DNA from: Methylocystis sp. L43
GTDB lineage: Bacteria > Pseudomonadota > Alphaproteobacteria > Rhizobiales > Beijerinckiaceae
Reading direction: 5' to 3'
Assembly (NCBI RefSeq): GCF_015709525.1
Contig: NZ_JADNRA010000032.1
Location: forward strand, 62,001 to 126,000
Length of the DNA: 64,000 bases
The position numbers and the translations under genes were made by a program. Under the pieces are notes generated by a model that saw only the letters and a list, made by a program, of their open reading frames with translations, was not told where the DNA came from and did no database searches. This document shows, piece by piece, positions 1-64,000 of the stretch (positions are counted from its first letter, which is position 1; each line of letters opens with the position of its first letter).

Positions 1-96
1 ATGTCGTCCAGCAGGGTCGCGCGAAAACGGAGCCGCCCCGGCGGACCGGGGCGTGCCGAGGCGTTATAGCAGAAATGCAGGAGATGGATAGAGGTC

Positions 97-549
97 TTAC
101 GCCTTCTCCAGCGCCTTCAGTCGCTGGTCCAGCCTGTTGATTTCCGCTTCCGCGCGGACAAGCTCGGTCACGTCATATTGCACGCCGAGATAGTAAATCA
201 CCGCGCCGCGACTATCGAGCAGCGGCGTGATATTGAGTTTATTGAAGAACAACTCGCCATTTTTCCGATAGTTGCGCAGCGTCACTTCAATGTGTTCATG
301 CTTGCGCATGGCCTCCCGCAGCGGCGCGAGCCCCTCCTGATCCCTGTCGACGCCTTGCAGAAATCGGCAGTTGCGGCCAATGATCTCCTCCTGGCCATAG
401 CCGGTCATGCTTTCGAAGGCCTTGTTCGCATAGACGATTGGCGCGTCCGGTTGATCCGGGTCCGCCAGCGTGACGCCATTGACGCATGAATCGAGAATCT
501 GCGTCAAAATCTTCGGGATGATCCCGTCATCTTTCTGAACGACGAACAT
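97..549 (-). CDS. Short LOV-domain blue-light photoreceptor (PAS/LOV, no effector)
   Basis: This 150-residue protein is one PAS/LOV domain with short helical caps. The photoactive signature GRNCRFLQG lies at residues 58-66, with the cysteine that would form the flavin adduct at C61. FMN-contacting positions fit N93, N97 and N103 (in FFNKLNI). Q124 in LGVQYDV sits where the signalling glutamine is found. Residues 130-150 are a charged helix like the J-alpha of short LOV proteins. No kinase, HTH or GGDEF domain follows, so output would have to act through dimerisation or a partner. It starts 20 bp after the SRPBCC gene on the same strand, so co-transcription is likely. The LOV call is strong because the cysteine motif is intact; the physiological role is unknown. 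Confidence 0.9.
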   Translation of the reverse strand: MFVVQKDDGIIPKILTQILDSCVNGVTLADPDQPDAPIVYANKAFESMTGYGQEEIIGRNCRFLQGVDRDQEGLAPLREAMRKHEHIEVTLRNYRKNGELFFNKLNITPLLDSRGAVIYYLGVQYDVTELVRAEAEINRLDQRLKALEKA

Positions 550-569
550 TTTTCGTTGACCTTAGTTTA

Positions 570-1088
570 TCATGATGCGCCGGCGGGTTCGGCTGAAGTC
601 GCGCCGGTTTCGATAAGCGCCCGAAGGTTCTCGACGATCTGCTCTGCGCCGTCCTGCAATGCGGCGCGTATCAGTTTGACGAAGGGTCGCATCGAAAATT
701 CGATCTCACGCAATTCAAAGGTGAAAATCAGCATGGTTCCTTGCGGTTCGCACTCGAATGCGTAGGAGGACGAGAAGGGTTCGGAAATTCCTTCCAGCGC
801 GAGAAGGCGCGGACGTTCGATGGCCGCGATTGCAAATGTGCTCTCGCTGCGAATGCCCCGTTCCATCGTGACTTGACGCGCCGTCGTCCCGACGCGCACG
901 GGCGCGCTTCCATTCGGCTCCAACTCCACGACTTGCGGACACCATCGCTGATAATTCGCGAAAAAATCGCGGGCGACAAAGTCGAAAGCAAAATCGCGCG
1001 GCCGTGAAATGACGGTTCTGGCGACGCCGCCGACGGCTGGCGGAGGGGTCGGCCTTAATGCTTGGAGATTTACGTTAAGTCCCAACAT
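570..1088 (-). CDS. SRPBCC (START/polyketide cyclase-like) family protein
   Basis: A 172-residue soluble protein. After an N-terminal extension of about 20 residues, VARTVISRPRDFAFDFVARD looks like the first strand and helix of an SRPBCC ligand-binding fold. It continues with alternating strands (MLIFTFELREI) and a long C-terminal amphipathic helix (FVKLIRAALQDGAEQIVENLRALIE). This fold binds hydrophobic ligands or acts as a cyclase, and no specific substrate can be read from the sequence. It lies immediately upstream of the LOV gene with a 20-bp gap, so the two probably form an operon. The fold call rests on overall pattern rather than a diagnostic motif. Confidence 0.65.
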   Translation of the reverse strand: MLGLNVNLQALRPTPPPAVGGVARTVISRPRDFAFDFVARDFFANYQRWCPQVVELEPNGSAPVRVGTTARQVTMERGIRSESTFAIAAIERPRLLALEGISEPFSSSYAFECEPQGTMLIFTFELREIEFSMRPFVKLIRAALQDGAEQIVENLRALIETGATSAEPAGAS

Positions 1089-1307
1089 GCGACGCCCTTA
1101 CTGAAAGATGATGGGCTCCCTCAGACGAGCTAAGCGTTTTCCGGCGGCTGACAAGGGCGATCAAGGCGACTTCCCCCGCGCCGTCTAAAAACGCCGGCAA
1201 ATTGGCGAAGATTGACGGTCTTCAAGGAGCCGGGGTCGCCCATCTTATAGGTCGGGCCGCTTCGCCGCGCGCCTGAAACGGCCCATCCCAAACCAGCGAG
1301 GTCGGCG

Positions 1308-2117
1308 ATGAGCGCTCCGCCACATATCGAGAACCTGTTGCTGATCGCGGCATTCTGTCTTTTTGCGATCCTGCTCGTCGTCGAAAAATTCCGTCCTTAC
1401 AAGAAATTCGCGGGCGCGGGTCTGAAGGCGTCTTTCTCCACCAACACCTCTGCTTTCCTGATCAACAACGTCATTATGAATGTCTTGTCCGTTTCCAGCC
1501 TGCTCGTCGTCGCTTCTAATTATTCGAACTATGGCCTGCTATCGAGCCTGCCTGACGCGCCGTTGAAATGGATCGCAAGCTTCGTGTTGTTCGATCTGGC
1601 GGTATATGCGTGGCACTATCTCGGGCACAGGGCTGAAGCGCTATGGCTGTTTCACAAAATCCATCACAGCGATAAGAGCTTTCACGTCACGACCGGACTG
1701 CGTTTCCATGTCTTCGATCAGCTGCTGGAAGTCGTCGTGAAATGCGTCTGCGCCGTCGTCATCGGCGCGCCGGCGCATGTCGTGGTGGTATGCGAGGTTG
1801 TGCGCATGTTCTTCGTGCTGTTCCACCACGCCAACATCGCGATTCCCGGAGAGAGGATTCTGTCCTATTTCATCATCACGCCGTCTCTGCACCGCGCCCA
1901 TCACTCGACGCTGCGCAGCGAGCACGACAGCAATTATGGAATCGTCCTTTCGATCTGGGACATCATCTTTCGCACGCGAAAAGTTCTGACGCCGAAATCC
2001 ATCGGTCTCGAGCTGATCGAGGCGGAAAATGTCCTGCAGCTGTTCAGTTTGGCCTTTCTCACCGAGCGTCGGCTTGCGCGCGTCATGCATCTTGTTCCCC
2101 GAAAGCCGCTTCCTTAG
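1308..2117 (+). CDS. Sterol desaturase / fatty acid hydroxylase family membrane protein
   Basis: This 269-residue integral membrane protein carries the histidine boxes of the di-iron fatty acid hydroxylase superfamily: HYLGH, then HKIHH, and later HRAHH. Hydrophobic segments near residues 8-24, 50-68 and 85-100 precede the first box, and a further hydrophobic stretch separates the second and third. The family hydroxylates or desaturates lipids with an oxo-diiron centre on the cytoplasmic side of the membrane. The substrate (sterol-like, hopanoid or fatty acid) cannot be told. The ATG follows GAGGTCGGCG, an acceptable ribosome site. It is monocistronic in appearance, with a 190-bp leader shared with nothing obvious. 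Confidence 0.85.
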   Translation: MSAPPHIENLLLIAAFCLFAILLVVEKFRPYKKFAGAGLKASFSTNTSAFLINNVIMNVLSVSSLLVVASNYSNYGLLSSLPDAPLKWIASFVLFDLAVYAWHYLGHRAEALWLFHKIHHSDKSFHVTTGLRFHVFDQLLEVVVKCVCAVVIGAPAHVVVVCEVVRMFFVLFHHANIAIPGERILSYFIITPSLHRAHHSTLRSEHDSNYGIVLSIWDIIFRTRKVLTPKSIGLELIEAENVLQLFSLAFLTERRLARVMHLVPRKPLP

Positions 2118-2213
2118 GCGTGTGCGCTGGCGCAATGCGCGCGCGGCTTGGGGGGCTCACGATCGCGGCGATAAAAGCCCGGGTCGTCTCCGCGCCGCGT
2201 GACGAGAGCCTTG

Positions 2214-2807
2214 ATGAACCGCATCGCCCGCTATTGTTTGCCGCTTGTCGTTTTGAGCGGCGTCGCGCCCGCCGCGGCGCAGGACATCTCCTCCGCTTAC
2301 ACAAAGCTGGACGTGCGCCGCGACTGCAAGCACCGGCCTGGAAAGGCGGTCGAGGACTATGGCGACTGGCGCTGCAAGGGCTATGCGGGCATGCCCATGT
2401 GGCTTGGGGCGGGCGATCAGCGCATGTATGTCAGCTTCGGATTCAAGGCCAAGGACGAACCGGCGGCGGGACAGACGCTTGCGCCCTTCAACGACTTTTA
2501 TAAGGGCGTCGTCGAATGGCGGCTCGCCAATGGCAGGCCCTTCGCGGCGATCATGCGCTGGAACGTGAAACGCGCCGCCGACATGGAGAACCGGGAGGTC
2601 CGAGGCCGCGCCCTGGTCGTCACGCGCCTGCCGCCGGGCGCCGTCTGCCATGTCGGCTACGTCGACGCGCTCGCCAACCCCAACGCCAACGAACTGGCGC
2701 GCGAGATCGCCGACAAACACGCCCGCGATTTCGCCTGCGGCAAGGACACGCCGATCGTCCTCGGCAAGATCACGCCCGGCGAAGATTTCTTCAGCACAAA
2801 GCCATAG
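2214..2807 (+). CDS. Secreted protein of unknown function
   Basis: A 197-residue protein with a clear signal peptide (MNRIARYCLPLVVLSGVAPAAAQ). I chose the ATG at 2214 over an upstream GTG at 2199 because it has a GAGAG upstream and leaves a canonical signal sequence. The mature part has four or more cysteines (RRDCKHRPG, DWRCKGYAG, GAVCHVGY, DFACGKD), which suggests disulfides in the periplasm. No family recognised. The stop codon TAG at 2805-2807 is contributed by the start of a dispersed repeat. Confidence 0.7.
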   Translation: MNRIARYCLPLVVLSGVAPAAAQDISSAYTKLDVRRDCKHRPGKAVEDYGDWRCKGYAGMPMWLGAGDQRMYVSFGFKAKDEPAAGQTLAPFNDFYKGVVEWRLANGRPFAAIMRWNVKRAADMENREVRGRALVVTRLPPGAVCHVGYVDALANPNANELAREIADKHARDFACGKDTPIVLGKITPGEDFFSTKP

Positions 2808-2920
2808 AGCGCTTCTTCGATCACATGGAACCATGTGATCGGGAAGGCATCGCTCACATCACAATGGTTGGAGCAGGTTCTCATCGAAAAAGTCTGTCAA
2901 CTTTTCCGGAACCTTCTCTA
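2805..2920. repeat. Dispersed repeat family B, full copy
   Basis: A 116-bp element with mirrored ends, TAGAGC at the left and CTCTA at the right. A perfect 10-bp inverted repeat (GATCACATGG, AA, CCATGTGATC) lies near the left end, and the right half contains ATCGAAAAAGTCTGTCAACTT. Closely related copies are at 53711-53820 and, shortened, at 47437-47497. Both ends supply stop codons here: TAG for the secreted protein on the left, and TAG (read as CTA) for the symporter on the right. It resembles intergenic palindromes common in Rhizobiales genomes. Confidence 0.85.
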
Positions 2921-4696
2921 CGCGCCCTTGTCGGGTTGCAACATCTGGGCGTCGCCGCGCAACATGCGGGTGATGAAGGCGCGGGCCGCGGGCTTGTCGC
3001 TTCTTGAGGTAAGTCCCGACAGCAATCCAAGCCCGCCGCCAAGCGTTATGCCGGCAAGCGCGCAGAGCGCATAGATTTCGACGCGACTGGGCGATCCCGC
3101 CACGGCCAAGGCGCTGAACAGGCCCACCGCGCCGCCGCAGAGCGCGACCAGCGCTTCGCGATCGCCGGCGCGCGGCCAAAAGGCCAAGGCGAGAGACGGC
3201 GCGAGGCAGGCGGCCGAGACGGCGAGCGCCGCTGCGACGAGCGCGCCTGGCGTGAAGACGCCGGTGACGGCCGTCACGTAAGCAAGAGTTGACACGACCA
3301 CGAGCGTGACGCGGTTGACGGCGAGACGCCGGCTCGTCAGGTCGATCTCGCCGCGCAGCCGATAGAGCGCGTCATGGCCGAAGGCGGTCGCGCAGGCTTG
3401 CAGGCCCGCCGTGGCCAGCGCCAGACCGAGGGCGATAAGGGCCGAGGCGATGAGCCCCGAAGACGCCGCGCCGAGTTCCGCCGCCTGCGGCAGCGCGCCG
3501 AGCAGAAAGTCGCCGTCGAGCGGGCGAATCTCCGCCGCGGCGAGCGGCGCGCCGGGCGCGTATCCCTTCGCCGCGCAGGCCCGCTGAGCCTCTGACGGCC
3601 CGCGCACGTAAGCGCCGCAGACGCTGACAAGCCCGCGCTCGCTCGCCTGATAGATCGCTTGCGGCAGGCGTTCGGGCGGCTGTCCAGCACTGGCGCGGGC
3701 GAGCGACAGCGCCGAAGCGGCGATCGCCGCAGCCGCAAGCAAGGCGATGACGACGGTCCAGAAGAGGGCGGCGACTCCGGCGCGCCGCGCGCTGCGTCCG
3801 TCCCAGGTCGCCACCGAGGCGGCGAGCACCGGCGCGAGCGTGGCGATCCCCAACGCCACGGCGATCGTCGTGGCGAATTCGACCGGCAGGCCCATCGGCG
3901 TCGGCGTAACGCCCCAGTTCTCCAGCAGTTTCGCGGCCTCCGTGGAGGCTTCGCCGCCAAAGATCAGGCCGCTCGGCAGGGCGTCATGGAGACTGAGCGC
4001 GGCGATGGGCCAGCCAAAGCCCAGCGTCGCCACGCCAGCGGCCGCCGCCGCCGCCCACATGACGCCCGAAAGTCCGCCGGGACCGGCGATGATCAGGCTC
4101 GCCGCGGCGATCAGAAACGCGGCGAAGCCCCGGTTGGCGCCGGTGAGTTCGACAAGCGCATTCACCGCGATCAGGCTGCCGGCGGCGGCAAGCAGCGTCG
4201 AAGACAGCGCCACCGCGCCGATGAAGCCGACCCGCGTCGCGGCGCTTGTAAAACGGGCGCACAGAAGTTCGGAAATGGAAAAAACGCCGGTTTTGCGTAG
4301 CAGCGGGCCGACATAAAGCCCTGCCGCGGCGAGACCGATGAAGACGCCGCCGACGGCGCCGATCGCCCAGCCGCCCCCCGCAAGCCGCGCGCCGAAAGGC
4401 AGCATCAGAGCGAGCACGACCGCGGCGTTGGCGAAGCCGGCGTAGGCGGCGGGCAATGCGCGGCCGGCGGTGTAATAGACCGACGCGCGCATCGAATGCA
4501 GAAGGAAGCCGAGCGTGGCGAGTCCGAGGATGGTGAAATAGGGCGGGGCCGCGCCAACGAAGCGCTCCGGGGCGCCGACGCGGTCGAGAAGCGCCGCAAA
4601 GGCGTAAGCCAGCAGAAAGCTCGCGGCCACGAAGGCGATTCGCGCGTCAAGATTGGCTCTTTCGAGCGCCGCCTGCTCGGCCGACCGATCGCTCAT
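2918..4696 (-). CDS. Sodium:solute symporter family transporter
   Basis: A 592-residue, strongly hydrophobic protein with about 13-14 membrane segments and the organisation of the sodium:solute symporter family. YYTAGRALPAAYAGFANA near residues 73-90 resembles the second-helix signature of the VC_2705 subfamily of acetate- or lactate-like transporters. A soluble insert of about 60 residues (near 345-405, including VCGAYVRGPSEAQRACAAKG) carries two cysteines. The DUF4212 partner that often precedes this subfamily is not beside it. The gene is 80 bp downstream of exbB on the same strand and its stop codon sits in repeat family B. The substrate is not predictable here. Confidence 0.8.
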   Translation of the reverse strand: MSDRSAEQAALERANLDARIAFVAASFLLAYAFAALLDRVGAPERFVGAAPPYFTILGLATLGFLLHSMRASVYYTAGRALPAAYAGFANAAVVLALMLPFGARLAGGGWAIGAVGGVFIGLAAAGLYVGPLLRKTGVFSISELLCARFTSAATRVGFIGAVALSSTLLAAAGSLIAVNALVELTGANRGFAAFLIAAASLIIAGPGGLSGVMWAAAAAAGVATLGFGWPIAALSLHDALPSGLIFGGEASTEAAKLLENWGVTPTPMGLPVEFATTIAVALGIATLAPVLAASVATWDGRSARRAGVAALFWTVVIALLAAAAIAASALSLARASAGQPPERLPQAIYQASERGLVSVCGAYVRGPSEAQRACAAKGYAPGAPLAAAEIRPLDGDFLLGALPQAAELGAASSGLIASALIALGLALATAGLQACATAFGHDALYRLRGEIDLTSRRLAVNRVTLVVVSTLAYVTAVTGVFTPGALVAAALAVSAACLAPSLALAFWPRAGDREALVALCGGAVGLFSALAVAGSPSRVEIYALCALAGITLGGGLGLLSGLTSRSDKPAARAFITRMLRGDAQMLQPDKGA

Positions 4697-4776
4697 CCTT
4701 GCCCTCGTTAAGTCAGAAACGATGAGACTCTAGATGAGGACGTCTCGCCGGCCAAGATGGCGCGCGCATCTCCGCT

Positions 4777-5394
4777 CTAAGCGATCGACGTCGCATAGGT
4801 CAGGATATAGCGGCTCATTCTCTCTTTGAGACCGCCGAACGCCATGCCCATGCGGTTATAGCCGATCGCGGCCGGAATGGCGGCGGCGAGCCCATAGGCC
4901 GTCGCGGCGAGCGCATCCGCGATGCCAGGAGCGACGACCGCAAGACTCGTGTCTTGAGTCTGCGCGATGCCCGAGAAGCTCGACATGATGCCCCAAACTG
5001 TGCCGAACAGGCCGACAAAGGGTCCCGCCGAAGCGACGATGGCTAAAACCGGGAGCCCGCCTTCGGCGTCGAGCATGAATTCGCGTGCGGCGCGGTTCAT
5101 CTGCAGCAAGATTCGTTCGCGCTTTTGGTGGATGGATTCGTTGGGCAATTCAGCTTGCGACGCTTCGCGCGCGGCTTCGGCGATCGGCCAAAGGACGCCA
5201 ATGTCGCCGCCGGCGCGCACGCGATCCAATGCCTTGGACAGACGCCGCAGAACAAAGACGCCGTCGATGATGAGCACCCAGGTCCAGACAGCCGCGGCGA
5301 GAAGCAGCGCCATCACCAGTTTACTGACAGGTCCGGCATAGATGAACATGCCGAGGGGCGACATGGGCGCAAGCGACATGGGCGCAAAATCCAT
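4777..5394 (-). CDS. exbB: MotA/TolQ/ExbB family proton channel protein
   Basis: This 205-residue protein has three membrane segments (about 20-40, 115-135 and 155-178). It carries the conserved SAGPFVGLFGTVWGIMSSF block and a second block, IADALAATAYGLAAAIPAAI, that lines the proton channel. Family members use the proton motive force to energise TonB or TolA. The gene lies 34 bp behind a tonB-like gene on the same strand, which favours ExbB over TolQ. No ExbD/TolR gene is found on either side, which is unusual because ExbB and ExbD normally function together. Confidence 0.85.
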   Translation of the reverse strand: MDFAPMSLAPMSPLGMFIYAGPVSKLVMALLLAAAVWTWVLIIDGVFVLRRLSKALDRVRAGGDIGVLWPIAEAAREASQAELPNESIHQKRERILLQMNRAAREFMLDAEGGLPVLAIVASAGPFVGLFGTVWGIMSSFSGIAQTQDTSLAVVAPGIADALAATAYGLAAAIPAAIGYNRMGMAFGGLKERMSRYILTYATSIA

Positions 5395-5428
5395 TGCAAC
5401 GCTCTCCTGAGACTCGCGGCGTTAAGCG

Positions 5429-6250
5429 CTATTGAAACGTGATTCCCTGTCGCGCATACACGGCACCGCAGCTGCTTGGCCCGCGCGAAGAGGCGACGAT
5501 GCGCCGCGCCAGCGCCGCATGCGCGGGGCTGCCGCCCGAGACTGAAATGCTCGAAATGCCGCCGCCGGAGTTGATATAGAAGGAGACGGAGACGGTCCCC
5601 GGGCCAAGGCTCGTCACAGCTGGCGTGCGCCCGCGAATCGAAGCGGCGACCTGGGCGATACAACTCGCCTGCGAGGCGACGGAAGCGTCGCCGCGGCCCC
5701 CCGGCAAGCCGAAGCGGCCCGCGACTCTCGCCGTTCCGGATCCTTGACCGGTTCCTCCCGGGAGACCATAGCGCCGACCCTTCTCGGCCGCGCGGCGTCC
5801 ATCATCGGCCGTTTCTCGGCGCTCGCGGACGCTTTTCTCCGCTTTCTTCGGCTTCTCGACCTTTTCCTTTTTCTCGGCCTTTTCTTTCTTTTCCGGCGCT
5901 TGAACCGCGTCGGGCTCCATGATCAACGGTGGCGGCGGCTCGTCAGAGATCAGTTCGTCCATTCCCTCGACGGAAAGTGACGCCGTCTCGATCGGCAACG
6001 GATCGTCCAGCGAATCTCCTTCGGGCGCGGGATCTCCCGCCTCGAGCGAAACGCCTTCCGGGATGAGGTCGGCATTTATGCTGCTAAGGTCGATGACCGG
6101 CGACTGCGGCCAGTAAACGCCTGAAGCAAAGAAGGCGACGAATATCGCGACGACCGAAGCCGTGGACACTGGATGCAGCCAACGGGGCCTGAGCGGGGGT
6201 CGCTTTTCCAATTGCGCGCCAACGATCGAACTTTTAGTCGTCTGATTCAC
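5429..6250 (-). CDS. tonB: TonB family energy transducer
   Basis: A 273-residue protein with the TonB layout. A short cytoplasmic N-terminus is followed by one membrane segment (about residues 28-46, ending GVYW). Next come an acidic and proline-containing spacer, a lysine/glutamate-rich stretch (EKKEKAEKKEKVEKPKKAEK), and a C-terminal domain from about residue 190 containing VSVSFYINSGGGISSISVSG. Cysteines at the start and end of that domain (QASCIAQ, SSCGAV) could pair. TonB transfers energy to outer-membrane receptors. It is co-directional with exbB and divergent from the pseudouridine synthase gene, so a promoter should lie in 6251-6422. The outer-membrane partner is not in this window. 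Confidence 0.8.
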   Translation of the reverse strand: MNQTTKSSIVGAQLEKRPPLRPRWLHPVSTASVVAIFVAFFASGVYWPQSPVIDLSSINADLIPEGVSLEAGDPAPEGDSLDDPLPIETASLSVEGMDELISDEPPPPLIMEPDAVQAPEKKEKAEKKEKVEKPKKAEKSVRERRETADDGRRAAEKGRRYGLPGGTGQGSGTARVAGRFGLPGGRGDASVASQASCIAQVAASIRGRTPAVTSLGPGTVSVSFYINSGGGISSISVSGGSPAHAALARRIVASSRGPSSCGAVYARQGITFQ

Positions 6251-6422
6251 TTGCGAAGCGCTCCGCCGCCGATGCGCCTAAAATCGTTCGCATCATAGGC
6301 GCGTGGAAGGGCGCGCTTCAAGCCTTGGCGGAGCGGGTGCGGCTTTGTGTGGCGCCTGGATCGCCGAGCGGCGCCGCCCTATCGTGATCGACACAGAGGC
6401 GGCTTTGGCGGATAAGGCGGCC

Positions 6423-7496
6423 ATGTCCCTCAGTCCAAATTCGCAGACGCCGGCCGCCGCGGGCGGCGTCTCCACCGCCCTCGTCACCGAGGACGAGGCG
6501 GGGATGCGCCTCGACCGCTGGTTCAAGCGTCGTTATCCCGGGCTCGCTTTGTCCCATCTCGCCAAAATCTGCCGCAAAGGCGAAGTGCGGGTCGACGGCA
6601 AGCGCGTCGAAACCTCGACGCGGCTCGAAGAGGGGCAAAAAATTCGCGTGCCGCCTTTGAAGATCGAGGCGCCCGCGGCGCCGGCGGTGAAGCGCGCCGA
6701 CCCCAAGGACGCGCTGGCGCTGGCCGACATGACGCTCTTTGAGGACAAGGATGTGCTCGTCCTCAACAAGCCCTATGGGCTGGCGACGCAGGGCGGCTCA
6801 GGTCAGACGCGCCATATTGACGGGATGCTGGAATCGCTCGCCAAGGGCGACACGCGGCCCGTGCTCGTGCATCGCCTCGACCGCGACACCTCCGGCGTGC
6901 TGCTCGTCGCCAAGAACCGGCGGATGGCCGCCGACCTCGGCGAGATTTTCCGCTCCCGGCAGGCCAAGAAGATCTATTGGGCGCTTGTCGAAGGCGTGCC
7001 GAAGCCGTCGCAGGGCCGGATCTCGCTCTATCTGGCGAAAGGCGCCGGCATGGAAAAATCCAGAGGCGGCGCAAGAGACCTCGAGAAAATGCGCGTCGCC
7101 AAACATGGCGAGGCCGACGCGCAGCATTCGCTGACCTATTACGCGATCGTCGACAAGGTCGCGCCGCGCTGCGCCTGGCTGTCGATGAAGCCGCTCACCG
7201 GACGCACGCATCAGTTGCGCGCGCATGCGGAGGCGATCGGCCACCCGATCTTCGGCGACCCCAAATATGGCCATCGCCCGGAGGACGAGGTCCGCCGTCG
7301 CGACCCTCTGCGCGCCGTGCCGGAAGGGCTCGAGCGCAAGCTCCACCTGCTCGCCCGCCGCCTCGTCCTGCCGCATCCAAGGGGCGGCGTTCTGGACGTG
7401 ACCGCGCCGCTGCCCGATCATATGCAGCAGAGCTGGGACCTTTTCGGCTTCGACGTGAAGCGTCATGACCCGATCGAGGACGCGCCGGACGCTTAA
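6423..7496 (+). CDS. rluC: RluA-family pseudouridine synthase (RluC-like)
   Basis: A protein of 357 residues from the chosen ATG at 6423, which has AAGG five bases upstream. The longer frame from 6303 adds 40 residues without family character and intrudes on the divergent tonB promoter region. The N-terminus is an S4 RNA-binding domain (GMRLDRWFKRRYPG, LSHLAKICRKGEVRVDGKRV). The catalytic domain carries the signature VHRLDRDTSGVLLV with the nucleophilic aspartate, and a later RTHQLRAHAEAIGHPI block. RluC isomerises three uridines of 23S rRNA. A second family member at 38161-39183 looks more like RluD, which supports the RluC assignment here. Confidence 0.85.
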   Translation: MSLSPNSQTPAAAGGVSTALVTEDEAGMRLDRWFKRRYPGLALSHLAKICRKGEVRVDGKRVETSTRLEEGQKIRVPPLKIEAPAAPAVKRADPKDALALADMTLFEDKDVLVLNKPYGLATQGGSGQTRHIDGMLESLAKGDTRPVLVHRLDRDTSGVLLVAKNRRMAADLGEIFRSRQAKKIYWALVEGVPKPSQGRISLYLAKGAGMEKSRGGARDLEKMRVAKHGEADAQHSLTYYAIVDKVAPRCAWLSMKPLTGRTHQLRAHAEAIGHPIFGDPKYGHRPEDEVRRRDPLRAVPEGLERKLHLLARRLVLPHPRGGVLDVTAPLPDHMQQSWDLFGFDVKRHDPIEDAPDA

Positions 7497-7555
7497 GGGG
7501 CCGGGAAAAGCCCGGCGAGCGGCGTTTCCTTGGGCGCCTCAGGCAAGGATGACAA

Positions 7556-8368
7556 ATGTCAAAGGAGCCGACCGGCCTCGACGCCGATTTTTTCGTCTCC
7601 CCGGAGGAGCGCGATCCGGTAAAGGCCGCGCGCGAACCGGCGCGTCCCTTGCCGAAGCGCTTCTATAAGGAGGCGGTGGCGGCGCCCGCCGAGGGCGGCT
7701 ACGGAATTTTTCTGGACGGTCGGCCGGTCAACACGCCGGCAAGGCGTCCGCTGGTCGCGCCCTCACGGCCGCTGGCGGAAGCGATCGCCGCCGAATGGGC
7801 GAAGCAGGGCGAGACGATTGATCCGGCGACGATGCCGCTCACCAAGCTGATGAACACCGCGCTCGACGGCGTGGCGGCGCAAATGGCCGAGGTCGAAGCC
7901 GATGTCGCCAAATATGCCGCCTCCGACCTCATCTGCTACCGCGCTGGAGAGCCGGAGAGCCTGGCGGCGGCGCAATCTTCGGCCTGGGACCCGCTCGTCG
8001 CCTTCGCGCGCGAAAAACTTGGCGCCAAGCTCGCGCTTGTGGAAGGCGTCATGTTCATCGAACAGCCGCAGGCGGCGCTCGACGCGTTTGCGCGCGCCGT
8101 GCGCGATTATGTGGGGGAGGGCGCCGGCGCGCCGCTCAGGCTCGCCGCGCTCCACGTCATGACGACGCTATCAGGCTCCGCGGTACTTGCGCTTGCAGCC
8201 GCCCGACACGAAATAGACGCGGGCAAGGCCTGGGAGGCCGCCAACGTCGACGAAGACTGGCAGATGCGCGCCTGGGGCGAAGACTCCGAAGCGATGGCTA
8301 GACGGTCAGCACGCTTGCAGGAGTTCGAGGCGGCGGCGACCGTGTCGCGCCATTCCACTCCTAACTGA
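7556..8368 (+). CDS. ATP12 family F1-ATPase assembly chaperone
   Basis: A 270-residue protein of the ATP12 family, an assembly chaperone for the alpha subunit of F1 ATPase in mitochondria and alphaproteobacteria. Recognisable blocks are FYKEAVAA, GYGIFLDGRPVNTPARRPL, AIAAEWAKQGETIDPATMPLTKLMNTALDGV, and the later DLICYRAGEPESL with WDPLVAFAREKLGA. AAGGATGACA precedes the ATG, a good ribosome site. It lies 59 bp after rluC on the same strand and 184 bp before nuoA, next to the respiratory operon it indirectly serves. Confidence 0.88.
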   Translation: MSKEPTGLDADFFVSPEERDPVKAAREPARPLPKRFYKEAVAAPAEGGYGIFLDGRPVNTPARRPLVAPSRPLAEAIAAEWAKQGETIDPATMPLTKLMNTALDGVAAQMAEVEADVAKYAASDLICYRAGEPESLAAAQSSAWDPLVAFAREKLGAKLALVEGVMFIEQPQAALDAFARAVRDYVGEGAGAPLRLAALHVMTTLSGSAVLALAAARHEIDAGKAWEAANVDEDWQMRAWGEDSEAMARRSARLQEFEAAATVSRHSTPN

Positions 8369-8552
8369 CTGAAGCGCAATATAGAGGCGCCTCGTCAAAA
8401 GGCTGCGGCCAATTTGCCGACGGGGCGCTTCCTCTCTTGCTTTGCACAATGGCCTTTGTTACGGAACGCGCGGCCTGGAGTCGTTCTAAGGAATAACGCC
8501 AAGGAAACGCTCCCGCGACCGGCCCTCGCCCCGCCGAAGTCGGACCAGACTC

Positions 8553-8915
8553 ATGCCGCTGCTCGAACAATATCTGCCGCTGGTGATCTTCATCGCCCTA
8601 TCGGCTGTGATTGCCGGCGCATTGCTCGTTGCGCCCTTCCTGCTGGCGTTCAAGGCGCCGGACCCCGAAAAGCTCTCCGCCTATGAATGCGGCTTCAATC
8701 CCTTCAATGACGCGCGCATGAAATTCGACGTGCGCTTCTATCTCGTCTCTCTGCTTTTCATCGTCTTCGATCTTGAAGTGGCCTTTCTCTTTCCCTGGGC
8801 GGTGGCCTTCAAGGAAGCGGGCGCCTTCGGCTTCTGGTCGATGATGGCGTTCCTGGGCGTGCTCACCGTCGGCTTCGTCTACGAGTGGCGCAAGGGAGCT
8901 CTGGAATGGGACTGA
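8553..8915 (+). CDS. nuoA: NADH-quinone oxidoreductase subunit A
   Basis: A 120-residue membrane subunit of respiratory complex I. Three membrane helices are visible (about 8-30, 62-82 and 90-110). The conserved loop [24 protein letters not shown] contains the cysteine typical of ND3/NuoA, and [10 protein letters not shown] follows in the second helix. It opens a complete 14-gene nuo operon that runs to 23053. Its end overlaps nuoB by 10 bp, implying translational coupling. I see no textbook promoter in the 184 bp upstream. Confidence 0.95.
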
Positions 8916-9496
8916 TCGAGAAGGAAGGCGTGCGCCAGACTCTGATCGCGCCGCAGCCCAAGGGACTGATCGATCCGCGCACCGGCAAGCCTGTCGGCTC
9001 GGACGACCCGTTCTTTCTGCATCTCAACGACGAACTCGCCGACAAGGGTTTTTTCGTCACCGCCACGGACGACGTCATCAATTGGGCGCGCACCGGCTCG
9101 CTGATGTGGATGACGTTCGGTCTCGCCTGCTGCGCTGTTGAGATGATCCAGGCGGCGATGCCGCGCTATGATCTGGAGCGCTTCGGTTTTGCGCCGCGCG
9201 CGAGCCCGCGTCAGTCCGACTGCATCATCATCGCCGGCACGCTGACGAACAAAATGGCGCCGGCGATGCGCAAGGTCTACGACCAGATGCCGGAGCCGCG
9301 CTACGTGATCTCGATGGGCTCCTGCGCCAACGGCGGCGGCTACTATCACTATTCCTATTCAGTGGTGCGCGGCTGCGATCGCATCATTCCGGTCGACATC
9401 TATGTGCCGGGATGCCCGCCTTCGGCGGAGGCGCTCGTCTACGGCATGCTGCTGTTGCAGAAGAAAATCCGGCGCACGGGCACGATCGAGCGCTAA
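8906..9496 (+). CDS. nuoB: NADH-quinone oxidoreductase subunit B
   Basis: A 196-residue peripheral subunit from the ATG at 8906, preceded by GGGAG and lying inside the end of nuoA. It binds the terminal iron-sulfur cluster N2. The tandem cysteines are in [10 protein letters not shown], and further ligands lie in [12 protein letters not shown] and [11 protein letters not shown]. It hands electrons to quinone together with NuoD. The gene is followed by a 160-bp gap holding a palindromic repeat before nuoC. Confidence 0.96.
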
Positions 9497-9525
9497 CGAC
9501 GCGAAACTGAGGAGTTGTCCGCTCT

Positions 9526-9627
9526 CGTCCTTCGAGACGCCCGCTCGCGCGGGCTCCTCAGGGTGAGGTCGGGTCAAGCACTTCGCTCATCCTGAGGAGG
9601 CGGCGCAGCCGCCGTCTCGAAGGACGG
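9526..9627. repeat. Dispersed palindromic repeat family A, inside the nuo operon
   Basis: An element of about 100 bp bounded by CGTCCTTCGAGACG at the left and its exact reverse complement CGTCTCGAAGGACG at 9614-9627. Inner parts read CTCCTCAGGGTGAGG and CTCATCCTGAGGAGG. The whole can fold into one long imperfect hairpin. Related copies are at 38020-38121 and 46638-46755. It sits between nuoB and nuoC, where a strong RNA hairpin could affect mRNA stability or subunit stoichiometry. Confidence 0.85.
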
Positions 9628-9656
9628 GGGAAGGGCGGCAGGCCAAGGAATTTAGA

Positions 9657-10259
9657 ATGTCGGCTGAGTTGGAAGCTCTCGGCGCTAAAATCAGCGGCGC
9701 CTTGCCCGGCGCGGTGACGGAGGTGAAGGTCGCCTATGGCGAACTTACGCTGACGGTCATGCGCGACCGCTGGCTCGAGGTCGCCGCCCATCTGCGCGAC
9801 AGCCCCGACTGCCTCTTCGTGTGTTTCATCGACGTGACGGCGGCGGATTACCCGCAGCGGGCCGAGCGTTTCGAGGTCGTCGCGCATCTGCTCTCGCCCA
9901 AATACAACCGCCGTATCCGCATCAAGACGCCGGCGTCGGAAGAAACGCCTGTCGCCTCGCTCGTCACGCTCTATCCCGGCGCCGACTGGTTCGAGCGCGA
10001 GACTTACGATCTCTTCGGCGTGATCTTTTCCGGCCATCCAGATCTGCGCCGCATCATGACCGACTACGGCTTCGACGGTCATCCGCTGCGCAAGGACTTC
10101 CCGATGACGGGCTTCGTCGAGGTGCGCTACGACGACGAGCAGAAGCGCGTCGTCTATGAGCCGGTGCGCCTCAGCCAGGAATACCGCAACTTTGAATTCC
10201 TCTCGCCCTGGGAGGGCGTGCACTACGACCTTCCCGGCGACGAGAAGGCGAGCAAGTGA
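9657..10259 (+). CDS. nuoC: NADH-quinone oxidoreductase subunit C
   Basis: A 200-residue hydrophilic subunit of complex I, equivalent to the 30-kDa subunit. The signature is [23 protein letters not shown], followed by [23 protein letters not shown]. nuoC and nuoD are separate genes here, not fused as in Escherichia coli. The ATG follows AAGGAATTTAG, a clear ribosome site just downstream of the intergenic repeat. Ten bases separate its stop from nuoD. Confidence 0.95.
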
Positions 10260-10269
10260 GCGCGTCGAG

Positions 10270-11490
10270 ATGAACGATCAAACCCCCGCGCCGGCGAAGC
10301 CCGAATCACAGGGTCTGCGTAACTTCAACATCAACTTCGGCCCGCAGCATCCGGCGGCCCATGGCGTGCTGCGCCTGATCCTCGAACTCGACGGCGAGGT
10401 CGTCGAGCGCGTCGATCCGCATGTGGGCTTCCTGCATCGCGGCACCGAAAAGCTGATGGAGTCGCGCACCTATCTGCAGAACGTGCCCTATTTCGATCGG
10501 CTCGATTATTGCGCGCCGATGAACCAGGAACACGCCTTCTGCCTGGCGATCGAGCGTCTGCTCGGCGTTGAAGTGCCGCGCCGCGGCCAGCTCATTCGCG
10601 TGCTTTACGCCGAAATCGGCCGGCTGCTCTCGCATCTGCTCAACGTCACCTCGCAGGCGATGGACGTCGGCGCGCTCACTCCCCCGCTCTGGGGCTATGA
10701 AGAGCGCGAAAAGCTGATGGTGTTCTATGAGCGCGCTTCGGGCGCGCGCATGCACGCCAATTATTTCCGGCCCGGCGGCGTCGCGCGTGACCTGCCCGAC
10801 CAGCTCGTCGAGGATATCGGCGCCTTTTGCGATCCGTTCCTCAAGGTCGTCGAAGATCTCGATGAACTCTTCATCGGCAACCGCATCTTCAAGCAGCGCA
10901 ACGTCGACATCGGCGTCATCTCTTTGGAAGACGCCTGGAAATGGGGCTTCTCGGGGGTGATGGTGCGCGGCTCGGGCGCCGCCTGGGATCTGCGCAAGGC
11001 GCAGCCTTACGAATGCTACGAGGAGATGGAGTTCGACATCCCGGTCGGCAAGCATGGCGATTGCTACGACCGCGCCGTGATCCGCATGGAGGAGATGCGG
11101 CAGTCGACCTCGATCATGAAACAATGCGTCGAAAAGCTGATGCGCGCTGAAAACCGTGGCCCGGTGATGGCGCCCAATCATAAGATCACGCCGCCCTCGC
11201 GCGGCGAGATGAAGCGCTCGATGGAAGCCTTGATCCATCACTTCAAGCTCTTCACCGAAGGCTTCCATGTGCCCGAGGGCGAAGTCTACGCCGCGGTCGA
11301 GGCGCCCAAAGGCGAATTCGGCGTCTATCTCGTGTCTGACGGCGGCGATAAGCCGTATCGCTGCAAGATTCGCGCGCCGGGCTTCGCGCATTTGTCCGCC
11401 ATGGATTTTCTCTGCAAGAACCACATGCTCGCCGATGTCTCGGCGATTCTGGGTTCGCTCGACATCGTGTTCGGGGAGGTCGATCGCTAA
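10270..11490 (+). CDS. nuoD: NADH-quinone oxidoreductase subunit D
   Basis: A 406-residue subunit (49-kDa homologue) that forms the quinone pocket with NuoB. The start at 10270 was chosen because family conservation begins at [18 protein letters not shown], shortly after [10 protein letters not shown]; the open frame extends upstream only inside nuoC. Other landmarks are [31 protein letters not shown], and the C-terminal [13 protein letters not shown]. The stop overlaps the nuoE start by one base (TAATG). Confidence 0.96.
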
Positions 11491-12104
11491 TGTCCGTCCG
11501 TCGTCTCGCCGAAAAACAGACAGAGAGCTTCGAATTCACGCCCGAAAACAAGGCGTGGCTCGAGAAGCAGATCGCCAAATATCCCGACGGCCGCCAGGCC
11601 TCGATGGTCGTGCCGGCGCTGTGGCAGGCGCAAAAGCAGCATGACAATTGGTTGTCGCAGGCGGCGATCGAAAAAGTCGCGGACGCGCTCGGCATGGCGA
11701 AAATCCGCGTGCTCGAGATCGCGACCTTCTATTCGATGTTCAATCTGGAGCCCGTCGGCAAATATTTCATCCAGCTTTGCGGCACGACGCCGTGCCTGCT
11801 CGCCGGCTCGGATGAGATCATTGACGTGCTGCATCGCCGGGTCGGCCCTCAGCGGCGCGTGACCGACGACGGGCTGTTTTCCTGGCTCGAGGTCGAGTGC
11901 CTCGGCGCGTGCTGCAACGCGCCGATGGTGCAGATCAACGACGACTATTACGAGGATCTGACCGCCGAGAATTTCGAGAAGCTTCTCGACAATCTCGCCG
12001 CGGGTCGCCCGGTGAAAATCGGCTCGCAAATCGGGCGCGTCTCTTCGGAGCCGGTTGGCAAGCTGACGAGTCTGACGTCGCTTTACGGCGACGGCGCGAA
12101 GTAG
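11490..12104 (+). CDS. nuoE: NADH-quinone oxidoreductase subunit E
   Basis: A 204-residue subunit of the NADH-oxidising module carrying a thioredoxin-like [2Fe-2S] cluster (N1a). The four cysteines are in [14 protein letters not shown] and [12 protein letters not shown]. An alanine- and serine-rich C-terminal tail extends past the usual domain. It overlaps nuoD by one base and precedes nuoF by 20 bp. Confidence 0.95.
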
Positions 12105-12124
12105 CAGAGGGAAGAGAAGAAACC

Positions 12125-13429
12125 ATGCTTTCCGACGCCGATCGCATTTTCACCAACCTTTATGGCCTGGGCGACAGATCGCTTGCCGGCGCGCGAAAGC
12201 GCGGGCAGTGGGACAACACCAAGGCGCTGCTCGACAAGGGCCGCGACTCGATCATCAATGAGATCAAGGCGTCGGGTTTGCGCGGGCGTGGCGGCGCCGG
12301 GTTTTCGACAGGCCTGAAATGGTCCTTCATGCCGAAGGAAATCGATCCCAAGCGGCCGCATTATCTCGTCATCAACGCCGACGAGTCGGAGCCCGGCACG
12401 TGCAAGGATCGCGAGATCATGCGCAACGATCCGCATACGCTGGTCGAAGGCGCGCTCATCGCGAGCTTCGCCATGGGCGCGCATGCCTGTTACATTTACA
12501 TTCGCGGCGAGTTCATCGCCGAGCGCGTCGCGCTCCAGAAAGCCGTCGACGAAGCCTATGACGCGCGGCTGATCGGCAAGAACAATATTCACGGCTATCC
12601 GTTCGATCTCTACGTCCATCATGGCGCGGGCGCTTATATTTGCGGCGAAGAGACCGCGCTGCTTGAAAGCCTCGAAGGCAAGAAGGGCATGCCGCGGTTA
12701 AAGCCGCCGTTTCCGGCCAATGTCGGTCTCTATGGCTGTCCGACGACGGTCAATAACGTCGAATCGATCGCCGTCGCGCCGACCATCCTGCGCCGCGGCG
12801 CCGCCTGGTTCGCCGGCATCGGCAAGCCCAACAACACCGGCACCAAGCTCTTTTCGATTTCCGGCCACGTCAATCGGCCGTGCAATGTCGAAGAGGCGAT
12901 GTCGATCCCGTTTCGCGAATTGATCGAGACCCATTGCGGCGGCGTGCGCGGCGGCTGGGACAATCTGCTTGCGGTCATTCCCGGCGGTTCATCGGTGCGT
13001 TGCGTGCCCTCCAAGGAGATCGTCGATTGCCCGATGGATTTCGACAGTCTGGTCGCCCTGAAGTCGGGCCTTGGCACGGCGGCGGTGATCGTCATGGACA
13101 AATCGACCGACATCATCCGCGCCATCGCGCGTTTGTCATATTTTTATAAGCATGAGAGCTGCGGCCAGTGCACGCCCTGCCGCGAGGGCACCGGCTGGAT
13201 GTGGCGCGTTTTGCAACGCATGGTCGAAGGCCGCGCGCACCGACGAGAAATCGACATGCTGTTCGATGTGTCAAAGCAGATCGAAGGCCACACGATCTGC
13301 GCGCTTGGCGACGCCGCGGCCTGGCCGGTCCAGGGACTCATTACGCATTTCCGCGACGTGATCGAGAAGCGCATTGATCAATATGCGGCCAATCCGCATC
13401 CCGATCCGATCCGCGTGGCGGCCGAGTGA
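12125..13429 (+). CDS. nuoF: NADH-quinone oxidoreductase subunit F
   Basis: A 434-residue NADH- and FMN-binding subunit. It starts at the ATG at 12125 behind GGGAAGAG; the longer frame upstream only repeats nuoE sequence. The glycine-rich nucleotide site is [16 protein letters not shown], followed by [13 protein letters not shown] and [17 protein letters not shown]. The cluster N3 ligands are in [11 protein letters not shown] with a downstream cysteine in HTICALGDA. It takes hydride from NADH and passes electrons to the iron-sulfur chain. Confidence 0.96.
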
Positions 13430-13463
13430 TGATCGAACCCATCGAGACTTCGGGGAGAGCGAA

Positions 13464-15524
13464 GTGACCAAGATTCTCGTCGATGGCGTCGAAGTGGACG
13501 TGCCCGGGGATTTCACCCTGCTGCAGGCCTGCGAGCAGGCCGGCGCTGAGATTCCGCGCTTTTGCTATCACGAGCGCCTGTCGATCGCCGGCAACTGCCG
13601 CATGTGCCTCGTCGAGGTGAAGGGTGGGCCGCCGAAGCCGCAGGCGTCCTGCGCCATGTCGGTGAAGGATTTGCGCCCCGGTCCGAACGGCGCGCCGCCG
13701 GAAGTCCTCACCAAGTCGCCGATGGTGAAGAAGGCGCGCGAAGGGGTGATGGAGTTCTTGCTGATCAACCATCCGCTGGATTGCCCGATCTGCGATCAGG
13801 GCGGCGAATGCGATCTGCAGGATCAGGCGCTGGTCTTTGGAGTCGACAGCTCGCGTTTTCATGAAAACAAGCGCGCGGTCGAAGACAAATATATAGGCGT
13901 CCTGGTCAAGACCGAGATGAACCGCTGCATCCATTGCACGCGTTGCGTCCGCTTCACGGCGGAGGTCGCCGGCACGGGAGACATGGGCGCGATCGGCCGC
14001 GGCGAAGATATGGAGATCACCACCTATCTCGAAAGCGCGATGACCTCCGAGCTGCAGGGCAATGTCGCGGATCTCTGTCCGGTCGGCGCGCTGCTGCCCA
14101 AGCCGCAAAGCTTCCGTGGCCGTCCCTGGGAATATCAGAAGACCGAGACGATCGACGTCATGGACGCGCTTGGCTCGGCGATTCGCGTCGACTCGCGCGG
14201 CCGTGAAGTCATGCGCATTCTGCCGCGCATCAACGACCTCGTGAATGAGGAGTGGATTTCCGACAAGACGCGCCAGATCGTCGATGGTCTCAGGACCCAG
14301 CGCCTTGATCGCCCCTATATCCGCGAGAACGGCCGGCTGCGTCCGGCCTCCTGGCAGGAGGCGCTCGCCGCCGTCGCCGCCAAAACCAAGGCGACGTCCG
14401 CGTCGCGCATCGGCGCGCTCGTCGGCGATCTTGCCGCGGTCGAAGAGACCTTCGCGTTGAAGCTGCTCGCCGAGCAGCTTGGAACGCCCAATCTCGATTG
14501 CCGCCAGGACGGCGCGAAACTCGATCCGAAATTCGGCCGGGCCTCTTATCTCTTCAATGCAACGGTCGCGGGGATCGAGCAGGCGGGCGCCGCGCTCATC
14601 ATTGGCGCCAATCCGCGCAAGGAAGCGCCAGTGCTCAATGCGCGACTCCGCAAGCGCTGGCTCAGAGGCGACTTCAAGATCTCGCTTGTCGGCGAGCGCG
14701 CCGATCTCACCTACGACTACGACTATCTCGGGGCCGGGCCGGAATCGCTTCTGCAGTTCATCCGCTCGGCAAAGCCGGTCGAGAAGCTGCTGGTCATCGT
14801 CGGGCAGGGCGCTCTGGCGCGCGACGACGGCGAGGCGGCGCTCACGCTCGCCGCTCAGGCCGCGCAAAGGCTCGGCGGTCTCAGCGACGGCTGGAACGGC
14901 TTCTCGGTCCTGCATACGGCGGCCGCGCGCGTCGGCGCGCTCGATCTCGGCTTCACGCCGGGCGCTGGCGGTTTGGATGCGCGCGCGATGGCGAAGGCCG
15001 GCGCGCTCGATCTCATCTTCAACCTCGGGGCCGATGAAATCGCCATCGAACCCGGCGCCTTCGTGGTTTACATCGGCACGCATGGCGATCGCGGCGCGCA
15101 TCGCGCCGACGTGATCCTGCCCGGCGCCGCCTATACGGAAAAGTCCGGGCTTTACGTCAATACGGAAGGCCGCGTGCAGCGCGCCTTCCGCGTGGTGTTT
15201 CCCCCGGGGGAAGCGCGTGAGGATTGGGCGGTCCTGCGTGCGCTTTCCGGCGCGCTCGGCGCGCCGCTGCCCTTCGACTCGCTTGCGGCGTTGCGCCGGC
15301 TGCTCTTTGAAACCCACCCCCACTTTGCGGAACTGGACGAAATTGCGCCCGGCGATCACGCGCAGGTCGTCGCTCTCGCCAACCATCCGGCCGTGGCGAT
15401 GAAGGATTCCTTCGCGACGGCGATCCAAAACTTCTACTTCACAAATCCGATCGCCCGCGCCTCGGCGGTCATGGCGGAATGTTCGGCGCTGGCGCAGGGC
15501 CGGCTTGCTCAGGCGGCGGAATAG
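13464..15524 (+). CDS. nuoG: NADH-quinone oxidoreductase subunit G
   Basis: A 686-residue iron-sulfur subunit from the GTG at 13464, which has GGGGAGAG upstream and directly begins [13 protein letters not shown]. The ferredoxin-like [2Fe-2S] site is [40 protein letters not shown] and the cluster-binding [12 protein letters not shown] follow. The remainder is a molybdopterin-oxidoreductase-like fold without a functional cofactor site, as is usual for alphaproteobacterial NuoG of this length. Confidence 0.95.
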
Positions 15525-15535
15525 GAGCTTTGGAC

Positions 15536-16585
15536 GTGAGCGACGGTTGGGCGAGCGCCATTTCGGATTTCTTCATCGCGTATCCGCTGCTTCTCGCGCT
15601 CGTGAAGAGCGTTCTGCTGGCGGTCGCGTTGCTCATCTATGTGGCCTATGTGATCCTCGCCGACCGCAAGATCTGGGCGGCGGTGCAGTTGCGCCGCGGA
15701 CCCAATGTCGTCGGACCCTGGGGGCTGCTGCAGAGCTTCGCGGACTTCCTCAAATTCGCGCTCAAGGAGCCGGTGATCCCGGACGTCGCCAACAAGGGCG
15801 TTTTCCTGTTCGCGCCCTTCATCATGGCGACGCTCTCGATCGCCGCCTGGGCCGTCATTCCGGTCGCCGACGGCTGGGCGGTCGGCGACATCAATGTCGG
15901 GATTCTTTATATTTTTGCGCTGTCCTCGCTCGGCGTCTATGGCGTCATCATGGGCGGCTGGGCGTCGAACTCGAAATATCCGTTCCTCTCGGCGCTCCGC
16001 TCGGCGGCGCAGATGGTTTCCTATGAAGTCTCGATCGGCTTCGTCATCATCACGGTGCTGCTCTGCGCCGGCTCGCTCAATCTGACAGACATCGTCAATG
16101 CGCAGGATACGCCCTACGGCATGGCCGGCTGGTATTGGCTGCGCCTCTTCCCGATGTTCGTCATCTTCTTCGTTTCGGCGCTCGCCGAGACCAATCGTCC
16201 GCCGTTCGATCTCGTGGAGGCGGAATCGGAACTCGTCGCCGGCTTCATGATCGAATATTCGGCGACGCCCTACGTTCTGTTCATGCTCGCCGAATATGTG
16301 GCGATCGTCACCATGTGCGCGCTGCTGACGATCCTGTTCTTTGGCGGCTGGCTGCCGCCGATCAAGATCGCGCCGTTCACCTACGTCCCGGGCGTGATCT
16401 GGTTCACGCTGAAGGTGAGCTTCTTTTTCTTCTTCTTCGCCATGGTGAAGGCTTTCGTGCCGCGCTATCGCTACGATCAGCTGATGCGTCTGGGCTGGAA
16501 AGTCTTCCTGCCGATCTCCCTCGCCATGGTCGTCATCGTCGCCGCCGTGCTGCAGTTTTGGCCGGCGGGACCGGCAGGCAGTTGA
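15536..16585 (+). CDS. nuoH: NADH-quinone oxidoreductase subunit H
   Basis: A 349-residue membrane subunit with about eight helices, equivalent to ND1. I chose the GTG at 15536, 12 bp after the nuoG stop and behind TAGGAGCT. The frame extends upstream into nuoG but without family character. Hallmarks are [24 protein letters not shown] and the quinone-loop block [23 protein letters not shown]. It connects the peripheral arm to the proton-pumping membrane arm. Confidence 0.95.
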
Positions 16586-16592
16586 GGCCGTC

Positions 16593-17081
16593 ATGAAACT
16601 CGATCAAGCCGCCAAGTCGCTCTTCCTGACCGAATTCGTCGGCGCATTTCTGCTGTCGATGCGCTACTTCTTCAAGCCGAAGGCGACGATCAACTATCCG
16701 CACGAAAAGAATCCGCAGTCGCCGCGCTACCGCGGCGAGCATGCGCTGCGCCGCTATCCCAACGGCGAGGAGCGCTGCATCGCCTGCAAGCTGTGCGAGG
16801 CGATCTGTCCTGCGCAGGCGATCACCATCGAAGCCGGACCGCGCCGCAACGACGGCACCCGCCGCACGACGCGCTACGACATCGACATGGTCAAATGCAT
16901 CTATTGCGGCTACTGCCAAGAGGCCTGCCCGGTCGACGCCATCGTCGAGGGGCCCAATTCGGAATTCTCGGTCGAGACCCGCGAGGAGCTCTACTACAAC
17001 AAGGAGCGTCTGCTCGAGAACGGCGACCGCTGGGAGCGCGAGATCGCGCGCAACATCGCGATGGACGCGCAGTACAGGTAA
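16593..17081 (+). CDS. nuoI: NADH-quinone oxidoreductase subunit I
   Basis: A 162-residue ferredoxin-like subunit with two [4Fe-4S] motifs, [17 protein letters not shown] and [17 protein letters not shown], that hold clusters N6a and N6b. The N-terminal amphipathic segment ([19 protein letters not shown]) anchors it to the membrane arm. It lies 7 bp after nuoH. Length and motif spacing are normal for the family. Confidence 0.96.
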
Positions 17082-17133
17082 CAGCAAGAGACGCGAACGA
17101 ACACGCCGCATCGGCGCAGTAAGGACGAAGAAC

Positions 17134-17736
17134 GTGCAGGCCGTATTTTTCTACCTATTCGCCACGATCATGATCGCCTCGGCCGGCGTCGTGATCTTCG
17201 CGCGCAACCCGGTGCACTCGGTGCTCTTTCTCATCCTCGCTTTCTGCAATGGCGCGGGGCTGTTTCTGCTCGCCGGCGCGGAGTTCCTGGCGATGATCCT
17301 GATCGTCGTCTATGTCGGCGCGGTCGCGGTGCTGTTCCTGTTCGTCGTCATGATGCTCGACGTCGACTTCGCCGAGCTGAAGCAGGGATTCGCCAAATAT
17401 CTTCCAGTCGGCGTCGGGGTCGGCGTCGTCGTCCTCGCGGAATTGGGTTTCGTGGCGCTCGGCTGGAGTTCGGCGCCTTCGGCGGCAGACGCCGCCGCCA
17501 ATCCGATCATTCCGCAAATGAGCAACACCGCGGCGCTCGGCCAAATCCTCTATACGAAATATGTGATCTTCTTTCAGGCGTCCGCGCTTGTGCTGCTCAC
17601 CGCCATGATCGGCGCCATCGTGCTGACGCTGCATCACAAGCCCAACATCAAGCGGCAGAAGATCGCCGAGCAGAACGCCCGCACGCGCGAAAATGTGATC
17701 GAGATCAAGAAAGTTCCGTTTCGGACCGGCGTCTAA
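17134..17736 (+). CDS. nuoJ: NADH-quinone oxidoreductase subunit J
   Basis: A 200-residue membrane subunit (ND6 equivalent) with five helices. The GTG at 17134 follows TAAGGACG and gives [19 protein letters not shown], a typical NuoJ start. The conserved [20 protein letters not shown] helix is present. The C-terminus is hydrophilic and basic ([18 protein letters not shown]). The gene sits 52 bp after nuoI and 11 bp before nuoK. Confidence 0.94.
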
Positions 17737-17747
17737 CGAGGACATCC

Positions 17748-18059
17748 ATGCTGACCATCGGCCTTACGCATTACCTCGTCGTCGCGGCGGTCCTGTTCAC
17801 GCTCGGCATCGCCGGCATCATCCTCAACCGCAAGAACATCATCGTCATTCTCATGTCGGTTGAGCTGATCCTGCTTGCGGTCAATCTGAACTTCGTCGCC
17901 TTCTCGCAGTCGCTCGCCGATTTGACGGGTCAGGTGTTCGCGCTCTTCGTGCTGACCGTCGCGGCGGCGGAGGCGGCGATCGGCCTCGCGATACTCGTCG
18001 CCTTCTATCGCAACCGCGGCACGATCGCCGTCGAAGACATCAATTCCTTGAAGGGCTGA
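17748..18059 (+). CDS. nuoK: NADH-quinone oxidoreductase subunit K
   Basis: A 103-residue subunit with three membrane helices, equivalent to ND4L. Typical blocks are [34 protein letters not shown] and [23 protein letters not shown], including the two intramembrane glutamates needed for proton transfer. It is 11 bp after nuoJ and 8 bp before nuoL. Confidence 0.95.
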
Positions 18060-18067
18060 CCCCAGCG

Positions 18068-20098
18068 ATGATTTACGCCATCGTCTTTCTTCCGCTTGTC
18101 GGCTTTCTGATCGCAGGCGCGCTCGGTCCTTGGATCGGGGTGCGCGCCTCGGAGTTCGTCACGACGGGCTTCTTGATGATCTGCGCCGTGCTGTCATGGA
18201 TCGTCTTCTTCGACGTCGCGCTCGGCCACGATCACGGCTATGCGCCGATTATCGGCAATTGGATGACCGTGGGCGACCTCAAGGTCGACTGGGCGCTGCG
18301 GGTCGACACGCTGACGGCGGTGATGCTCGTCGTCGTCAATACGGTGTCGAGCCTCGTGCATCTCTATTCTATCGGCTACATGCACGAGGATCCGGATCGC
18401 CCGCGCTTCTTCGCTTATCTGTCGCTGTTCACTTTCGCCATGCTGATGCTGGTGACGGCCGACAATCTCGTGCAGATGTTCTTTGGCTGGGAGGGCGTCG
18501 GTCTCGCGTCCTATCTGCTCATCGGCTTCTGGTATCAAAAGCCCTCCGCCAACGCCGCCGCGATCAAGGCCTTTGTCGTCAACCGCGTCGGCGATTTTGG
18601 CTTCGCGCTCGGGATTTTCCTCGTCTTTCAACTGACGAAGTCGCTGGGCTTTGAAGAGGTCTTCGCCGCCGTCCCGGGGCTTGCCGGCAAGACGATCCAT
18701 GTCTTCGGCATGGATGTCGACGCGTTGACGCTCGCCACCTTCCTGCTCTTCATCGGCGCGATGGGCAAGTCGGCGCAATTCCTGCTGCACACCTGGCTGC
18801 CGGACGCGATGGAAGGCCCGACGCCCGTCTCGGCGCTCATTCACGCTGCGACGATGGTGACGGCCGGCGTCTTCATGGTGGCGCGCCTTTCGCCGATTTT
18901 CGAATATGCGCCCGCGACTCTCGAATTCGTGACGCTGGTCGGGGCGGTCACGGCCATTTTCGCCGCGACGGTCGGCCTCGTGCAAAACGACATCAAGCGC
19001 GTCATCGCCTATTCGACCTGCTCGCAGCTCGGCTATATGTTCGTTGCGGAAGGCGTCGGCGCATATAGCATCGGCGTCTATCATCTTTTCACCCACGCCT
19101 TCTTCAAGGCGCTGCTGTTTCTCGGCGCGGGCTCCGTGATTCATGCCATGCATCACGAGCAGGACATGCGCAACATGGGCGGGTTGCGTAAGGACATTCC
19201 CTTCACCTTCGCGATGATGATCATCGGCACGCTCGCGCTCACGGGCTTCCCGTTCACCGCCGGTTTCTATTCCAAGGACGCGATCATCGAAGCGGCCTAC
19301 GCCGCGGGCGAACATCATCACGTCGCGATGTTCGCCTTTGTCGCGACCGTGGTCGCCGCCGGCCTGACGTCATTCTATTCCTGGCGCCTGGTGTTCATGA
19401 CCTTCTTTGGCGCCCGTAAGGACCATGCCGTTCAGACGGACCATGCGGATGAGGAGCCGACGGCGGCGGAATTAGCCCATGCGGATGGCGATCAAACCCA
19501 TCAGGATCATTCGCACGACCACGGCCATCACGCGCCGCACGAGGCGCCGATTGTCATGCTGGCGCCGCTGGCGGTGCTCGGTCTCGGCGCTCTCGGCGCG
19601 GGCATCGTCTTCGGCAAATACTTCATCGGCCATGATTACGATGAATTCTGGAAAGGCGCTCTCTTCACCGGCCGCGACAATCACATCATCCATAAGTTCC
19701 ACGACGTGGCTCTCGGCGTCGGTCTGGCGCCGACCGTGGTGATGGCTCTGGGCTTCGTCGTTGCGCTCTATTTCTATGTGCTGAAGCCGGGAACCGCGCA
19801 GGCGCTGGCGAGGACCTTCCCGCGTCTTTACCGGTTCCTGCTCAACAAATGGTATTTCGACGAGCTCTACGACTTCCTGTTCGTTCGGCCGGCCTTTGCG
19901 CTCGGCAGAATGTTCTGGAAGGGCGGCGACGGCGCGATCATCGACGGCCTCGGGCCGGACGGGGTGGCGGCGCGAGTCGCCGATGGCGCCAGGCTCGCCG
20001 TGCGCTTGCAGACCGGCTACGTCTATCACTACGCCTTCGCCATGCTCATCGGCGTCGCGGCGGTCGTCACCTATTTCATCGCCGGGGGGCTGCGCTGA
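18068..20098 (+). CDS. nuoL: NADH-quinone oxidoreductase subunit L
   Basis: A 676-residue antiporter-like proton-pumping subunit, the most distal of the membrane arm. The core has [50 protein letters not shown] and [34 protein letters not shown] loop at about residues 452-494 has some ten histidines (for example [15 protein letters not shown]) before helix ALLFTGRD and the long lateral-helix region. Its stop overlaps the nuoM start by one base. Confidence 0.95.
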
Positions 20099-21606
20099 TG
20101 TTTGGTTTCGGCATTCTCTCCGGCGTCACCTTTCTGCCGCTGGTCGGCGTCGCCTTCCTGCTCACGCAGAAGGGCGATGATGAAGCGAGCTTGCGCAATA
20201 TCCGGTGGGCGACGCTGGCGACGACGCTCGCGACCTTCGCGCTCTCGCTTGTCATCTGGTCCGGTTTCGACACGACAAGCTCGGCGTTCCAGTTCGTCGA
20301 GGAGAAAAACTGGCTCGGCTCGGGCCTTGTCTACAAGATGGGCGTCGACGGCTTTTCGATGCCCTTCGTACTGCTGACGACCTTCCTGATGCCCTTCGCC
20401 ATTCTCGCCTCCTGGGACTCGATCCAGAAGCGCGTCAAGGAATATATGATCGCCTTCCTCGTGCTTGAGACGCTGATGATCGGCGTCTTCTGCGCGCTCG
20501 ACATCGTGCTGTTCTATCTCTTCTTCGAGGGCGGCCTCATCCCGATGTTTCTCATCATCGGAATCTGGGGCGGCAAGCGGCGCGTCTACGCGAGCTTCAA
20601 GTTCTTTCTCTACACGCTCGTCGGTTCGCTCCTCATGCTGGTCGCGATCCTCGCCATGTATGGCAAGGCCGGCACGACCGACATCACCGTGCTGCTGCAT
20701 ACCGACTTCCCCAAGGAGATGCAGACCTGGCTGTGGCTCGCCTTCTTCGCCTCCTTCGCGGTGAAGATGCCGATGTGGCCGGTGCACACCTGGCTGCCTG
20801 ACGCGCATGTCGAGGCGCCGACGGCCGGCTCCGTGATCCTTGCGGCGATTCTGCTGAAGATGGGCGGCTACGGCTTCATCCGCTTTTCGCTGCCGATGTT
20901 TCCGGACGCTTCGACCAATTTCGCGCCGCTCATCTACGCGCTGTCGGTGATCGCGATCGTCTACACCTCGCTCGTCGCGCTCGTTCAGGAAGACATCAAG
21001 AAGCTCATCGCCTATTCGTCCGTCGCGCATATGGGCTTCGTGACGATGGGCCTCTTCACGCTCAATGCGCAGGGCATGCAGGGCGCCATCTTCCAGATGA
21101 TCTCGCACGGCCTCGTCTCCGGCGCGCTGTTCCTTTGCGTCGGCGTGATCTACGACCGCATGCATACGCGTGAGATCTCCGCCTATGGCGGGCTCGTTAA
21201 CCGCATGCCGATCTACGCCTTCGTGTTCATGCTGTTCACCATGGCGAATGTCGGCTTGCCGGGAACGACGGGCTTCATCGGCGAGTTCCTGTCGCTGACC
21301 GGCGCGTTCCAGGCGAATAGCTGGGTCGCGCTGATCGCGACGAGCGGCGTCGTTCTGTCTGCGGCGTACGCCCTCTATCTCTACCGCCGCGTGATCTTCG
21401 GGGTCTTGGACAAGGCCAGCCTCAAGAACATCACCGATCTGACGCCGCGCGAGATCGCGATCTTCACGCCGCTTGTCCTGCTCACGATTTACTACGGCGT
21501 GCAGCCGCAGGCCATTCTGAGCGCCACGCAGGCGTCGGTCGACAATCTCATCCAGACCCATACGGCGCTGCTCGACGCGATTAAGCTCGCGGCCGCTGGC
21601 CAATGA
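20098..21606 (+). CDS. nuoM: NADH-quinone oxidoreductase subunit M
   Basis: A 502-residue antiporter-like proton-pumping subunit with about 14 helices. It starts at the ATG at 20098 that overlaps the nuoL TGA. Signature blocks are [50 protein letters not shown] and [24 protein letters not shown], carrying the channel glutamate and lysines. Length is normal. Confidence 0.95.
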
Positions 21607-21619
21607 CGGATCGCTGACG

Positions 21620-23053
21620 ATGCCCTTCTTCGTTCAACTCGCGCATCACTTTCTTCCCGAGACGATTCTCGCCGTCGGCGTGATGGCGCTCATCCTCATC
21701 GGCGCCTTCCGCGGCGAGCGTGGTTTTGGCCTTGTCGACGAAATGGCCGTCGGCATTCTGGGCATCGCCTTGGTCGCGATTGTGCTATCGAGCACGCCCG
21801 ACACCAGCATCTTCGATGGCGCCTATATCGACGACGGGTTCTCCCGCTTCATGAAAGCGCTGACGCTCATCGGCGCGATCGTGTCGATTCTGCTGTCCGT
21901 CGATTGGCTGCAACGCAACGGGCTCGAAAAATTCGAGTATCCGGTGCTCATCATGCTTTCGACGCTCGGCATGTTGCTGCTGATTTCGGCCGATAACCTC
22001 ATCGCGCTCTATCTCGGCCTCGAACTGATGTCGCTGGCGCTCTATGTCATGGCCGCCTTTGCGCGCGACGACGGGCGATCGTCGGAAGCCGGCTTGAAAT
22101 ATTTCGTCCTCGGCGCGCTCTCTTCCGGCATGATGCTTTACGGCGCGTCGCTGCTCTACGGCTTCTCCGGAACGGTGTCTTTCGCCGGGATCGCGGCGGT
22201 CGTCTCGACCTCGGCGCCGATCGGCGTGATCTTCGGGCTTGTCTTCGTCCTGGCCGCGCTGGCCTTTAAAATGTCGGCGGCGCCGTTCCATATGTGGACG
22301 CCCGACGTCTATCAGGGCGCGCCGACGCCGGTCACCGCCTTCTTCGCTTCGGCCGCCAAAATGGCGGCGGTGGCGATCACCGTGCGCATTGTCATTACCG
22401 CCTTTCCCGGCGTGAAAGACCAATGGCGCCAGATCATCATTTTCATCGCCATCGCTTCGATGCTGCTCGGCTCTTTCGCGGCCATCGGACAGGAGAACAT
22501 CAAGCGGCTGATGGCCTATTCCTCGATCGGTCATATGGGCTTTGCGCTGATCGGTCTCGCTGCGGGCGACGAGGCGGGCGTGCGCGGCGTCGCGATCTAC
22601 CTCACGATCTATCTGATCATGACGCTCGGGACCTTCGCCGCCATTCTCGCGATGCGCGTCGAAGGCAGATATGTCGAGAACGTCTCGGACCTCGCCGGCC
22701 TGTCGCGCACCAATAGCTGGATGGCCTTCTTCCTGGCGATGCTGATGTTCTCGCTTGCCGGCGTTCCGCCGCTCGCGGGCTTTTTCGCCAAATATTACGT
22801 GCTCCTCGCCGCGGTCGACGCTGGCCTCTTCGGCCTCGCGGTGATCGGCGTCCTGGCGAGCGCGGTCGCCGCCTATTATTATCTGCGGGTCGTTAAGGTC
22901 ATGTATTTCGACGAGCCCGCGCCGGCCTTCGACCGCGCGCCGATGGCGCTGCGCGCGGTGCTTGGCGCTTCCACGCTGGCGCTGCTTGGCTTTTGGGTCT
23001 ATCCCTCCCCAGTCATGGATGCGGCGGCGGCGGCGGCGAAGTCGCTTTTCTAG
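21620..23053 (+). CDS. nuoN: NADH-quinone oxidoreductase subunit N
   Basis: A 477-residue antiporter-like subunit, the last of the nuo operon. Diagnostic parts are NLIALYLGLELMSLALYVMAAF, FKMSAAPFHMWTPDVYQGAPTPVTAFFASAAK and NIKRLMAYSSIGHMGFALIG. It begins 13 bp after nuoM and ends 15 bp before birA with no terminator between them, so birA and the RNase J gene are probably read through from the same transcript. Confidence 0.95.
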   Translation: MPFFVQLAHHFLPETILAVGVMALILIGAFRGERGFGLVDEMAVGILGIALVAIVLSSTPDTSIFDGAYIDDGFSRFMKALTLIGAIVSILLSVDWLQRNGLEKFEYPVLIMLSTLGMLLLISADNLIALYLGLELMSLALYVMAAFARDDGRSSEAGLKYFVLGALSSGMMLYGASLLYGFSGTVSFAGIAAVVSTSAPIGVIFGLVFVLAALAFKMSAAPFHMWTPDVYQGAPTPVTAFFASAAKMAAVAITVRIVITAFPGVKDQWRQIIIFIAIASMLLGSFAAIGQENIKRLMAYSSIGHMGFALIGLAAGDEAGVRGVAIYLTIYLIMTLGTFAAILAMRVEGRYVENVSDLAGLSRTNSWMAFFLAMLMFSLAGVPPLAGFFAKYYVLLAAVDAGLFGLAVIGVLASAVAAYYYLRVVKVMYFDEPAPAFDRAPMALRAVLGASTLALLGFWVYPSPVMDAAAAAAKSLF

Positions 23054-23068
23054 GGAGGTAATTCGCGC

Positions 23069-23872
23069 GTGGAGTTGGGATCATTGGCGCGCGCCCGCGG
23101 CGTGCGCCTCCTCGCGCTGGAGAGCGTCGATTCGACCAATGACGAAGCCCGACGTTTGATCGAGGCGGGAGAGCGCGGACCTTTATGGGTGGTCGCCGCG
23201 CAGCAGACGCGCGGCCATGGCCGTCTCGGACGCGACTGGATTTCGCCTCCTGGCAATCTTCATGCGAGCCTTGTTCTTGGCGATTTCGGCGACGCCGCCG
23301 TGGCGCCGCAGCTCGGCTTCGTGGCGGGCGTCGCGGCCATGCGCGGGTTGCGCGCCGCGACGGGCGGCGCCGGCCGCTTCGCGCTGAAATGGCCGAATGA
23401 TCTCCTGCTCGAAGGCGCCAAGCTCGGCGGGATTTTGCTTGAGAATGTCGGCGTGCCGACAGGCGACGCGCGTGCGCCGCGCGCCTTCGTCGCGATCATT
23501 GGCCTTGGCGTCAACTGCGCCGAGGCGCCGCGCGATCTGCCCTTTGAAGCGCGCGCGCTGGCGTCGATCGGGCCGAACGCGCCAGACGCTGCGACGCTCT
23601 TTACGCATCTGTCCGACGCGCTCGTCGACACGCTTGATCTTTGGCGCGGCGGCGAGGGCTTCGACCGCGTCCGAGACGCTTGGCTCAAGGACGCCGCCTA
23701 TCTTGGCGCCCACATTCGCGTTGAGCTGCCGCGCGAAACCGTCGAGGGACGCCTCGCGACCATCGACGCGATCGGCAGGCTTGTTTTGGCGACCCAGGAC
23801 GGCGAGCGCCTCATCGAGGCGGGCGACGTGTCGCTCGGTCCGCGCCAGACCACGGCGGGAGGCGTCGCATGA
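23069..23872 (+). CDS. birA: Biotin--[acetyl-CoA-carboxylase] ligase
   Basis: A 267-residue class I biotin protein ligase without an N-terminal DNA-binding domain. It activates biotin to biotinyl-AMP and attaches it to carboxylase carrier proteins. Motifs are SVDSTNDEARR, TRGHGRLGRDWISPPGNLHASLVL (the nucleotide loop) and FALKWPNDLLLEGAKLGGILLEN. The start is a GTG at 23069 with AGGGAGGT eight bases upstream. The stop overlaps the next ATG (GCATGA), so it is coupled to the RNase J gene. The order nuoN-birA-rnj is one I associate with alphaproteobacteria. Confidence 0.92.
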   Translation: MELGSLARARGVRLLALESVDSTNDEARRLIEAGERGPLWVVAAQQTRGHGRLGRDWISPPGNLHASLVLGDFGDAAVAPQLGFVAGVAAMRGLRAATGGAGRFALKWPNDLLLEGAKLGGILLENVGVPTGDARAPRAFVAIIGLGVNCAEAPRDLPFEARALASIGPNAPDAATLFTHLSDALVDTLDLWRGGEGFDRVRDAWLKDAAYLGAHIRVELPRETVEGRLATIDAIGRLVLATQDGERLIEAGDVSLGPRQTTAGGVA

Positions 23873-25539
23873 CGACGCCGGACACAGATCTCGTCTTCGT
23901 GCCGCTCGGCGGCTTGGGCGAAATCGGCATGAACATGGCGCTCTACGGCTACGGGCCGCCGAAAGCGCGCAAATGGCTGATGGTCGACTGCGGCCTCGGA
24001 TTTCCGGGACCCGAGGCCCCTGGCGTCGACCTTGTCTTCGCCGACATCGCCTTCGTCGAGAAGATCGCGCGCGATCTCGTCGGCATTTGCATCACCCATG
24101 CGCATGAGGATCATATCGGCGGGCTCGCGACCTTATGGCCGCGGCTCAAATGCCGGGTGTTCGCCACGCCCTTCGCGGCGGGGCTCCTGGAAGTGCGAAG
24201 GCTGAACGAACCTGGCGCGCCGAAGATCGACATCTCCCTGACGCATGCCGGCGCAAAGCTCGATCTCGATCCGTTCGAAGTCGAATATGTCGCCGTGGCG
24301 CATTCGATTCCGGAAGCGAATGCGCTTGCGATCCGCACGCCGCTCGGGCTGCTGCTCCACACCGGCGACTGGAAGATCGATCCGCAGCCCGGCGTCGGGA
24401 CGCGCATCGACGAGGCGCGGCTCCGCGCGCTTGGCGACGAGGGCGTCACGGCGCTCATCTGCGACTCGACCAACATCCTGCGCGAGGGCGACAGTTTCTC
24501 GGAAGCCGACGTCGCGCGCACTTTGCGCACGCTGATCGCCGAAGCGCCGGGCCGGGTGCTGGTCACCACCTTCGCGTCCAACATCGCGCGGCTGCGCGGC
24601 ATCGGCGAAGCGGCGCAGGCCTGCGGGCGCACCGTCGTCGTCGCCGGGAGGGCGATGGATCGCGCCATCCAGGTCGCGCGAGACTGCGGCTATCTCGACG
24701 GGCTGCCCGGATTTCACGCGCCCGAACTGCTGCCGACCTTGCCGCGCGACAAGACCGTCGTCATCGCGACCGGGAGCCAGGGCGAAACCCGCGCCGCCAT
24801 GGCGCGGGCGGCGGTGAACGAACATCCGGCGATCAAGCTTGTCGCGGGCGATCGGGTGATCTTCTCTTCGCGCGTCATTCCAGGAAATGCGCGCGACGTC
24901 TTTCGCGTCATCAACGCTCTCTGCGACATCGGCGTCGAGGTCATCACCGACCACGACCACCTCGTGCATTGCTCTGGCCATCCGCGCCGTGGCGAAGTCA
25001 CGCAAATGTACGAATGGATCCGGCCGCAGATCGCCGTGCCGGCGCATGGCGAAGCGCATCATCTCACGGCGCACGCGGCCTTCGCCAAGTCGCATGGCGT
25101 TTCGCAGGTCGTCTCGGCGCGCAATGGCGACATCGTGCGACTGGCGCCCGGCGCGCCGGGCATCATCGGAAAGGCCCCGCACGGCCGTCTGATGAAGGAT
25201 GGCGACGTCGTCATCACTGACGACGACAGCGCCGTGCGCGACCGCTTGCGCCTCTCTGTCGCCGGCGTCGTTTCCATCGCGCTCGCGGTTGACCGCAAGG
25301 GCGAACTTGTCGGCGATCCGGACGTCGTCTTCGCCGGCGTGCCGAAACGGGGCAAATTCGGCGAGGACATGGGCGAAGTCATCGACGAGGCGCTTTTCGC
25401 CGCGTTCGAGGGACTGTCGCGGCCGCGACGCCGCGACGCCAACGCCGTTTCAACGGCGATCGAGCGCGCGGTGCGCGGGGCCGTGTCGTCCGTCTGGGGC
25501 AAGAAGCCCACCGTGCATGTGATGGTCGTCGCGACGTGA
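23869..25539 (+). CDS. rnj: Ribonuclease J
   Basis: A 556-residue metallo-beta-lactamase/beta-CASP ribonuclease that processes mRNA and rRNA ends. The zinc motif THAHEDHIGGL lies at residues 76-86, an aspartate block (LLHTGDWKID) follows, and the beta-CASP part contains CDSTNILREGDSFSE, VVAGRAMDRAIQVAR, VIATGSQGETRAAM and VHCSGHPRRGEV. The C-terminal domain from about residue 470 is the RNase J oligomerisation region. It overlaps birA by four bases. It ends just before a 57-bp repeat at 25541. Confidence 0.92.
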   Translation: MTTPDTDLVFVPLGGLGEIGMNMALYGYGPPKARKWLMVDCGLGFPGPEAPGVDLVFADIAFVEKIARDLVGICITHAHEDHIGGLATLWPRLKCRVFATPFAAGLLEVRRLNEPGAPKIDISLTHAGAKLDLDPFEVEYVAVAHSIPEANALAIRTPLGLLLHTGDWKIDPQPGVGTRIDEARLRALGDEGVTALICDSTNILREGDSFSEADVARTLRTLIAEAPGRVLVTTFASNIARLRGIGEAAQACGRTVVVAGRAMDRAIQVARDCGYLDGLPGFHAPELLPTLPRDKTVVIATGSQGETRAAMARAAVNEHPAIKLVAGDRVIFSSRVIPGNARDVFRVINALCDIGVEVITDHDHLVHCSGHPRRGEVTQMYEWIRPQIAVPAHGEAHHLTAHAAFAKSHGVSQVVSARNGDIVRLAPGAPGIIGKAPHGRLMKDGDVVITDDDSAVRDRLRLSVAGVVSIALAVDRKGELVGDPDVVFAGVPKRGKFGEDMGEVIDEALFAAFEGLSRPRRRDANAVSTAIERAVRGAVSSVWGKKPTVHVMVVAT

Positions 25540-25540
25540 C

Positions 25541-25597
25541 GGGGCGCATGCCTCCCCCTTGCGGGGAGGTCGCGCCGCGAAGCGGCGCGGGTGGGGG
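25541..25597. repeat. Repeat family C, left copy flanking the dcm-vsr cassette
   Basis: A 57-bp segment almost identical to 27448-27504 (two mismatches by eye), in the same orientation. It contains two hairpins: CCTCCCC/GGGGAGG (25551-25569) and CGCGCCGC/GCGGCGCG with a three-base loop (25571-25589). It starts immediately after the RNase J stop codon. A second G/C-rich palindromic part (CCTCCCCGTCAAGGGGAGG) follows near 25640. Confidence 0.85.
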
Positions 25598-25743
25598 TAA
25601 CGAGAGAAAGCTGTCCCGAACTGCTTCGCAGTTCGACCCTCCCCGTCAAGGGGAGGGGGGCGCTCCTCCGGCTTACGTTCAGCATATCCAGTTTTCGACA
25701 CTGTTCGCTTCCGCGTTATGCTCATTGAGAGAGCGAATCGCGC

Positions 25744-26889
25744 ATGGACGACCGGCCTGCCTATTATGAATTCTTCGCCGGCGGCGGCATGGCCCGCGCC
25801 GGCCTCGGCGACGGCTGGCGTTGTTTGTTCGCCAATGACTTCGATCGCAAAAAAGCCGAAAGCTATCGCGCCAATTGGGGCGGCGAGGCGCTGCACGTCG
25901 GCGACGTGCGCGAGTTATCCACAGCGCAATTGCCAGGCCGCGCCGATCTCGTCTGGGCGTCCTTCCCCTGTCAGGACCTGTCGCTCGCCGGCGCCGGCGC
26001 GGGGCTGAAGGGCGAAAGGTCCGGGACGTTCTGGCCGTTCTGGGATTTGATGAAGGCGCTCCGTAAGGAGGGCCGTGCGCCGTCGCTCATCGTGCTCGAA
26101 AATGTCTGCGGCGCGCTCACCTCGCATGGCGGCAAGGACTTTACCAAAATCTGCGAGGCGCTGGCGAAAGAGCGCTACAGATTTGGCGCGCTGGTCATCG
26201 ACGCGGCGCTGTTCGTGCCGCAATCGCGCCCGCGGCTGTTCATCATCGCCGCGCGAGAGGATGTCGCGGTTCCTTCTGCGTTGATGAGGAAGAGTGCAAG
26301 CGCGCCGTTTCACACCCGCGCGCTTGTCGCGGCGCATGAACGCCTGCCCAAGCGGCTACGCGACAACTGGCTCTGGTGGAATTTGCCGGCGCCGCCGCTG
26401 CGCAATACAGCGCTGATCGACGCGATTGAAGACGCTCCGACGGATGTGGCGTGGCATAGCGTAAGCGAGACAAATGTGCTCATCGCCATGATGAGCGACG
26501 TCAATCTCGCGAAGATCGCCGAGGCGAAGCGCGCCGGGCGCAAAATGGTTGGAACGCTCTATCGCCGCACGCGCTATCAGCATGGCGCAAAGGTCCAGCG
26601 CGCCGAGGCGCGTTTCGACGAGGTTGCGGGGTGTCTGCGCACGCCGGCCGGCGGCTCGAGCCGGCAATATGTGCTGGTCGTCGACAAGGGCAGTGTGCGC
26701 TCGCGGCTGATGTCGGCGCGCGAGACCGCGCGGCTGATGGGACTGCCGGAAGATTATTTGCTCCCCGCGACCTATAGCGACGCCTATCATTTGACCGGCG
26801 ACGGCGTCGTCGTTCCGGTCGTGCGCCACATTGCAGCGAGCCTGTTGGAGCCGTTGCTGAATACATGCGTCGTGCAGGAGGCGGCTTGA
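25744..26889 (+). CDS. dcm: DNA (cytosine-5-)-methyltransferase
   Basis: A 381-residue C5-cytosine DNA methyltransferase. Motif I (cofactor binding) is FFAGGGMARAGLG at residues 10-22, motif IV with the catalytic cysteine is FPCQDLSLAG (C76), and motif VI is LENVCG at 118-123. QSRPRLFIIA is motif VIII, and the C-terminal ARLMGLPEDY block with a GDGVVVPVVRHIA ending matches motifs IX-X. It methylates cytosine in a sequence that cannot be read from the protein. A vsr gene follows 151 bp downstream and no restriction enzyme gene is beside it, so it looks like an orphan methyltransferase protected by mismatch repair. The pair is bracketed by two copies of repeat C. Confidence 0.9.
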   Translation: MDDRPAYYEFFAGGGMARAGLGDGWRCLFANDFDRKKAESYRANWGGEALHVGDVRELSTAQLPGRADLVWASFPCQDLSLAGAGAGLKGERSGTFWPFWDLMKALRKEGRAPSLIVLENVCGALTSHGGKDFTKICEALAKERYRFGALVIDAALFVPQSRPRLFIIAAREDVAVPSALMRKSASAPFHTRALVAAHERLPKRLRDNWLWWNLPAPPLRNTALIDAIEDAPTDVAWHSVSETNVLIAMMSDVNLAKIAEAKRAGRKMVGTLYRRTRYQHGAKVQRAEARFDEVAGCLRTPAGGSSRQYVLVVDKGSVRSRLMSARETARLMGLPEDYLLPATYSDAYHLTGDGVVVPVVRHIAASLLEPLLNTCVVQEAA

Positions 26890-27033
26890 GCCCCCTCCCT
26901 AACCCTCCCCCGCTTCGCGGGAGAGGGAATCGTCGCGATCAGCGCTGCCGCGCCAGCCGCAACCTTTATGACGGGCGGTCTCTGCCCCCTCTCCCGCAAG
27001 CGAAGCGCCGCGGGGGAGGGCTGGGGAGGGGGT
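26887..27033. repeat. G/C-rich palindromic repeats (family D) between dcm and vsr
   Basis: This spacer holds two inverted G/C-rich blocks. One near 26890-26928 reads CCCTCCCTAACCCTCCCCCG then GCGGGAGAGGG. The other, near 26985-27033, reads CCCCTCTCCCGCAAGC then GGGGGAGGGCTGGGGAGGGG. The two blocks are largely complementary, so the whole spacer could form a long hairpin. A related arrangement is seen at 50680-50820. No gene is visible in it. Confidence 0.7.
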
Positions 27034-27040
27034 CTTACGC

Positions 27041-27448
27041 GTGAGCGTGAAAGAAAGTCGCGAGCACCGCTCCGCCATCATGCGCGCGGTGAAGGGGCGC
27101 GACACCGCTCCCGAAATCGCCGTGCGGACGATGTTGAGGCGGTTCGCGCCGGGCTATCGGCTGCATCGCAAGGACGTTCCCGGCACTCCCGACATCGCCT
27201 ACATCGGCCGTAAGCGGGCAATCTTCGTACATGGCTGCTTCTGGCACGGGCATGAGTGCCCGCGCGGCGCGCGCAGTCCTAAGGCCAACGCCGACTATTG
27301 GCGCGGCAAGATCGCCAGGAACGTCGCGCGCGACGCGGCGCATCAGGCGGCGCTCGCGGCGCAGGGCTGGCGCGCGCTCACGATCTGGGAATGCGAGCTG
27401 AAGGATAAAGCCGGGGTGGAAAAGAAGCTGCGCGAATTCTTGGGGTAG
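27041..27448 (+). CDS. vsr: Very short patch repair endonuclease
   Basis: A 135-residue Vsr mismatch endonuclease. It nicks next to T in T:G mismatches that arise when 5-methylcytosine deaminates. Family blocks are MRAVKGRDTAPEIAVR, GYRLHRKDVPGTPDIAY (with the catalytic D51), the metal/histidine stretch IFVHGCFWHGHEC, and NADYWRGKIARNVARD. The start is a GTG at 27041. It is 151 bp behind the methyltransferase, the usual partnership. The stop overlaps the right copy of repeat C. Confidence 0.93.
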   Translation: MSVKESREHRSAIMRAVKGRDTAPEIAVRTMLRRFAPGYRLHRKDVPGTPDIAYIGRKRAIFVHGCFWHGHECPRGARSPKANADYWRGKIARNVARDAAHQAALAAQGWRALTIWECELKDKAGVEKKLREFLG

Positions 27449-27504
27449 GGGCGCATACCTCCCCCTTGCGGGGAGGTCGCGCCGCAAAGCGGCGCGGGTG
27501 GGGG
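27448..27504. repeat. Repeat family C, right copy flanking the dcm-vsr cassette
   Basis: Nearly identical to 25541-25597 over 57 bases, differing at two positions, and beginning at the last base of the vsr stop codon. The same two stems are present. The two copies are direct repeats 1.9 kb apart with the methyltransferase and vsr genes between them. Confidence 0.85.
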
Positions 27505-27520
27505 GCTTTTCACCCCACCC

Positions 27521-27562
27521 GGTCGCCTCCGGCGACCACCCTCTCCCGCAAGCGGGAGAGGG
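27521..27562. terminator. Two perfect hairpins between convergent vsr and efp
   Basis: GGTCGCC/GGCGACC with a three-base loop (27521-27537) is followed by CCCTCTCCCG/CGGGAGAGGG with a CAAG loop (27539-27562). They lie between two convergent genes and could stop transcription in either direction, although there is no U-run. They may instead be part of the repeat C/D family. Confidence 0.45.
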
Positions 27563-27575
27563 TTGCGCCCGCCCC

Positions 27576-28145
27576 TCAATCCTTGGCGCGCTCGACATAG
27601 GCGCCGTCTTCGGTCTGGATCACGACGCGCGTGCCCGGCTGAATATGCGGCGGGACCATCACGCGCGCGCCATTGGCGAGCTTCGCCGGCTTATAGGACG
27701 AAGACGCGGTCTGGCCTTTCATCGCCGGCTCTGTCTCCATGATCTCCAGCGTCACGCGCGGCGGCAACTGAATGCCAACGGCCACGCCGTTGAACATCGA
27801 CAGGATGCAGACCATGCCCTCCTGCAGCCACTGCGCCTGATCGCCGATCACATCGGCGGGCACGATGATCTGCTCATAGCTCGCCTGATTCATGAAGTGA
27901 TAGCCGTCGCCGTCATTGTAGAGATAGCTGAAATCCTGATCCTCGACGAAGGCGCGCTCGACCTGTTCGGTCGTCTTGTAGCGGTCCGTCGTTTTGACGC
28001 CGTCCGAGAGTCGGCGCATGTCGATCTGCGTCGTCGGCGTGCCCTTGCCAGGGAAAAAACTTTCGGCGGTCAGGACGACGTAAAGCTGCCCGTCATCTCT
28101 CTCGATGATATTGCCCTTGCGAATCGAACTGGCGATGACTTTCAC
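27576..28145 (-). CDS. efp: Translation elongation factor P
   Basis: A 189-residue EF-P with the usual three beta-barrel domains. It relieves ribosomes stalled at consecutive prolines. The modified loop is [12 protein letters not shown] with the acceptor lysine K34, which matches the EpmA-type beta-lysylation found with the divergent epmA gene. The C-terminal domain retains [22 protein letters not shown]. efp and epmA are divergent with 96 bp between them. Confidence 0.95.
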
Positions 28146-28241
28146 GTCCGTATCCCTTATTGCCGGCCTGGTTTATGAACGGCGGTCAGACCATATTTCG
28201 GGCGCGCCGGCAATCCGGGGCCCCGCCTCGCGGGAGACCTT

Positions 28242-29285
28242 ATGACGCGCGCGTCGCCTTGGTGGGCTCGGGATGTTTATGCCGACCGCAAGCCCTTTCT
28301 CAAGGCGCGGGCGGCGATCGCCGCCGCCACCCGGCGCTTCTTCGCCGCGGAAGGCTTCGCCGAGGTCGAAACGGCGGCGCTTCAGCTATCAGGCGGCAAT
28401 GAAACGCATCTTTCGGCCTTCGCGACGGAGCTGATCGGCGGGTCGGGCGCGCGCAGCCGGCTCTATCTCCACACCTCGCCGGAGTTTTCCTGCAAGAAGC
28501 TGCTCGCGGCGGGCGAGGAGCGGATTTTCACCCTTGCGCATGTTTTCCGCAACCGCGAGCGCTCCGCCCTGCACCATCCGGAATTCACCATGCTGGAGTG
28601 GTACCGCACTGAGGCGCCGACGCTGCGGCTGATGGAGGACTGCGCCGGACTGCTGGCGAGCGCGGCGCGGGCGGCGGGCGCGACGGATTTCGCCTGGATG
28701 GGCCGCGTTTGCGATCCCTTCGAGGAGCCTCAGATCATCAGCGTCTGCGACGCCTTTGCGACCCACGCCAGCATTGATTTGGAACCGCTGCTCGATGACC
28801 GTGACGGGCTTGCGCGCGCCGCCGCGCGCGACGGCATACGGGTCGTCGAAGACGACGGCTGGTCGGATCTGTTCAGCAAAATCATGTCGGAAAAGATCGA
28901 GCCTATGCTCGGTCGCGAAAGGCCGACGATCCTGACGGATTACCCGGTGAGCGAGGCGGCGCTCGCCCGCGCCAACGCCGACGATCCGCGCTTCGCCGAT
29001 CGTTTCGAACTCTATGTCTGCGGGGTCGAGCTCGCCAATGGCTTCGCCGAATTGACCGACGCGGCGGAGCAGCGCCGGCGCTTCGAGGCGCAGATGCAGG
29101 AGAAGCGCCGCATCTACGGCGAGACCTATCCGATTGACGAGGATTTTCTCGCCGCTCTGGCCGAGATGCCGCCGGCCTGCGGCGTTGCGCTCGGCTTCGA
29201 CCGGCTGGTGATGCTCGCGACGGGGGCGGCGCGCATCGAGCAGGTGCTGTGGACGCCAGTGGCCGAGCGCGGCACGGCGCTCTAG
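28242..29285 (+). CDS. epmA: EF-P--(R)-beta-lysine ligase
   Basis: A 347-residue class II lysyl-tRNA-synthetase-like enzyme lacking the anticodon-binding domain, as in EpmA (PoxA/GenX). Motif 2 is THVFRNRERSALHHPEFTMLEWYR-like at about residues 100-123, and motif 3 is ACGVALGFDRLVML near the end. It charges lysine K34 of EF-P. It is divergent from efp, and the pairing makes the assignment firm. The partner lysine 2,3-aminomutase EpmB is not in this window. Confidence 0.93.
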   Translation: MTRASPWWARDVYADRKPFLKARAAIAAATRRFFAAEGFAEVETAALQLSGGNETHLSAFATELIGGSGARSRLYLHTSPEFSCKKLLAAGEERIFTLAHVFRNRERSALHHPEFTMLEWYRTEAPTLRLMEDCAGLLASAARAAGATDFAWMGRVCDPFEEPQIISVCDAFATHASIDLEPLLDDRDGLARAAARDGIRVVEDDGWSDLFSKIMSEKIEPMLGRERPTILTDYPVSEAALARANADDPRFADRFELYVCGVELANGFAELTDAAEQRRRFEAQMQEKRRIYGETYPIDEDFLAALAEMPPACGVALGFDRLVMLATGAARIEQVLWTPVAERGTAL

Positions 29286-29419
29286 TTCTCATTCAAATAA
29301 ACGACGCAACGCCGGCGCGCACGTCCTACGCTGGCAATGACGTCCATATTGGCGCCATTTGGCGGCGAACGCGAGCGATACGCGCTCGCGCGCCGCGCAT
29401 GATTTTAATGGAGGGCGCG

Positions 29420-30895
29420 ATGGGCCTTAAATTATTGCTGAAATCTGTTGTGGCGATCGCCATGACGATCGCGACAGCCGCCATGGCGCAACAGAAAGAA
29501 ACCCCGGCCGCGCCTTCTGCGCCCGTGACGACGTTCGACGATAAGCTCGTCAAGATCGGAGAACTCGCCCCCGGCTTCGGCGGCATGTATTTCGACGAGA
29601 AGGGCGCGCTGCAGGTCTATATGAAAAACGCCCCCGAACTGCGCAGCGCGGACGCAATGAAAGCCGCGCGGTCGCAGGTCACGTCGGCGATCGCCAGCGT
29701 GCTTGGCGCGGAGTTCCTGGCGCAGGACGCAGCTCGCAAGGGTCGCGCTCAAGAACCGAACATCATCAAAGGCGACTACGACGTCGTCGAACTCGCCAAA
29801 TGGAAGAAAAGCTTCAGCCCGGCGCTCGACGGCCAGGAGATCGTCTTCGTCGATCTCGACGAGCGTCGCAATCGCGTGACCATCGGCGTCGTCGGCGATC
29901 CGTCGCGACAAAGATTCGAAGCTCTGGCGAAATCGCTCGGCGTTCCGTTCGAAGCGCTGATCATCGAAGAAACGCAGCCGATCCGTTTCCACGCCTCGTT
30001 GCGGGACAAAAGCCGGCCGGTTCCGGGCGGCGTTCAGATCGAAATCGACACCGGCGTTTTCGCCTTTAAGCTCTGCACGCTCGGGTTCAATGTCGTGCGC
30101 AATGGCCGCGACGGCTTTATCACCAATTCTCACTGCACCAAGAATCGCGGCGTCAGCAATGACGATGATTTCCATCAGCCGAACGATCCACTGTTTTCCG
30201 GCAATAAGATCGGCGACGAAGATAGAGATCCGCCTTTTTTCACCGGCGGCGTATGCCCCTCGGGCAGGAAATGCCGCTTCAGCGACAGCGCCTACGCCGA
30301 CTACCGAATCGACCGCGGGCGTTTCGAAATCGCGCGAACGACGAACAATACCGGCTCGCTGACGATCAACAGCTTTCCGAACGTCTTCCGGATCATGAGC
30401 GAGACGCCGGACTCGGTCGTCGGCATGAGGCTCAACAAGGTTGGCCGCACGACAGGCTGGGCCTTCGGCGACGTGCGCGCGACCTGCATCGACGTCAATG
30501 TCGCGGACACCGACGTCAGGCTGCTGTGCCAGAGCCGCGTCGGGCGGGTCAGCGGGACGAACAAGCTGACGGACAATGGCGACAGCGGCTCGCCCGTCTT
30601 CTCCATCCTGCCGACCGCCAGTCAGGCGAGCCTGCACGGCATTTTGTGGGGCGGACCGGACGACGGCAGCTCCTTCGTTTTCAGCCCGATGAGCATGATC
30701 GAGCAGGAGCTCGGGCCGCTCACCACCTTCACGGCGCAGCAGCCTCCGCCGCCCCCGCCGCCTCCGCTGACGCCGCGCGAGCAGTGCCTGCGGGAATGCA
30801 ACGCCGAGCGGGACGCCTGTCTCGCCGATGGGGGCCTGGGGTCGCAATGCATCCCCGCCTGGCGGCGCTGCCGGGAGCAGTGCCCGGCGCAGTAG
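29420..30895 (+). CDS. Secreted chymotrypsin-like serine protease with proline tract and Cys-rich tail
   Basis: A 491-residue exported protein starting at the ATG at 29420 behind GGAGG; an upstream frame to 29249 is not needed. The signal peptide is residues 1-23. Residues 24-210 are a region I do not recognise, possibly a propeptide. The protease domain has the catalytic histidine H238 in ITNSHCT and the nucleophile S389 in DNGDSGSPVF; the aspartate is probably in the YADYRIDRG area. A run of eight prolines at residues 442-449 links to a tail with about six cysteines (EQCLRECNAERDACL). The role is unknown; the tail suggests an extracellular or cell-surface function. Confidence 0.8.
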   Translation: MGLKLLLKSVVAIAMTIATAAMAQQKETPAAPSAPVTTFDDKLVKIGELAPGFGGMYFDEKGALQVYMKNAPELRSADAMKAARSQVTSAIASVLGAEFLAQDAARKGRAQEPNIIKGDYDVVELAKWKKSFSPALDGQEIVFVDLDERRNRVTIGVVGDPSRQRFEALAKSLGVPFEALIIEETQPIRFHASLRDKSRPVPGGVQIEIDTGVFAFKLCTLGFNVVRNGRDGFITNSHCTKNRGVSNDDDFHQPNDPLFSGNKIGDEDRDPPFFTGGVCPSGRKCRFSDSAYADYRIDRGRFEIARTTNNTGSLTINSFPNVFRIMSETPDSVVGMRLNKVGRTTGWAFGDVRATCIDVNVADTDVRLLCQSRVGRVSGTNKLTDNGDSGSPVFSILPTASQASLHGILWGGPDDGSSFVFSPMSMIEQELGPLTTFTAQQPPPPPPPPLTPREQCLRECNAERDACLADGGLGSQCIPAWRRCREQCPAQ

Positions 30896-31071
30896 TAGCC
30901 CGCGGTTCGGACTGTCTGGCCTCGGGCGGGATCGCCCGGGCCGGCTCCGCTTCCAAATTCCCCCGCCTTGGGGTATGAGACGCTGCATCGCAACAACAGC
31001 CAGCGTCTCCAGTTCCCGGCCGCTCTCGGGCGGCCGCAGAGGCGGCTGTTTTACCTGGCCGGCCTTTGAAC

Positions 31072-32892
31072 ATGCAGCTGCGCAACATCGCCATCATCGC
31101 CCACGTCGACCATGGCAAGACCACGCTCGTCGACCGCCTGCTCCAGCAGTCGGGCGCCTTTCGCGAAAACCAGCGCGTCGCCGAACGCGTGATGGATTCG
31201 AACGACCTCGAAAAAGAGCGCGGCATCACCATCATGGCGAAGGCCACCTCCATCACCTGGAAGGATGTGCGCATCAACATCGTCGACACGCCCGGCCACG
31301 CCGATTTCGGCGGCGAGGTGGAGCGCATCCTGTCGATGGTCGATGGCGCCATCGTGCTCGTCGACGCCGCCGAAGGCCCGATGCCGCAGACGAAATTCGT
31401 CGTCGGCAAGGCGCTCAAGATCGGCCTGAAGCCGATCGTCTGCGTCAACAAGGTCGACAAGCCCGACGCCCGCGTGTCGGAAGTCGTCAACGAGGTCTTC
31501 GATCTCTTCGCCGCGCTCGACGCCACCGACGAGCAGCTCGACTTCCCGATCATCTACGGCTCCGCCAAGCAGGGCTGGATGGCCGAGGAGCCGACCGGCC
31601 CGCAGGACGGCATGGCGCCGCTCTTCGATCTCGTCGTCAAGCATGTGCCGGCGCCCACCGTCGAGGACGGCGGCTTCCGCATGCTCGGCACGCTGCTCGA
31701 AGCCAACCCCTATCTCGGCCGCATCATCACCGGCCGCGTCTTCGCCGGCAGCGTGAAGCCCAATCAGGCGGTGAAGGTGCTCGACCGCACCGGCAAGATC
31801 GTCGAGCAGGGGCGTGTTTCGAAAATTCTCGCCTTCCGCGGCATTGAGCGCCAGCCGATCGAAGAAGCGGAAGCCGGGGACATCGTCGCCATCGCCGGCC
31901 TCGAAAAATTCAACGTCGCCGACACGCTCTGCGCGCTGGAAGTCAACGAGCCGCTGCAGGCGCAGCCGATCGATCCGCCGACGCTCTCCATGACCTTCCT
32001 CGTCAATGACAGCCCGCTCGCCGGCACGGAAGGCGACAAGGTGACGAGCCGCATGATCCGCGCGCGTCTCTTCAAGGAGGCCGAAGGCAATGTCGCGCTG
32101 CGCGTCGAGGACGCGCCGGCGGGCGACGCCTATATCGTCTCGGGCCGCGGCGAATTGCAGCTCGGCATTCTGATCGAGACCATGCGCCGCGAGGGTTTCG
32201 AGCTTGGCGTCTCGCGCCCCAAGGTCGTTTTCAAGAAGGATGAGAACGGCGACATTTTGGAGCCGATCGAAGAGGTCGTCATCGACGTCGACGAGGAGCA
32301 TTCTGGCGTCGTCGTTCAGAAGATGAACGAGCGCAAGGCCGAGATGATCGAGATGCGCCCGTCGGGCGGCAATCGCCTGCGTCTCGTCTTCCATGCGCCG
32401 ACGCGCGGGCTGATCGGCTATCAGGGCGAACTTCTCACCGACACGCGCGGCACGGCGATCATGAACCGGCTGTTCCATGAATATGCGCCTTATAAGGGCG
32501 AGATTCAGGGCCGCCGCAACGGCGTGCTGATCAGCAATGATTCCGGCGAGGCCGTCGCCTATGCGATGTGGAAGCTGGAAGATCGCGGCCCGATGATGAT
32601 CGAGCCGGGCTGGAAGGTCTATAAGGGCATGATCGTCGGCGAGCATACGCGCGACAATGATCTCGAGATCAATGTCTTGAAGGGCAAGCAGCTCACCAAC
32701 ATCCGCACCCAGTCGAAGGACGAAGCGGTGCGCCTGACGCCGCCGATCCAGATGACGCTGGAAAAGGCGCTGGCCTATATCGAGGACGACGAGCGCGTGG
32801 AAGTGACGCCGAAGTCGATCCGCCTGCGCAAGGTGTTCCTCGACCCCAACGACCGCAAGAAGGCGAAGGGCAAGGCCGCGCTGGTGGAGTGA
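31072..32892 (+). CDS. typA: Translational GTPase TypA/BipA
   Basis: A 606-residue ribosome-binding GTPase. The ATG at 31072 is preferred to a TTG two codons upstream. GTPase motifs are [10 protein letters not shown] (G1), GITI (G2), DTPGHADF (G3), NKVD (G4) and GSAKQGW (G5). The C-terminal half carries the EF-G-like and BipA-specific domains ([43 protein letters not shown]). It promotes ribosome assembly and growth under stress or cold. Its stop is only 12 bp from the stop of the convergent SIR2 gene. Confidence 0.96.
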
Positions 32893-32903
32893 GGGCGGTT
32901 CAG

Positions 32904-35900
32904 TCAGTCTTCTGCGTTGGTATGATCAGCGACTGCGACCGAGATTTCAAAATCAACGTAGTCCTTGATCAAACCGAGAGCTCCAATTTCGGTCCACAAG
33001 CGTCGCGCTTGGTCGCAGAGCGCTGCACGCTTGGCTTCATCATGCTCGAGAAGGCTGGCACAAAACGCTCGCCAGCCCGGCGCTGCAAGTTTGGCAGGGT
33101 CACCCTCTTCATATCGCAGGATCTTGTCGACGGCGTCAGCCAGACGAGAGCGGTCACCCTGGCGGGCAGTAATTTGCGCAAGGCGTAAGTTGCTGTGGGC
33201 GATGCCCCACTTCACGCCAAGCGACTCATATGATTGCAATACCTGAGTAAAAATGGTTTCGGCTCGGACGGGGTCTAGTCTCAATTGGACTTCCCCGATC
33301 AGATAGTTAGCATTTGCCTCGCCCAGCGTTGCAGTAACCTTCTGGTAGATGGCTCGCGCCTCCTGGAGATAGGCTTGGGCGGCATCCAGATTGTAAAGTC
33401 TTAGCGCCAGATCGCCCAGCGCTTGGAGCGTATTCGCCTGCCCTAACCTGTCGCCGACCTGAAGGCAGATATCGCGCGCCTCTTCGAGAAGCGTTTGCGC
33501 GCCGTTGAGGTCGTCACGTCGGAGCGCCAGATTTCCCAGGGATTGAAGCGCATTTGCTTGGCCAAGCCGGTTGCCGACCTGAAGGCAGATATCGCGGGCC
33601 TCTTCGAGAAGGGTTTGCGCGCCGTTGAGGTCGTCACGTCGGTGCGCCAGATTTCCCAGGGATTGAAGCGCATTTACATGGCCAAGCCGGTTGCCGACCT
33701 GAAGGCAGATATCGCGCGCCTCTTCGAGAAGGGTTTGCGCGCCGTTGAGGTCGTCACGTCGGAGCGCCAAATTTCCCAGCAATTGAAGCGCATTTGCTTG
33801 GCCAAGCCGGTCGCCGATCTGAAGGCAGATATCGCGCGCCTCTTCGAGATGGATTTGCGCGCCATTGAGGTCATCACGTCGGAGCGCCAGATCTCCCAGC
33901 GATTGAAGCGACTGTGCTTGGCCAAGCCGATCGCTGATTTGAAGATAGAGATCGCGCGCCTCTTCGAGATGGGTTTGCGCGTCGACGAGGTCGGAACGTC
34001 GGAGCGCCAAACTTCCCAGCGATCGAAGCGCATTTGCTTGGCCAAGCCGGTCGCTGATGTGAAGGTAGATGTCCCCCGCTCGTTCGAAGTGGGTCTGCGC
34101 GTCATTGAGATCATCACGTTGCTCTGCCAGATCACCCAGCGATCGAAGCGTATTAGCTTGCCCAAGCCGTTCACCAATTTGAAGGTAGATGTCACGCGCC
34201 TCTTCGAGAAGGGTTTGCGCACCGTCGAGATCGTGACGCCGCGCTGCTAGATCGCCCAGCGACCGAAGTGCATTAGCTTGGCCAAGCCGATCTCCGATCT
34301 GCAGGCATATGTCGCGCGCTTCTTCGAAGTAGTTTCGCGCACCATTGAGATCGTGACGCCGCGCCGCCAGATCGCCCAGCGATCGAAGTGCATTAGCTTG
34401 GCCAAGCCGATCTCCAATCTGCAGGCAAATGTCCCGCGCTTCTTCAAAATGGGTTTGCGCTTGCTCCGAAGCATCCCGGCGCAGAGCCAGATGGCCTGCC
34501 GCGTGAACGGCTTGAGCTGCTGCGCTCTTCGACTCACTCGCGCTACGCTCCTTCAGAATCAACGCAAGCTTAAGAAAGGTTGTTTGATCAAAGCGTCGCT
34601 CACTGGCGGAAAGTAGGCGCGCTGATTCGATAGCTTGCCTTAACTTTCTAACTGGTTGATCACGAGCGGCTTGGAGGAGGACCGGCGCAAAATTCCGCAG
34701 ATGCGGCAGCAGCTCGGCTTCCGCTGCCGGCCACCCTGTCGTTCCGAAGTTCTTCCCTTTTTCAAGCAGCTTCATTACTGCCCTTACAACTCGTTGAAGC
34801 TCCTCTCCCCTTAGGGGCTTCTCGATGCTCACCGCTTCACGCAGCGGATTGAGAAGCTTAATCGAGCCATCGGGCCGCGGCGCAATAAGACGTAACTGTC
34901 GCAAACTATCTGTGGCGGCATCCGACTTTGCCGCGCTGATCTGCCGATCTTCGCGACCAAGAAAGGCCTTCATTCCACCCGGCGGAATGCCGTCGGGGAG
35001 GAAGCCGAGGATGGCGAGGAGCCGGTTGGCCATAGGGGATAAACGCCGAGAAGTGAGTGACACGCGTAACGACGCCATAACTGAGTTATGACGATTTTCT
35101 TGAGCGCCTGGCTGGCGCAACAATTCAGCTTTCTCGTCTTCCCATCGCCTCAGCATGGGACCAAGCGTGAGATCGCTGTCGACGCGGCTTGCCATTATCG
35201 TAAGAGAAAGAGCGTGACCGTCGAGCGCTGCCAAAAGGGGCGGGAGGTCTGGATCGTCTCTTCGTATGTTCGTTGCAATGCCGCAAAATAGATCGCGACT
35301 TTCGTCCAATGGTAGGGGCGATAAATCGTCGATCTTTGTCCAGCCTAACAGGAATGGTAGGCCTTCGCGGCTAGTCACAACAAACGAAAGACCAGCGGTG
35401 TCTCTCAGCAAACTTAAAATGCGGCTGGTCTCGGGCTCATCGGCTTCTATCAAACCTTCAACATTGTCCAAAATTGCGAAGGCTGATTCCTGTCCGCATG
35501 AGTAACGGATGGCCGCGAGAGTCGCGCTCTGTGTCGGTTCCGGACTAAGCCCGAGTTCGGCCGCCAAAAGAATGAATACATCAAGAGGGTCCGTGCGGTT
35601 TTCGAGGTTGACGAACACGCGTCTTTCGCCAAACTTTTCAGTTAGCCTCTCATCATAACTCGCGGCGACCGCGACTGTCGTTTTTCCCATCCCTGGTCCG
35701 CCGGTGATGATGCATGGACGGCCTTCTGTTGCGGCTGTGACGACTCTGTTGATTTCGTCGCGACGTCCGACGGGGTGCGGATTGGCGATCGCCAAGTCGA
35801 TGCGGTTTACTTTGATCGCGGAAGCTTGAGGTCCCGAGTTTTCGGGAGCTAAACTTCTGAGGAACTCCGGCAGTTTTTCATGCTTTGGACCGTAAGAAAC

Positions 35901-36656
35901 TAAAGTGACGTTATCTGGCCAGCCCGGCGTTGCCACCTCGTCGTCGGTGACTAACGCAACGTGCTTTTTGCCTAACCCGCCCCATAACGAACTGAACCAT
36001 TTTAACAGACGCCCGACATTTTGATCCGCAAGGCCATCCGCCGAGCAACCGACAAAGACAAGTGTGTCAGCGAATGCCGCTTGCCGCTGAAGAAACTGCG
36101 CACGATCACTATGGTTTACTCTATCGTAATCGGCGTTCGAAAAAACTACTGACTCGGGTTCTTCCCAATAGCCGTGGATATGCCAGACATTCGAGGATTC
36201 TCCCGACAAAATTTCCGCGACTGACTCGGGGCTAAGCCAAGTTTTTGGCTGAGCGCCTTTTTTTGTGCAAAGCAGACCGTCATAATTGGTTGTCGCGAGA
36301 CGGCAGTCGAGCGCGATAATTGCATCGAGAAGAGCGGGCTCGTTAGCTTTTAGCTTGCCCACATTGTTCTTCAGCCAAACGCGATAGTCATTGCTCTTAA
36401 AGCCTCCCAATTTTGTCTGAGCAATATTGGCTGAATTGAGCCAGACGTCAGGATCGTTCCGCGTCAGTCCCTCTCGGCAATGATCGCTCCAATCTTCTCC
36501 AGGTTCTTTTGGAGCTGAATCGATTGCGCTCTCAATGAGGCCTTTCCAGCCGGGTGCGGCTCCCCCAGTGACGGCCCTGCTTACCCCTGCGCCGCAAACG
36601 ATTAGAGCTTTCGCGCCGGATATGACGGTTCTGAGTGCTTCAATAGAATCAGACAT
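32904..36656 (-). CDS. SIR2-NB-ARC-TPR STAND protein, probable anti-phage defence
   Basis: A 1250-residue three-part protein. I chose the ATG at 36656 behind AAGG; TTG 36677 and ATG 36671 are alternatives. Residues 10-270 form a SIR2-like domain: IVCGAGVSRA (GAGVS at 22-26), ATTNYDGLL (N124) and WHIHGYWEEPE (H161), with FVGCSADGLADQN following, all features of an NAD-consuming active site. Residues 295-640 are an NB-ARC-type STAND ATPase: Walker A GGPGMGKTT (319-327), Walker B AILDNVE (394-400), sensor arginine in VTSRE. Residues 750-1109 are nine 40-residue TPR-like repeats plus degenerate ones. This matches SIR2-STAND defence proteins such as Avs5, where ligand sensing by the C-terminus triggers NAD depletion. 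Codon use is visibly less GC-biased than neighbours, which suggests acquisition. No partner gene is evident. The defence function is inference from architecture. Confidence 0.85.
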   Translation of the reverse strand: MSDSIEALRTVISGAKALIVCGAGVSRAVTGGAAPGWKGLIESAIDSAPKEPGEDWSDHCREGLTRNDPDVWLNSANIAQTKLGGFKSNDYRVWLKNNVGKLKANEPALLDAIIALDCRLATTNYDGLLCTKKGAQPKTWLSPESVAEILSGESSNVWHIHGYWEEPESVVFSNADYDRVNHSDRAQFLQRQAAFADTLVFVGCSADGLADQNVGRLLKWFSSLWGGLGKKHVALVTDDEVATPGWPDNVTLVSYGPKHEKLPEFLRSLAPENSGPQASAIKVNRIDLAIANPHPVGRRDEINRVVTAATEGRPCIITGGPGMGKTTVAVAASYDERLTEKFGERRVFVNLENRTDPLDVFILLAAELGLSPEPTQSATLAAIRYSCGQESAFAILDNVEGLIEADEPETSRILSLLRDTAGLSFVVTSREGLPFLLGWTKIDDLSPLPLDESRDLFCGIATNIRRDDPDLPPLLAALDGHALSLTIMASRVDSDLTLGPMLRRWEDEKAELLRQPGAQENRHNSVMASLRVSLTSRRLSPMANRLLAILGFLPDGIPPGGMKAFLGREDRQISAAKSDAATDSLRQLRLIAPRPDGSIKLLNPLREAVSIEKPLRGEELQRVVRAVMKLLEKGKNFGTTGWPAAEAELLPHLRNFAPVLLQAARDQPVRKLRQAIESARLLSASERRFDQTTFLKLALILKERSASESKSAAAQAVHAAGHLALRRDASEQAQTHFEEARDICLQIGDRLGQANALRSLGDLAARRHDLNGARNYFEEARDICLQIGDRLGQANALRSLGDLAARRHDLDGAQTLLEEARDIYLQIGERLGQANTLRSLGDLAEQRDDLNDAQTHFERAGDIYLHISDRLGQANALRSLGSLALRRSDLVDAQTHLEEARDLYLQISDRLGQAQSLQSLGDLALRRDDLNGAQIHLEEARDICLQIGDRLGQANALQLLGNLALRRDDLNGAQTLLEEARDICLQVGNRLGHVNALQSLGNLAHRRDDLNGAQTLLEEARDICLQVGNRLGQANALQSLGNLALRRDDLNGAQTLLEEARDICLQVGDRLGQANTLQALGDLALRLYNLDAAQAYLQEARAIYQKVTATLGEANANYLIGEVQLRLDPVRAETIFTQVLQSYESLGVKWGIAHSNLRLAQITARQGDRSRLADAVDKILRYEEGDPAKLAAPGWRAFCASLLEHDEAKRAALCDQARRLWTEIGALGLIKDYVDFEISVAVADHTNAED
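33330..34409 (-). repeat. Nine tandem 120-bp repeats encoding TPR units
   Basis: The C-terminal part of the SIR2-NB-ARC gene contains nine tandem 40-codon units of the type RLGQANALQSLGNLALRRDD followed by LNGAQTLLEEARDICLQVGN. Units 6 to 9 (about 33450-33930) are almost identical at the DNA level, while the outer units diverge. Such arrays gain and lose units by recombination or slippage, so copy number may vary between strains. They form a superhelical surface likely used for target recognition. Confidence 0.92.
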
Positions 36657-36800
36657 CAACGGCCTTAACATTTGCAAAAAGTTGGGCCGTCTTTTTAGGG
36701 TGAGTCAAGTAAGATTTAGCGGGCGAGGGCGAACGGCGTGGTGAAGCGGGCGTGCCTCACCCGCCGACAAGATGACGCCAGAAGAAGCAGTCGCTTATGA

Positions 36801-37817
36801 CTACTGCAGCCCCACTGCATCGACCACCCCGCTCGGGCAGCCGGGGTCTGTCGCCGGCGCGGCGGCGATAAGATCGGCGAGTTTGCTGTCGGGTTTGACG
36901 TCTCCCACCAATCCGATGGTCATCTCGACGATGAGATTGCGGCCGCCGTCTCTCTTGCAGGCGACGCGCACGCGATCCGCGGCGCCGTCGCCAAAGGTCT
37001 CATTGAACGCCGCCTTGAGTTGGTCGCGCGTGATCTCCTCGCCGATATGCGCCGCGAAAAGCCCCTGAACCTTGGAGCCATTCAGCTGCGACATCAGCGC
37101 GAGCGTCCGTGAAAAATAGATTTCCGCCGCGCTTCCCGGAAAGCACGTGCCATGTTTGATCCACTCATGCCGTTCGAGCAGCGACATCGTTCCTGGCATG
37201 ACTTCCGACAGCGCATGCCTTGTCGCGTCGGAGAGTTCGGGCTCGGGCAGGCCGTTCCATCTATTGTCCTTATCGGCGGCGACGATGTGGCGATCGACGT
37301 TGCAATATTGTTTTTTGGGCCAGAGCCCATGCAGCGTGAAATGCGTCGCGTCGAACCGGTCGGGTCTTTGCGTTTCGCATTCCGTCTTGTCGGGCTTGCC
37401 TTCGCAAAAGGCCGGCTGCCAGCTCACGGCGAGGATGTAATCCGGCTTTTGCGCCGCGGGGCCGCCGTCAGGCTCTTGCCCGCCCGAGGCTTCTTCGCCG
37501 CCGCTCCCCGGCTGGCCGCCGCCCTCAGCGAGCGTCGCCTCGCCGCATCCGACCGCGACCCACCGGCGCCCCGGCTGAGCGTCGGGGACATCGATGAGAT
37601 AATGTGTCGCGTTCGGCTTGTTCTTGGCGAAAATGGAATAATGCCCATTCGGCTCGACGCTGATGTTGCCCGGATTGGCGCCGGTTCTGATCGATTGAAG
37701 CGCGGGACAGGACTGACGGGCTAGAAAAGTTCCCGATGCAGGCGTATCCGCCGTCGCGCCTGAGGCGACGAGCGACAATGACGAGCAAAGCAGCATTCGA
37801 ACAGCGCGTGCGCGCAT
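36801..37817 (-). CDS. Secreted ribonuclease T2 family protein
   Basis: A 338-residue exported protein from the ATG at 37817, which has GGAG seven bases upstream. A signal peptide ends near ATADTPAS. The C-terminal half has both catalytic segments of the RNase T2 family, FTLHGLWP (CAS I) and RHEWIKHGTC (CAS II), with several cysteines. The roughly 130 residues before the catalytic domain include a low-complexity acidic/glycine stretch (GGGQPGSGGEEASGGQEPDGG) and are not recognisable. It would degrade RNA in the periplasm or outside the cell. It is adjacent to, but probably independent of, the SIR2 gene. Confidence 0.9.
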   Translation of the reverse strand: MRARAVRMLLCSSLSLVASGATADTPASGTFLARQSCPALQSIRTGANPGNISVEPNGHYSIFAKNKPNATHYLIDVPDAQPGRRWVAVGCGEATLAEGGGQPGSGGEEASGGQEPDGGPAAQKPDYILAVSWQPAFCEGKPDKTECETQRPDRFDATHFTLHGLWPKKQYCNVDRHIVAADKDNRWNGLPEPELSDATRHALSEVMPGTMSLLERHEWIKHGTCFPGSAAEIYFSRTLALMSQLNGSKVQGLFAAHIGEEITRDQLKAAFNETFGDGAADRVRVACKRDGGRNLIVEMTIGLVGDVKPDSKLADLIAAAPATDPGCPSGVVDAVGLQ

Positions 37818-38019
37818 GACAAAACTCCACAAAATCAGCAACACGCGGAAGGGTAATCGCGGCGGCGCAGGCGAGCAAGCATTGTCTGGTTGCGCGATTC
37901 TTTCGACGTCCACGAAAGCGACGTCTCGTCAGGGATGAAACTCCGGCGAACCTCCTCAATTGTATTGAGGCACATTCCAAGGAAAAAGGTGGCCGTGAAG
38001 GGCATGGCGCTCACGAAGC
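37818..38019. other. Intergenic region upstream of the RNase T2 gene
   Basis: No gene is supported in the roughly 200 bases between the RNase T2 start and repeat family A. The RNase T2 promoter should lie here, and the sequence is locally less GC-rich around 37930-37990, but I cannot name -35 and -10 boxes with confidence. Confidence 0.5.
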
Positions 38020-38121
38020 AACCTCATCCTGAGGAGCGACCGAAGGGAGCGTCTCGAAGGACGAGGTTGCTTCGCCCTCGTGCTTCGAGACGGCTGCTGC
38101 GCAGCCTCCTCAGCATGAGGG
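38020..38121. repeat. Dispersed palindromic repeat family A, second copy
   Basis: It begins AACCTCATCCTGAGGAGCGA and contains GCGTCTCGAAGGACGAGG, then the mirrored GTGCTTCGAGACGGCTG and CTCCTCAGCATGAGG. It matches the copies at 9526 and 46638 with the halves in a different order, and it folds into two hairpins. It lies between the 5' end of the RNase T2 gene and the 3' end of the pseudouridine synthase gene. Confidence 0.8.
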
Positions 38122-38160
38122 CTTAGGGAGCGCCATTCAAACAGGCCTCGTTACGGGCGC

Positions 38161-39183
38161 TCATTCGGCGCTCAGCGCCTCTCTCAACCCCGCCAGATCC
38201 TCCGGCAGTTCGCTTTCAAACATCATCTCCTCTTTCGTCACCGGATGCTCGAACCCCAGCGTCGCGGCGTGCAGCGCCTGGCGGTCCAAACGCTCGACGA
38301 TCTCGCGCGTGGCGGGCTTCAGTTTCGCGACCTTGGTTTTAAAACCCGCGCCATAGGTTTGATCGCCGATCAGCGGATGGCCGATATGCGCCATATGCAC
38401 GCGGATCTGATGCGTGCGGCCGGTCTCCAGCTGGCAGCGCATGAGCGCGGCGACGCCGTAATCCTCGACCTTCTCCCAATGGGTGATCGCCTCGCGGCCG
38501 CGCGCTTCCGACACAACCGCCATTTTCTCGCGCTGCGTCGAATGGCGGCCGAGCGGCGCGTCGACCGTTCCATGCGCGCGATCGGGAACGCCCCAGACGA
38601 AGGCGAAATATTCGCGTGTCAGCGACAGTTTGCGGCCGTGATCGGCGAAGAGGCGCGAGAGGCCATGATGCGCGGCGTCGGTCTTGGCGACGACCAAGAG
38701 GCCGCTCGTATTCTTGTCGATGCGATGCACGATGCCGGGCTTCTTCACCCCGCCGACGCCGGAAAGGCTGTCGCCGCAATGAGCGATCAGCGCGTTGACC
38801 AGCGTGCCGCTCTCATGCGCGCTCGCCGGATGCACGACGAGGCCGGCCGGCTTGTCGATGACGAGGAGATGTTCGTCCTCATAGACAATGGCGAGCGCGA
38901 TATCTTCGCCCTGCGGCTCGGCCGGAGTCGCCGGCGGCACGTCGAGCGTAACGTGATCTCCGGCGCCGAGCTTCTTGGCCGGATCGCGCGCCGTCTCGCC
39001 GGCAAGGGTCGCGCGGTCGTCCTCGATCAGCCCCTTGATGCGGCTGCGCGACAGATGCGCGGCGACGATCTCCGGCTGTTCGGCGAGAAAGCGGTCGAGC
39101 CGGGCGCCGGCGTGCTGCGGCGCAACGAGAAATTCGAAGCGCTCGGCGGATGCGTCAATTTGAGGCAGAGCCTTGACTGTCAT
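38161..39183 (-). CDS. rluD: RluA-family pseudouridine synthase (RluD-like)
   Basis: A 340-residue enzyme from the ATG at 39183. The S4 domain is at the N-terminus (GARLDRFLAEQPEIVAAHLSR) and the catalytic signature is IVHRIDKNTSGLLVVAK. RTHQIRVHMAHIGHPLIGD follows near the end. RluD makes pseudouridines 1911, 1915 and 1917 in helix 69 of 23S rRNA. It is divergent from the flavoprotein gene with about 75 bp between starts. RluD is favoured over RluC by overall composition, but the exact target is not certain. Confidence 0.83.
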   Translation of the reverse strand: MTVKALPQIDASAERFEFLVAPQHAGARLDRFLAEQPEIVAAHLSRSRIKGLIEDDRATLAGETARDPAKKLGAGDHVTLDVPPATPAEPQGEDIALAIVYEDEHLLVIDKPAGLVVHPASAHESGTLVNALIAHCGDSLSGVGGVKKPGIVHRIDKNTSGLLVVAKTDAAHHGLSRLFADHGRKLSLTREYFAFVWGVPDRAHGTVDAPLGRHSTQREKMAVVSEARGREAITHWEKVEDYGVAALMRCQLETGRTHQIRVHMAHIGHPLIGDQTYGAGFKTKVAKLKPATREIVERLDRQALHAATLGFEHPVTKEEMMFESELPEDLAGLREALSAE

Positions 39184-39259
39184 TTCAGCTTTTTTTCCGC
39201 GCGCCGACGCGCACATGATATGAGAGCCACCGAAACGCGGGCGTGGCGCGAGCGGAGGC

Positions 39260-40636
39260 GTGAACCTTCGCCATTATGCGCATCGAAAAACGCCGCCCAA
39301 GGGAGGCTCTTCCATTAGCGACGCCGAGGCTCCGTTCTGCGCCGTCATTGGCGCGGGCCCCGCCGGCCTTTTCGCCGCCGATGCGCTCGCGCGCGCCGGC
39401 GCACGCGTCGTTATCTATGAGCACAAAGCGAGCCCCGCGCGCAAATTCCTGATGGCGGGGCGGGGCGGGCTCAACATCACCCATAGCGAAGGCCTGGAGC
39501 GTTTCATCTCGCGCTATGGCGCAGCGGCCGCGAGAATCGCGCCGTTCATCCGCGCCTGGACGCCGCAGGCGCTGCGCGACTTCTGCGCCGAGCTTGGCGA
39601 GACGACCTTCGTTGGCTCCAGCGGCCGGGTGTTTCCGGCAAGCTTCAAGGCTTCGCCGCTGCTGCGCGCCTGGCTGCGGCGGCTGACGCGGCTTGGCGTC
39701 ACGATCGTGACCCGCCACGACTTCGCGGGTTTCGCCGAATCGGGGGCGCTGCGCTTGATCGGCCCGGATGGCGAATTCACCCGCAAGGTCGACGCCCTGG
39801 TGCTGGCGCTCGGCGGCGCCTCCTGGCCGCGGCTCGGCTCCGACGGCGCCTGGGCGGCGCGGCTTGGCGCGCAGGGCGTGCGCGTTACGCCGCTCGCCGC
39901 CGCCAACAGCGGCGCGCTGATCGAGTGGAGCGCGATCTTTCGCGACGATTTCGAAGGCCAGCCGATCAAGACGGCGTTGCTGCGCCATGGCGCGTCTACG
40001 GCGCGCGGCGATGTCGTCGTCACGCGCGCCGGACTGGAAGGCGGGCCGGTTTACGCGCTCTCCTCGCAGCTGCGCGACGTCACGCAAAAACACGGCCCGA
40101 CCACGCTGTCGATCGATCTGCGGCCCGACACCAGTCTCGAATGCCTGACGCGCAAGCTGTCGCGGCGTCCACAGAAACAGTCGCATGCGAATTTCCTGCG
40201 CAAGGCCGGGTTCTCGAAAGTCGAGATCGGGCTCCTGCGCGAGGGGCGCGGGGAGGGCCTGCCGCGCGACGCGGAAACGCTCGCGGGGCTCATCAAGAAT
40301 GCGCCGCTCACCGTCACGGGCGTCGGCGGTCTTGAGCGCGCCATCTCGACCGCCGGCGGCGTCTCCTTCGACGAACTCGACGACAATCTGATGCTCAAGA
40401 AGCTCCCGGGCGTTTTCGTCGCGGGCGAGATGCTCGACTATGACGCGCCGACCGGCGGCTACCTGTTGCAGGCGGCCTTCGCCACCGGACTGGCCGCGGG
40501 TCGCGGCGCCGCCCGCTATCTCGGCCTTTCGCCCGACAAACCCGTCGCGCCGTTCGAGCCCGATCAGACGGGCTTGTCGCCCCGCCAGTCGCCGAACGGA
40601 CGCGATCCGGAAGCGTCGAACAAATACAGCCTGTAG
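39260..40636 (+). CDS. HI0933-type NAD(P)/FAD-dependent flavoprotein
   Basis: A 458-residue FAD-binding protein of the BaiN/HI0933 family (TIGR03862-like subgroup). The dinucleotide fold is AVIGAGPAGLFAADALARAGARVVIYE near the N-terminus, followed by KFLMAGRGGLNITHSE, a family hallmark. The C-terminal FAD block is GVFVAGEMLDYDAPTGGYLLQAAFATGLAAG. The only available start is the GTG at 39260, since no in-frame ATG precedes the FAD motif. Biochemical function in this group is poorly known. Its 3' end overlaps the convergent DUF411 gene by 73 bp. Confidence 0.85.
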   Translation: MNLRHYAHRKTPPKGGSSISDAEAPFCAVIGAGPAGLFAADALARAGARVVIYEHKASPARKFLMAGRGGLNITHSEGLERFISRYGAAAARIAPFIRAWTPQALRDFCAELGETTFVGSSGRVFPASFKASPLLRAWLRRLTRLGVTIVTRHDFAGFAESGALRLIGPDGEFTRKVDALVLALGGASWPRLGSDGAWAARLGAQGVRVTPLAAANSGALIEWSAIFRDDFEGQPIKTALLRHGASTARGDVVVTRAGLEGGPVYALSSQLRDVTQKHGPTTLSIDLRPDTSLECLTRKLSRRPQKQSHANFLRKAGFSKVEIGLLREGRGEGLPRDAETLAGLIKNAPLTVTGVGGLERAISTAGGVSFDELDDNLMLKKLPGVFVAGEMLDYDAPTGGYLLQAAFATGLAAGRGAARYLGLSPDKPVAPFEPDQTGLSPRQSPNGRDPEASNKYSL

Positions 40637-41034
40637 ACCTCCGCTGCGCCGCCCTCCATGCCCGGCGATCCGGCCGGCATGCCCGGCGCGACGACGCCGA
40701 CGGCTTTCGGCCGCTCCTTCAGGAGCCGCGCGACCGCCTGCGGGGGAACATGGCCCTCGACGATGTAGCCGTCGATCTCGGCCGTGTGGCAGGAGGACAG
40801 CGGCTCAGGCACGCCGAGGCGTTTTTTTACCGCCTGCATGTCGGCTTCGACAATCTCCTCGACGATGAAGCCGGCCTCGCGCATGCGCGCGCTCCACGCG
40901 CCGCAGCATCCGCAGGTCGGGCTCTTATGCATCACGACCTTCGTCGCGCCCTCTGCGCGCGCCCATCCGGGGACAAGCGCGGCGACGGCGGCGAACCGCA
41001 GCGTCTCGCGTCGGGTGAAGGGGTTATTCGCCAT
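40564..41034 (-). CDS. DUF411 domain protein, Tat-exported, probable metal-binding
   Basis: A 156-residue exported protein. The N-terminus FTRRETLRFAAVAALVPGWARA has a twin-arginine-like signal. The mature part begins KVVMHKSPTCGCCGAWSARM, the CGCC motif of DUF411 proteins, and later has LSSCHTAEIDGYIVEGHVPPQAV. Members are often linked to copper handling in the periplasm; this is known association rather than proof. No copper gene is next to it. It overlaps the end of the convergent flavoprotein gene. Confidence 0.82.
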   Translation of the reverse strand: MANNPFTRRETLRFAAVAALVPGWARAEGATKVVMHKSPTCGCCGAWSARMREAGFIVEEIVEADMQAVKKRLGVPEPLSSCHTAEIDGYIVEGHVPPQAVARLLKERPKAVGVVAPGMPAGSPGMEGGAAEVYRLYLFDASGSRPFGDWRGDKPV

Positions 41035-41199
41035 CGGCGTCGATCCTTGTCTCGCGCGCTCATGGGCGCCCGTTTCGAATTCGGGCGCATCGTCGGAACG
41101 GCATTCGCGCGAAGTCGCTTGCGGTAGTATGTCAGTGTCGCCGACAAAAGCGGCAAGACGTCGCCCGAACGAACCCAGCGCTTACCATCGGAAGGGTGC

Positions 41200-42381
41200 A
41201 TGAGCCAATCCGCCGCCAGCCCGCAAATTGCCGACGAGCCGCTCAGCGAATTCTCGCTTCTCGGCGGCCCCCTTCAGAGGCTGGGAAAACGGCTCGGCCT
41301 CGTCCGTCCGGGGCCGAATACGCTCCCCCTGGGGATCGCGCTCGGTCTGATCCCCTGGATCGTCCTCGTCGCCTTGGCGGCGCTTGAAGGCGATCGCGGA
41401 AAGTTCTTTACGCTCTCCGTCATCGGCGGGCACATCCGGTTGCTGGCGGTCATTCCGCTGCTGTTCTTTTGCGAAACCACGTTTGATCGGCAAGCGAGGG
41501 AGTTTCTCTCGACCCTCTTGCGTTCCGGCGTGGCGTCGAGAACGGCTCCCGCCTTGCAGGCTGAAGTTCGAAGCCTCGCCCGCTGGAGCAATTCCTGGAT
41601 TCCGGATGCGACCTCGCTCGCGGCGACAGTGCTGATGTTTCTTTTCGCGGCGCAGCTTCATCTGTCTGGAAAGACCGCGTCGCCCGAATCGGGCCGAACC
41701 TTGGCCCTCATGCCGCTTGCGGGCTTGTGGTACTGGATGGTCTGTCTACCGCTGTTTCGCTTTCTGGCGTTTCGTTGGGTTTGGCGGCTCGCGCTCTGGT
41801 GGCGTTTCCTGTGGCGCTTGGCCCGAATGGAGCTGCGCCTGACGCCGACGCATCCCGACGGCGTCGGGGGCCTCGGATATCTCGAAGTCGTCCAAACCCA
41901 TCTGGCGCCTCTGGCGTTCGCCATCTCACTGCTCGTCGCCGCCGGTTTCGCCGAGGAAATGTCGGCGGGCGCGTCCTTCGATCCGATTTACCTGGCGACG
42001 GCCATCATTGTGATCGTCGACATCGTGCTGTTTCTCGGTCCGCCCTGCTTCTTCGCCTTCAAGCTGATGGAATGCAGAGAACGGGGACTGCGCGACTACA
42101 CGGTGCTTGCCGCGCGATACGTCGAGGACTTCGAGCGCAAATGGTTTGGCGAAGCGTCTCATGACAGAGAGCCTTTGCTGGGGACGCCGGACCTGCAATC
42201 GCTTGCCGATCTCGGCAATAGCGTCGGCGTTGTGCGCAATATGCGCCTGGCGCCCGTCAGCATTCGCCTGCTGGCGATCATTCTCGCCGCGGCGCTGCTG
42301 CCGATGCCGCCGCTCTTCTTGTTCAAATATCCTGTCGCGGAGATGGCGCAAAAGCTGTTCATGAAATTGACGGGACTCTGA
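41200..42381 (+). CDS. Polytopic membrane protein of unknown function
   Basis: A 393-residue protein with about seven membrane segments, including GIALGLIPWIVLVALAAL, LLAVIPLLFFCET, LAATVLMFLFAAQLHL, LAPLAFAISLLVAAGF and the C-terminal LLAIILAAALLPMPPLFLF. A very aromatic, arginine-rich stretch (FRWVWRLALWWRFLWRLAR) lies near the middle. Residues about 285-350 are soluble. No family recognised. The ATG follows GGAAGGGTGC. It precedes the creatininase-family gene by 57 bp on the same strand. Confidence 0.72.
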   Translation: MSQSAASPQIADEPLSEFSLLGGPLQRLGKRLGLVRPGPNTLPLGIALGLIPWIVLVALAALEGDRGKFFTLSVIGGHIRLLAVIPLLFFCETTFDRQAREFLSTLLRSGVASRTAPALQAEVRSLARWSNSWIPDATSLAATVLMFLFAAQLHLSGKTASPESGRTLALMPLAGLWYWMVCLPLFRFLAFRWVWRLALWWRFLWRLARMELRLTPTHPDGVGGLGYLEVVQTHLAPLAFAISLLVAAGFAEEMSAGASFDPIYLATAIIVIVDIVLFLGPPCFFAFKLMECRERGLRDYTVLAARYVEDFERKWFGEASHDREPLLGTPDLQSLADLGNSVGVVRNMRLAPVSIRLLAIILAAALLPMPPLFLFKYPVAEMAQKLFMKLTGL

Positions 42382-42438
42382 CGAACATAAAGCCGTTCCG
42401 TGGAGCGCGCCGCATTCCCCTCGGGGGCCAAGACGCCT

Positions 42439-43254
42439 ATGCTGCGCGCCATGCTCCCGTCGCCCTTCTGGTCCGAGCTTTCGATGCGCGACATGCGCGC
42501 GCATGACATGTCGCGCGTCATCGCCGTTCTGCCCATCGCTGCGGTGGAGCAGCACGGACCGCATCTGCCGCTCGGCGTTGACGCCATGATCATGGAAGGA
42601 TGCGTCGAGCGCGTCGCGGTGCGCCTGCCCGAAGACCTCGAAGCGGTTTTTTTGCCGATCCAGAGCGTCGGCGTGTCGACCGAGCATCGCGACTTCCCCG
42701 GCACGCTGACGCTGACGAATGAGACCGCCTCGCGCGTCCTCATCGAGATCGCAGAGGGCGTCCTGCGCACAGGCGTGAGAAAGCTGGTGCTCCTCAATTC
42801 GCATGGCGGCAATTCCGCGCTCATTTCGCAGACGGCGCTCGAATTGCGCGCGCGTTCGGGCGCCTTGGCTGTCACTGTCTCCTGGGCGCGTTTCGGCTAT
42901 CCGGATGGATTGTTCTCTGCGGCGGAGCTGCGCCACGGGATTCATGGCGGCGAAATCGAAACGTCGCTCATGCTCGCCTTCCGGCCCGAACTCGTCGACA
43001 TGGCGCGCGCCAAAAACTTCCCGCCGGCGACGCTCGACTTCGAGCGCGATTTCGCCTGGCTGCGCGCCGACCGCCCGGCGGGCTTCGGCTGGATGGCGCA
43101 GGATCTCTCGCCCGCGGGCGCTATGGGCGATGCGTCGAAAGCCAGCGCCGAGAAGGGCGAAGCGGTGGCGGATTACTGGGCGACGGCCTTCATCGAATTA
43201 TTGCGCGACGTCGAGGCGTTCGATCTGACGCGGCTCAAGAGCATGGACGATTGA
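42439..43254 (+). CDS. Creatininase family protein
   Basis: A 271-residue metalloenzyme of the creatininase fold, from the ATG at 42439 (a GTG at 42400 would add 13 residues). Metal ligands are visible in AAVEQHGPHLPLGVDAM, VLLNSHGGNSALI and GIHGGEIETSLML. Family members are amidohydrolases, including creatininase, MftE and formamide hydrolases. The precise substrate cannot be told, and no mycofactocin or riboflavin genes are nearby. Confidence 0.85.
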   Translation: MLRAMLPSPFWSELSMRDMRAHDMSRVIAVLPIAAVEQHGPHLPLGVDAMIMEGCVERVAVRLPEDLEAVFLPIQSVGVSTEHRDFPGTLTLTNETASRVLIEIAEGVLRTGVRKLVLLNSHGGNSALISQTALELRARSGALAVTVSWARFGYPDGLFSAAELRHGIHGGEIETSLMLAFRPELVDMARAKNFPPATLDFERDFAWLRADRPAGFGWMAQDLSPAGAMGDASKASAEKGEAVADYWATAFIELLRDVEAFDLTRLKSMDD

Positions 43255-43257
43255 GGA

Positions 43258-44826
43258 TCACGCCGCTGGCGCCGTCCAAAGATAGGTCCAGGTCTCGGTC
43301 AGCGTGCGCCCGTGCGCGCGCAGAAACAGCCGAAGATCGGCGGTCTGACCAGGTTTCGCCGAAACATCAAAGAGCGCGCGCAATCCGTCGATATGCGTGT
43401 TGGCGGCGACGCTGACGCGCAGCACGCGCCCGGCGTTCGTCGTCGCCACCGCTTCGACCTGGCCCGGATCGGCGACGTAATAGGCCAGATCGCCGCCGGC
43501 GAAATCGACGATGAAACGATGCGCGTCGGGATCAACGGGCTCGGCCGAGCCAAGCGCCCGCGCCGGCGCCTCGAAGGTGTTGACGACCATGCCGTTGGGC
43601 GCGAGCTGCGGCATGTAGAGCCCGGCGGTGATACGATAGGCGTAAACGAAGGGCGCGCCGGGCTCAGGCGACTTTGCCGGCGTCCAGCTCGCGACGATAT
43701 TGTCGTTTGTTTCGTCGCGCGTCGGCAGCTCGAGCAGTTCGACGCGGCCTTCGCCCCAGTCGCCGATAGGTTCGACGAAATAGCTCGGGCGGTTTTCATA
43801 GGCGAGGTCAAGATCCTGATAGGATTCGAACGTTCTGTCGCGCTGCAGCAGTCCAAAGCCGCGATTGTTGTCGTCGAGAAAGGACGAGGTCCGCGTTCGT
43901 GGAGGATTGGCGAGCGGGCGCCAGAGCCATTCGCCGGCGCCGGTATGGATCAAGAGCCCGTCGGAATCGTGCAATTCGGTGCGAAAGCCGTCGCGCACGT
44001 CCCGGTCGTTTTCGCCGGTCAGATACATCGACGTGAGCGGCGCGAGGCCGAGCTTCATCCCCGCGCGCCGCGGGAAAAGCGTCGCCTGGATTTCGAGCGC
44101 GCTCTCCTGTCCAGCGAAGAGATCGAATCTGAAGGCGCCTGTCGCTGCCTCGCCGTCGAGTAGCGCATAGAGCGTCGCGTGATTGCTGCCCTTCTCCGGC
44201 GTCTCGACCCAGAATTCGCGGAAGAACGGAAAGCTCTCGTGCTCGGAGCCGGTCTCGACGCACAGCGCTCGCGCGGAAAGCCCATATTTCTGATCCCGGC
44301 CGAGAAAGCGGAAATAGCTCGCGCCCAGGAACGAAATCACCTCATCGTGCACATGCGGCTCGTTGAGCGGAAAATGCAGGCGAAAGCCAGCGAAGCCGGT
44401 GTTGACGGGGGGAGCCTTTTCGACCTTGAGGCGACCATAGTCGAAGAGCGCCGGCGAATAGGGAATCGGCGTCGCGATGCCGTCGCGGATCATATTCACC
44501 GTCATCGGACGACGATAGAGGAAGCCGAGATGGAACGTCTCTAGCCGGAAGCCGCCGTCCGCGCCCGCAAAAACATCATGCTCGCGCTTGAAGCGGATCC
44601 CTCGCCATGTGTCGAAGTCCAGAGCGTCGAAGGGATCCGGCAGACGCGGCGGAACCGTCGTGTCGAAGGGCGCCAGCGCCAGGTCGTGCGCCCGCTGCAC
44701 GACATTCTCGAAGCCGAACCGCGGCGTGGGCGTGTCGGCGGCCGCCAGCGCTGGGAATTTGAGCGCGACTTGCGCGCCTATTGTAGAGAGCGCTCCGGCG
44801 AATTGGCGCCGTGTTATTCGCGTCAT
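43258..44826 (-). CDS. opgD: Periplasmic glucan biosynthesis protein (OpgD/OpgG family)
   Basis: A 522-residue periplasmic protein of the MdoG family that builds or trims osmoregulated glucans. The N-terminus MTRITRRQFAGALSTIGAQV is a twin-arginine signal, as in OpgD, whereas OpgG uses a Sec signal. Domain landmarks are FDTWRGIRFKREHDVFAG, FHLGFLYRRPMTVNMI, GASYFRFLGRDQKYGLSARAL and FLDDNNRGFGLLQRDRTFESYQDLDLAYENRPSYFVEP. The glucosyltransferase OpgH is not adjacent. The D assignment rests mainly on the Tat signal. Confidence 0.85.
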   Translation of the reverse strand: MTRITRRQFAGALSTIGAQVALKFPALAAADTPTPRFGFENVVQRAHDLALAPFDTTVPPRLPDPFDALDFDTWRGIRFKREHDVFAGADGGFRLETFHLGFLYRRPMTVNMIRDGIATPIPYSPALFDYGRLKVEKAPPVNTGFAGFRLHFPLNEPHVHDEVISFLGASYFRFLGRDQKYGLSARALCVETGSEHESFPFFREFWVETPEKGSNHATLYALLDGEAATGAFRFDLFAGQESALEIQATLFPRRAGMKLGLAPLTSMYLTGENDRDVRDGFRTELHDSDGLLIHTGAGEWLWRPLANPPRTRTSSFLDDNNRGFGLLQRDRTFESYQDLDLAYENRPSYFVEPIGDWGEGRVELLELPTRDETNDNIVASWTPAKSPEPGAPFVYAYRITAGLYMPQLAPNGMVVNTFEAPARALGSAEPVDPDAHRFIVDFAGGDLAYYVADPGQVEAVATTNAGRVLRVSVAANTHIDGLRALFDVSAKPGQTADLRLFLRAHGRTLTETWTYLWTAPAA

Positions 44827-44977
44827 TCCCGCGTCCGACCAGGGTTTTGCCTTCGCTAATTGACTGCTGCTCTAGCCCTATCGTCCCGCTGGCGCAAGAA
44901 GCTGGCGGCTCGAGGCGCAGCGCCGCGACCTACATGCATCACCCGCTGAAAAAATAATCGTTTGGCGCAAAAACCGC

Positions 44978-45005
44978 TTGTAACAGCGGCAAAAGCGCGT
45001 ATCTA
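44978..45005 (+). promoter_or_regulatory. Candidate promoter of the ornithine decarboxylase leader
   Basis: TTGTAA (44978-44983), a 16-base spacer, then TATCTA (45000-45005) fit a housekeeping sigma-70 promoter. Transcription would begin near 45012, giving a leader of about 465 nt before the ornithine decarboxylase start at 45477. Confidence 0.45.
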
Positions 45006-45011
45006 AGTCCT

Positions 45012-45476
45012 TGCCCAAATCGCACGTGCCTGTGGTCGTGTGTCGGTAGGCGGGGATCCGGACAAGAGGCCGGTCAACCGCCAGCGTAAAACCGGCAGCC
45101 GGAGGCGAACCGGCGAACTCCGTCTCTGCGGAGGATCGCGACTTAAAGCAACGACGGACCGGGCTTTTTCGTCTCTGTCGACCCTCCAAAGGTCGGCGTA
45201 CCGAAGAGGCTTGTCTTTCTTGCCGGGCGTGCGGATCGGGATTCTCCCCTTCCAATCGATGGCTGTACCCGCGGAAGCGTGCGCGCTCAGGCGTGCATCA
45301 TTTCGCATCGGTCCAGTCAACGGCGCATCAACCAGCCGTTCGAGCGCTTGCGCTCGCGCGGCCTTGGACAGCTAAACCCAACGCTCGTCGCGTCTCCATC
45401 GCGCGCGGGCGAACGGAGCGGCGTGTCCGTTGACGCTCAACGATCTGGGCGCGGTTCGCCGCGCAAGGGGGCCACG
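45012..45476 (+). ncRNA. Long structured 5' leader of ornithine decarboxylase (speF-motif candidate)
   Basis: About 465 nt separate the candidate promoter from the decarboxylase start with no convincing protein gene. Short stems are visible: GCCGGT/ACCGGC (45069-45096), GCCGG/CCGGC (45098-45114) and CTCCG/CGGAG (45118-45133). A conserved RNA called the speF motif (Rfam) has been described upstream of ornithine decarboxylase genes in alphaproteobacteria, and position and length agree with it. I cannot verify the covariance match. A 38-codon open frame at 45259-45375 lies within it. Confidence 0.55.
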
Positions 45477-46622
45477 ATGACCGACCGTATTCTCGATTTC
45501 CTCGCCGAGCGCCGACGCAACGGGCGCGACAACGGACCTTGCCTCGTCGTCGATCTCGACGTCGTGCGCGAAAACTATGTCGGCTTCGCCAAGGCGTTGC
45601 CGGATACGCGCGTCTTCTATGCCGTGAAAGCCAATCCGGCGCCGGAAGTGCTCTTGCTCCTCGCCTCGCTCGGCTCGTGCTTCGACACGGCGTCCGTCGT
45701 CGAAGTCGAGCAGGTCCTCGCCGCTGGCGCGACGCCCGACCGCATCAGCTTCGGCAATACGATCAAGAAGGAGCGTGACGTCGCCCGCGCCTATGCGCTC
45801 GGTGTGCGGCTCTTCGCGGTCGACTGCGAGGCTGAAGTCGAGAAGATCGCGCGCGTCGCGCCCGGCTCCAAGGTGTTCTGCCGCATTCTCTGCGACGGCT
45901 CGGGCGCCGAATGGCCCTTGTCGCGCAAATTCGGCTGCGTCCCCGAGATGGCGACGGGCGTGCTCGAACATGCGCATCGCCTCGGCCTGAACGCCTATGG
46001 CGTCTCCTTCCATGTCGGCTCGCAGCAGACGAATCCGCGCATGTGGGACGCCGCGCTGAAGTCCGCGTCGGAGATCTTCCGCGAACTCGCGGAGCGCGGA
46101 ATCAATCTGCAGATGGTGAACCTCGGCGGCGGCTTCCCGACGAAATATCTCAAGAACGTGCCGGCGGTGAAGCAATATGGCAATGCGATCTTCCGCGCGC
46201 TGTCGAAGCATTTCGGCAACCGCATTCCGGAGACGATCATCGAGCCGGGCCGCGGCATGGTGGGCAACGCCGGGCTGATCGAAGCGGAAGTCGTGCTGAT
46301 CTCGAAGAAGTCGGAGGAGGACAGCGAGATTCGCTGGGTCTATCTCGACATCGGCAAGTTCAACGGCCTCGCCGAGACGACCGACGAGATGATCCGCTAT
46401 CCGATCCGCACGCCGGCCGACGGGGCGCCGACGAGTCCCTGCGTCGTCGCGGGCCCGAGCTGCGACAGCGTCGACGTGCTCTACGAGAAGCAGCCCTATC
46501 AGCTGCCGATCTCGCTCGAGATCGGCGCGAAAGTGCTGATCGAAGGAACCGGAGCCTATACGACAACCTATTCGGCCGTGGGCTTCAACGGTTTCCCGCC
46601 GCTCGAGACGCATGTGATCTGA
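45477..46622 (+). CDS. Ornithine (or ornithine/lysine) decarboxylase, PLP fold III
   Basis: A 381-residue group IV decarboxylase of the eukaryotic ODC type, from the ATG at 45477. The PLP lysine is K51 in FYAVKANPAPE. Further blocks are FGNTIKKERDV, VSFHVGSQQ, NLGGGFPTKY, EPGRGMVGNAG, and the active-site cysteine C329 in GPSCDSVDVL. It converts ornithine to putrescine, the first step of polyamine synthesis. Some Rhizobiales homologues also act on lysine. It stands alone behind the long leader, which implies control at the RNA level. Confidence 0.9.
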   Translation: MTDRILDFLAERRRNGRDNGPCLVVDLDVVRENYVGFAKALPDTRVFYAVKANPAPEVLLLLASLGSCFDTASVVEVEQVLAAGATPDRISFGNTIKKERDVARAYALGVRLFAVDCEAEVEKIARVAPGSKVFCRILCDGSGAEWPLSRKFGCVPEMATGVLEHAHRLGLNAYGVSFHVGSQQTNPRMWDAALKSASEIFRELAERGINLQMVNLGGGFPTKYLKNVPAVKQYGNAIFRALSKHFGNRIPETIIEPGRGMVGNAGLIEAEVVLISKKSEEDSEIRWVYLDIGKFNGLAETTDEMIRYPIRTPADGAPTSPCVVAGPSCDSVDVLYEKQPYQLPISLEIGAKVLIEGTGAYTTTYSAVGFNGFPPLETHVI

Positions 46623-46637
46623 GCGAGTCGATCGTTT

Positions 46638-46755
46638 CCCTCGTCCTTCGAGACGGCCTTTTCGAGGCCTCCTCAGGATGAGGGAAACTGATGGCGGCTG
46701 CCCTATCCGCCCTCATCCTGAGGAGCGAGCGAAGCTCGCGTCTCGAAGGGCGAGG
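46638..46755. repeat. Dispersed palindromic repeat family A, third copy
   Basis: It starts CCTCGTCCTTCGAGACGG, contains CTCCTCAGGATGAGG, then CCTCATCCTGAGGAGCGA, and ends CGTCTCGAAGGGCGAGG. The outer segments are inverted repeats of each other, so the whole element is a long hairpin. It lies between the ornithine decarboxylase stop and the GNAT gene. Confidence 0.85.
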
Positions 46756-46842
46756 GCGGGAACAATCCCAACCCAGTCCCGATCGGCGGGCGCGTCAAGC
46801 GCCAGGCGCGAGGGTCGCTTGTCCTTCTTAAGGGAGGGAAAG

Positions 46843-47439
46843 ATGGCCTTTGAACTTGCATGCCCCAATCACGCCCCCGCGTCGTTCATCGCGCCGGAAG
46901 CGCTTGTCGCTCGTGCGCCATTTGCGATTTGCAATGAAGCGCCGAGCGACCATGCGGCGCGCGAAGCTTTGCTCGACGACGCCTTCGGTCCCGCGCGGTT
47001 CTTGAAGACCTGCCAGCGGCTGCGCGACGGATCGGCGCCGGCGCCCGGCCTCGCGCTGGTCGCGACCGACAGCGTCGGCGCGCTCATCGGCACGCTGCGG
47101 CTTTGGCCGGTTCTTGCCGGCGGGCGTGCGGCGCTGCTGCTGGGCCCGCTCGCCGTCGCAGCGCAGGCGCGTTCGCTCGGCGTCGGCGGCGCGTTGATTC
47201 GCGAGTCGCTCGCCCGCGCCGCCGACTTCGGCCATCGCGCCGTGCTGCTCGTCGGCGACGCCCCCTATTACGCGCGCTTCGGTTTCGAGCGCCGATTCAC
47301 GGAGCGGCTGACAATGCCGGGACCGGTCGAGCGCGCGCGCTTTCTTGGCTTGGAGCTTGTCGATGGCGCGCTGTCGGGCGCGCGCGGACGCGTCGTTCCC
47401 GCCGCCGCGCATCAGATCGGCTTGCCGCAGGCGGCTTAG
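46843..47439 (+). CDS. GNAT family N-acetyltransferase
   Basis: A 198-residue acyltransferase starting at the ATG at 46843 behind AGGGAGGG; the longer frame from 46678 runs through repeat A and is rejected. The acetyl-CoA loop is AVAAQARSLGVGGALIRESL, followed by VLLVGDAPYYARFGFERRF, a pattern of the YhbS-like GNAT subgroup. The substrate is unknown. Its TAG stop (47437-47439) is the first three bases of a family B repeat. Confidence 0.82.
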   Translation: MAFELACPNHAPASFIAPEALVARAPFAICNEAPSDHAAREALLDDAFGPARFLKTCQRLRDGSAPAPGLALVATDSVGALIGTLRLWPVLAGGRAALLLGPLAVAAQARSLGVGGALIRESLARAADFGHRAVLLVGDAPYYARFGFERRFTERLTMPGPVERARFLGLELVDGALSGARGRVVPAAAHQIGLPQAA

Positions 47440-47497
47440 AGCGCTTCCCGATCACATGAAGTCATGTGATCGATAAGGTATCGCGCGTTCTGCTCCA
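47437..47497. repeat. Dispersed repeat family B, shortened copy
   Basis: It begins TAGAGCGCTTCCCGATCAC and has a perfect 10-bp inverted repeat (GATCACATGA, AG, TCATGTGATC). After TCGATAAGGTATCGC it departs from the other copies and ends near TTCTGCTCCA, about half the length of those at 2805 and 53711. The GNAT stop codon is its first triplet. Confidence 0.75.
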
Positions 47498-47500
47498 CGC

Positions 47501-48112
47501 TCACCAATAGGCGAGAATGCCGCGCGCAAGCGGGTAGGAGAGGCCGGCGCCAAGCGCCACGCCCGCCGCGACGTCGCTCGGATAGTGGTGCGCCGTCGCG
47601 ATTCGCGACCAGGCCATCGACAGTAGAAGAAGGCCGGCCGATAGCGTCGTCCCCGGCCAGGCGATGACGATGGGCGCGAGCACGCCGGTGAGCGTCATGG
47701 CGTGGCCGCTCGGAAAGGAGTGATCGTCGAGCGTCTTCAACAGCGACGGCAATCGCGCGTCGACATGGAACGGGCGCCTGCGGCCGAAGCGGCGCTTGAT
47801 GATCGGATAGAGCATATGCAGCAGCGCGGCGTTCAGTCCCGCAAGCGCCGCGACATGCAGCCCTTGCCAGCCAAGGCCGATGAGGACGATGGGCGCGAGG
47901 ATCAGATAGATCCAGCCATTGCCGAGCTTGCTGATCGCGACGGCGAGGAATCTGCCGATCGCGGAGCGCGCCGTTCGTGAGAAGAGATGAACCGCCGCGA
48001 GGTCAAGGTCGAAGAGACGTTGGCCCCACGTGGCGGCGACGCCGATGTCTGCTTGCGGCTCTGATGACGCGTCTCGCGTCAGCTTCGCCAGCTGGTCCGA
48101 TGTGAACGCCAT
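47501..48112 (-). CDS. PAP2 superfamily phosphatase, membrane
   Basis: A 203-residue membrane phosphatase with the three acid phosphatase motifs: KRRFGRRRPF, SFPSGHAMT and SRIATAHHYPSDVAAG. About five hydrophobic segments surround them, placing the active site on the periplasmic side. Likely substrates are lipid phosphates such as undecaprenyl pyrophosphate or phosphatidic acid; the sequence does not discriminate. Convergent with the GNAT gene across a shortened repeat B. Confidence 0.87.
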   Translation of the reverse strand: MAFTSDQLAKLTRDASSEPQADIGVAATWGQRLFDLDLAAVHLFSRTARSAIGRFLAVAISKLGNGWIYLILAPIVLIGLGWQGLHVAALAGLNAALLHMLYPIIKRRFGRRRPFHVDARLPSLLKTLDDHSFPSGHAMTLTGVLAPIVIAWPGTTLSAGLLLLSMAWSRIATAHHYPSDVAAGVALGAGLSYPLARGILAYW

Positions 48113-48220
48113 GACGCAACGCTACGCGACGCACGCTGCGGTTTCGCGACGCGGAGGCTGCGTTTACGTGACGTCGGGATAGAGGATGCGTGACGTTTAT
48201 GTGATGTTTTGGTGACAGCG

Positions 48221-48739
48221 CTACGCGGGGGCGTGTTTCGCGAAGGCGCTGCGAAAGACGGCGTCGAAGGCGTCGGCGTCGACGTCGACCGTTTCGATCT
48301 CCGCGCCATCTTCGGCGACGCCGGAAAAGCGATATTGCGGGTCTGAAAACTCGAGACCTTCTTCGTCTTCGGCGCTTTCGTAAGGCAGCGCGATCTCGAC
48401 CATCAACTGTCGCTTCAGCGACAACGCCCGGCCGACCACCGCGTCGATGCGGCCGTCCTCGCTGCTGAAATAACCGTCGAGAATAATCAGGCAGACGTCG
48501 GCGTTTGGCGCTTCGTCCTCCAGCCATTGCAGCGCGGCTTCGACGCTTTCGGCGACATCGATCTTGCCTGCCTCGCTCACGACGAATTGTTGCGGCTGGT
48601 CGACGCCGGCGTCGGACCGCGCCACGCCGAAGGGCGTCAGCATGCGTCCGCGCGCCAGCGTCGTCACGGCTTTCGCGAAGGCCTCGCCGGCCAATGCTGC
48701 GATGGGTTCGTTCGGAATTGGTTCTGCGTCAATGCTCAT
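48221..48739 (-). CDS. Conserved acidic protein of unknown function
   Basis: A 172-residue soluble, acidic protein without signal peptide or membrane segment. A central alpha/beta core is suggested by ADVCLIILDGYFSSEDGRIDAVVG and KRQLMVEIALPYE, and the C-terminus is rich in aspartate (IETVDVDADAFDAVF). I do not recognise the family. It lies 67 bp downstream of the aminopeptidase P gene, same strand. Confidence 0.65.
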   Translation of the reverse strand: MSIDAEPIPNEPIAALAGEAFAKAVTTLARGRMLTPFGVARSDAGVDQPQQFVVSEAGKIDVAESVEAALQWLEDEAPNADVCLIILDGYFSSEDGRIDAVVGRALSLKRQLMVEIALPYESAEDEEGLEFSDPQYRFSGVAEDGAEIETVDVDADAFDAVFRSAFAKHAPA

Positions 48740-48806
48740 GACATTCTCCTCCGAGCAAGCGGAGTTCCGAGGTTCAATAGATCGAAGTTATCCGTTTCAA
48801 GATTGT

Positions 48807-50621
48807 TCATACCGACGTCGTCGCCTCTCGCAGCCATTGGCGCGTCTTCGCGTCCACAAGCGGCGACAGGATTTTGCGCACCCGGGCGTGATAGGCGTTG
48901 AGCCAGATGATTTCTTCCGGCGACAGCAATTTTGGTTCGACGCAATTCAAATCGAAAGGCGCAAGCGTGATGGTCTCGAAGCCAAACATCTCGCGTTCGG
49001 CGCCTTTGATCTCGCGCTTCTCGACGATGACGAGATTTTCAAGCCTGATGCCATATTCGCCGGCGCGGTAATAGCCGGGCTCGTTCGACAGAATCATGCC
49101 CGGCTGCAACGGCGCCGTCCCGAGCTTCGAAATACGCTGCGGCCCCTCATGCACCGAGAGGTAAGCGCCGACGCCATGGCCCGTCCCATGATCGAAGTCG
49201 AGTCCAGCCTCCCACAGCGCGCGGCGTGCGAAAGCATCCAACTGCGCGCCCGAGACGCCCTTGGGAAAGACGGCGCGGGCGATGGCGATATGGCCTTTGA
49301 GCACGCGGGTGAAATGTTCGCGCAATTGTTTCGAGGCCGGACCGACGACGACGGTGCGCGTCACGTCGGTCGTGCCGTCGAGATATTGCGCGCCGGAATC
49401 GACGAGATAGACGCCGCGACCGACCTTGAGATTGCTCGTTTCCGTCACCCGATAATGCGGGATCGCCGCATGTTGGCCGAAAGCCGAGATCGTCGGGAAG
49501 GAGATGTCGCGCAGGTCGCCGTTCTCGCGGCGGAAGGTTTCGAGCGCTTCCGCCGCGGAGATTTCGGTGAGCCGGCCCTTTGGCGCGGCTTCGGAAAACC
49601 AGGCGAGGAAGCGCGTCAGCGCCGCGCCGTCGCGAATATGAGCTTCGCGTGCGCCGTCAAGCTCCCTTTCATTCTTGATCGCTTTCGGCAGCGTCGCCGG
49701 ATCGTCGGCGAGACGCGGCTTGCCGCCCGCCGCGCGCAAGGTTTCGACAAGTTTCGCCGGCGCCGTCGCGGAATCAAAGAGAATGGTCGCGCCGCGCTTG
49801 CCGGACAGCACGAGATCCTCGACGAGGCTTTCAGGCGTCTTCAGCGTCAGAAATTTTTCAAGCGCGGCGCGCACCTTCGGCGCGAGCTTCGCATCGTCGA
49901 CGTAGAGCGTCGGCGCGCCGTCCTTGGGCAACAGGGCGAAGCACAGCGGGATCGGCGTATGCGCGACATCGGCGCCGCGAATGTTGAACGCCCAGCAGAT
50001 CGCATGCGGATCGGACATCAGCGCCGCGTCGGCATCCTTCAGCGCCGCGCGCAGCTTCTTGATCTTCGCGCTGGCGCTCGCGCCGGCGTAACGCGCGGGA
50101 TGAATCGCCACCGCGCCTGTCGGCTCGGCCGGCCGGTCAATCCAAAGCGCATCGATCGGATTGGCGTCGAGCGGAACGAGTTCGATCCTTTTTTCCGCGA
50201 GAGTTTTGCCGAAGCGTTCGATCTGCGCGCTGGTGTGCACCCAGGGGTCATAGCCGATGCGCGCGCCTTCGCGCGCATGTCCGCTGAGCCAGGCGACGGG
50301 CGTCGTTTGCGCGATGTCGAGCGGCTTGAAGAGCTTCGCGTCGATCTCGCCGCGCACCTGAATAACATAGCGGCCATCGACGAAGAGCGCGGCCTCTTTC
50401 TCCAGCACGACGGCGAAGCCGGCCGACCCGGTGAAGCCGGTCAGCCAAGCGAGGCGCTCCGCGCATTTGGGCACATATTCGTTTTGATGGACGTCGGCGC
50501 GCGGAACGAGAAAGCCGTCGAGCCCTTGCCGTTTCAGCTCAGCGCGCAGCGCCTTGAGGCGCGCCGCGCTGTCGCCGCGCAGGGCGTCGTCGACGAATGT
50601 TTGGAATTTTGCTTCGAACAT
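48807..50621 (-). CDS. pepP: Aminopeptidase P family (Xaa-Pro) peptidase
   Basis: A 604-residue M24 metallopeptidase with two creatinase-like N-terminal domains and a C-terminal pita-bread domain, the long three-domain form. Metal ligands are visible in LVDSGAQYLDGTTDVTRTV (two aspartates), GTGHGVGAYLSVHEGP (histidine) and NEPGYYRAGEYGIRLENL (glutamate region). It removes N-terminal residues before proline. The start at 50621 is preferred over a codon two positions upstream. Confidence 0.9.
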   Translation of the reverse strand: MFEAKFQTFVDDALRGDSAARLKALRAELKRQGLDGFLVPRADVHQNEYVPKCAERLAWLTGFTGSAGFAVVLEKEAALFVDGRYVIQVRGEIDAKLFKPLDIAQTTPVAWLSGHAREGARIGYDPWVHTSAQIERFGKTLAEKRIELVPLDANPIDALWIDRPAEPTGAVAIHPARYAGASASAKIKKLRAALKDADAALMSDPHAICWAFNIRGADVAHTPIPLCFALLPKDGAPTLYVDDAKLAPKVRAALEKFLTLKTPESLVEDLVLSGKRGATILFDSATAPAKLVETLRAAGGKPRLADDPATLPKAIKNERELDGAREAHIRDGAALTRFLAWFSEAAPKGRLTEISAAEALETFRRENGDLRDISFPTISAFGQHAAIPHYRVTETSNLKVGRGVYLVDSGAQYLDGTTDVTRTVVVGPASKQLREHFTRVLKGHIAIARAVFPKGVSGAQLDAFARRALWEAGLDFDHGTGHGVGAYLSVHEGPQRISKLGTAPLQPGMILSNEPGYYRAGEYGIRLENLVIVEKREIKGAEREMFGFETITLAPFDLNCVEPKLLSPEEIIWLNAYHARVRKILSPLVDAKTRQWLREATTSV

Positions 50622-50679
50622 ACGCACAAACTATGCACGTCGCGCGCCATGGGCAATGGCTCTCGAACTGTCGACTTGC

Positions 50680-50796
50680 CCCCTCCCCAGCCCTCCCCCG
50701 CTGCGCGGGAGAGGGGGCAGGTTGCGGGACAACGAACAGGTTGCCGGGGGTTAGCCAGGTTTTCGCGTAATGGCGCGGATGATCCCCGCTCCCGCT
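50680..50796. repeat. G/C-rich palindromic repeats (family D) between pepP and prmA
   Basis: CCCCCTCCCCAGCCCTCCCC followed by GCTGCGCGGGAGAGGGGGC forms an inverted G/C-rich block near 50680-50720. A second block (CCGCTCCCGCTTTAAAGGGG, then AAGGGGCAGGGAGGGGG) spans 50785-50822 and runs into the end of prmA. It is similar to the spacer between dcm and vsr. No gene seen. Confidence 0.65.
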
Positions 50797-51726
50797 TTAA
50801 AGGGGAAGGGGCAGGGAGGGGGCGTAGGACGCTCCGCCGCGTCTAAGAACCAGAGTCGCCCACCCGTCGATGTCGCCCCGCTCGGCCAGGAAGAACCCCT
50901 GGGCGCGGTAGGCGTCGAGCACGCCGCGCACGTCGCGCGCCAGCAGTCCCGAAAGCACCAGCTCCGCGTCGGCCGTCGCGGCGCGGGCAATCTCCGGCGC
51001 GAGCAGGCGCAGAGGCTTCGCCAGGATATTGGCGAAGATCAGATCATATTGGCCTTGCAGCGACGGGTGGCGGAGCCCGGTCGCGACGACCGGGCGAACA
51101 TCGGCGCCGGCGCCATTGGCGCGGGCGTTGGCCGAGGCTGTCGCCACGGCGACGGGATCGATATCGCCGCAGGCGACGCGTTGGTGAAAGAGGCGCGCGG
51201 CGGCAATCGCCAGAACGCCGGTGCCGGTTCCGACATCAAGGATGCGCTGTGGGCGCCGGCGCTTGGCGATTCTCTCGAGCGCTCTAAGGCAACCGAGCGT
51301 CGTGCCGTGATGGCCGGTGCCGAAAGCGAGCGCCGCCTCGATCTCGACGCCGATGTCGTTTACGCGCCGCCGGCCCCGATCATGCGCGCCATGCACCAGC
51401 ACGCGGCCGGCGCGGACCGGGGCCAATCCGGCAAGAGCGTTTTCCACCCAGTCCTGCTCGGCGACAGTCGAAAAGCGCGCCGCCCGCGCGGTTTCGGCGT
51501 CGGCAGCGGCCTCGATCAGGGCGAGGATCTGCGCTTCGTCGGGCGCGGTCGCGAAATAGACCTCGACGGACCATTGGGGGCCGTCATCCACCTCGAAGGC
51601 GGCGGCGGCGGTCTCTGTCGGCTCGAAGGTTTCGACGATGAGGTCGGCGACGGCGCGGGCGCGTTTTTCGTCGCAATCGAGGCGCAGCATGTGGCTGGCG
51701 TTATTGGGGGGAAGGCCTTCAAGCAT
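50797..51726 (-). CDS. prmA: Ribosomal protein L11 methyltransferase
   Basis: A 309-residue SAM-dependent methyltransferase from the ATG at 51726. Motif I is ILDVGTGTGVLAIAAA, with GDIDPVAVATASANARANG following and FANILAKPLRLLAPEIA as motif IV (PrmA usually has NILA). The family trimethylates ribosomal protein L11. It is preceded by its own N-terminal substrate domain. The C-terminus runs into palindromic repeat sequence (SYAPSLPLPL), which may have replaced the original end. Confidence 0.88.
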   Translation of the reverse strand: MLEGLPPNNASHMLRLDCDEKRARAVADLIVETFEPTETAAAAFEVDDGPQWSVEVYFATAPDEAQILALIEAAADAETARAARFSTVAEQDWVENALAGLAPVRAGRVLVHGAHDRGRRRVNDIGVEIEAALAFGTGHHGTTLGCLRALERIAKRRRPQRILDVGTGTGVLAIAAARLFHQRVACGDIDPVAVATASANARANGAGADVRPVVATGLRHPSLQGQYDLIFANILAKPLRLLAPEIARAATADAELVLSGLLARDVRGVLDAYRAQGFFLAERGDIDGWATLVLRRGGASYAPSLPLPL

Positions 51727-51828
51727 GCGCGCGCTTACCACGGCCGGGGCGCGCGCGTCACCTTTCGCCAGGCGCCAGCGGCCTGTATTGTCGCGTTAGA
51801 GGCTGGTTCCAACGAGTTGAAGGCGTGA

Positions 51829-52806
51829 ATGACCGAAAGACTTTCGATCTGTCTGATCGGCCCCAAGAAGGGCGGCAAGTCGTCGCTGCTCGCCTCGCTC
51901 GTCGACTGCGTCGCGCAAAGCGCCTTTGGCTATTCGCCGCGCCTGCGCCCCGCGCTGCAACCGATCACCGAGGCGGAATTCTACGCCGAAAGCGCTGAGC
52001 CGAAAAAACCCAATCTGCTGTCGGTCGAACAAGGCGACTATGAGCGGCTGCGGCGCGAATTCGCCGAGGGCGGCCTCGCCACCGACACACTCGACACCTA
52101 CGAATATCGCTTCCGTCTGACGATCAACGGCGAAGCCCCGCCGGCGGCGGTGCTCCGGGGTCCCTGGCTTCTGGAGATCATCGACTCGGCGGGCGAGATC
52201 GCCGTGCCGCCGGACGGCGCGGAAGTCGCCATTCTCAACGATGTCAAAGCCAAACTCGCCCGGCAGATGCTTGAGGCTGACGCCATCGTGATCGTGCTGC
52301 CGCTGGTGCGGCTCGAGGATTCCGGCTGGTCCGGCAATCTCGCGCGCCTCATCGACCGCTTGGCGCTGGCGCCTGAGAAAAAGCTCAAGCGGCTCGTCGT
52401 GGTTTTCTCGCAATATGAGCGCTTGTTCGCCCGCCTCGGGCCGAGCGCCTTCACCTATGCCTGCGATCCGGCGGTGGCGCTGCACGCCTTGCGCAAATCG
52501 CTGCGCGCGGCGCAATGGCTGGATCGGTTGCGGGCGCTGGAGGCGCCGAACGGCGGCGCATCGGTGCGCTTCACGGTCTGCTCGGCCTATGGCTTCGTCA
52601 AGCGCTTTCAGAATCCCAACATCGATCCGCATCAGCCTGGCGAGCGCCGGTTTCGTCGCGCGGGCCTCGAAGGCGCTCGCGCCTATAATGAATATTGGCG
52701 GCCGTTTCTCACCGCCGAGCCGTTTCTTTACGCCGCGCTTGGCCTCGACAGCGCCTTCACCTTCTCCTATGCGCAGCTCGACGCGCGCATCGAGGAGATC
52801 GCCTGA
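51829..52806 (+). CDS. P-loop GTPase-like protein of an uncharacterised module
   Basis: A 325-residue protein with a P-loop GPKKGGKSSLL at residues 11-21 and a DxxG-type G3 in IIDSAGE (119-123). RLVVVFSQYERLF (188-200) sits where NKxD would be, but the consensus is replaced by SQYE. These are features of a divergent TRAFAC-type GTPase. No membrane segment. It starts 102 bp from the divergent prmA and is followed 77 bp later by an unknown partner gene. I infer, without proof, a link to the convergent coiled-coil membrane protein at 53818. Confidence 0.7.
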   Translation: MTERLSICLIGPKKGGKSSLLASLVDCVAQSAFGYSPRLRPALQPITEAEFYAESAEPKKPNLLSVEQGDYERLRREFAEGGLATDTLDTYEYRFRLTINGEAPPAAVLRGPWLLEIIDSAGEIAVPPDGAEVAILNDVKAKLARQMLEADAIVIVLPLVRLEDSGWSGNLARLIDRLALAPEKKLKRLVVVFSQYERLFARLGPSAFTYACDPAVALHALRKSLRAAQWLDRLRALEAPNGGASVRFTVCSAYGFVKRFQNPNIDPHQPGERRFRRAGLEGARAYNEYWRPFLTAEPFLYAALGLDSAFTFSYAQLDARIEEIA

Positions 52807-52883
52807 AGCGCATTCCGTCAATTCTTGCTTAACGCTCTGTGCATAGGGTGATCGCGCGGATTTCCCGCGCGAAAGGACGCGCG

Positions 52884-53705
52884 ATGCGCATAGCTGCGCC
52901 GAATGGCGACGAAACGGCCGAGATCTCTCTCGAACGGCTGCATTATGGGAAGCTCGCTTTTGGCGCGACGCTGCGCGTGCCGGCCACCGCGGGCTATGGC
53001 GTGACCTTGCGCAGTTGCAATCTGCAGCCGGCCGACGACCGGCTGCTTTCGCCGCCGCGTCTGATGGCGCTTCGCCGCTTCGAGCCTGAGCTTGTCGATC
53101 CTGCTTCGCGACGACGCGGCTCCTTCATCGCGCGGGTCGCCCCGGAGCCGAATTCTCGTCGCGCCATTTTTCTGCGCGCGCGCTTCCGGCCGGAAGACGG
53201 CGAAAGCGGCCATGGACGCCTCTATCAGCAGAGCGCCGTCTGGAGCGTGAGCGCCGCGGATTGGCGCCAACATCCGGCGGCGCTTCTCGCCATGGCGGAC
53301 TCCGAGCTCGACGCGCGACCGGATCTCGTGACCGAAGACGAGGCGGCGCGTTACAACGCCGCGCCGGCGCGTTACCTCGTTCGCTTCATCGATCCGCGGG
53401 ACGTCTGGAGCGCGCTCGAGGATGCGCTGGAAGCGACCCGCTGGGCGACGCCGACGCTCGAATTTCTGGCGCGGGGCGCCGAAACGGGCAAAGACGCGAC
53501 GCTGACCTTTGGCGCCGACGATTTTGCCAGCGAGACCGAGTTTCTCGGCGCTGTCGGCCTCGCGCTGCAGTTTTTGCCATCGAGCTATCCCCGCTGGCGC
53601 GAGATCAGCGTCGTTTCCGGTCTGCTGCACACGCCGCAGGGTCTTTGCCTGCGCTACCTTCCGTCGCTGCGCGCGGCGGCGCGCGCAACACCCGTCGCCG
53701 CCTGA
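52884..53705 (+). CDS. Unknown protein paired with the GTPase-like gene
   Basis: A 273-residue soluble protein from the ATG at 52884 behind AAAGGACG. The N-terminus ERLHYGKLAFGATLRVPATA has the flavour of GTPase-associated (GAP1-like) N-terminal domains, with GRLYQQSAVWSVSAADW further on, but I cannot confirm this. The second half (residues 150-265) is alpha/beta with LEFLARGAETGKDATLTFGA. The tight spacing behind the GTPase suggests they act together. Confidence refers to it being a gene. Confidence 0.7.
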   Translation: MRIAAPNGDETAEISLERLHYGKLAFGATLRVPATAGYGVTLRSCNLQPADDRLLSPPRLMALRRFEPELVDPASRRRGSFIARVAPEPNSRRAIFLRARFRPEDGESGHGRLYQQSAVWSVSAADWRQHPAALLAMADSELDARPDLVTEDEAARYNAAPARYLVRFIDPRDVWSALEDALEATRWATPTLEFLARGAETGKDATLTFGADDFASETEFLGAVGLALQFLPSSYPRWREISVVSGLLHTPQGLCLRYLPSLRAAARATPVAA

Positions 53706-53710
53706 ACTTC

Positions 53711-53820
53711 AGAGCGCTTATCGATCGCCACCATGTGATCGATAAGGCATCGCTCAAAATCAAAATGCTGGAGCAGCTTCTCATCGAAAAAGTCTGTCAA
53801 CTTTTTCGAAACCTGCTCTA
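53711..53820. repeat. Dispersed repeat family B, third copy
   Basis: It begins AGAGCGCTTATCGATCGCC and ends CGAAACCTGCTCTA, sharing ATCGAAAAAGTCTGTCAACTT and GGCATCGCTCA with the copy at 2805. The terminal CTA is the stop codon, on the minus strand, of the coiled-coil membrane protein gene. It separates that gene from the convergent GTPase-linked pair. Confidence 0.85.
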
Positions 53821-56025
53821 ACCGGGCGAACGCCTGTCCATCGGACTCGGTTCAACGTTCAGATAGCGCTCGAGCGCGCCGGAGCGCCGCCGTGGCAGGT
53901 TCGCGGCGCCAGCGTCCGCGTAATAGGCGCGCGGGCCGCTGGCGAGGACGCCGTCGGCGGCGTAATGCAAGGCGCGGGCGGAGCGCGGCTTCAGCGCCGC
54001 GAACAGCCGCGCCTCAATCTGCCCGACGGTGATATTGTCGACGAGATAGGCGCCTTTGCGGTCGACGTGAGCGATTTCGTCGCGCACGAGCCGATTGAGG
54101 ATGGCCATGATATTGTCGCGCACGTTCGGCGGCAGGGCAGACATTGCTTCGGCGTCAGGGTCGATCTCGCTCATGTCGCCGTGAACCGGCCGCGCCGCGC
54201 GCAAGACGGCTTTCATTGCGCGGATGTCGACGGGCTGCTCCTCGTCGTCGGAAAGATCGATCGGCGCGGCGAACTGACGCCGCTCGCGCGCCTCATAGCC
54301 GCGTTTGAAAATCTCCGACAGGAATTTCATGATGAACAGAAAGGCGTCCTGCGCCATGGCGACGCCGATCGCCATCGTCGAATCGGGGGTGAAGCTCCAG
54401 AAGGCTTCGCGCGCCAGTTCGAATTTATTGCGCTCGGAACTGTGCGTGCGCAGATAGGCGTCGCTCTTTTTCAAAAGCTCCCGCACCTCGTCGTCTGACA
54501 GCCCCGCCGCCTTTCCGGAGACGACGCAGGCGTCGACGAGTGTTTTAGCGTCGTTGAAGCCGTTTGCCGCGGCGCCCCTGTCAGACGCCGGCGCCGAGCG
54601 GATCTTGGCGACAATCGCTGAGAGTTCGTCGCGCAGCCCGGCTTCCAGCCCACATTTTTTATCGAAGGCCGCGCGCGCCGCGATCGTGTCGTCGCGCGCC
54701 GAGAGCAGATCGCGCGCCTCCCCCTGCGGTTCGCAGGTGAAATCGCGCGGCACGCTTCCCGGCAACGCATTTGATTGCCGCGCCGCCGCGAGAATTGGTT
54801 CGCACAGGGGCTTCGCCTCGCGCACGGCGCGCCATGTCGGCTCGAGGCGCAGCTGGTCGCGCAGCGCGGCGAGGTCGCGCAATGTCGCGTCGAGATCGAG
54901 GGCGGCTTCGCCCTTCGGCATCGGTCGGCCGGAAGCGGCGCTCGCAGTCTCGGCCTTCTGTTTGAGCGTGATCGTCTGCGCATTGAGCGCGTCGCGCCGC
55001 TTCACCGCGTTGGCGCGTTCGTTTGCGGGGCCGGCGAGCGTCTGCCTGAGCGCCGAGACGCGTCGCATCGCTTCGGCGGCTTTCTCCTGATGCCCGCGGC
55101 AATTGGGGCCGCAGGTCGCGCCCAGCCCATCGAGTCCGTGCGCGGCGTCGACGGCGAGCTGTTCTTCCTGACGCGCCGTGGCCGCCATCGACGTCATCTC
55201 GTCCTGTTTCGCTTTGATGATGACGTCGAGCTCGGCGATGCTGCGCTCAAGCGCCTCGATGTCGCGTCGCGCATCCTCGAGCTGACGCATCGCCGCCTGC
55301 GCGCTTTCCATTTCCAGCGCGGCCTGGCTCGCGGCCTGCGCGATGACCGCCTGCTGCGCCTCCTGCCGTTTGCGAATGGCGTCGCGCAGCGCCGGCCCGG
55401 CCTGCCGCGCGGTGTCGATGAGGCCGTCGATCGAATCGAGATAAGCCTTGTAGCTCGGCGTCGCGGCGATGCGCGCCGAGGCTGCTTCGTAAGCGGCGGC
55501 GATGTCTTTCGTCGCCGGCAGCAGGACTTCCGTCGCAAGCTCCATCGGTTGAAGCTCGGCGACGATCTTGCGCGAGGAGAGCTTGAAGATGTTGTTGTAG
55601 TAGTAGGTGAATGAAAAAAAGGCGGAGATCGAGAAGACGAAGGCGAAGACCAGCGCCGTCACGCCGGTCTTGATGATCATGCGCTCGCGCGCCATCCGCC
55701 GCCGCGCGATGAGCGCCGCCAGATCGACGCCGAGCGACCAGGATGTCGCAGCGAGCATGGTGAGGACGGCGGTCGTCGCGATCAGCGTGCCCGCGATCCC
55801 GATCACGTCTCCGGGCTCCCTCTGCATAATGTCGATCATGCCGGACGAGGTTGTGTAGAAGACCCAGCCCAGAACGGGCAGGGCGGCGGCCATGCCGAGG
55901 CGGCCGAGGTTGAGATCGCCGCTCCACAAGCGGGCGAGCGGCGAAATCAGAGCGTCGAAAAGTCCGAAGCGCCGCCGCGGGGCCGAGGCGTCGGGGACGC
56001 GCGCCTGCTGCGCGGAGGCGGTCAT
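53818..56025 (-). CDS. Large coiled-coil membrane protein of unknown function
   Basis: A 735-residue protein. Three membrane segments lie in the first 150 residues (LGMAAALPVLGWVFYTTSSG, GIAGTLIATTAVLTMLAATS, GVTALVFAFVFSISAFF). About 250 residues of helical coiled coil follow (QLEDARRDIEALERSIAELD, ALRQTLAGPANERANAVKRRD), then a cysteine-containing soluble part (GLGATCGPNCRGH). A fourth hydrophobic segment follows (STMAIGVAMAQDAFLFIMKFL), and a cytoplasmic C-terminal domain of about 170 residues ends the protein. The N-terminal layout recalls DUF4407 proteins. It is convergent with the GTPase pair and separated from it only by a repeat. No function is assigned. Confidence 0.72.
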   Translation of the reverse strand: MTASAQQARVPDASAPRRRFGLFDALISPLARLWSGDLNLGRLGMAAALPVLGWVFYTTSSGMIDIMQREPGDVIGIAGTLIATTAVLTMLAATSWSLGVDLAALIARRRMARERMIIKTGVTALVFAFVFSISAFFSFTYYYNNIFKLSSRKIVAELQPMELATEVLLPATKDIAAAYEAASARIAATPSYKAYLDSIDGLIDTARQAGPALRDAIRKRQEAQQAVIAQAASQAALEMESAQAAMRQLEDARRDIEALERSIAELDVIIKAKQDEMTSMAATARQEEQLAVDAAHGLDGLGATCGPNCRGHQEKAAEAMRRVSALRQTLAGPANERANAVKRRDALNAQTITLKQKAETASAASGRPMPKGEAALDLDATLRDLAALRDQLRLEPTWRAVREAKPLCEPILAAARQSNALPGSVPRDFTCEPQGEARDLLSARDDTIAARAAFDKKCGLEAGLRDELSAIVAKIRSAPASDRGAAANGFNDAKTLVDACVVSGKAAGLSDDEVRELLKKSDAYLRTHSSERNKFELAREAFWSFTPDSTMAIGVAMAQDAFLFIMKFLSEIFKRGYEARERRQFAAPIDLSDDEEQPVDIRAMKAVLRAARPVHGDMSEIDPDAEAMSALPPNVRDNIMAILNRLVRDEIAHVDRKGAYLVDNITVGQIEARLFAALKPRSARALHYAADGVLASGPRAYYADAGAANLPRRRSGALERYLNVEPSPMDRRSPG

Positions 56026-56352
56026 GGCGCGGACGCTCTCGACGCTGGAACCAGCCGGCTGCGCATGTCCGCTCCCTTAGAAAAAGCAATGTCGGGTTGG
56101 TGACGTTGCCGGCGAATTGAGACGGATTTGCGCTCCGGCGCAAGGGCGGACCGCCGCTGCGGCGCAGCGCGTTGGCGGCGCTCCCGGTGGACGCTTGCCG
56201 CTCATCGGACTGGGTGTGGTGCGGCGCGGCGCCCCGCTTCCCCTTCCCGAACGATTCGTGCTAGACGGCGAGATTATTGTCTGCGGCTGGGCCGTTCGGC
56301 CGCGACTCGCGCTGACGGGCCTTGAACCCGTCAAGTCATCAAGGGGTCAGCC
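56026..56352. other. Intergenic region with the hpnH and membrane protein promoters
   Basis: 327 bases between two divergent genes. No protein gene is supported; open frames here have no family character and no ribosome site. A small stem GGCC/GGCC lies near 56290. Both promoters must lie here but no clear boxes stand out. Confidence 0.5.
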
Positions 56353-57504
56353 GTGGCCATTCCGTTCCGCTATATCGCAAAAATCGGCGCGTATCTCGTC
56401 AAGCAGCACCTCTTGGGCGTGCGGCGCTATCCGCTCGTGCTCATGATGGAGCCGCTGTTCCGCTGCAATCTGGCCTGCGCCGGCTGCGGCAAGATCGATT
56501 ACCCCGATCATATCCTGAACAAGCGGCTTTCGGTCGAGGACGCGCTGCGCTCGGTGGACGAATGTGGCGCGCCGGTGGTGGTGGTCGCCGGCGGCGAGCC
56601 GCTTTTGCACAAGGATTTGCCGGAGATCGTCGAAGGCATCGTCGCGCGGCGTAAATTCGCGATCGTCTGCACCAATGCTCTGCTGCTCGCCAAGAAGATC
56701 GACCACTTCAAGCCGAGCCCCTATTTCACCTGGTCGATCCATCTCGATGGCGACAAGGAGATGCACGACCGCGCGGTCTGCCAGGACGGGGTTTATGAGC
56801 GCGCCGTCGAGGCGCTCAAACTCGCCAAGTCCAAGGGCTTCCGCGTCACCACCAACAGCACCTTCTTTTCCGACGCCGATCCCGAGCGCGTCGCGAAATT
56901 CCTCGACGCGACCACGGCGCTCGGCGTCGACGGGATGACGCTTTCGCCGGGTTACGCTTATGAGCGGGCGCCGGATCAGACTCACTTCCTTAATCGCACC
57001 CGCACCAAGGAATTGTTCCGCGCCGTTCTGCGTCGCGGCCGGGGCGGGAAAGCTTGGGGACTCACCCAGTCGACGCTGTTCATGAATTTCCTGGCCGGCA
57101 ATGTGAGCTATCGCTGCACCCCCTGGGGGATGCCGCTGCGCACGGTGTTTGGCTGGCAGCGTCCCTGCTATCTGCTCGGCGAAGGCTATGTGCCGACGTT
57201 CAAGCAGCTGATGGAGGAGACCGACTGGGACGCTTACGGCGTCGGCAATTACGAGAAATGCGCCGACTGCATGGTGCACTCCGGCTTTGAGGCGACCGCC
57301 GTCGCCGATTCGGTTCGCCGGCCCTGGCGGGCGGCCGCCGTCGCGCTCTTTGGCGTGCGCACCGAGGGGCCGATGGCGCCTGACGTCTCGCTCGAGAATC
57401 AGCGCCCAGCCGAATATGTCTATGACGAAAATATCGCCAGGCTTTCAGAGATCCGCGAGCACGAGGCGCAGCAACGGGCCGAGCAACGGTCCACAGCGGC
57501 TTAG
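56353..57504 (+). CDS. hpnH: Adenosyl-hopene transferase HpnH (radical SAM)
   Basis: A 383-residue radical SAM enzyme that adds the adenosyl group of SAM to diploptene, the first step in making extended C35 hopanoids. The cluster motif is CNLACAGC (C38, C42, C45), followed by VVVVAGGEPLLHKDL. A C-terminal cysteine set is in YRCTPWG, RPCYLLGEGY and YEKCADCMVHSG. The start is a GTG at 56353 behind AGGGGTC. Its last 60 bases overlap the convergent hpnG gene. Confidence 0.94.
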   Translation: MAIPFRYIAKIGAYLVKQHLLGVRRYPLVLMMEPLFRCNLACAGCGKIDYPDHILNKRLSVEDALRSVDECGAPVVVVAGGEPLLHKDLPEIVEGIVARRKFAIVCTNALLLAKKIDHFKPSPYFTWSIHLDGDKEMHDRAVCQDGVYERAVEALKLAKSKGFRVTTNSTFFSDADPERVAKFLDATTALGVDGMTLSPGYAYERAPDQTHFLNRTRTKELFRAVLRRGRGGKAWGLTQSTLFMNFLAGNVSYRCTPWGMPLRTVFGWQRPCYLLGEGYVPTFKQLMEETDWDAYGVGNYEKCADCMVHSGFEATAVADSVRRPWRAAAVALFGVRTEGPMAPDVSLENQRPAEYVYDENIARLSEIREHEAQQRAEQRSTAA

Positions 57505-58176
57505 CGAGACGAAGGCGGCGCGGGAATCGAGGCCCGCCCGGATCATGCCGCCAAGTTGATGCGGCCCGCGGATCAGCTCGCGGGCGACGCCGAGGGCATG
57601 AATGTCGCCCTCAGGCGTCAGCGCTTTAGCGACGAGCGGCGGCAGCGCGCGCGCCGCCGGATCGCTGATCGCGCGCAGCGCGACGAAAGGAATGTCGCGC
57701 CGCCGCGAGAATTCTTCGGCCAGATGCGATTCCATGTCGACCGCCACCGCTTGCGCGCCTTCGCGCAGCGCCGCCTTGGCGCCCGGGTTCATCGCCGGCT
57801 GATCGACGCCGATGATGGCCCCCGGCGCAACCTTGCAGCCGGCGGCGGCCGCGCCTTTCATCAGCACTGACGAGAGCCGCGAATGGGTGTCGCGCCGCGC
57901 GTCGCCCCCGACGATGGCGTCGGCCACGACGACATGGCCGGGCCGCAGCGCGTAATCCAGTCCGCCAGCGAGTCCGAAGCTGACGACGGCGGAAAAATCA
58001 GTTCCGCCAAGCGCATCGAGCGCTTGCCGCAGGCGCGCGACATTCGCGCCGCTGCACAACGTCGTGACGCCTTCGCCGGCGGCGCAGGCGGCCTCGCGCT
58101 TCATGCCGACGATGACGAGTATCGGCGCGAGGGCGCTCAGTTCGGCGGTTTTTCTACGGCCTGTCGCGCGCGCCAT
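57445..58176 (-). CDS. hpnG: Hopanoid nucleoside phosphorylase HpnG
   Basis: A 243-residue member of the purine nucleoside phosphorylase family that removes adenine from adenosylhopane. Recognisable blocks are VSFGLAGGLDYALRPGHVVVAD, AVAVDMESHLAEEFSRRRDIPFVALRAISDPA and the C-terminal arginine/leucine-rich tail. It lies 45 bp downstream of shc on the same strand and overlaps the end of hpnH on the other. Confidence 0.9.
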   Translation of the reverse strand: MARATGRRKTAELSALAPILVIVGMKREAACAAGEGVTTLCSGANVARLRQALDALGGTDFSAVVSFGLAGGLDYALRPGHVVVADAIVGGDARRDTHSRLSSVLMKGAAAAGCKVAPGAIIGVDQPAMNPGAKAALREGAQAVAVDMESHLAEEFSRRRDIPFVALRAISDPAARALPPLVAKALTPEGDIHALGVARELIRGPHQLGGMIRAGLDSRAAFVSLSRCGPLLGPLLRLVLADL

Positions 58177-58221
58177 TGCTCCTCCGGCCGAGGCCGTATC
58201 AGCTTCATCGAAAAGATGCTT

Positions 58222-60195
58222 CTAGAGCCCGACCTGCACGCGCTTGCTGTTGGCGCGCCTCAAATTGCGATAGCGCGCGAGCGCCCAGAGCGGGAAGAAT
58301 TTTCCATAGCCATGATAGCGCAGATAGAAGACGCGCGGAAAACCCGTGGCGGTGAAACGCGCCTCATTCCATAGGCCGGCGTCGTTCTGCGTCGATTGCA
58401 GATAGGCGATTCCCCGCGCGACCGCCGGATGGTCGACGTCGCCCGCCGCCATCAGCCCGAGCAGCGCCCAGGCGGTTTGCGAGGCGGTCGACGGGGATTT
58501 TTCATAGCCCTTGTAATCGAGCTTGTAGCTCGCGAGGTCTTCGCCCCAGCCGCCATCCTCGTTCTGGATCGCCACGAGCCAGGCGACGGCGCGCCGGTAA
58601 GCGTCATGGTCATGCGGCAGGCCGACGGCGTTGAGCGCGCACAGCGTCGACCAGGTTCCGTAGATGTAATTCGCGCCCCAGCGGCCGAACCAGCTGCCGT
58701 CCTTTTCCTGTTCTTTGAGCAGGTAATCGACGCCGCGCTTGAGACATTCGCTCGAGTCGATCGTATCGCCGAGCTGCGCCAGCATCGACACGCAGCGCGC
58801 GGAGACGTCCGCCGTCGGCGGATCGAGCAGCGCGCCGTGATCGGCGAAGGGGATGTGGTTCAAATAGTGGCATGTGTTGTCGGCGTCGAAGGCGCCCCAG
58901 CCGCCGTTCTTCGACTGCATGCCGATGATCCATTCCTTGGCGCGGGCGATGCGCTCGTCATAGGGACGCGACGCGTCATTCGCCGTAAGGCGATCCATCG
59001 CCGTCACGACGACGGCCGTATCGTCGACGTCTGGGTAATAGGCGTTGGCGTATTGAAACGCCCAGCCGCCGGGCCGAACGTCGGGCCGCTGCGCCGCCCA
59101 GTCGCCCTTGACGTCGAGCACCTGCAAGGGCGCGAGCCATTCGCAGGCCTGGCGCGCCTGTTCGCGCGCGTCTTCGTCGCCGGTCTCGAGCAGCGTGTGC
59201 GCCGTCAGACAGGTGTCCCACACCGGCGAAACGCAGGGCTGGCAATAGATTTCCGCATCATGCACGACGAGCAGCCGTTCGATCGCCTCGCGCGCCTGTT
59301 TCTTACGCTCGTCGCCGTCCGGCACGCCGAGCACGTCATACATCAGCAGGCTGTTGACGATGGACGGAAAGATGCCGCCCAGTCCGTCGACGCCATTGAG
59401 ACGTTCGGTCGTCCATGTCATGGCGAGTTCGATCGAGCGCTCGCGCGGGCCGCTGGGCATATGCGGCTCGATCAAACGCAGAAGCTTGTCGATCTGCCCG
59501 AAAATATTCGCCCAGGGCCAGGTCTGGTGTTCGCCCTTGGGCCACACCTTCACCTCGTCCGGCGGCGTCGTGAAGAGTTCGGCGATGTGAATGTTCCTGG
59601 GGTTTTTCGCCCGCGGCTTTTTCGTCATCAGCACCAGCATCGGCACGAGAACGGTGCGGCCCCAATAGGAAATCTTATCGAGGTGGAAGGGAAACCACTT
59701 CGGCAGCAGCATGATTTCGACCGGCATCACCGGCACGCCGCGCCACGGGATTTCGCCGTAAAGCGCCAGCAGCGCGCGCGTAAAAACATTGCTCTTGGCG
59801 GCGCCGCCATAGGCGAGGATCGCCGCGCGCGCGCGCGCCATATGCGGCGCGTCGACATCGTCGCCGATCATTTTGAGCGCGAAATACGCTTTCACGCTGG
59901 AGCTGATGTGGAAAGGCCCGTCTTGATAGAGCGGCCAGCCGCCGTGATCGCCCTGACAGCGGCGCAGATAAACCGCGATCTTGCGCTCGAGTTCCGCGTC
60001 GACCGGCTCGGCGCGGAAATGGCGCATCAGCACATATTCAGCCGAGAGGCTGGTGTCGGCTTCGAGCTCGAAGCAGAAATGGCCATCGCCTTTGCCGAGC
60101 GACAGAAGCGCGCGCTTGGCGTTCTGAATGCTCGTCTCCAGCGCTTCGGTGGAAACGGCGGTGAAGTTAGCGTCAATACGCGCGGCGACGTTCAT
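58222..60195 (-). CDS. shc: Squalene-hopene cyclase
   Basis: A 657-residue triterpene cyclase that folds squalene into hopene and hopanol at the cytoplasmic membrane. The catalytic DxDD motif is YYPDVDDTAVVVTAMD near residue 390. Several QW repeats are present, for example MQSKNGGWGAFD, QEKDGSWFGRW and IQNEDGGWGED. Length is normal. It is the second gene of an apparent operon led by an XRE regulator 21 bp upstream and followed by hpnG. Confidence 0.96.
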   Translation of the reverse strand: MNVAARIDANFTAVSTEALETSIQNAKRALLSLGKGDGHFCFELEADTSLSAEYVLMRHFRAEPVDAELERKIAVYLRRCQGDHGGWPLYQDGPFHISSSVKAYFALKMIGDDVDAPHMARARAAILAYGGAAKSNVFTRALLALYGEIPWRGVPVMPVEIMLLPKWFPFHLDKISYWGRTVLVPMLVLMTKKPRAKNPRNIHIAELFTTPPDEVKVWPKGEHQTWPWANIFGQIDKLLRLIEPHMPSGPRERSIELAMTWTTERLNGVDGLGGIFPSIVNSLLMYDVLGVPDGDERKKQAREAIERLLVVHDAEIYCQPCVSPVWDTCLTAHTLLETGDEDAREQARQACEWLAPLQVLDVKGDWAAQRPDVRPGGWAFQYANAYYPDVDDTAVVVTAMDRLTANDASRPYDERIARAKEWIIGMQSKNGGWGAFDADNTCHYLNHIPFADHGALLDPPTADVSARCVSMLAQLGDTIDSSECLKRGVDYLLKEQEKDGSWFGRWGANYIYGTWSTLCALNAVGLPHDHDAYRRAVAWLVAIQNEDGGWGEDLASYKLDYKGYEKSPSTASQTAWALLGLMAAGDVDHPAVARGIAYLQSTQNDAGLWNEARFTATGFPRVFYLRYHGYGKFFPLWALARYRNLRRANSKRVQVGL

Positions 60196-60216
60196 TGCAA
60201 TCCTTTGTATGTGCGG

Positions 60217-60537
60217 TCACGCGATGCTGAGCGTCGCGAACTTCGCCGACTCATGATGCGGCTTCACGACGATCTCGACGTCCTGCCCCAAGGCGACGAG
60301 AAATCGCATGAGACGTTCCAGCGAAAACTGCCGGAAATCGCCGTGCAGCAGCTTCGACACGTCCGGCTGCTTCACGCCGAAGAGCTTCGCGGCTTGCACC
60401 TGCTTCAACCCGCGCTCCTTGAGCAGCGCTTCGATCTTGCGAACGAGCTGCGCCTTGAGGAGGTGGTCGTCGGGCGCCGCCTTGGCGGCGGGAGAGTCTT
60501 CGGTCATTTCGGATTGGGGAATGTAGTTGACGCACAC
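60217..60537 (-). CDS. XRE-type HTH regulator preceding shc
   Basis: A 106-residue protein with one helix-turn-helix of the XRE class: KQVQAAKLFGVKQPDVSKLLHG, followed by FSLERLMRFLVALGQDVEIVVKP, typical of COG5606-like antitoxin or regulator proteins. The start may be the GTG at 60537 or the ATG at 60507. No toxin gene is present on either side. It is co-directional with shc and only 21 bp from it. An 18-bp inverted repeat lies just upstream, so self-regulation and control of the hopanoid genes is a reasonable inference. Confidence 0.82.
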   Translation of the reverse strand: MCVNYIPQSEMTEDSPAAKAAPDDHLLKAQLVRKIEALLKERGLKQVQAAKLFGVKQPDVSKLLHGDFRQFSLERLMRFLVALGQDVEIVVKPHHESAKFATLSIA

Positions 60538-60558
60538 TTCGCGCCGATCTGCGTGAGC

Positions 60559-60576
60559 TATAGTGAAATAACTATA
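60559..60576. promoter_or_regulatory. Inverted repeat, probable operator of the XRE gene
   Basis: TATAGT, six bases (GAAATA), ACTATA form a perfect 6-bp inverted repeat. It is in the divergent gap between the XRE gene and a Rieske gene and is AT-rich compared with its surroundings. The half-site TATAGT also resembles a -10 box. Confidence 0.55.
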
Positions 60577-60670
60577 TCGTCAAGTCGCGTCTGGCTCATC
60601 GATTGCTACAGGGGCGGGTGAGGGCGCCTGGCGCCGGCGTGGCGCGCGACTTTGTCCGAAAGGTGAGCCG

Positions 60671-61042
60671 ATGGACGAACTCTATGTGATTTGTCGGACA
60701 GACGAGATCGAGGACTCCGAGGCGACGGGATTCGTCCTGATGCGCGCCGAGGCGAGCGGCGACGCCGCCCCCTATCCGATCCTGATCACGCGCAAGGGCA
60801 ACAACTTCTATGGCTTTGAGAACGCCTGCCCGCATGAAGGCGAGCGGCTCGACGTCAATCCCGGCCAGTTCATGGACGAGGAAGGCAATTTCCTCGAATG
60901 CGGCAGGCATCATGCGCAGTTCGACATCGACACCGGCCACTGCTTCATCGGCCCTTGTCAGGGTCAACGGCTGACGCCGATCAAACTCGTCGTCGACGAG
61001 GGCGACGTCTGCCTCACCGGCGTTCTGCTCGCCGAAGAATGA
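60671..61042 (+). CDS. Small Rieske [2Fe-2S] protein
   Basis: A 123-residue soluble Rieske-domain protein. Cluster ligands are C53/H55 in NACPHEGERL and C77/H80 in LECGRHHAQFD. The insertion between the motifs (NPGQFMDEEGN) makes the spacing of 22 residues. No signal peptide, so it is cytoplasmic, probably an electron carrier or oxygenase ferredoxin. It is 10 bp upstream of an unknown gene, likely its partner. Confidence 0.88.
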   Translation: MDELYVICRTDEIEDSEATGFVLMRAEASGDAAPYPILITRKGNNFYGFENACPHEGERLDVNPGQFMDEEGNFLECGRHHAQFDIDTGHCFIGPCQGQRLTPIKLVVDEGDVCLTGVLLAEE

Positions 61043-61052
61043 AAGGCGCTCT

Positions 61053-61805
61053 ATGACCGATATGGCGGAACTGCAAAAGCGTAAGCAACCGCTCAATCTC
61101 GCGATCGTGCACGTCGACCCCGACGCTTTCATCGCGAATTATGTGCCGTGGCTCGAGATCACGAGTTTCATCACGGCGCTGCGCGCGGGCGACGTCGAGG
61201 TCCCCGCCGACGGCGTGACGCCGAAGCTGGCCCCGCAGCAGATCAAAGGCGCGGCGGCGGTGAATTACGGGGGAGACGCGCTCTTCGCCTTCTGCATGGC
61301 CGCGGCGCTAAAAGGCGACAAGGCCGCGGTTGAAAAGGTCGACGCGGCGCTCACCGAGCAGCTCGGCCAGGAGTATCCAGGATCGACGGCGCTGTGGAGT
61401 TTTCGTTCGCCCATCGCCTCGCCGATGAGCCTTGAAGATCATGTCGGACAGGCCGCGCAGAAAATGCTTGCTGGCGACATCCCGCCGCCGCCCTTGCGCG
61501 CGCGCGAGAACTGGAACGCCGGCCTGCGCTTCTTCGAAAAGGCGCGCAAATCGAATTTCGTGCATGAAATCGTCTATCCGCTGGCGTTGTGGACGCGCGC
61601 CAAATGGACCGAGACCCTGGAGAAGGGCGTCGCCTTCATGGCGCATATCGAGGACAGCGTGCCGGTGTTGCAGGAATGCCTCGCCGAGACGCGCAATGAT
61701 CAGGCTTTCATCGCCAATATGCTGCTGAAGATGGCCCCGGCGATCGAGACCGATCTCACGGACGAGATGCAGGGCTTCCTGCGTTCGCTGTCGCGGCGGG
61801 TGTAG
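61053..61805 (+). CDS. Unknown protein paired with the Rieske protein
   Basis: A 250-residue soluble protein, mostly helical. Conserved-looking stretches include LNLAIVHVDPDAFIANYVPWLEI and YPLALWTRAKWTETLEKGVAFM. I do not recognise the family and see no metal motif. Its start is 10 bp after the Rieske stop, so the two are almost certainly co-transcribed; the partner could be an oxidoreductase component, but that is inference. Confidence 0.7.
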   Translation: MTDMAELQKRKQPLNLAIVHVDPDAFIANYVPWLEITSFITALRAGDVEVPADGVTPKLAPQQIKGAAAVNYGGDALFAFCMAAALKGDKAAVEKVDAALTEQLGQEYPGSTALWSFRSPIASPMSLEDHVGQAAQKMLAGDIPPPPLRARENWNAGLRFFEKARKSNFVHEIVYPLALWTRAKWTETLEKGVAFMAHIEDSVPVLQECLAETRNDQAFIANMLLKMAPAIETDLTDEMQGFLRSLSRRV

Positions 61806-61925
61806 GCCGCGCCATGGCGCCGCGACGATGCGCCATTTTAAAAATTGCCGATGTTTTCGCCGGGCGAAACGAAGTCTTAACCATCGGCCGCCGATGGTCG
61901 TTCGAACGGAGCGAGAGGAGTGAGC

Positions 61926-62567
61926 ATGGCTACGAACACGCAAGGCGAACGCGCACTGGCTGACCTCGAGGCCGGTAAGTTTTCTTTCCCGATGGTCGAC
62001 TCCATCAGGGATCATGTGAATCAGCTCGACGCCGAGCTGCAACGCGTCAGGACGGAGCTGCAGCGCGTCAATTCGCTGCATGAGGGCGCCGTCAACCAGC
62101 TCAGGCAGCAGGAGTTTACGATCCTGCGGCTCGAAGGAGAGCTGCGCAAGCTGAACGCGAGGCTCTACGCCCTGCTGAAGGCCAATGTTCTGACGGAGGC
62201 CGCCCTGCGCGAAACGAAGCGCGGCGCCGCGAAATTCGTCGAACTTCTCCCCGTCGCGCGCAAGCATGCCGAGGAAGGGTCGAAGGCGGCGCTGGCCTAT
62301 CTCTCGACGATTGATCTTCAGGCCAAAGTCGAGGCGGTGAAGACGCATCCGCTGACGGAGAAGACGCTCGCCTGGCTGGCGAATCTCGATCTGCGCGCCG
62401 AGTGGACGAAGCTGAAGACGCATCCACTGACGACAAAGGCCGTCAGCGAGCTGCAGTCGGCCCTTCTCAAGGCGAAGGAGAATCTGCCGGTCGTGCAGAA
62501 GCGGATCGCCGCGCTCGTTGAAAAGGCGTCGGCTTATATTGCCGAGCTGCAAAAGAAGGCTGCGTAA
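61926..62567 (+). CDS. Coiled-coil protein with internal THPLT repeats
   Basis: A 213-residue protein from the ATG at 61926 behind GAGAGGAGTG. Residues 25-90 are a strong coiled coil (LDAELQRVRTELQRVNSLHE). An internal duplication follows: DLQAKVEAVKTHPLTEKTL and DLRAEWTKLKTHPLTTKAV, spaced about 29 residues apart. The C-terminus is helical and lysine-rich. No family recognised; no signal peptide. Confidence 0.72.
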   Translation: MATNTQGERALADLEAGKFSFPMVDSIRDHVNQLDAELQRVRTELQRVNSLHEGAVNQLRQQEFTILRLEGELRKLNARLYALLKANVLTEAALRETKRGAAKFVELLPVARKHAEEGSKAALAYLSTIDLQAKVEAVKTHPLTEKTLAWLANLDLRAEWTKLKTHPLTTKAVSELQSALLKAKENLPVVQKRIAALVEKASAYIAELQKKAA

Positions 62568-62697
62568 ACCCGACGCGGGGCAGGGCGCAAAGCTGCGCCC
62601 GTCCTCTGCGCATACCGTCCCTGCGCGACCGGACGGGCGCGGGACTTCCGTTGCGTCTACCTGAGCGCAAGTCTGTGCGTGCGACGGGAGTTCGCAA

Positions 62698-63042
62698 TCA
62701 CGCCGGCGCCGATGTGCGCGCCGGCTTGACCGGTCCGACATCGACCTGAATCTCATCGCCCTCGACGCGAAGCGCATAGGGGTGGAGCGTATTGCGGACG
62801 AGATGCGTCACGCATTTGCCGCTTGTGCTGTCGAACCCCCATTGGTGGTGCGGACAGGTGACGGTCTGGCCGTTAAAGGTCGCTTCGCTCAACGGCATGT
62901 CCGCATGCGGACAGCGCCCGCGATAGGCCTTGAGTTCGCCGCCGGTCGGCCAGACCAGAAGCACGCTCTTTTTGCCGGCGTGAAAGAGGCCCATGCCGCC
63001 TTCGCCCACGGCGCTGGTGTTACAGATCGCGGTGAACGCCAT
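62698..63042 (-). CDS. Rieske ferredoxin (monooxygenase-type)
   Basis: A 114-residue soluble Rieske ferredoxin. Ligands are C44/H46 in RCPHADMPLS and C63/H66 in TCPHHQWGFD, the spacing of ferredoxins serving diiron monooxygenases or ring-hydroxylating dioxygenases. No oxygenase is nearby. It is unrelated in detail to the Rieske protein at 60671. Confidence 0.88.
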   Translation of the reverse strand: MAFTAICNTSAVGEGGMGLFHAGKKSVLLVWPTGGELKAYRGRCPHADMPLSEATFNGQTVTCPHHQWGFDSTSGKCVTHLVRNTLHPYALRVEGDEIQVDVGPVKPARTSAPA

Positions 63043-63156
63043 CGGGATCGCCTTTAAGATTCAACATTGACAGGCGATAGCAAGTTACGGACCAGCGACG
63101 GCCTTGCACTGCGGCGACGCGCGAGGCGAAAAGACGAGGGTCTCATACGCATTTTG

Positions 63157-63245
63157 TGGTGCGGGCGGCCGGAATCGAACCGGCACAGGCCTTGCGGCCC
63201 TACGGATTTTAAGTCCGTTGCGTCTACCAGTTTCGCCACGCCCGC
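63157..63245 (-). tRNA. tRNA-Leu (anticodon UAA)
   Basis: Read on the minus strand, an 86-nt tRNA body from GCGGGCGTGG to the discriminator A (63245 to 63160), with CCA encoded at 63159-63157. The acceptor stem GCGGGCG/CGCCCGC is complete, and the T loop GGTTCGATTCC is intact. The anticodon loop CTTAAAA gives UAA, leucine. The long variable arm (GGGCCGCAAGGCCT) marks it as a class II tRNA. Confidence 0.96.
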
Positions 63246-63290
63246 GGAGCGCTCGTTTATAGGGGCGCGGACCCGACGCCGCCAAGCGGA

Positions 63291-63821
63291 TTATATGCGC
63301 CGTCTTCGCTGGCCCTCAGGCTTGGCGTCGGGCGTGCCGATCGGCGCCTGAAACGACAGTCCCGTGTCCCAGGGAAAGAAGATCCAGGTGTCCTGCGAGA
63401 CCTCGGTGACGAAGGTGTCGACCATCGGCAGGCCCTGCGGCTTGGCGTAGACGGTGGCGAAATGCGCGTTCGCCAGCATGTCGCGCACCGCCTTCGCCGT
63501 CGCGCCGGTGTCGACGAGATCGTCGATGATGAGCACTTCGGAGCTTGGCCGCCCGAGAATGGTATCGGTCAGAGGCTTGAGCACCTGGATCTCGCCCCGC
63601 TCCGTTTCCTCGTGATAGCTCGCGACGCAGACCGTTTCGATGACTCTTATGCCGAGTTCGCGCGCGACGATCGCCGCGGGCACCAGACCGCCGCGCGTCA
63701 CCGCCACAATCGCCGAGAATCCGCCGATGGCGGCGAGACGCCAGGCGAGCGCGCGCGCGTCGCGGTGAAAAATGTCCCAGGAGACCGGAAAGATCTTGTC
63801 GGACCCGTACATCAGCTTCAA
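63291..63821 (-). CDS. gpt: Xanthine phosphoribosyltransferase
   Basis: A 176-residue purine salvage enzyme that makes XMP (and GMP) from xanthine or guanine and PRPP. The PRPP-binding site is [13 protein letters not shown] at residues 96-108, with [13 protein letters not shown] upstream and DTWIFFPWD near the C-terminus as in Gpt. It lies 45 bp from the tRNA-Leu and 17 bp after the partial CinA-like gene on the same strand, so it could be co-transcribed with the latter. Confidence 0.92.
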
Positions 63822-63838
63822 GCCTCCCGATCACGCCG

Positions 63839-64000
63839 TCAGCGCGCCTTTTCCGTCGATAGCGACGCAATCATCTCGCGCGCCGCCGCCGTCGCGCGCG
63901 CCAAGAGCGCCGCGTCGCGACTGCGCAGCACAATCTGATTCCTGAATCCGGCGCTCGTAAAGGACGGATAGGAGCCGACGCTCACGCCATCATGGCCGCG
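63839..64000 (-). CDS. 3' end of a CinA-like molybdopterin-binding domain protein (partial)
   Basis: The last 53 or so codons of a gene that continues beyond the window. The visible residues include VSVGSYPSF, then GFRNQIVLRSRD, and end in a helical tail before TGA. This resembles the C-terminus of the alphaproteobacterial competence/damage-inducible protein A (molybdopterin-binding) family. The call is tentative because the MoaB-like core is outside the window. Confidence 0.6.
   Translation of the reverse strand, partial: RGHDGVSVGSYPSFTSAGFRNQIVLRSRDAALLARATAAAREMIASLSTEKAR

Follow-up and report, generated by a model that had tools for sequence, protein, structure and literature searches.

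A SIR2-STAND-TPR receptor gene at a variable junction of Methylocystis genomes, with a TPR sensor apparently remodelled between lineages

Avs proteins are the best-known NLR-like receptors of bacteria and reportedly recognise phage proteins that are conserved, and Avs5 carries an nSTAND3 domain (accessible part of PMC12931631). Among fungal NLRs, highly internally conserved repeats, 100 aa or longer and with an identity of 85% or more, have been described (accessible part of PMC4986451). In this study, a receptor gene from a stretch of 64,000 nucleotides of Methylocystis sp. L43 (the window) was investigated together with its orthologues and more distant relatives. We observed that the gene is accessory in Methylocystis, and the alleles compared suggest that its sensor is remodelled between lineages, in a way reminiscent of the immune receptors of fungi.

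The receptor gene (32904..36656) is a single ORF of 1250 aa plus stop on the minus strand, which the initial annotation had not given. The open frame occupies 32904..36677; the start was set at the ATG at 36656 (MSDSIEAL), yielding the 1250 aa, and a second in-frame ATG is located at 36671. The frame is open in all three receptor alleles. Pfam recovered SIR2_2, AAA_22 and TPR_12 in one protein, in the SIR2-STAND-TPR order initially proposed; the Pfam residue numbers given here are one higher than the protein numbering because the Pfam query began one codon upstream. The FAM118-like SIR2 domain (residues 1-281; 35814..36656, minus strand) was matched above cut-off by SIR2_2 (PF13289) at 122-241 (1.2e-13), and displays the motifs GAGVS, TTNYD (N124) and HIHG (H159 and H161). 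N124 (codon 36285..36287, minus strand), H159 and H161 (codon 36174..36176, minus strand) are unchanged across all six aligned SIR2 domains; the key asparagine and histidine are thus intact, as had been claimed, and the active site is kept in two orthologues and three distant relatives. The NB-ARC-like STAND ATPase spans approximately residues 290-610 (34827..35789, minus strand, borders approximate), with AAA_22 above cut-off at 314-434 (7.4e-9) and a conserved Walker A, GGPGMGKT (residues 319-326; 35679..35702, minus strand), whose final residue is T here and S in both orthologues. No direct Pfam match of the receptor protein to PF00931 (NB-ARC) was found at E<=0.01; the NB-ARC label is applied because the relatives L055 (6.3e-18) and L058 (5.3e-6) match PF00931, and because the profile of residues 317-534 weakly matched that of a plant NLR (3.5e-4). 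The TPR array, a 120-nt repeat family of ten 40-aa units (residues 716-1115; 33312..34511, minus strand), was matched by TPR_12 in eight stretches (5.1e-45) and predicted as helical hairpins in a model with pLDDT 74.5, while an AlphaFold2 model of residues 1-700 from two sequences reached pLDDT 35 and was discarded. The C-terminal tail (residues 1118-1250; 32907..33305, minus strand) shows DNA identity of 98.7% to the G004 allele and 75.8% to the G006 allele.

With the SIR2 profile, the nearest of the solved structures was vertebrate FAM118B (4.9e-38), and ThsA (1.5e-10), DSR2 and KomC were also matched, the last three ranging from 1.5e-10 to 1.3e-8; all four are proven NAD-processing or NADase entries. 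In relatives, this type of SIR2 is found fused to NB-ARC-WD40 and to NACHT. PADLOC returned only partial matches on the receptor protein, comprising TPR (1.3e-19) and, over the SIR2 part, PDC-S25, LmuA and ThsA (7.5e-6 to 1.7e-5). Thoeris ThsA consists of SIR2 and a C-terminal SLOG domain; identity with ThsA was rejected, as no SLOG model was among the Pfam matches and the PADLOC ThsA match covered only 123-224. Two scans of viral contigs and one of phage records revealed no relative, and plasmids gave five partial matches, none spanning 80% of the query. Around three distant relatives, PADLOC detected no defence gene among 10 neighbour proteins, which counts against a defence reading; Pfam disclosed a transposase beside L054 and otherwise ordinary genes. 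Searches of openly licensed PMC papers brought up no report of a bacterial SIR2-NB-ARC-TPR protein with repeat turnover.

The gene was detected in 3 of 39 Methylocystis genomes, always between typA (31066..32892, plus strand; TIGR01394 above cut-off) and an RNase T2 family gene (36801..37913, minus strand; PF00445). Together with RluD, these are the housekeeping neighbours that the initial annotation had described, and the stop codons of typA and the receptor gene lie 11 bp apart. In 30 of the 39 genomes, completeness is 90% or higher and contamination does not exceed 5%; absence is less certain in the incomplete ones. The junction could be read in 15 genomes, of which seven hold only a spacer of 95-271 bp, three the receptor gene and five other inserts; this count leaves aside G007, with different genes beside typA, and a further 23 genomes that lacked a strong RNase T2 match or had the region in fragments or on separate contigs. 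One insert, in G026, carries Vsr, a C5 methylase and an Eco29kI endonuclease, an Eco29kI-type restriction-modification set, and that of G021 shows a weak AbiEi match; a recognised defence set in only one of the five other inserts counts against a defence reading. Presence at the typA locus is patchy, with other cargo elsewhere, unlike that of a stable core gene. The lower GC noted earlier is also borne out, at 55.8% in the gene and about 60-70% in non-overlapping 1-kb windows on both sides. A promoter and terminator scan gave three promoter-like sites (1.1 expected) and four terminator-like sites (5.2 expected), none of which was used.

The flanking genes of the three alleles are 93.5-96.8% identical, a difference of 3-6.5%, whereas the head of the receptor gene differs from its relatives by about 17% at the DNA level. 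Since the head is more divergent than the flanks, the alleles are older than their surroundings or have been exchanged independently of them. The suggested recent gain is accordingly upheld only in part. The head is under constraint (pN/pS 0.17-0.25). Head and tail form a mosaic, indicating that segments have been exchanged between alleles.

The arrays of the three alleles harbor 10, 10 and 6 TPR units; their cores differ by lineage, and the units appear to turn over. Of the 20 core units, which leave out the first and last unit of each array (6 of 26 units), 19 were closest to a unit of their own gene, a result reached in none of 20,000 shuffles. The unit tree, which keeps the edge units, placed the first nine units of the present allele in one clade (0.956) and showed the edge units, including the last one, to be orthologous across alleles, unlike the core; the units of G004 and G006 were scattered over several groups and many nodes were weak, which counts against the turnover reading. 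Neighbouring units share 93-96% DNA identity inside each gene, and neighbours at least 85% identical extend over 120 aa here, 160 aa in G004 and 80 aa in G006, so that, measured between neighbouring units, internal conservation of the degree described for fungal NLRs is seen in two of the three alleles and in none of three distant relatives; the distant G607 and G239 were without near-identical repeats, which speaks against the favored reading. So does the pN/pS of the TPRs, which at 0.36-0.60 reveals no surplus of amino acid replacements. A search for positive selection on the TPRs was negative, pN/pS being 0.56 at the concave, ligand-facing positions; at the ten most variable TPR positions, picked afterwards, it was 0.70.

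For the sensor only, it might be argued that the arrays differ through import of whole arrays from unsampled alleles, or through misassembly of near-identical repeats, and not through internal turnover. Head and tail mosaicism does indicate segment exchange, the turnover evidence comes from just three alleles with repeat assembly as a caveat, and short-read assemblies of such repeats were unreliable in a fungus (accessible part of PMC12222747). We nevertheless regard import or misassembly as rather unlikely, because the nine-unit clade and the identity of neighbouring units are as predicted by in-array expansion, and the frames are open in all alleles. The units of another locus in the same genome were rejected as a source, each of the three genomes holding one array (E<=1e-8), hence no second local donor. 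Internal turnover therefore remains the explanation we favor, and we tentatively propose, at somewhat less than even confidence, a bacterial NLR that alters recognition by recombining near-identical TPR units and swapping allele segments at one slot, driving a FAM118-like SIR2 NADase, as a prokaryotic counterpart of the rapidly evolving HNWD and NB-ARC/TPR receptors of fungi.

As to function, the protein is probably an NLR-like single-gene abortive-infection NADase with a diversifying sensor, a reading drawn from its architecture, the invariant SIR2 residues and SIR2 profile matches, the constrained head, the restricted distribution, the junction cargo of G026 and G021, the SIR2 fusions to NB-ARC-WD40 and NACHT, and unit turnover. 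At rest, the SIR2 domain at the N-terminus would be kept silent by the NB-ARC-like STAND module. A protein of foreign, most likely phage, origin would bind the TPR superhelix, followed by nucleotide exchange and oligomerisation, whereupon the clustered SIR2 domains would consume NAD+, and the infected cell would halt growth or die ahead of invader spread. Within the array, 120-bp units flanked by conserved edges would be duplicated, lost and homogenised, with allele segments swapped at one chromosomal slot, so that recognition could change quickly. The same NAD-depleting receptor could instead guard against plasmids, gene transfer agents or competitor toxins, as the trigger is not readable from sequence and the junction cargo is mixed, beyond defence genes; we deem this improbable, given that the characterised relatives Avs5 (in architecture; accessible part of PMC12931631) and DSR2 (in SIR2 type) answer phage proteins. 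Less probable still is a MalT- or AfsR-like STAND protein with a regulatory or signalling role, whose SIR2 domain makes a signal or modifies a target without killing: L057 and L058 join the same ATPase-TPR module to a different N-terminus, and the TPR part scores against the AfsR model, though far below cut-off (76.8 against 1430 bits), while the rare and variable presence, the fast-changing sensor and a SIR2 type closest to NAD-consuming immune proteins argue against it. That the receptor is simply an Avs5 protein is very improbable, even though its SIR2_2, STAND ATPase and TPR-like repeats follow one another as described for Avs5 (accessible part of PMC12931631). The nSTAND3 model (PF20720) scored 16.6 bits against a cut-off of 27.2 and covered residues 302-333, the Walker A only; the nearest solved structure to the ATPase profile is plant NB-ARC; and no Avs-named model was among the PADLOC and NCBIfam matches at 1e-3, although these libraries may hold no Avs5 model. 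The distinct branch offered as an alternative fits better than Avs5.

If the proposed NADase with a diversifying sensor is confirmed, rebuilding a sensor by repeat recombination would be a strategy different from that of Avs, a SIR2 type linked to vertebrate immunity through FAM118B would be tied to a bacterial NLR scaffold, and bacteria could be used to test how repeat arrays encode NLR specificity, with three natural alleles making specificity swaps directly testable.

Comparatively, the receptor resembles Avs5 in being one protein with an N-terminal SIR2_2, a STAND ATPase, C-terminal helical repeats and conserved GAGxS and TTNxD motifs, but Avs5 combines nSTAND3 with few TPR, Sel1 or PPR repeats where the receptor has an NB-ARC-like ATPase and ten regular 40-aa TPRs, and PaAvs5-1 has NG in place of the canonical HG motif (accessible part of PMC12931631). 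ThsA, DSR2 and KomC share a SIR2 with TTNxD and HG motifs and are matched in the catalytic part, though more weakly and only over about positions 86-244, the remainder being unrelated by sequence. FAM118B/FAM118A align over profile positions 13-274, including TTN and HIHG, yet FAM118B matches the SIR2 domain alone and is without an ATPase or TPR part (accessible part of PMC12700824). Fungal NLRs with highly conserved internal repeats resemble the receptor in their layout, an NB-ARC (here NB-ARC-like) ATPase with TPRs, and in near-identical repeats that vary in number and evolve in concert, whereas the present receptor is bacterial, bears a SIR2 effector, is represented by three alleles only and shows no positive selection (accessible parts of PMC4986451 and PMC12222747).

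In this study, the minus-strand open reading frame running from position 36677 to 32904 was the sole one spanning its stretch, and it yields a putative receptor protein of 1250 aa when started at the ATG at 36656. Pfam recognised SIR2_2 (1.2e-13), AAA_22 (7.4e-9) and TPR_12 in eight stretches (5.1e-45), and the GC content of the gene was 55.8% against about 60-70% in neighbouring windows. The gene is convergent with typA, their stop codons being 11 bp apart, and on its upstream side 144 bp separate the receptor ATG from the end of an RNase T2 gene. These observations bear out the sequence description in the initial annotation of a likely SIR2-NB-ARC-TPR anti-phage gene (ORF, domains, GC and neighbours), which left the strand unstated; it is the minus strand. 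The intergenic region separating RNase T2 from RluD contains an inverted repeat (38022-38120) whose 45-nt arms are set 9 nt apart. Elsewhere in the window, a C5 cytosine DNA methyltransferase gene (25744-26889, plus strand; 558 bits to PADLOC DruM2 and 358 to a type II methyltransferase model) lies next to an RNase J gene; a scan of nine neighbours showed no defence gene that could partner it.

The receptor gene was detected in three of 37 Methylocystis genomes (the window's own, G004 and G006), and two additional genomes (G432 and G433) gave no match, bringing the total to 3 of 39. One genome-contig scan matched a single locus, in Methylocystis rosea SV97, with 83% identity over residues 1-660. 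Beyond the genus, we used overlapping samples in which some candidates per genome were scored. Among the matches listed beyond the window's own copy in the order sample (397 genomes), the head, i.e., the SIR2 and ATPase part, was covered in part only, the longest match spanning 270-656; the class sample (385 genomes) gave two further matches at E<=1e-15, over 7-660 (G607) and 8-344 (G678), and the phylum sample (398 genomes) one further match over 11-283 (G987). Relatives read in other genomes display modular exchange of domains: locus L054 encodes SIR2-ATPase-TPR, two loci of other alphaproteobacteria join a SIR2 of the receptor's type to NB-ARC-WD40 (L055, 979-5760) or to a NACHT-like ATPase just below cut-off (L056, 3913-7275), and L057 and L058 carry a similar ATPase-TPR behind a different N-terminus.

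Presence or absence at the typA locus in relatives, which the initial annotation had proposed as a check, proved variable. In the 15 genomes where the typA/RNase T2 junction was read, both genes lying together, it behaves as a small slot of variable content, with a bare spacer of 95-271 bp in seven (G018, G016, G014, G017, G035, G012 and G001), the receptor gene in three and other inserts in five. Three of these inserts are unclassified (357 bp in G005, 830 bp in G023 and 1199 bp in G036). The 2989-bp insert of G021 carries three genes: one FGE-sulfatase-like, one of 166 aa that matches AbiEi weakly (2.3e-5) and one of 244 aa without match; the latter two (L043, 2211-3426) are perhaps an undescribed defence pair. 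The 5004-bp insert of G026 (L045, 1050-5792) harbors Vsr, a C5 cytosine methylase, an IS1595 transposase, an Eco29kI endonuclease and a 176-aa gene without match. A recognised defence set in one of the five other inserts lends modest support, short of proof, to a defence role of the receptor. In G021, the DNA between two inserts (L043, 3563-3846) includes vestiges of the 3' end of typA (81 bp, 86%) and of the end of the RNase T2 gene (185 bp, 70%), as might result if recombination in the flanks had added another typA/RNase T2 junction to the first. In G004, 53 bp resembling the 3' region of typA at 87% (L036, 10285-10337) lie on the side of the receptor gene away from typA, before RNase T2, and are possibly a trace of cargo entry.

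The receptor alleles are mosaics. Between the window genome and G004 or G006, typA, epmA, rluD and RNase T2 share 93.5-96.8% DNA identity and the receptor head 82.6-82.9%. Head identity between G004 and G006 is 91.9%, while the tail of the window allele (residues 1118-1250) is 98.7% identical to that of G004 and 75.8% to that of G006. The head is under constraint, as its pN/pS, in uncorrected proportions, is 0.17-0.25.

The TPR part repeats a 40-aa unit with a period of 120 nt: ten copies in the window allele, ten in G004 and six in G006, with one array of this kind per genome. Leaving out the first and last unit of each gene (20 core units of 26), mean DNA identity within the gene was 79.6% (window), 78.9% (G004) and 84.3% (G006), neighbouring units reaching 94.2, 93.3 and 95.8%, respectively, against 69.0% (window-G004), 71.1% (window-G006) and 76.4% (G004-G006) between genes. 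Despite heads at 92%, same-position units of G004 and G006 shared 75.0-76.7% counted from the start and 70.0-79.2% from the end. For 19 of the 20 core units the nearest relative lay in the same gene, a count equalled in none of 20000 label shuffles (best shuffle 17). A tree built from the full set of 26 units has many weak nodes; it places the first nine units of the window allele in a single clade (0.956) and joins the three genes' last units (0.965), and the units of G004 and of G006 do not fall into single clades. Label changes numbered six; shuffling gave a mean of 12.2, and none of 5000 shuffles was as low. Duplication and homogenisation of units within an array whose edges stay fixed would be expected to leave this pattern, which is most distinct in the window allele. 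At 0.36-0.60, the pN/pS of the units is above that of the head, but replacement changes do not exceed silent ones in the three alleles, and therefore positive selection is not shown. On a neighbour-unit measure, two of the three alleles, and none of three distant relatives, attain the threshold for high internal conservation used in the fungal study (85% over 100 aa). Repeat turnover is described for fungal NLRs in passages of PMC4986451 and PMC12222747, the latter also calling short-read assemblies of such repeats unreliable; G006 is a two-contig genome, and the other two receptor-bearing genomes comprise 35 and about 60 contigs. In the literature searched, we found no earlier description of the repeat turnover suggested here for a bacterial SIR2-STAND protein. 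For residues 661-1250, modelling from the single sequence (mean pLDDT 74.5) predicts a helix-pair ladder; among solved structures a plant TONSOKU chain was the top match, and LGN/Pins TPR domains also matched (TM by target up to 0.80).

The ATPase profile matches the plant NLR Disease resistance RPP13-like protein 4 (3.5e-4), which we take to be ZAR1, as well as MLA13 (0.0028) and NRC3 (0.0037). Against solved structures, in a collection that may not include an Avs5 structure, a six-sequence SIR2 profile placed FAM118B first (4.9e-38, positions 13-274), with ThsA (1.5e-10), KomC (6.1e-10) and DSR2-type entries (1.3e-8) ranking lower; FAM118B was also top in single-sequence searches with the SIR2 domains of the window (6.5e-6) and L054 (1.1e-15). 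Passages of PMC12700824 describe FAM118B as filament-forming, processing NAD together with FAM118A, and nearer to bacterial anti-phage sirtuins than to human SIRTs. The legend of its tree lists TPR as one of the additional domains in the SIR2_2 proteins covered, and therefore an association of TPR with this SIR2 type is in itself not novel. Architecture, relatives and site fit an NLR-like receptor that would consume NAD once its TPR sensor is engaged, with phage as the likeliest candidate trigger. The initial annotation had called its architecture Avs5-like, with NB-ARC and TPR parts that may represent a distinct branch; we do not file it as Avs5 because its nSTAND3 match was below cut-off, and by analogy the receptor would work in a manner like that of Avs5.
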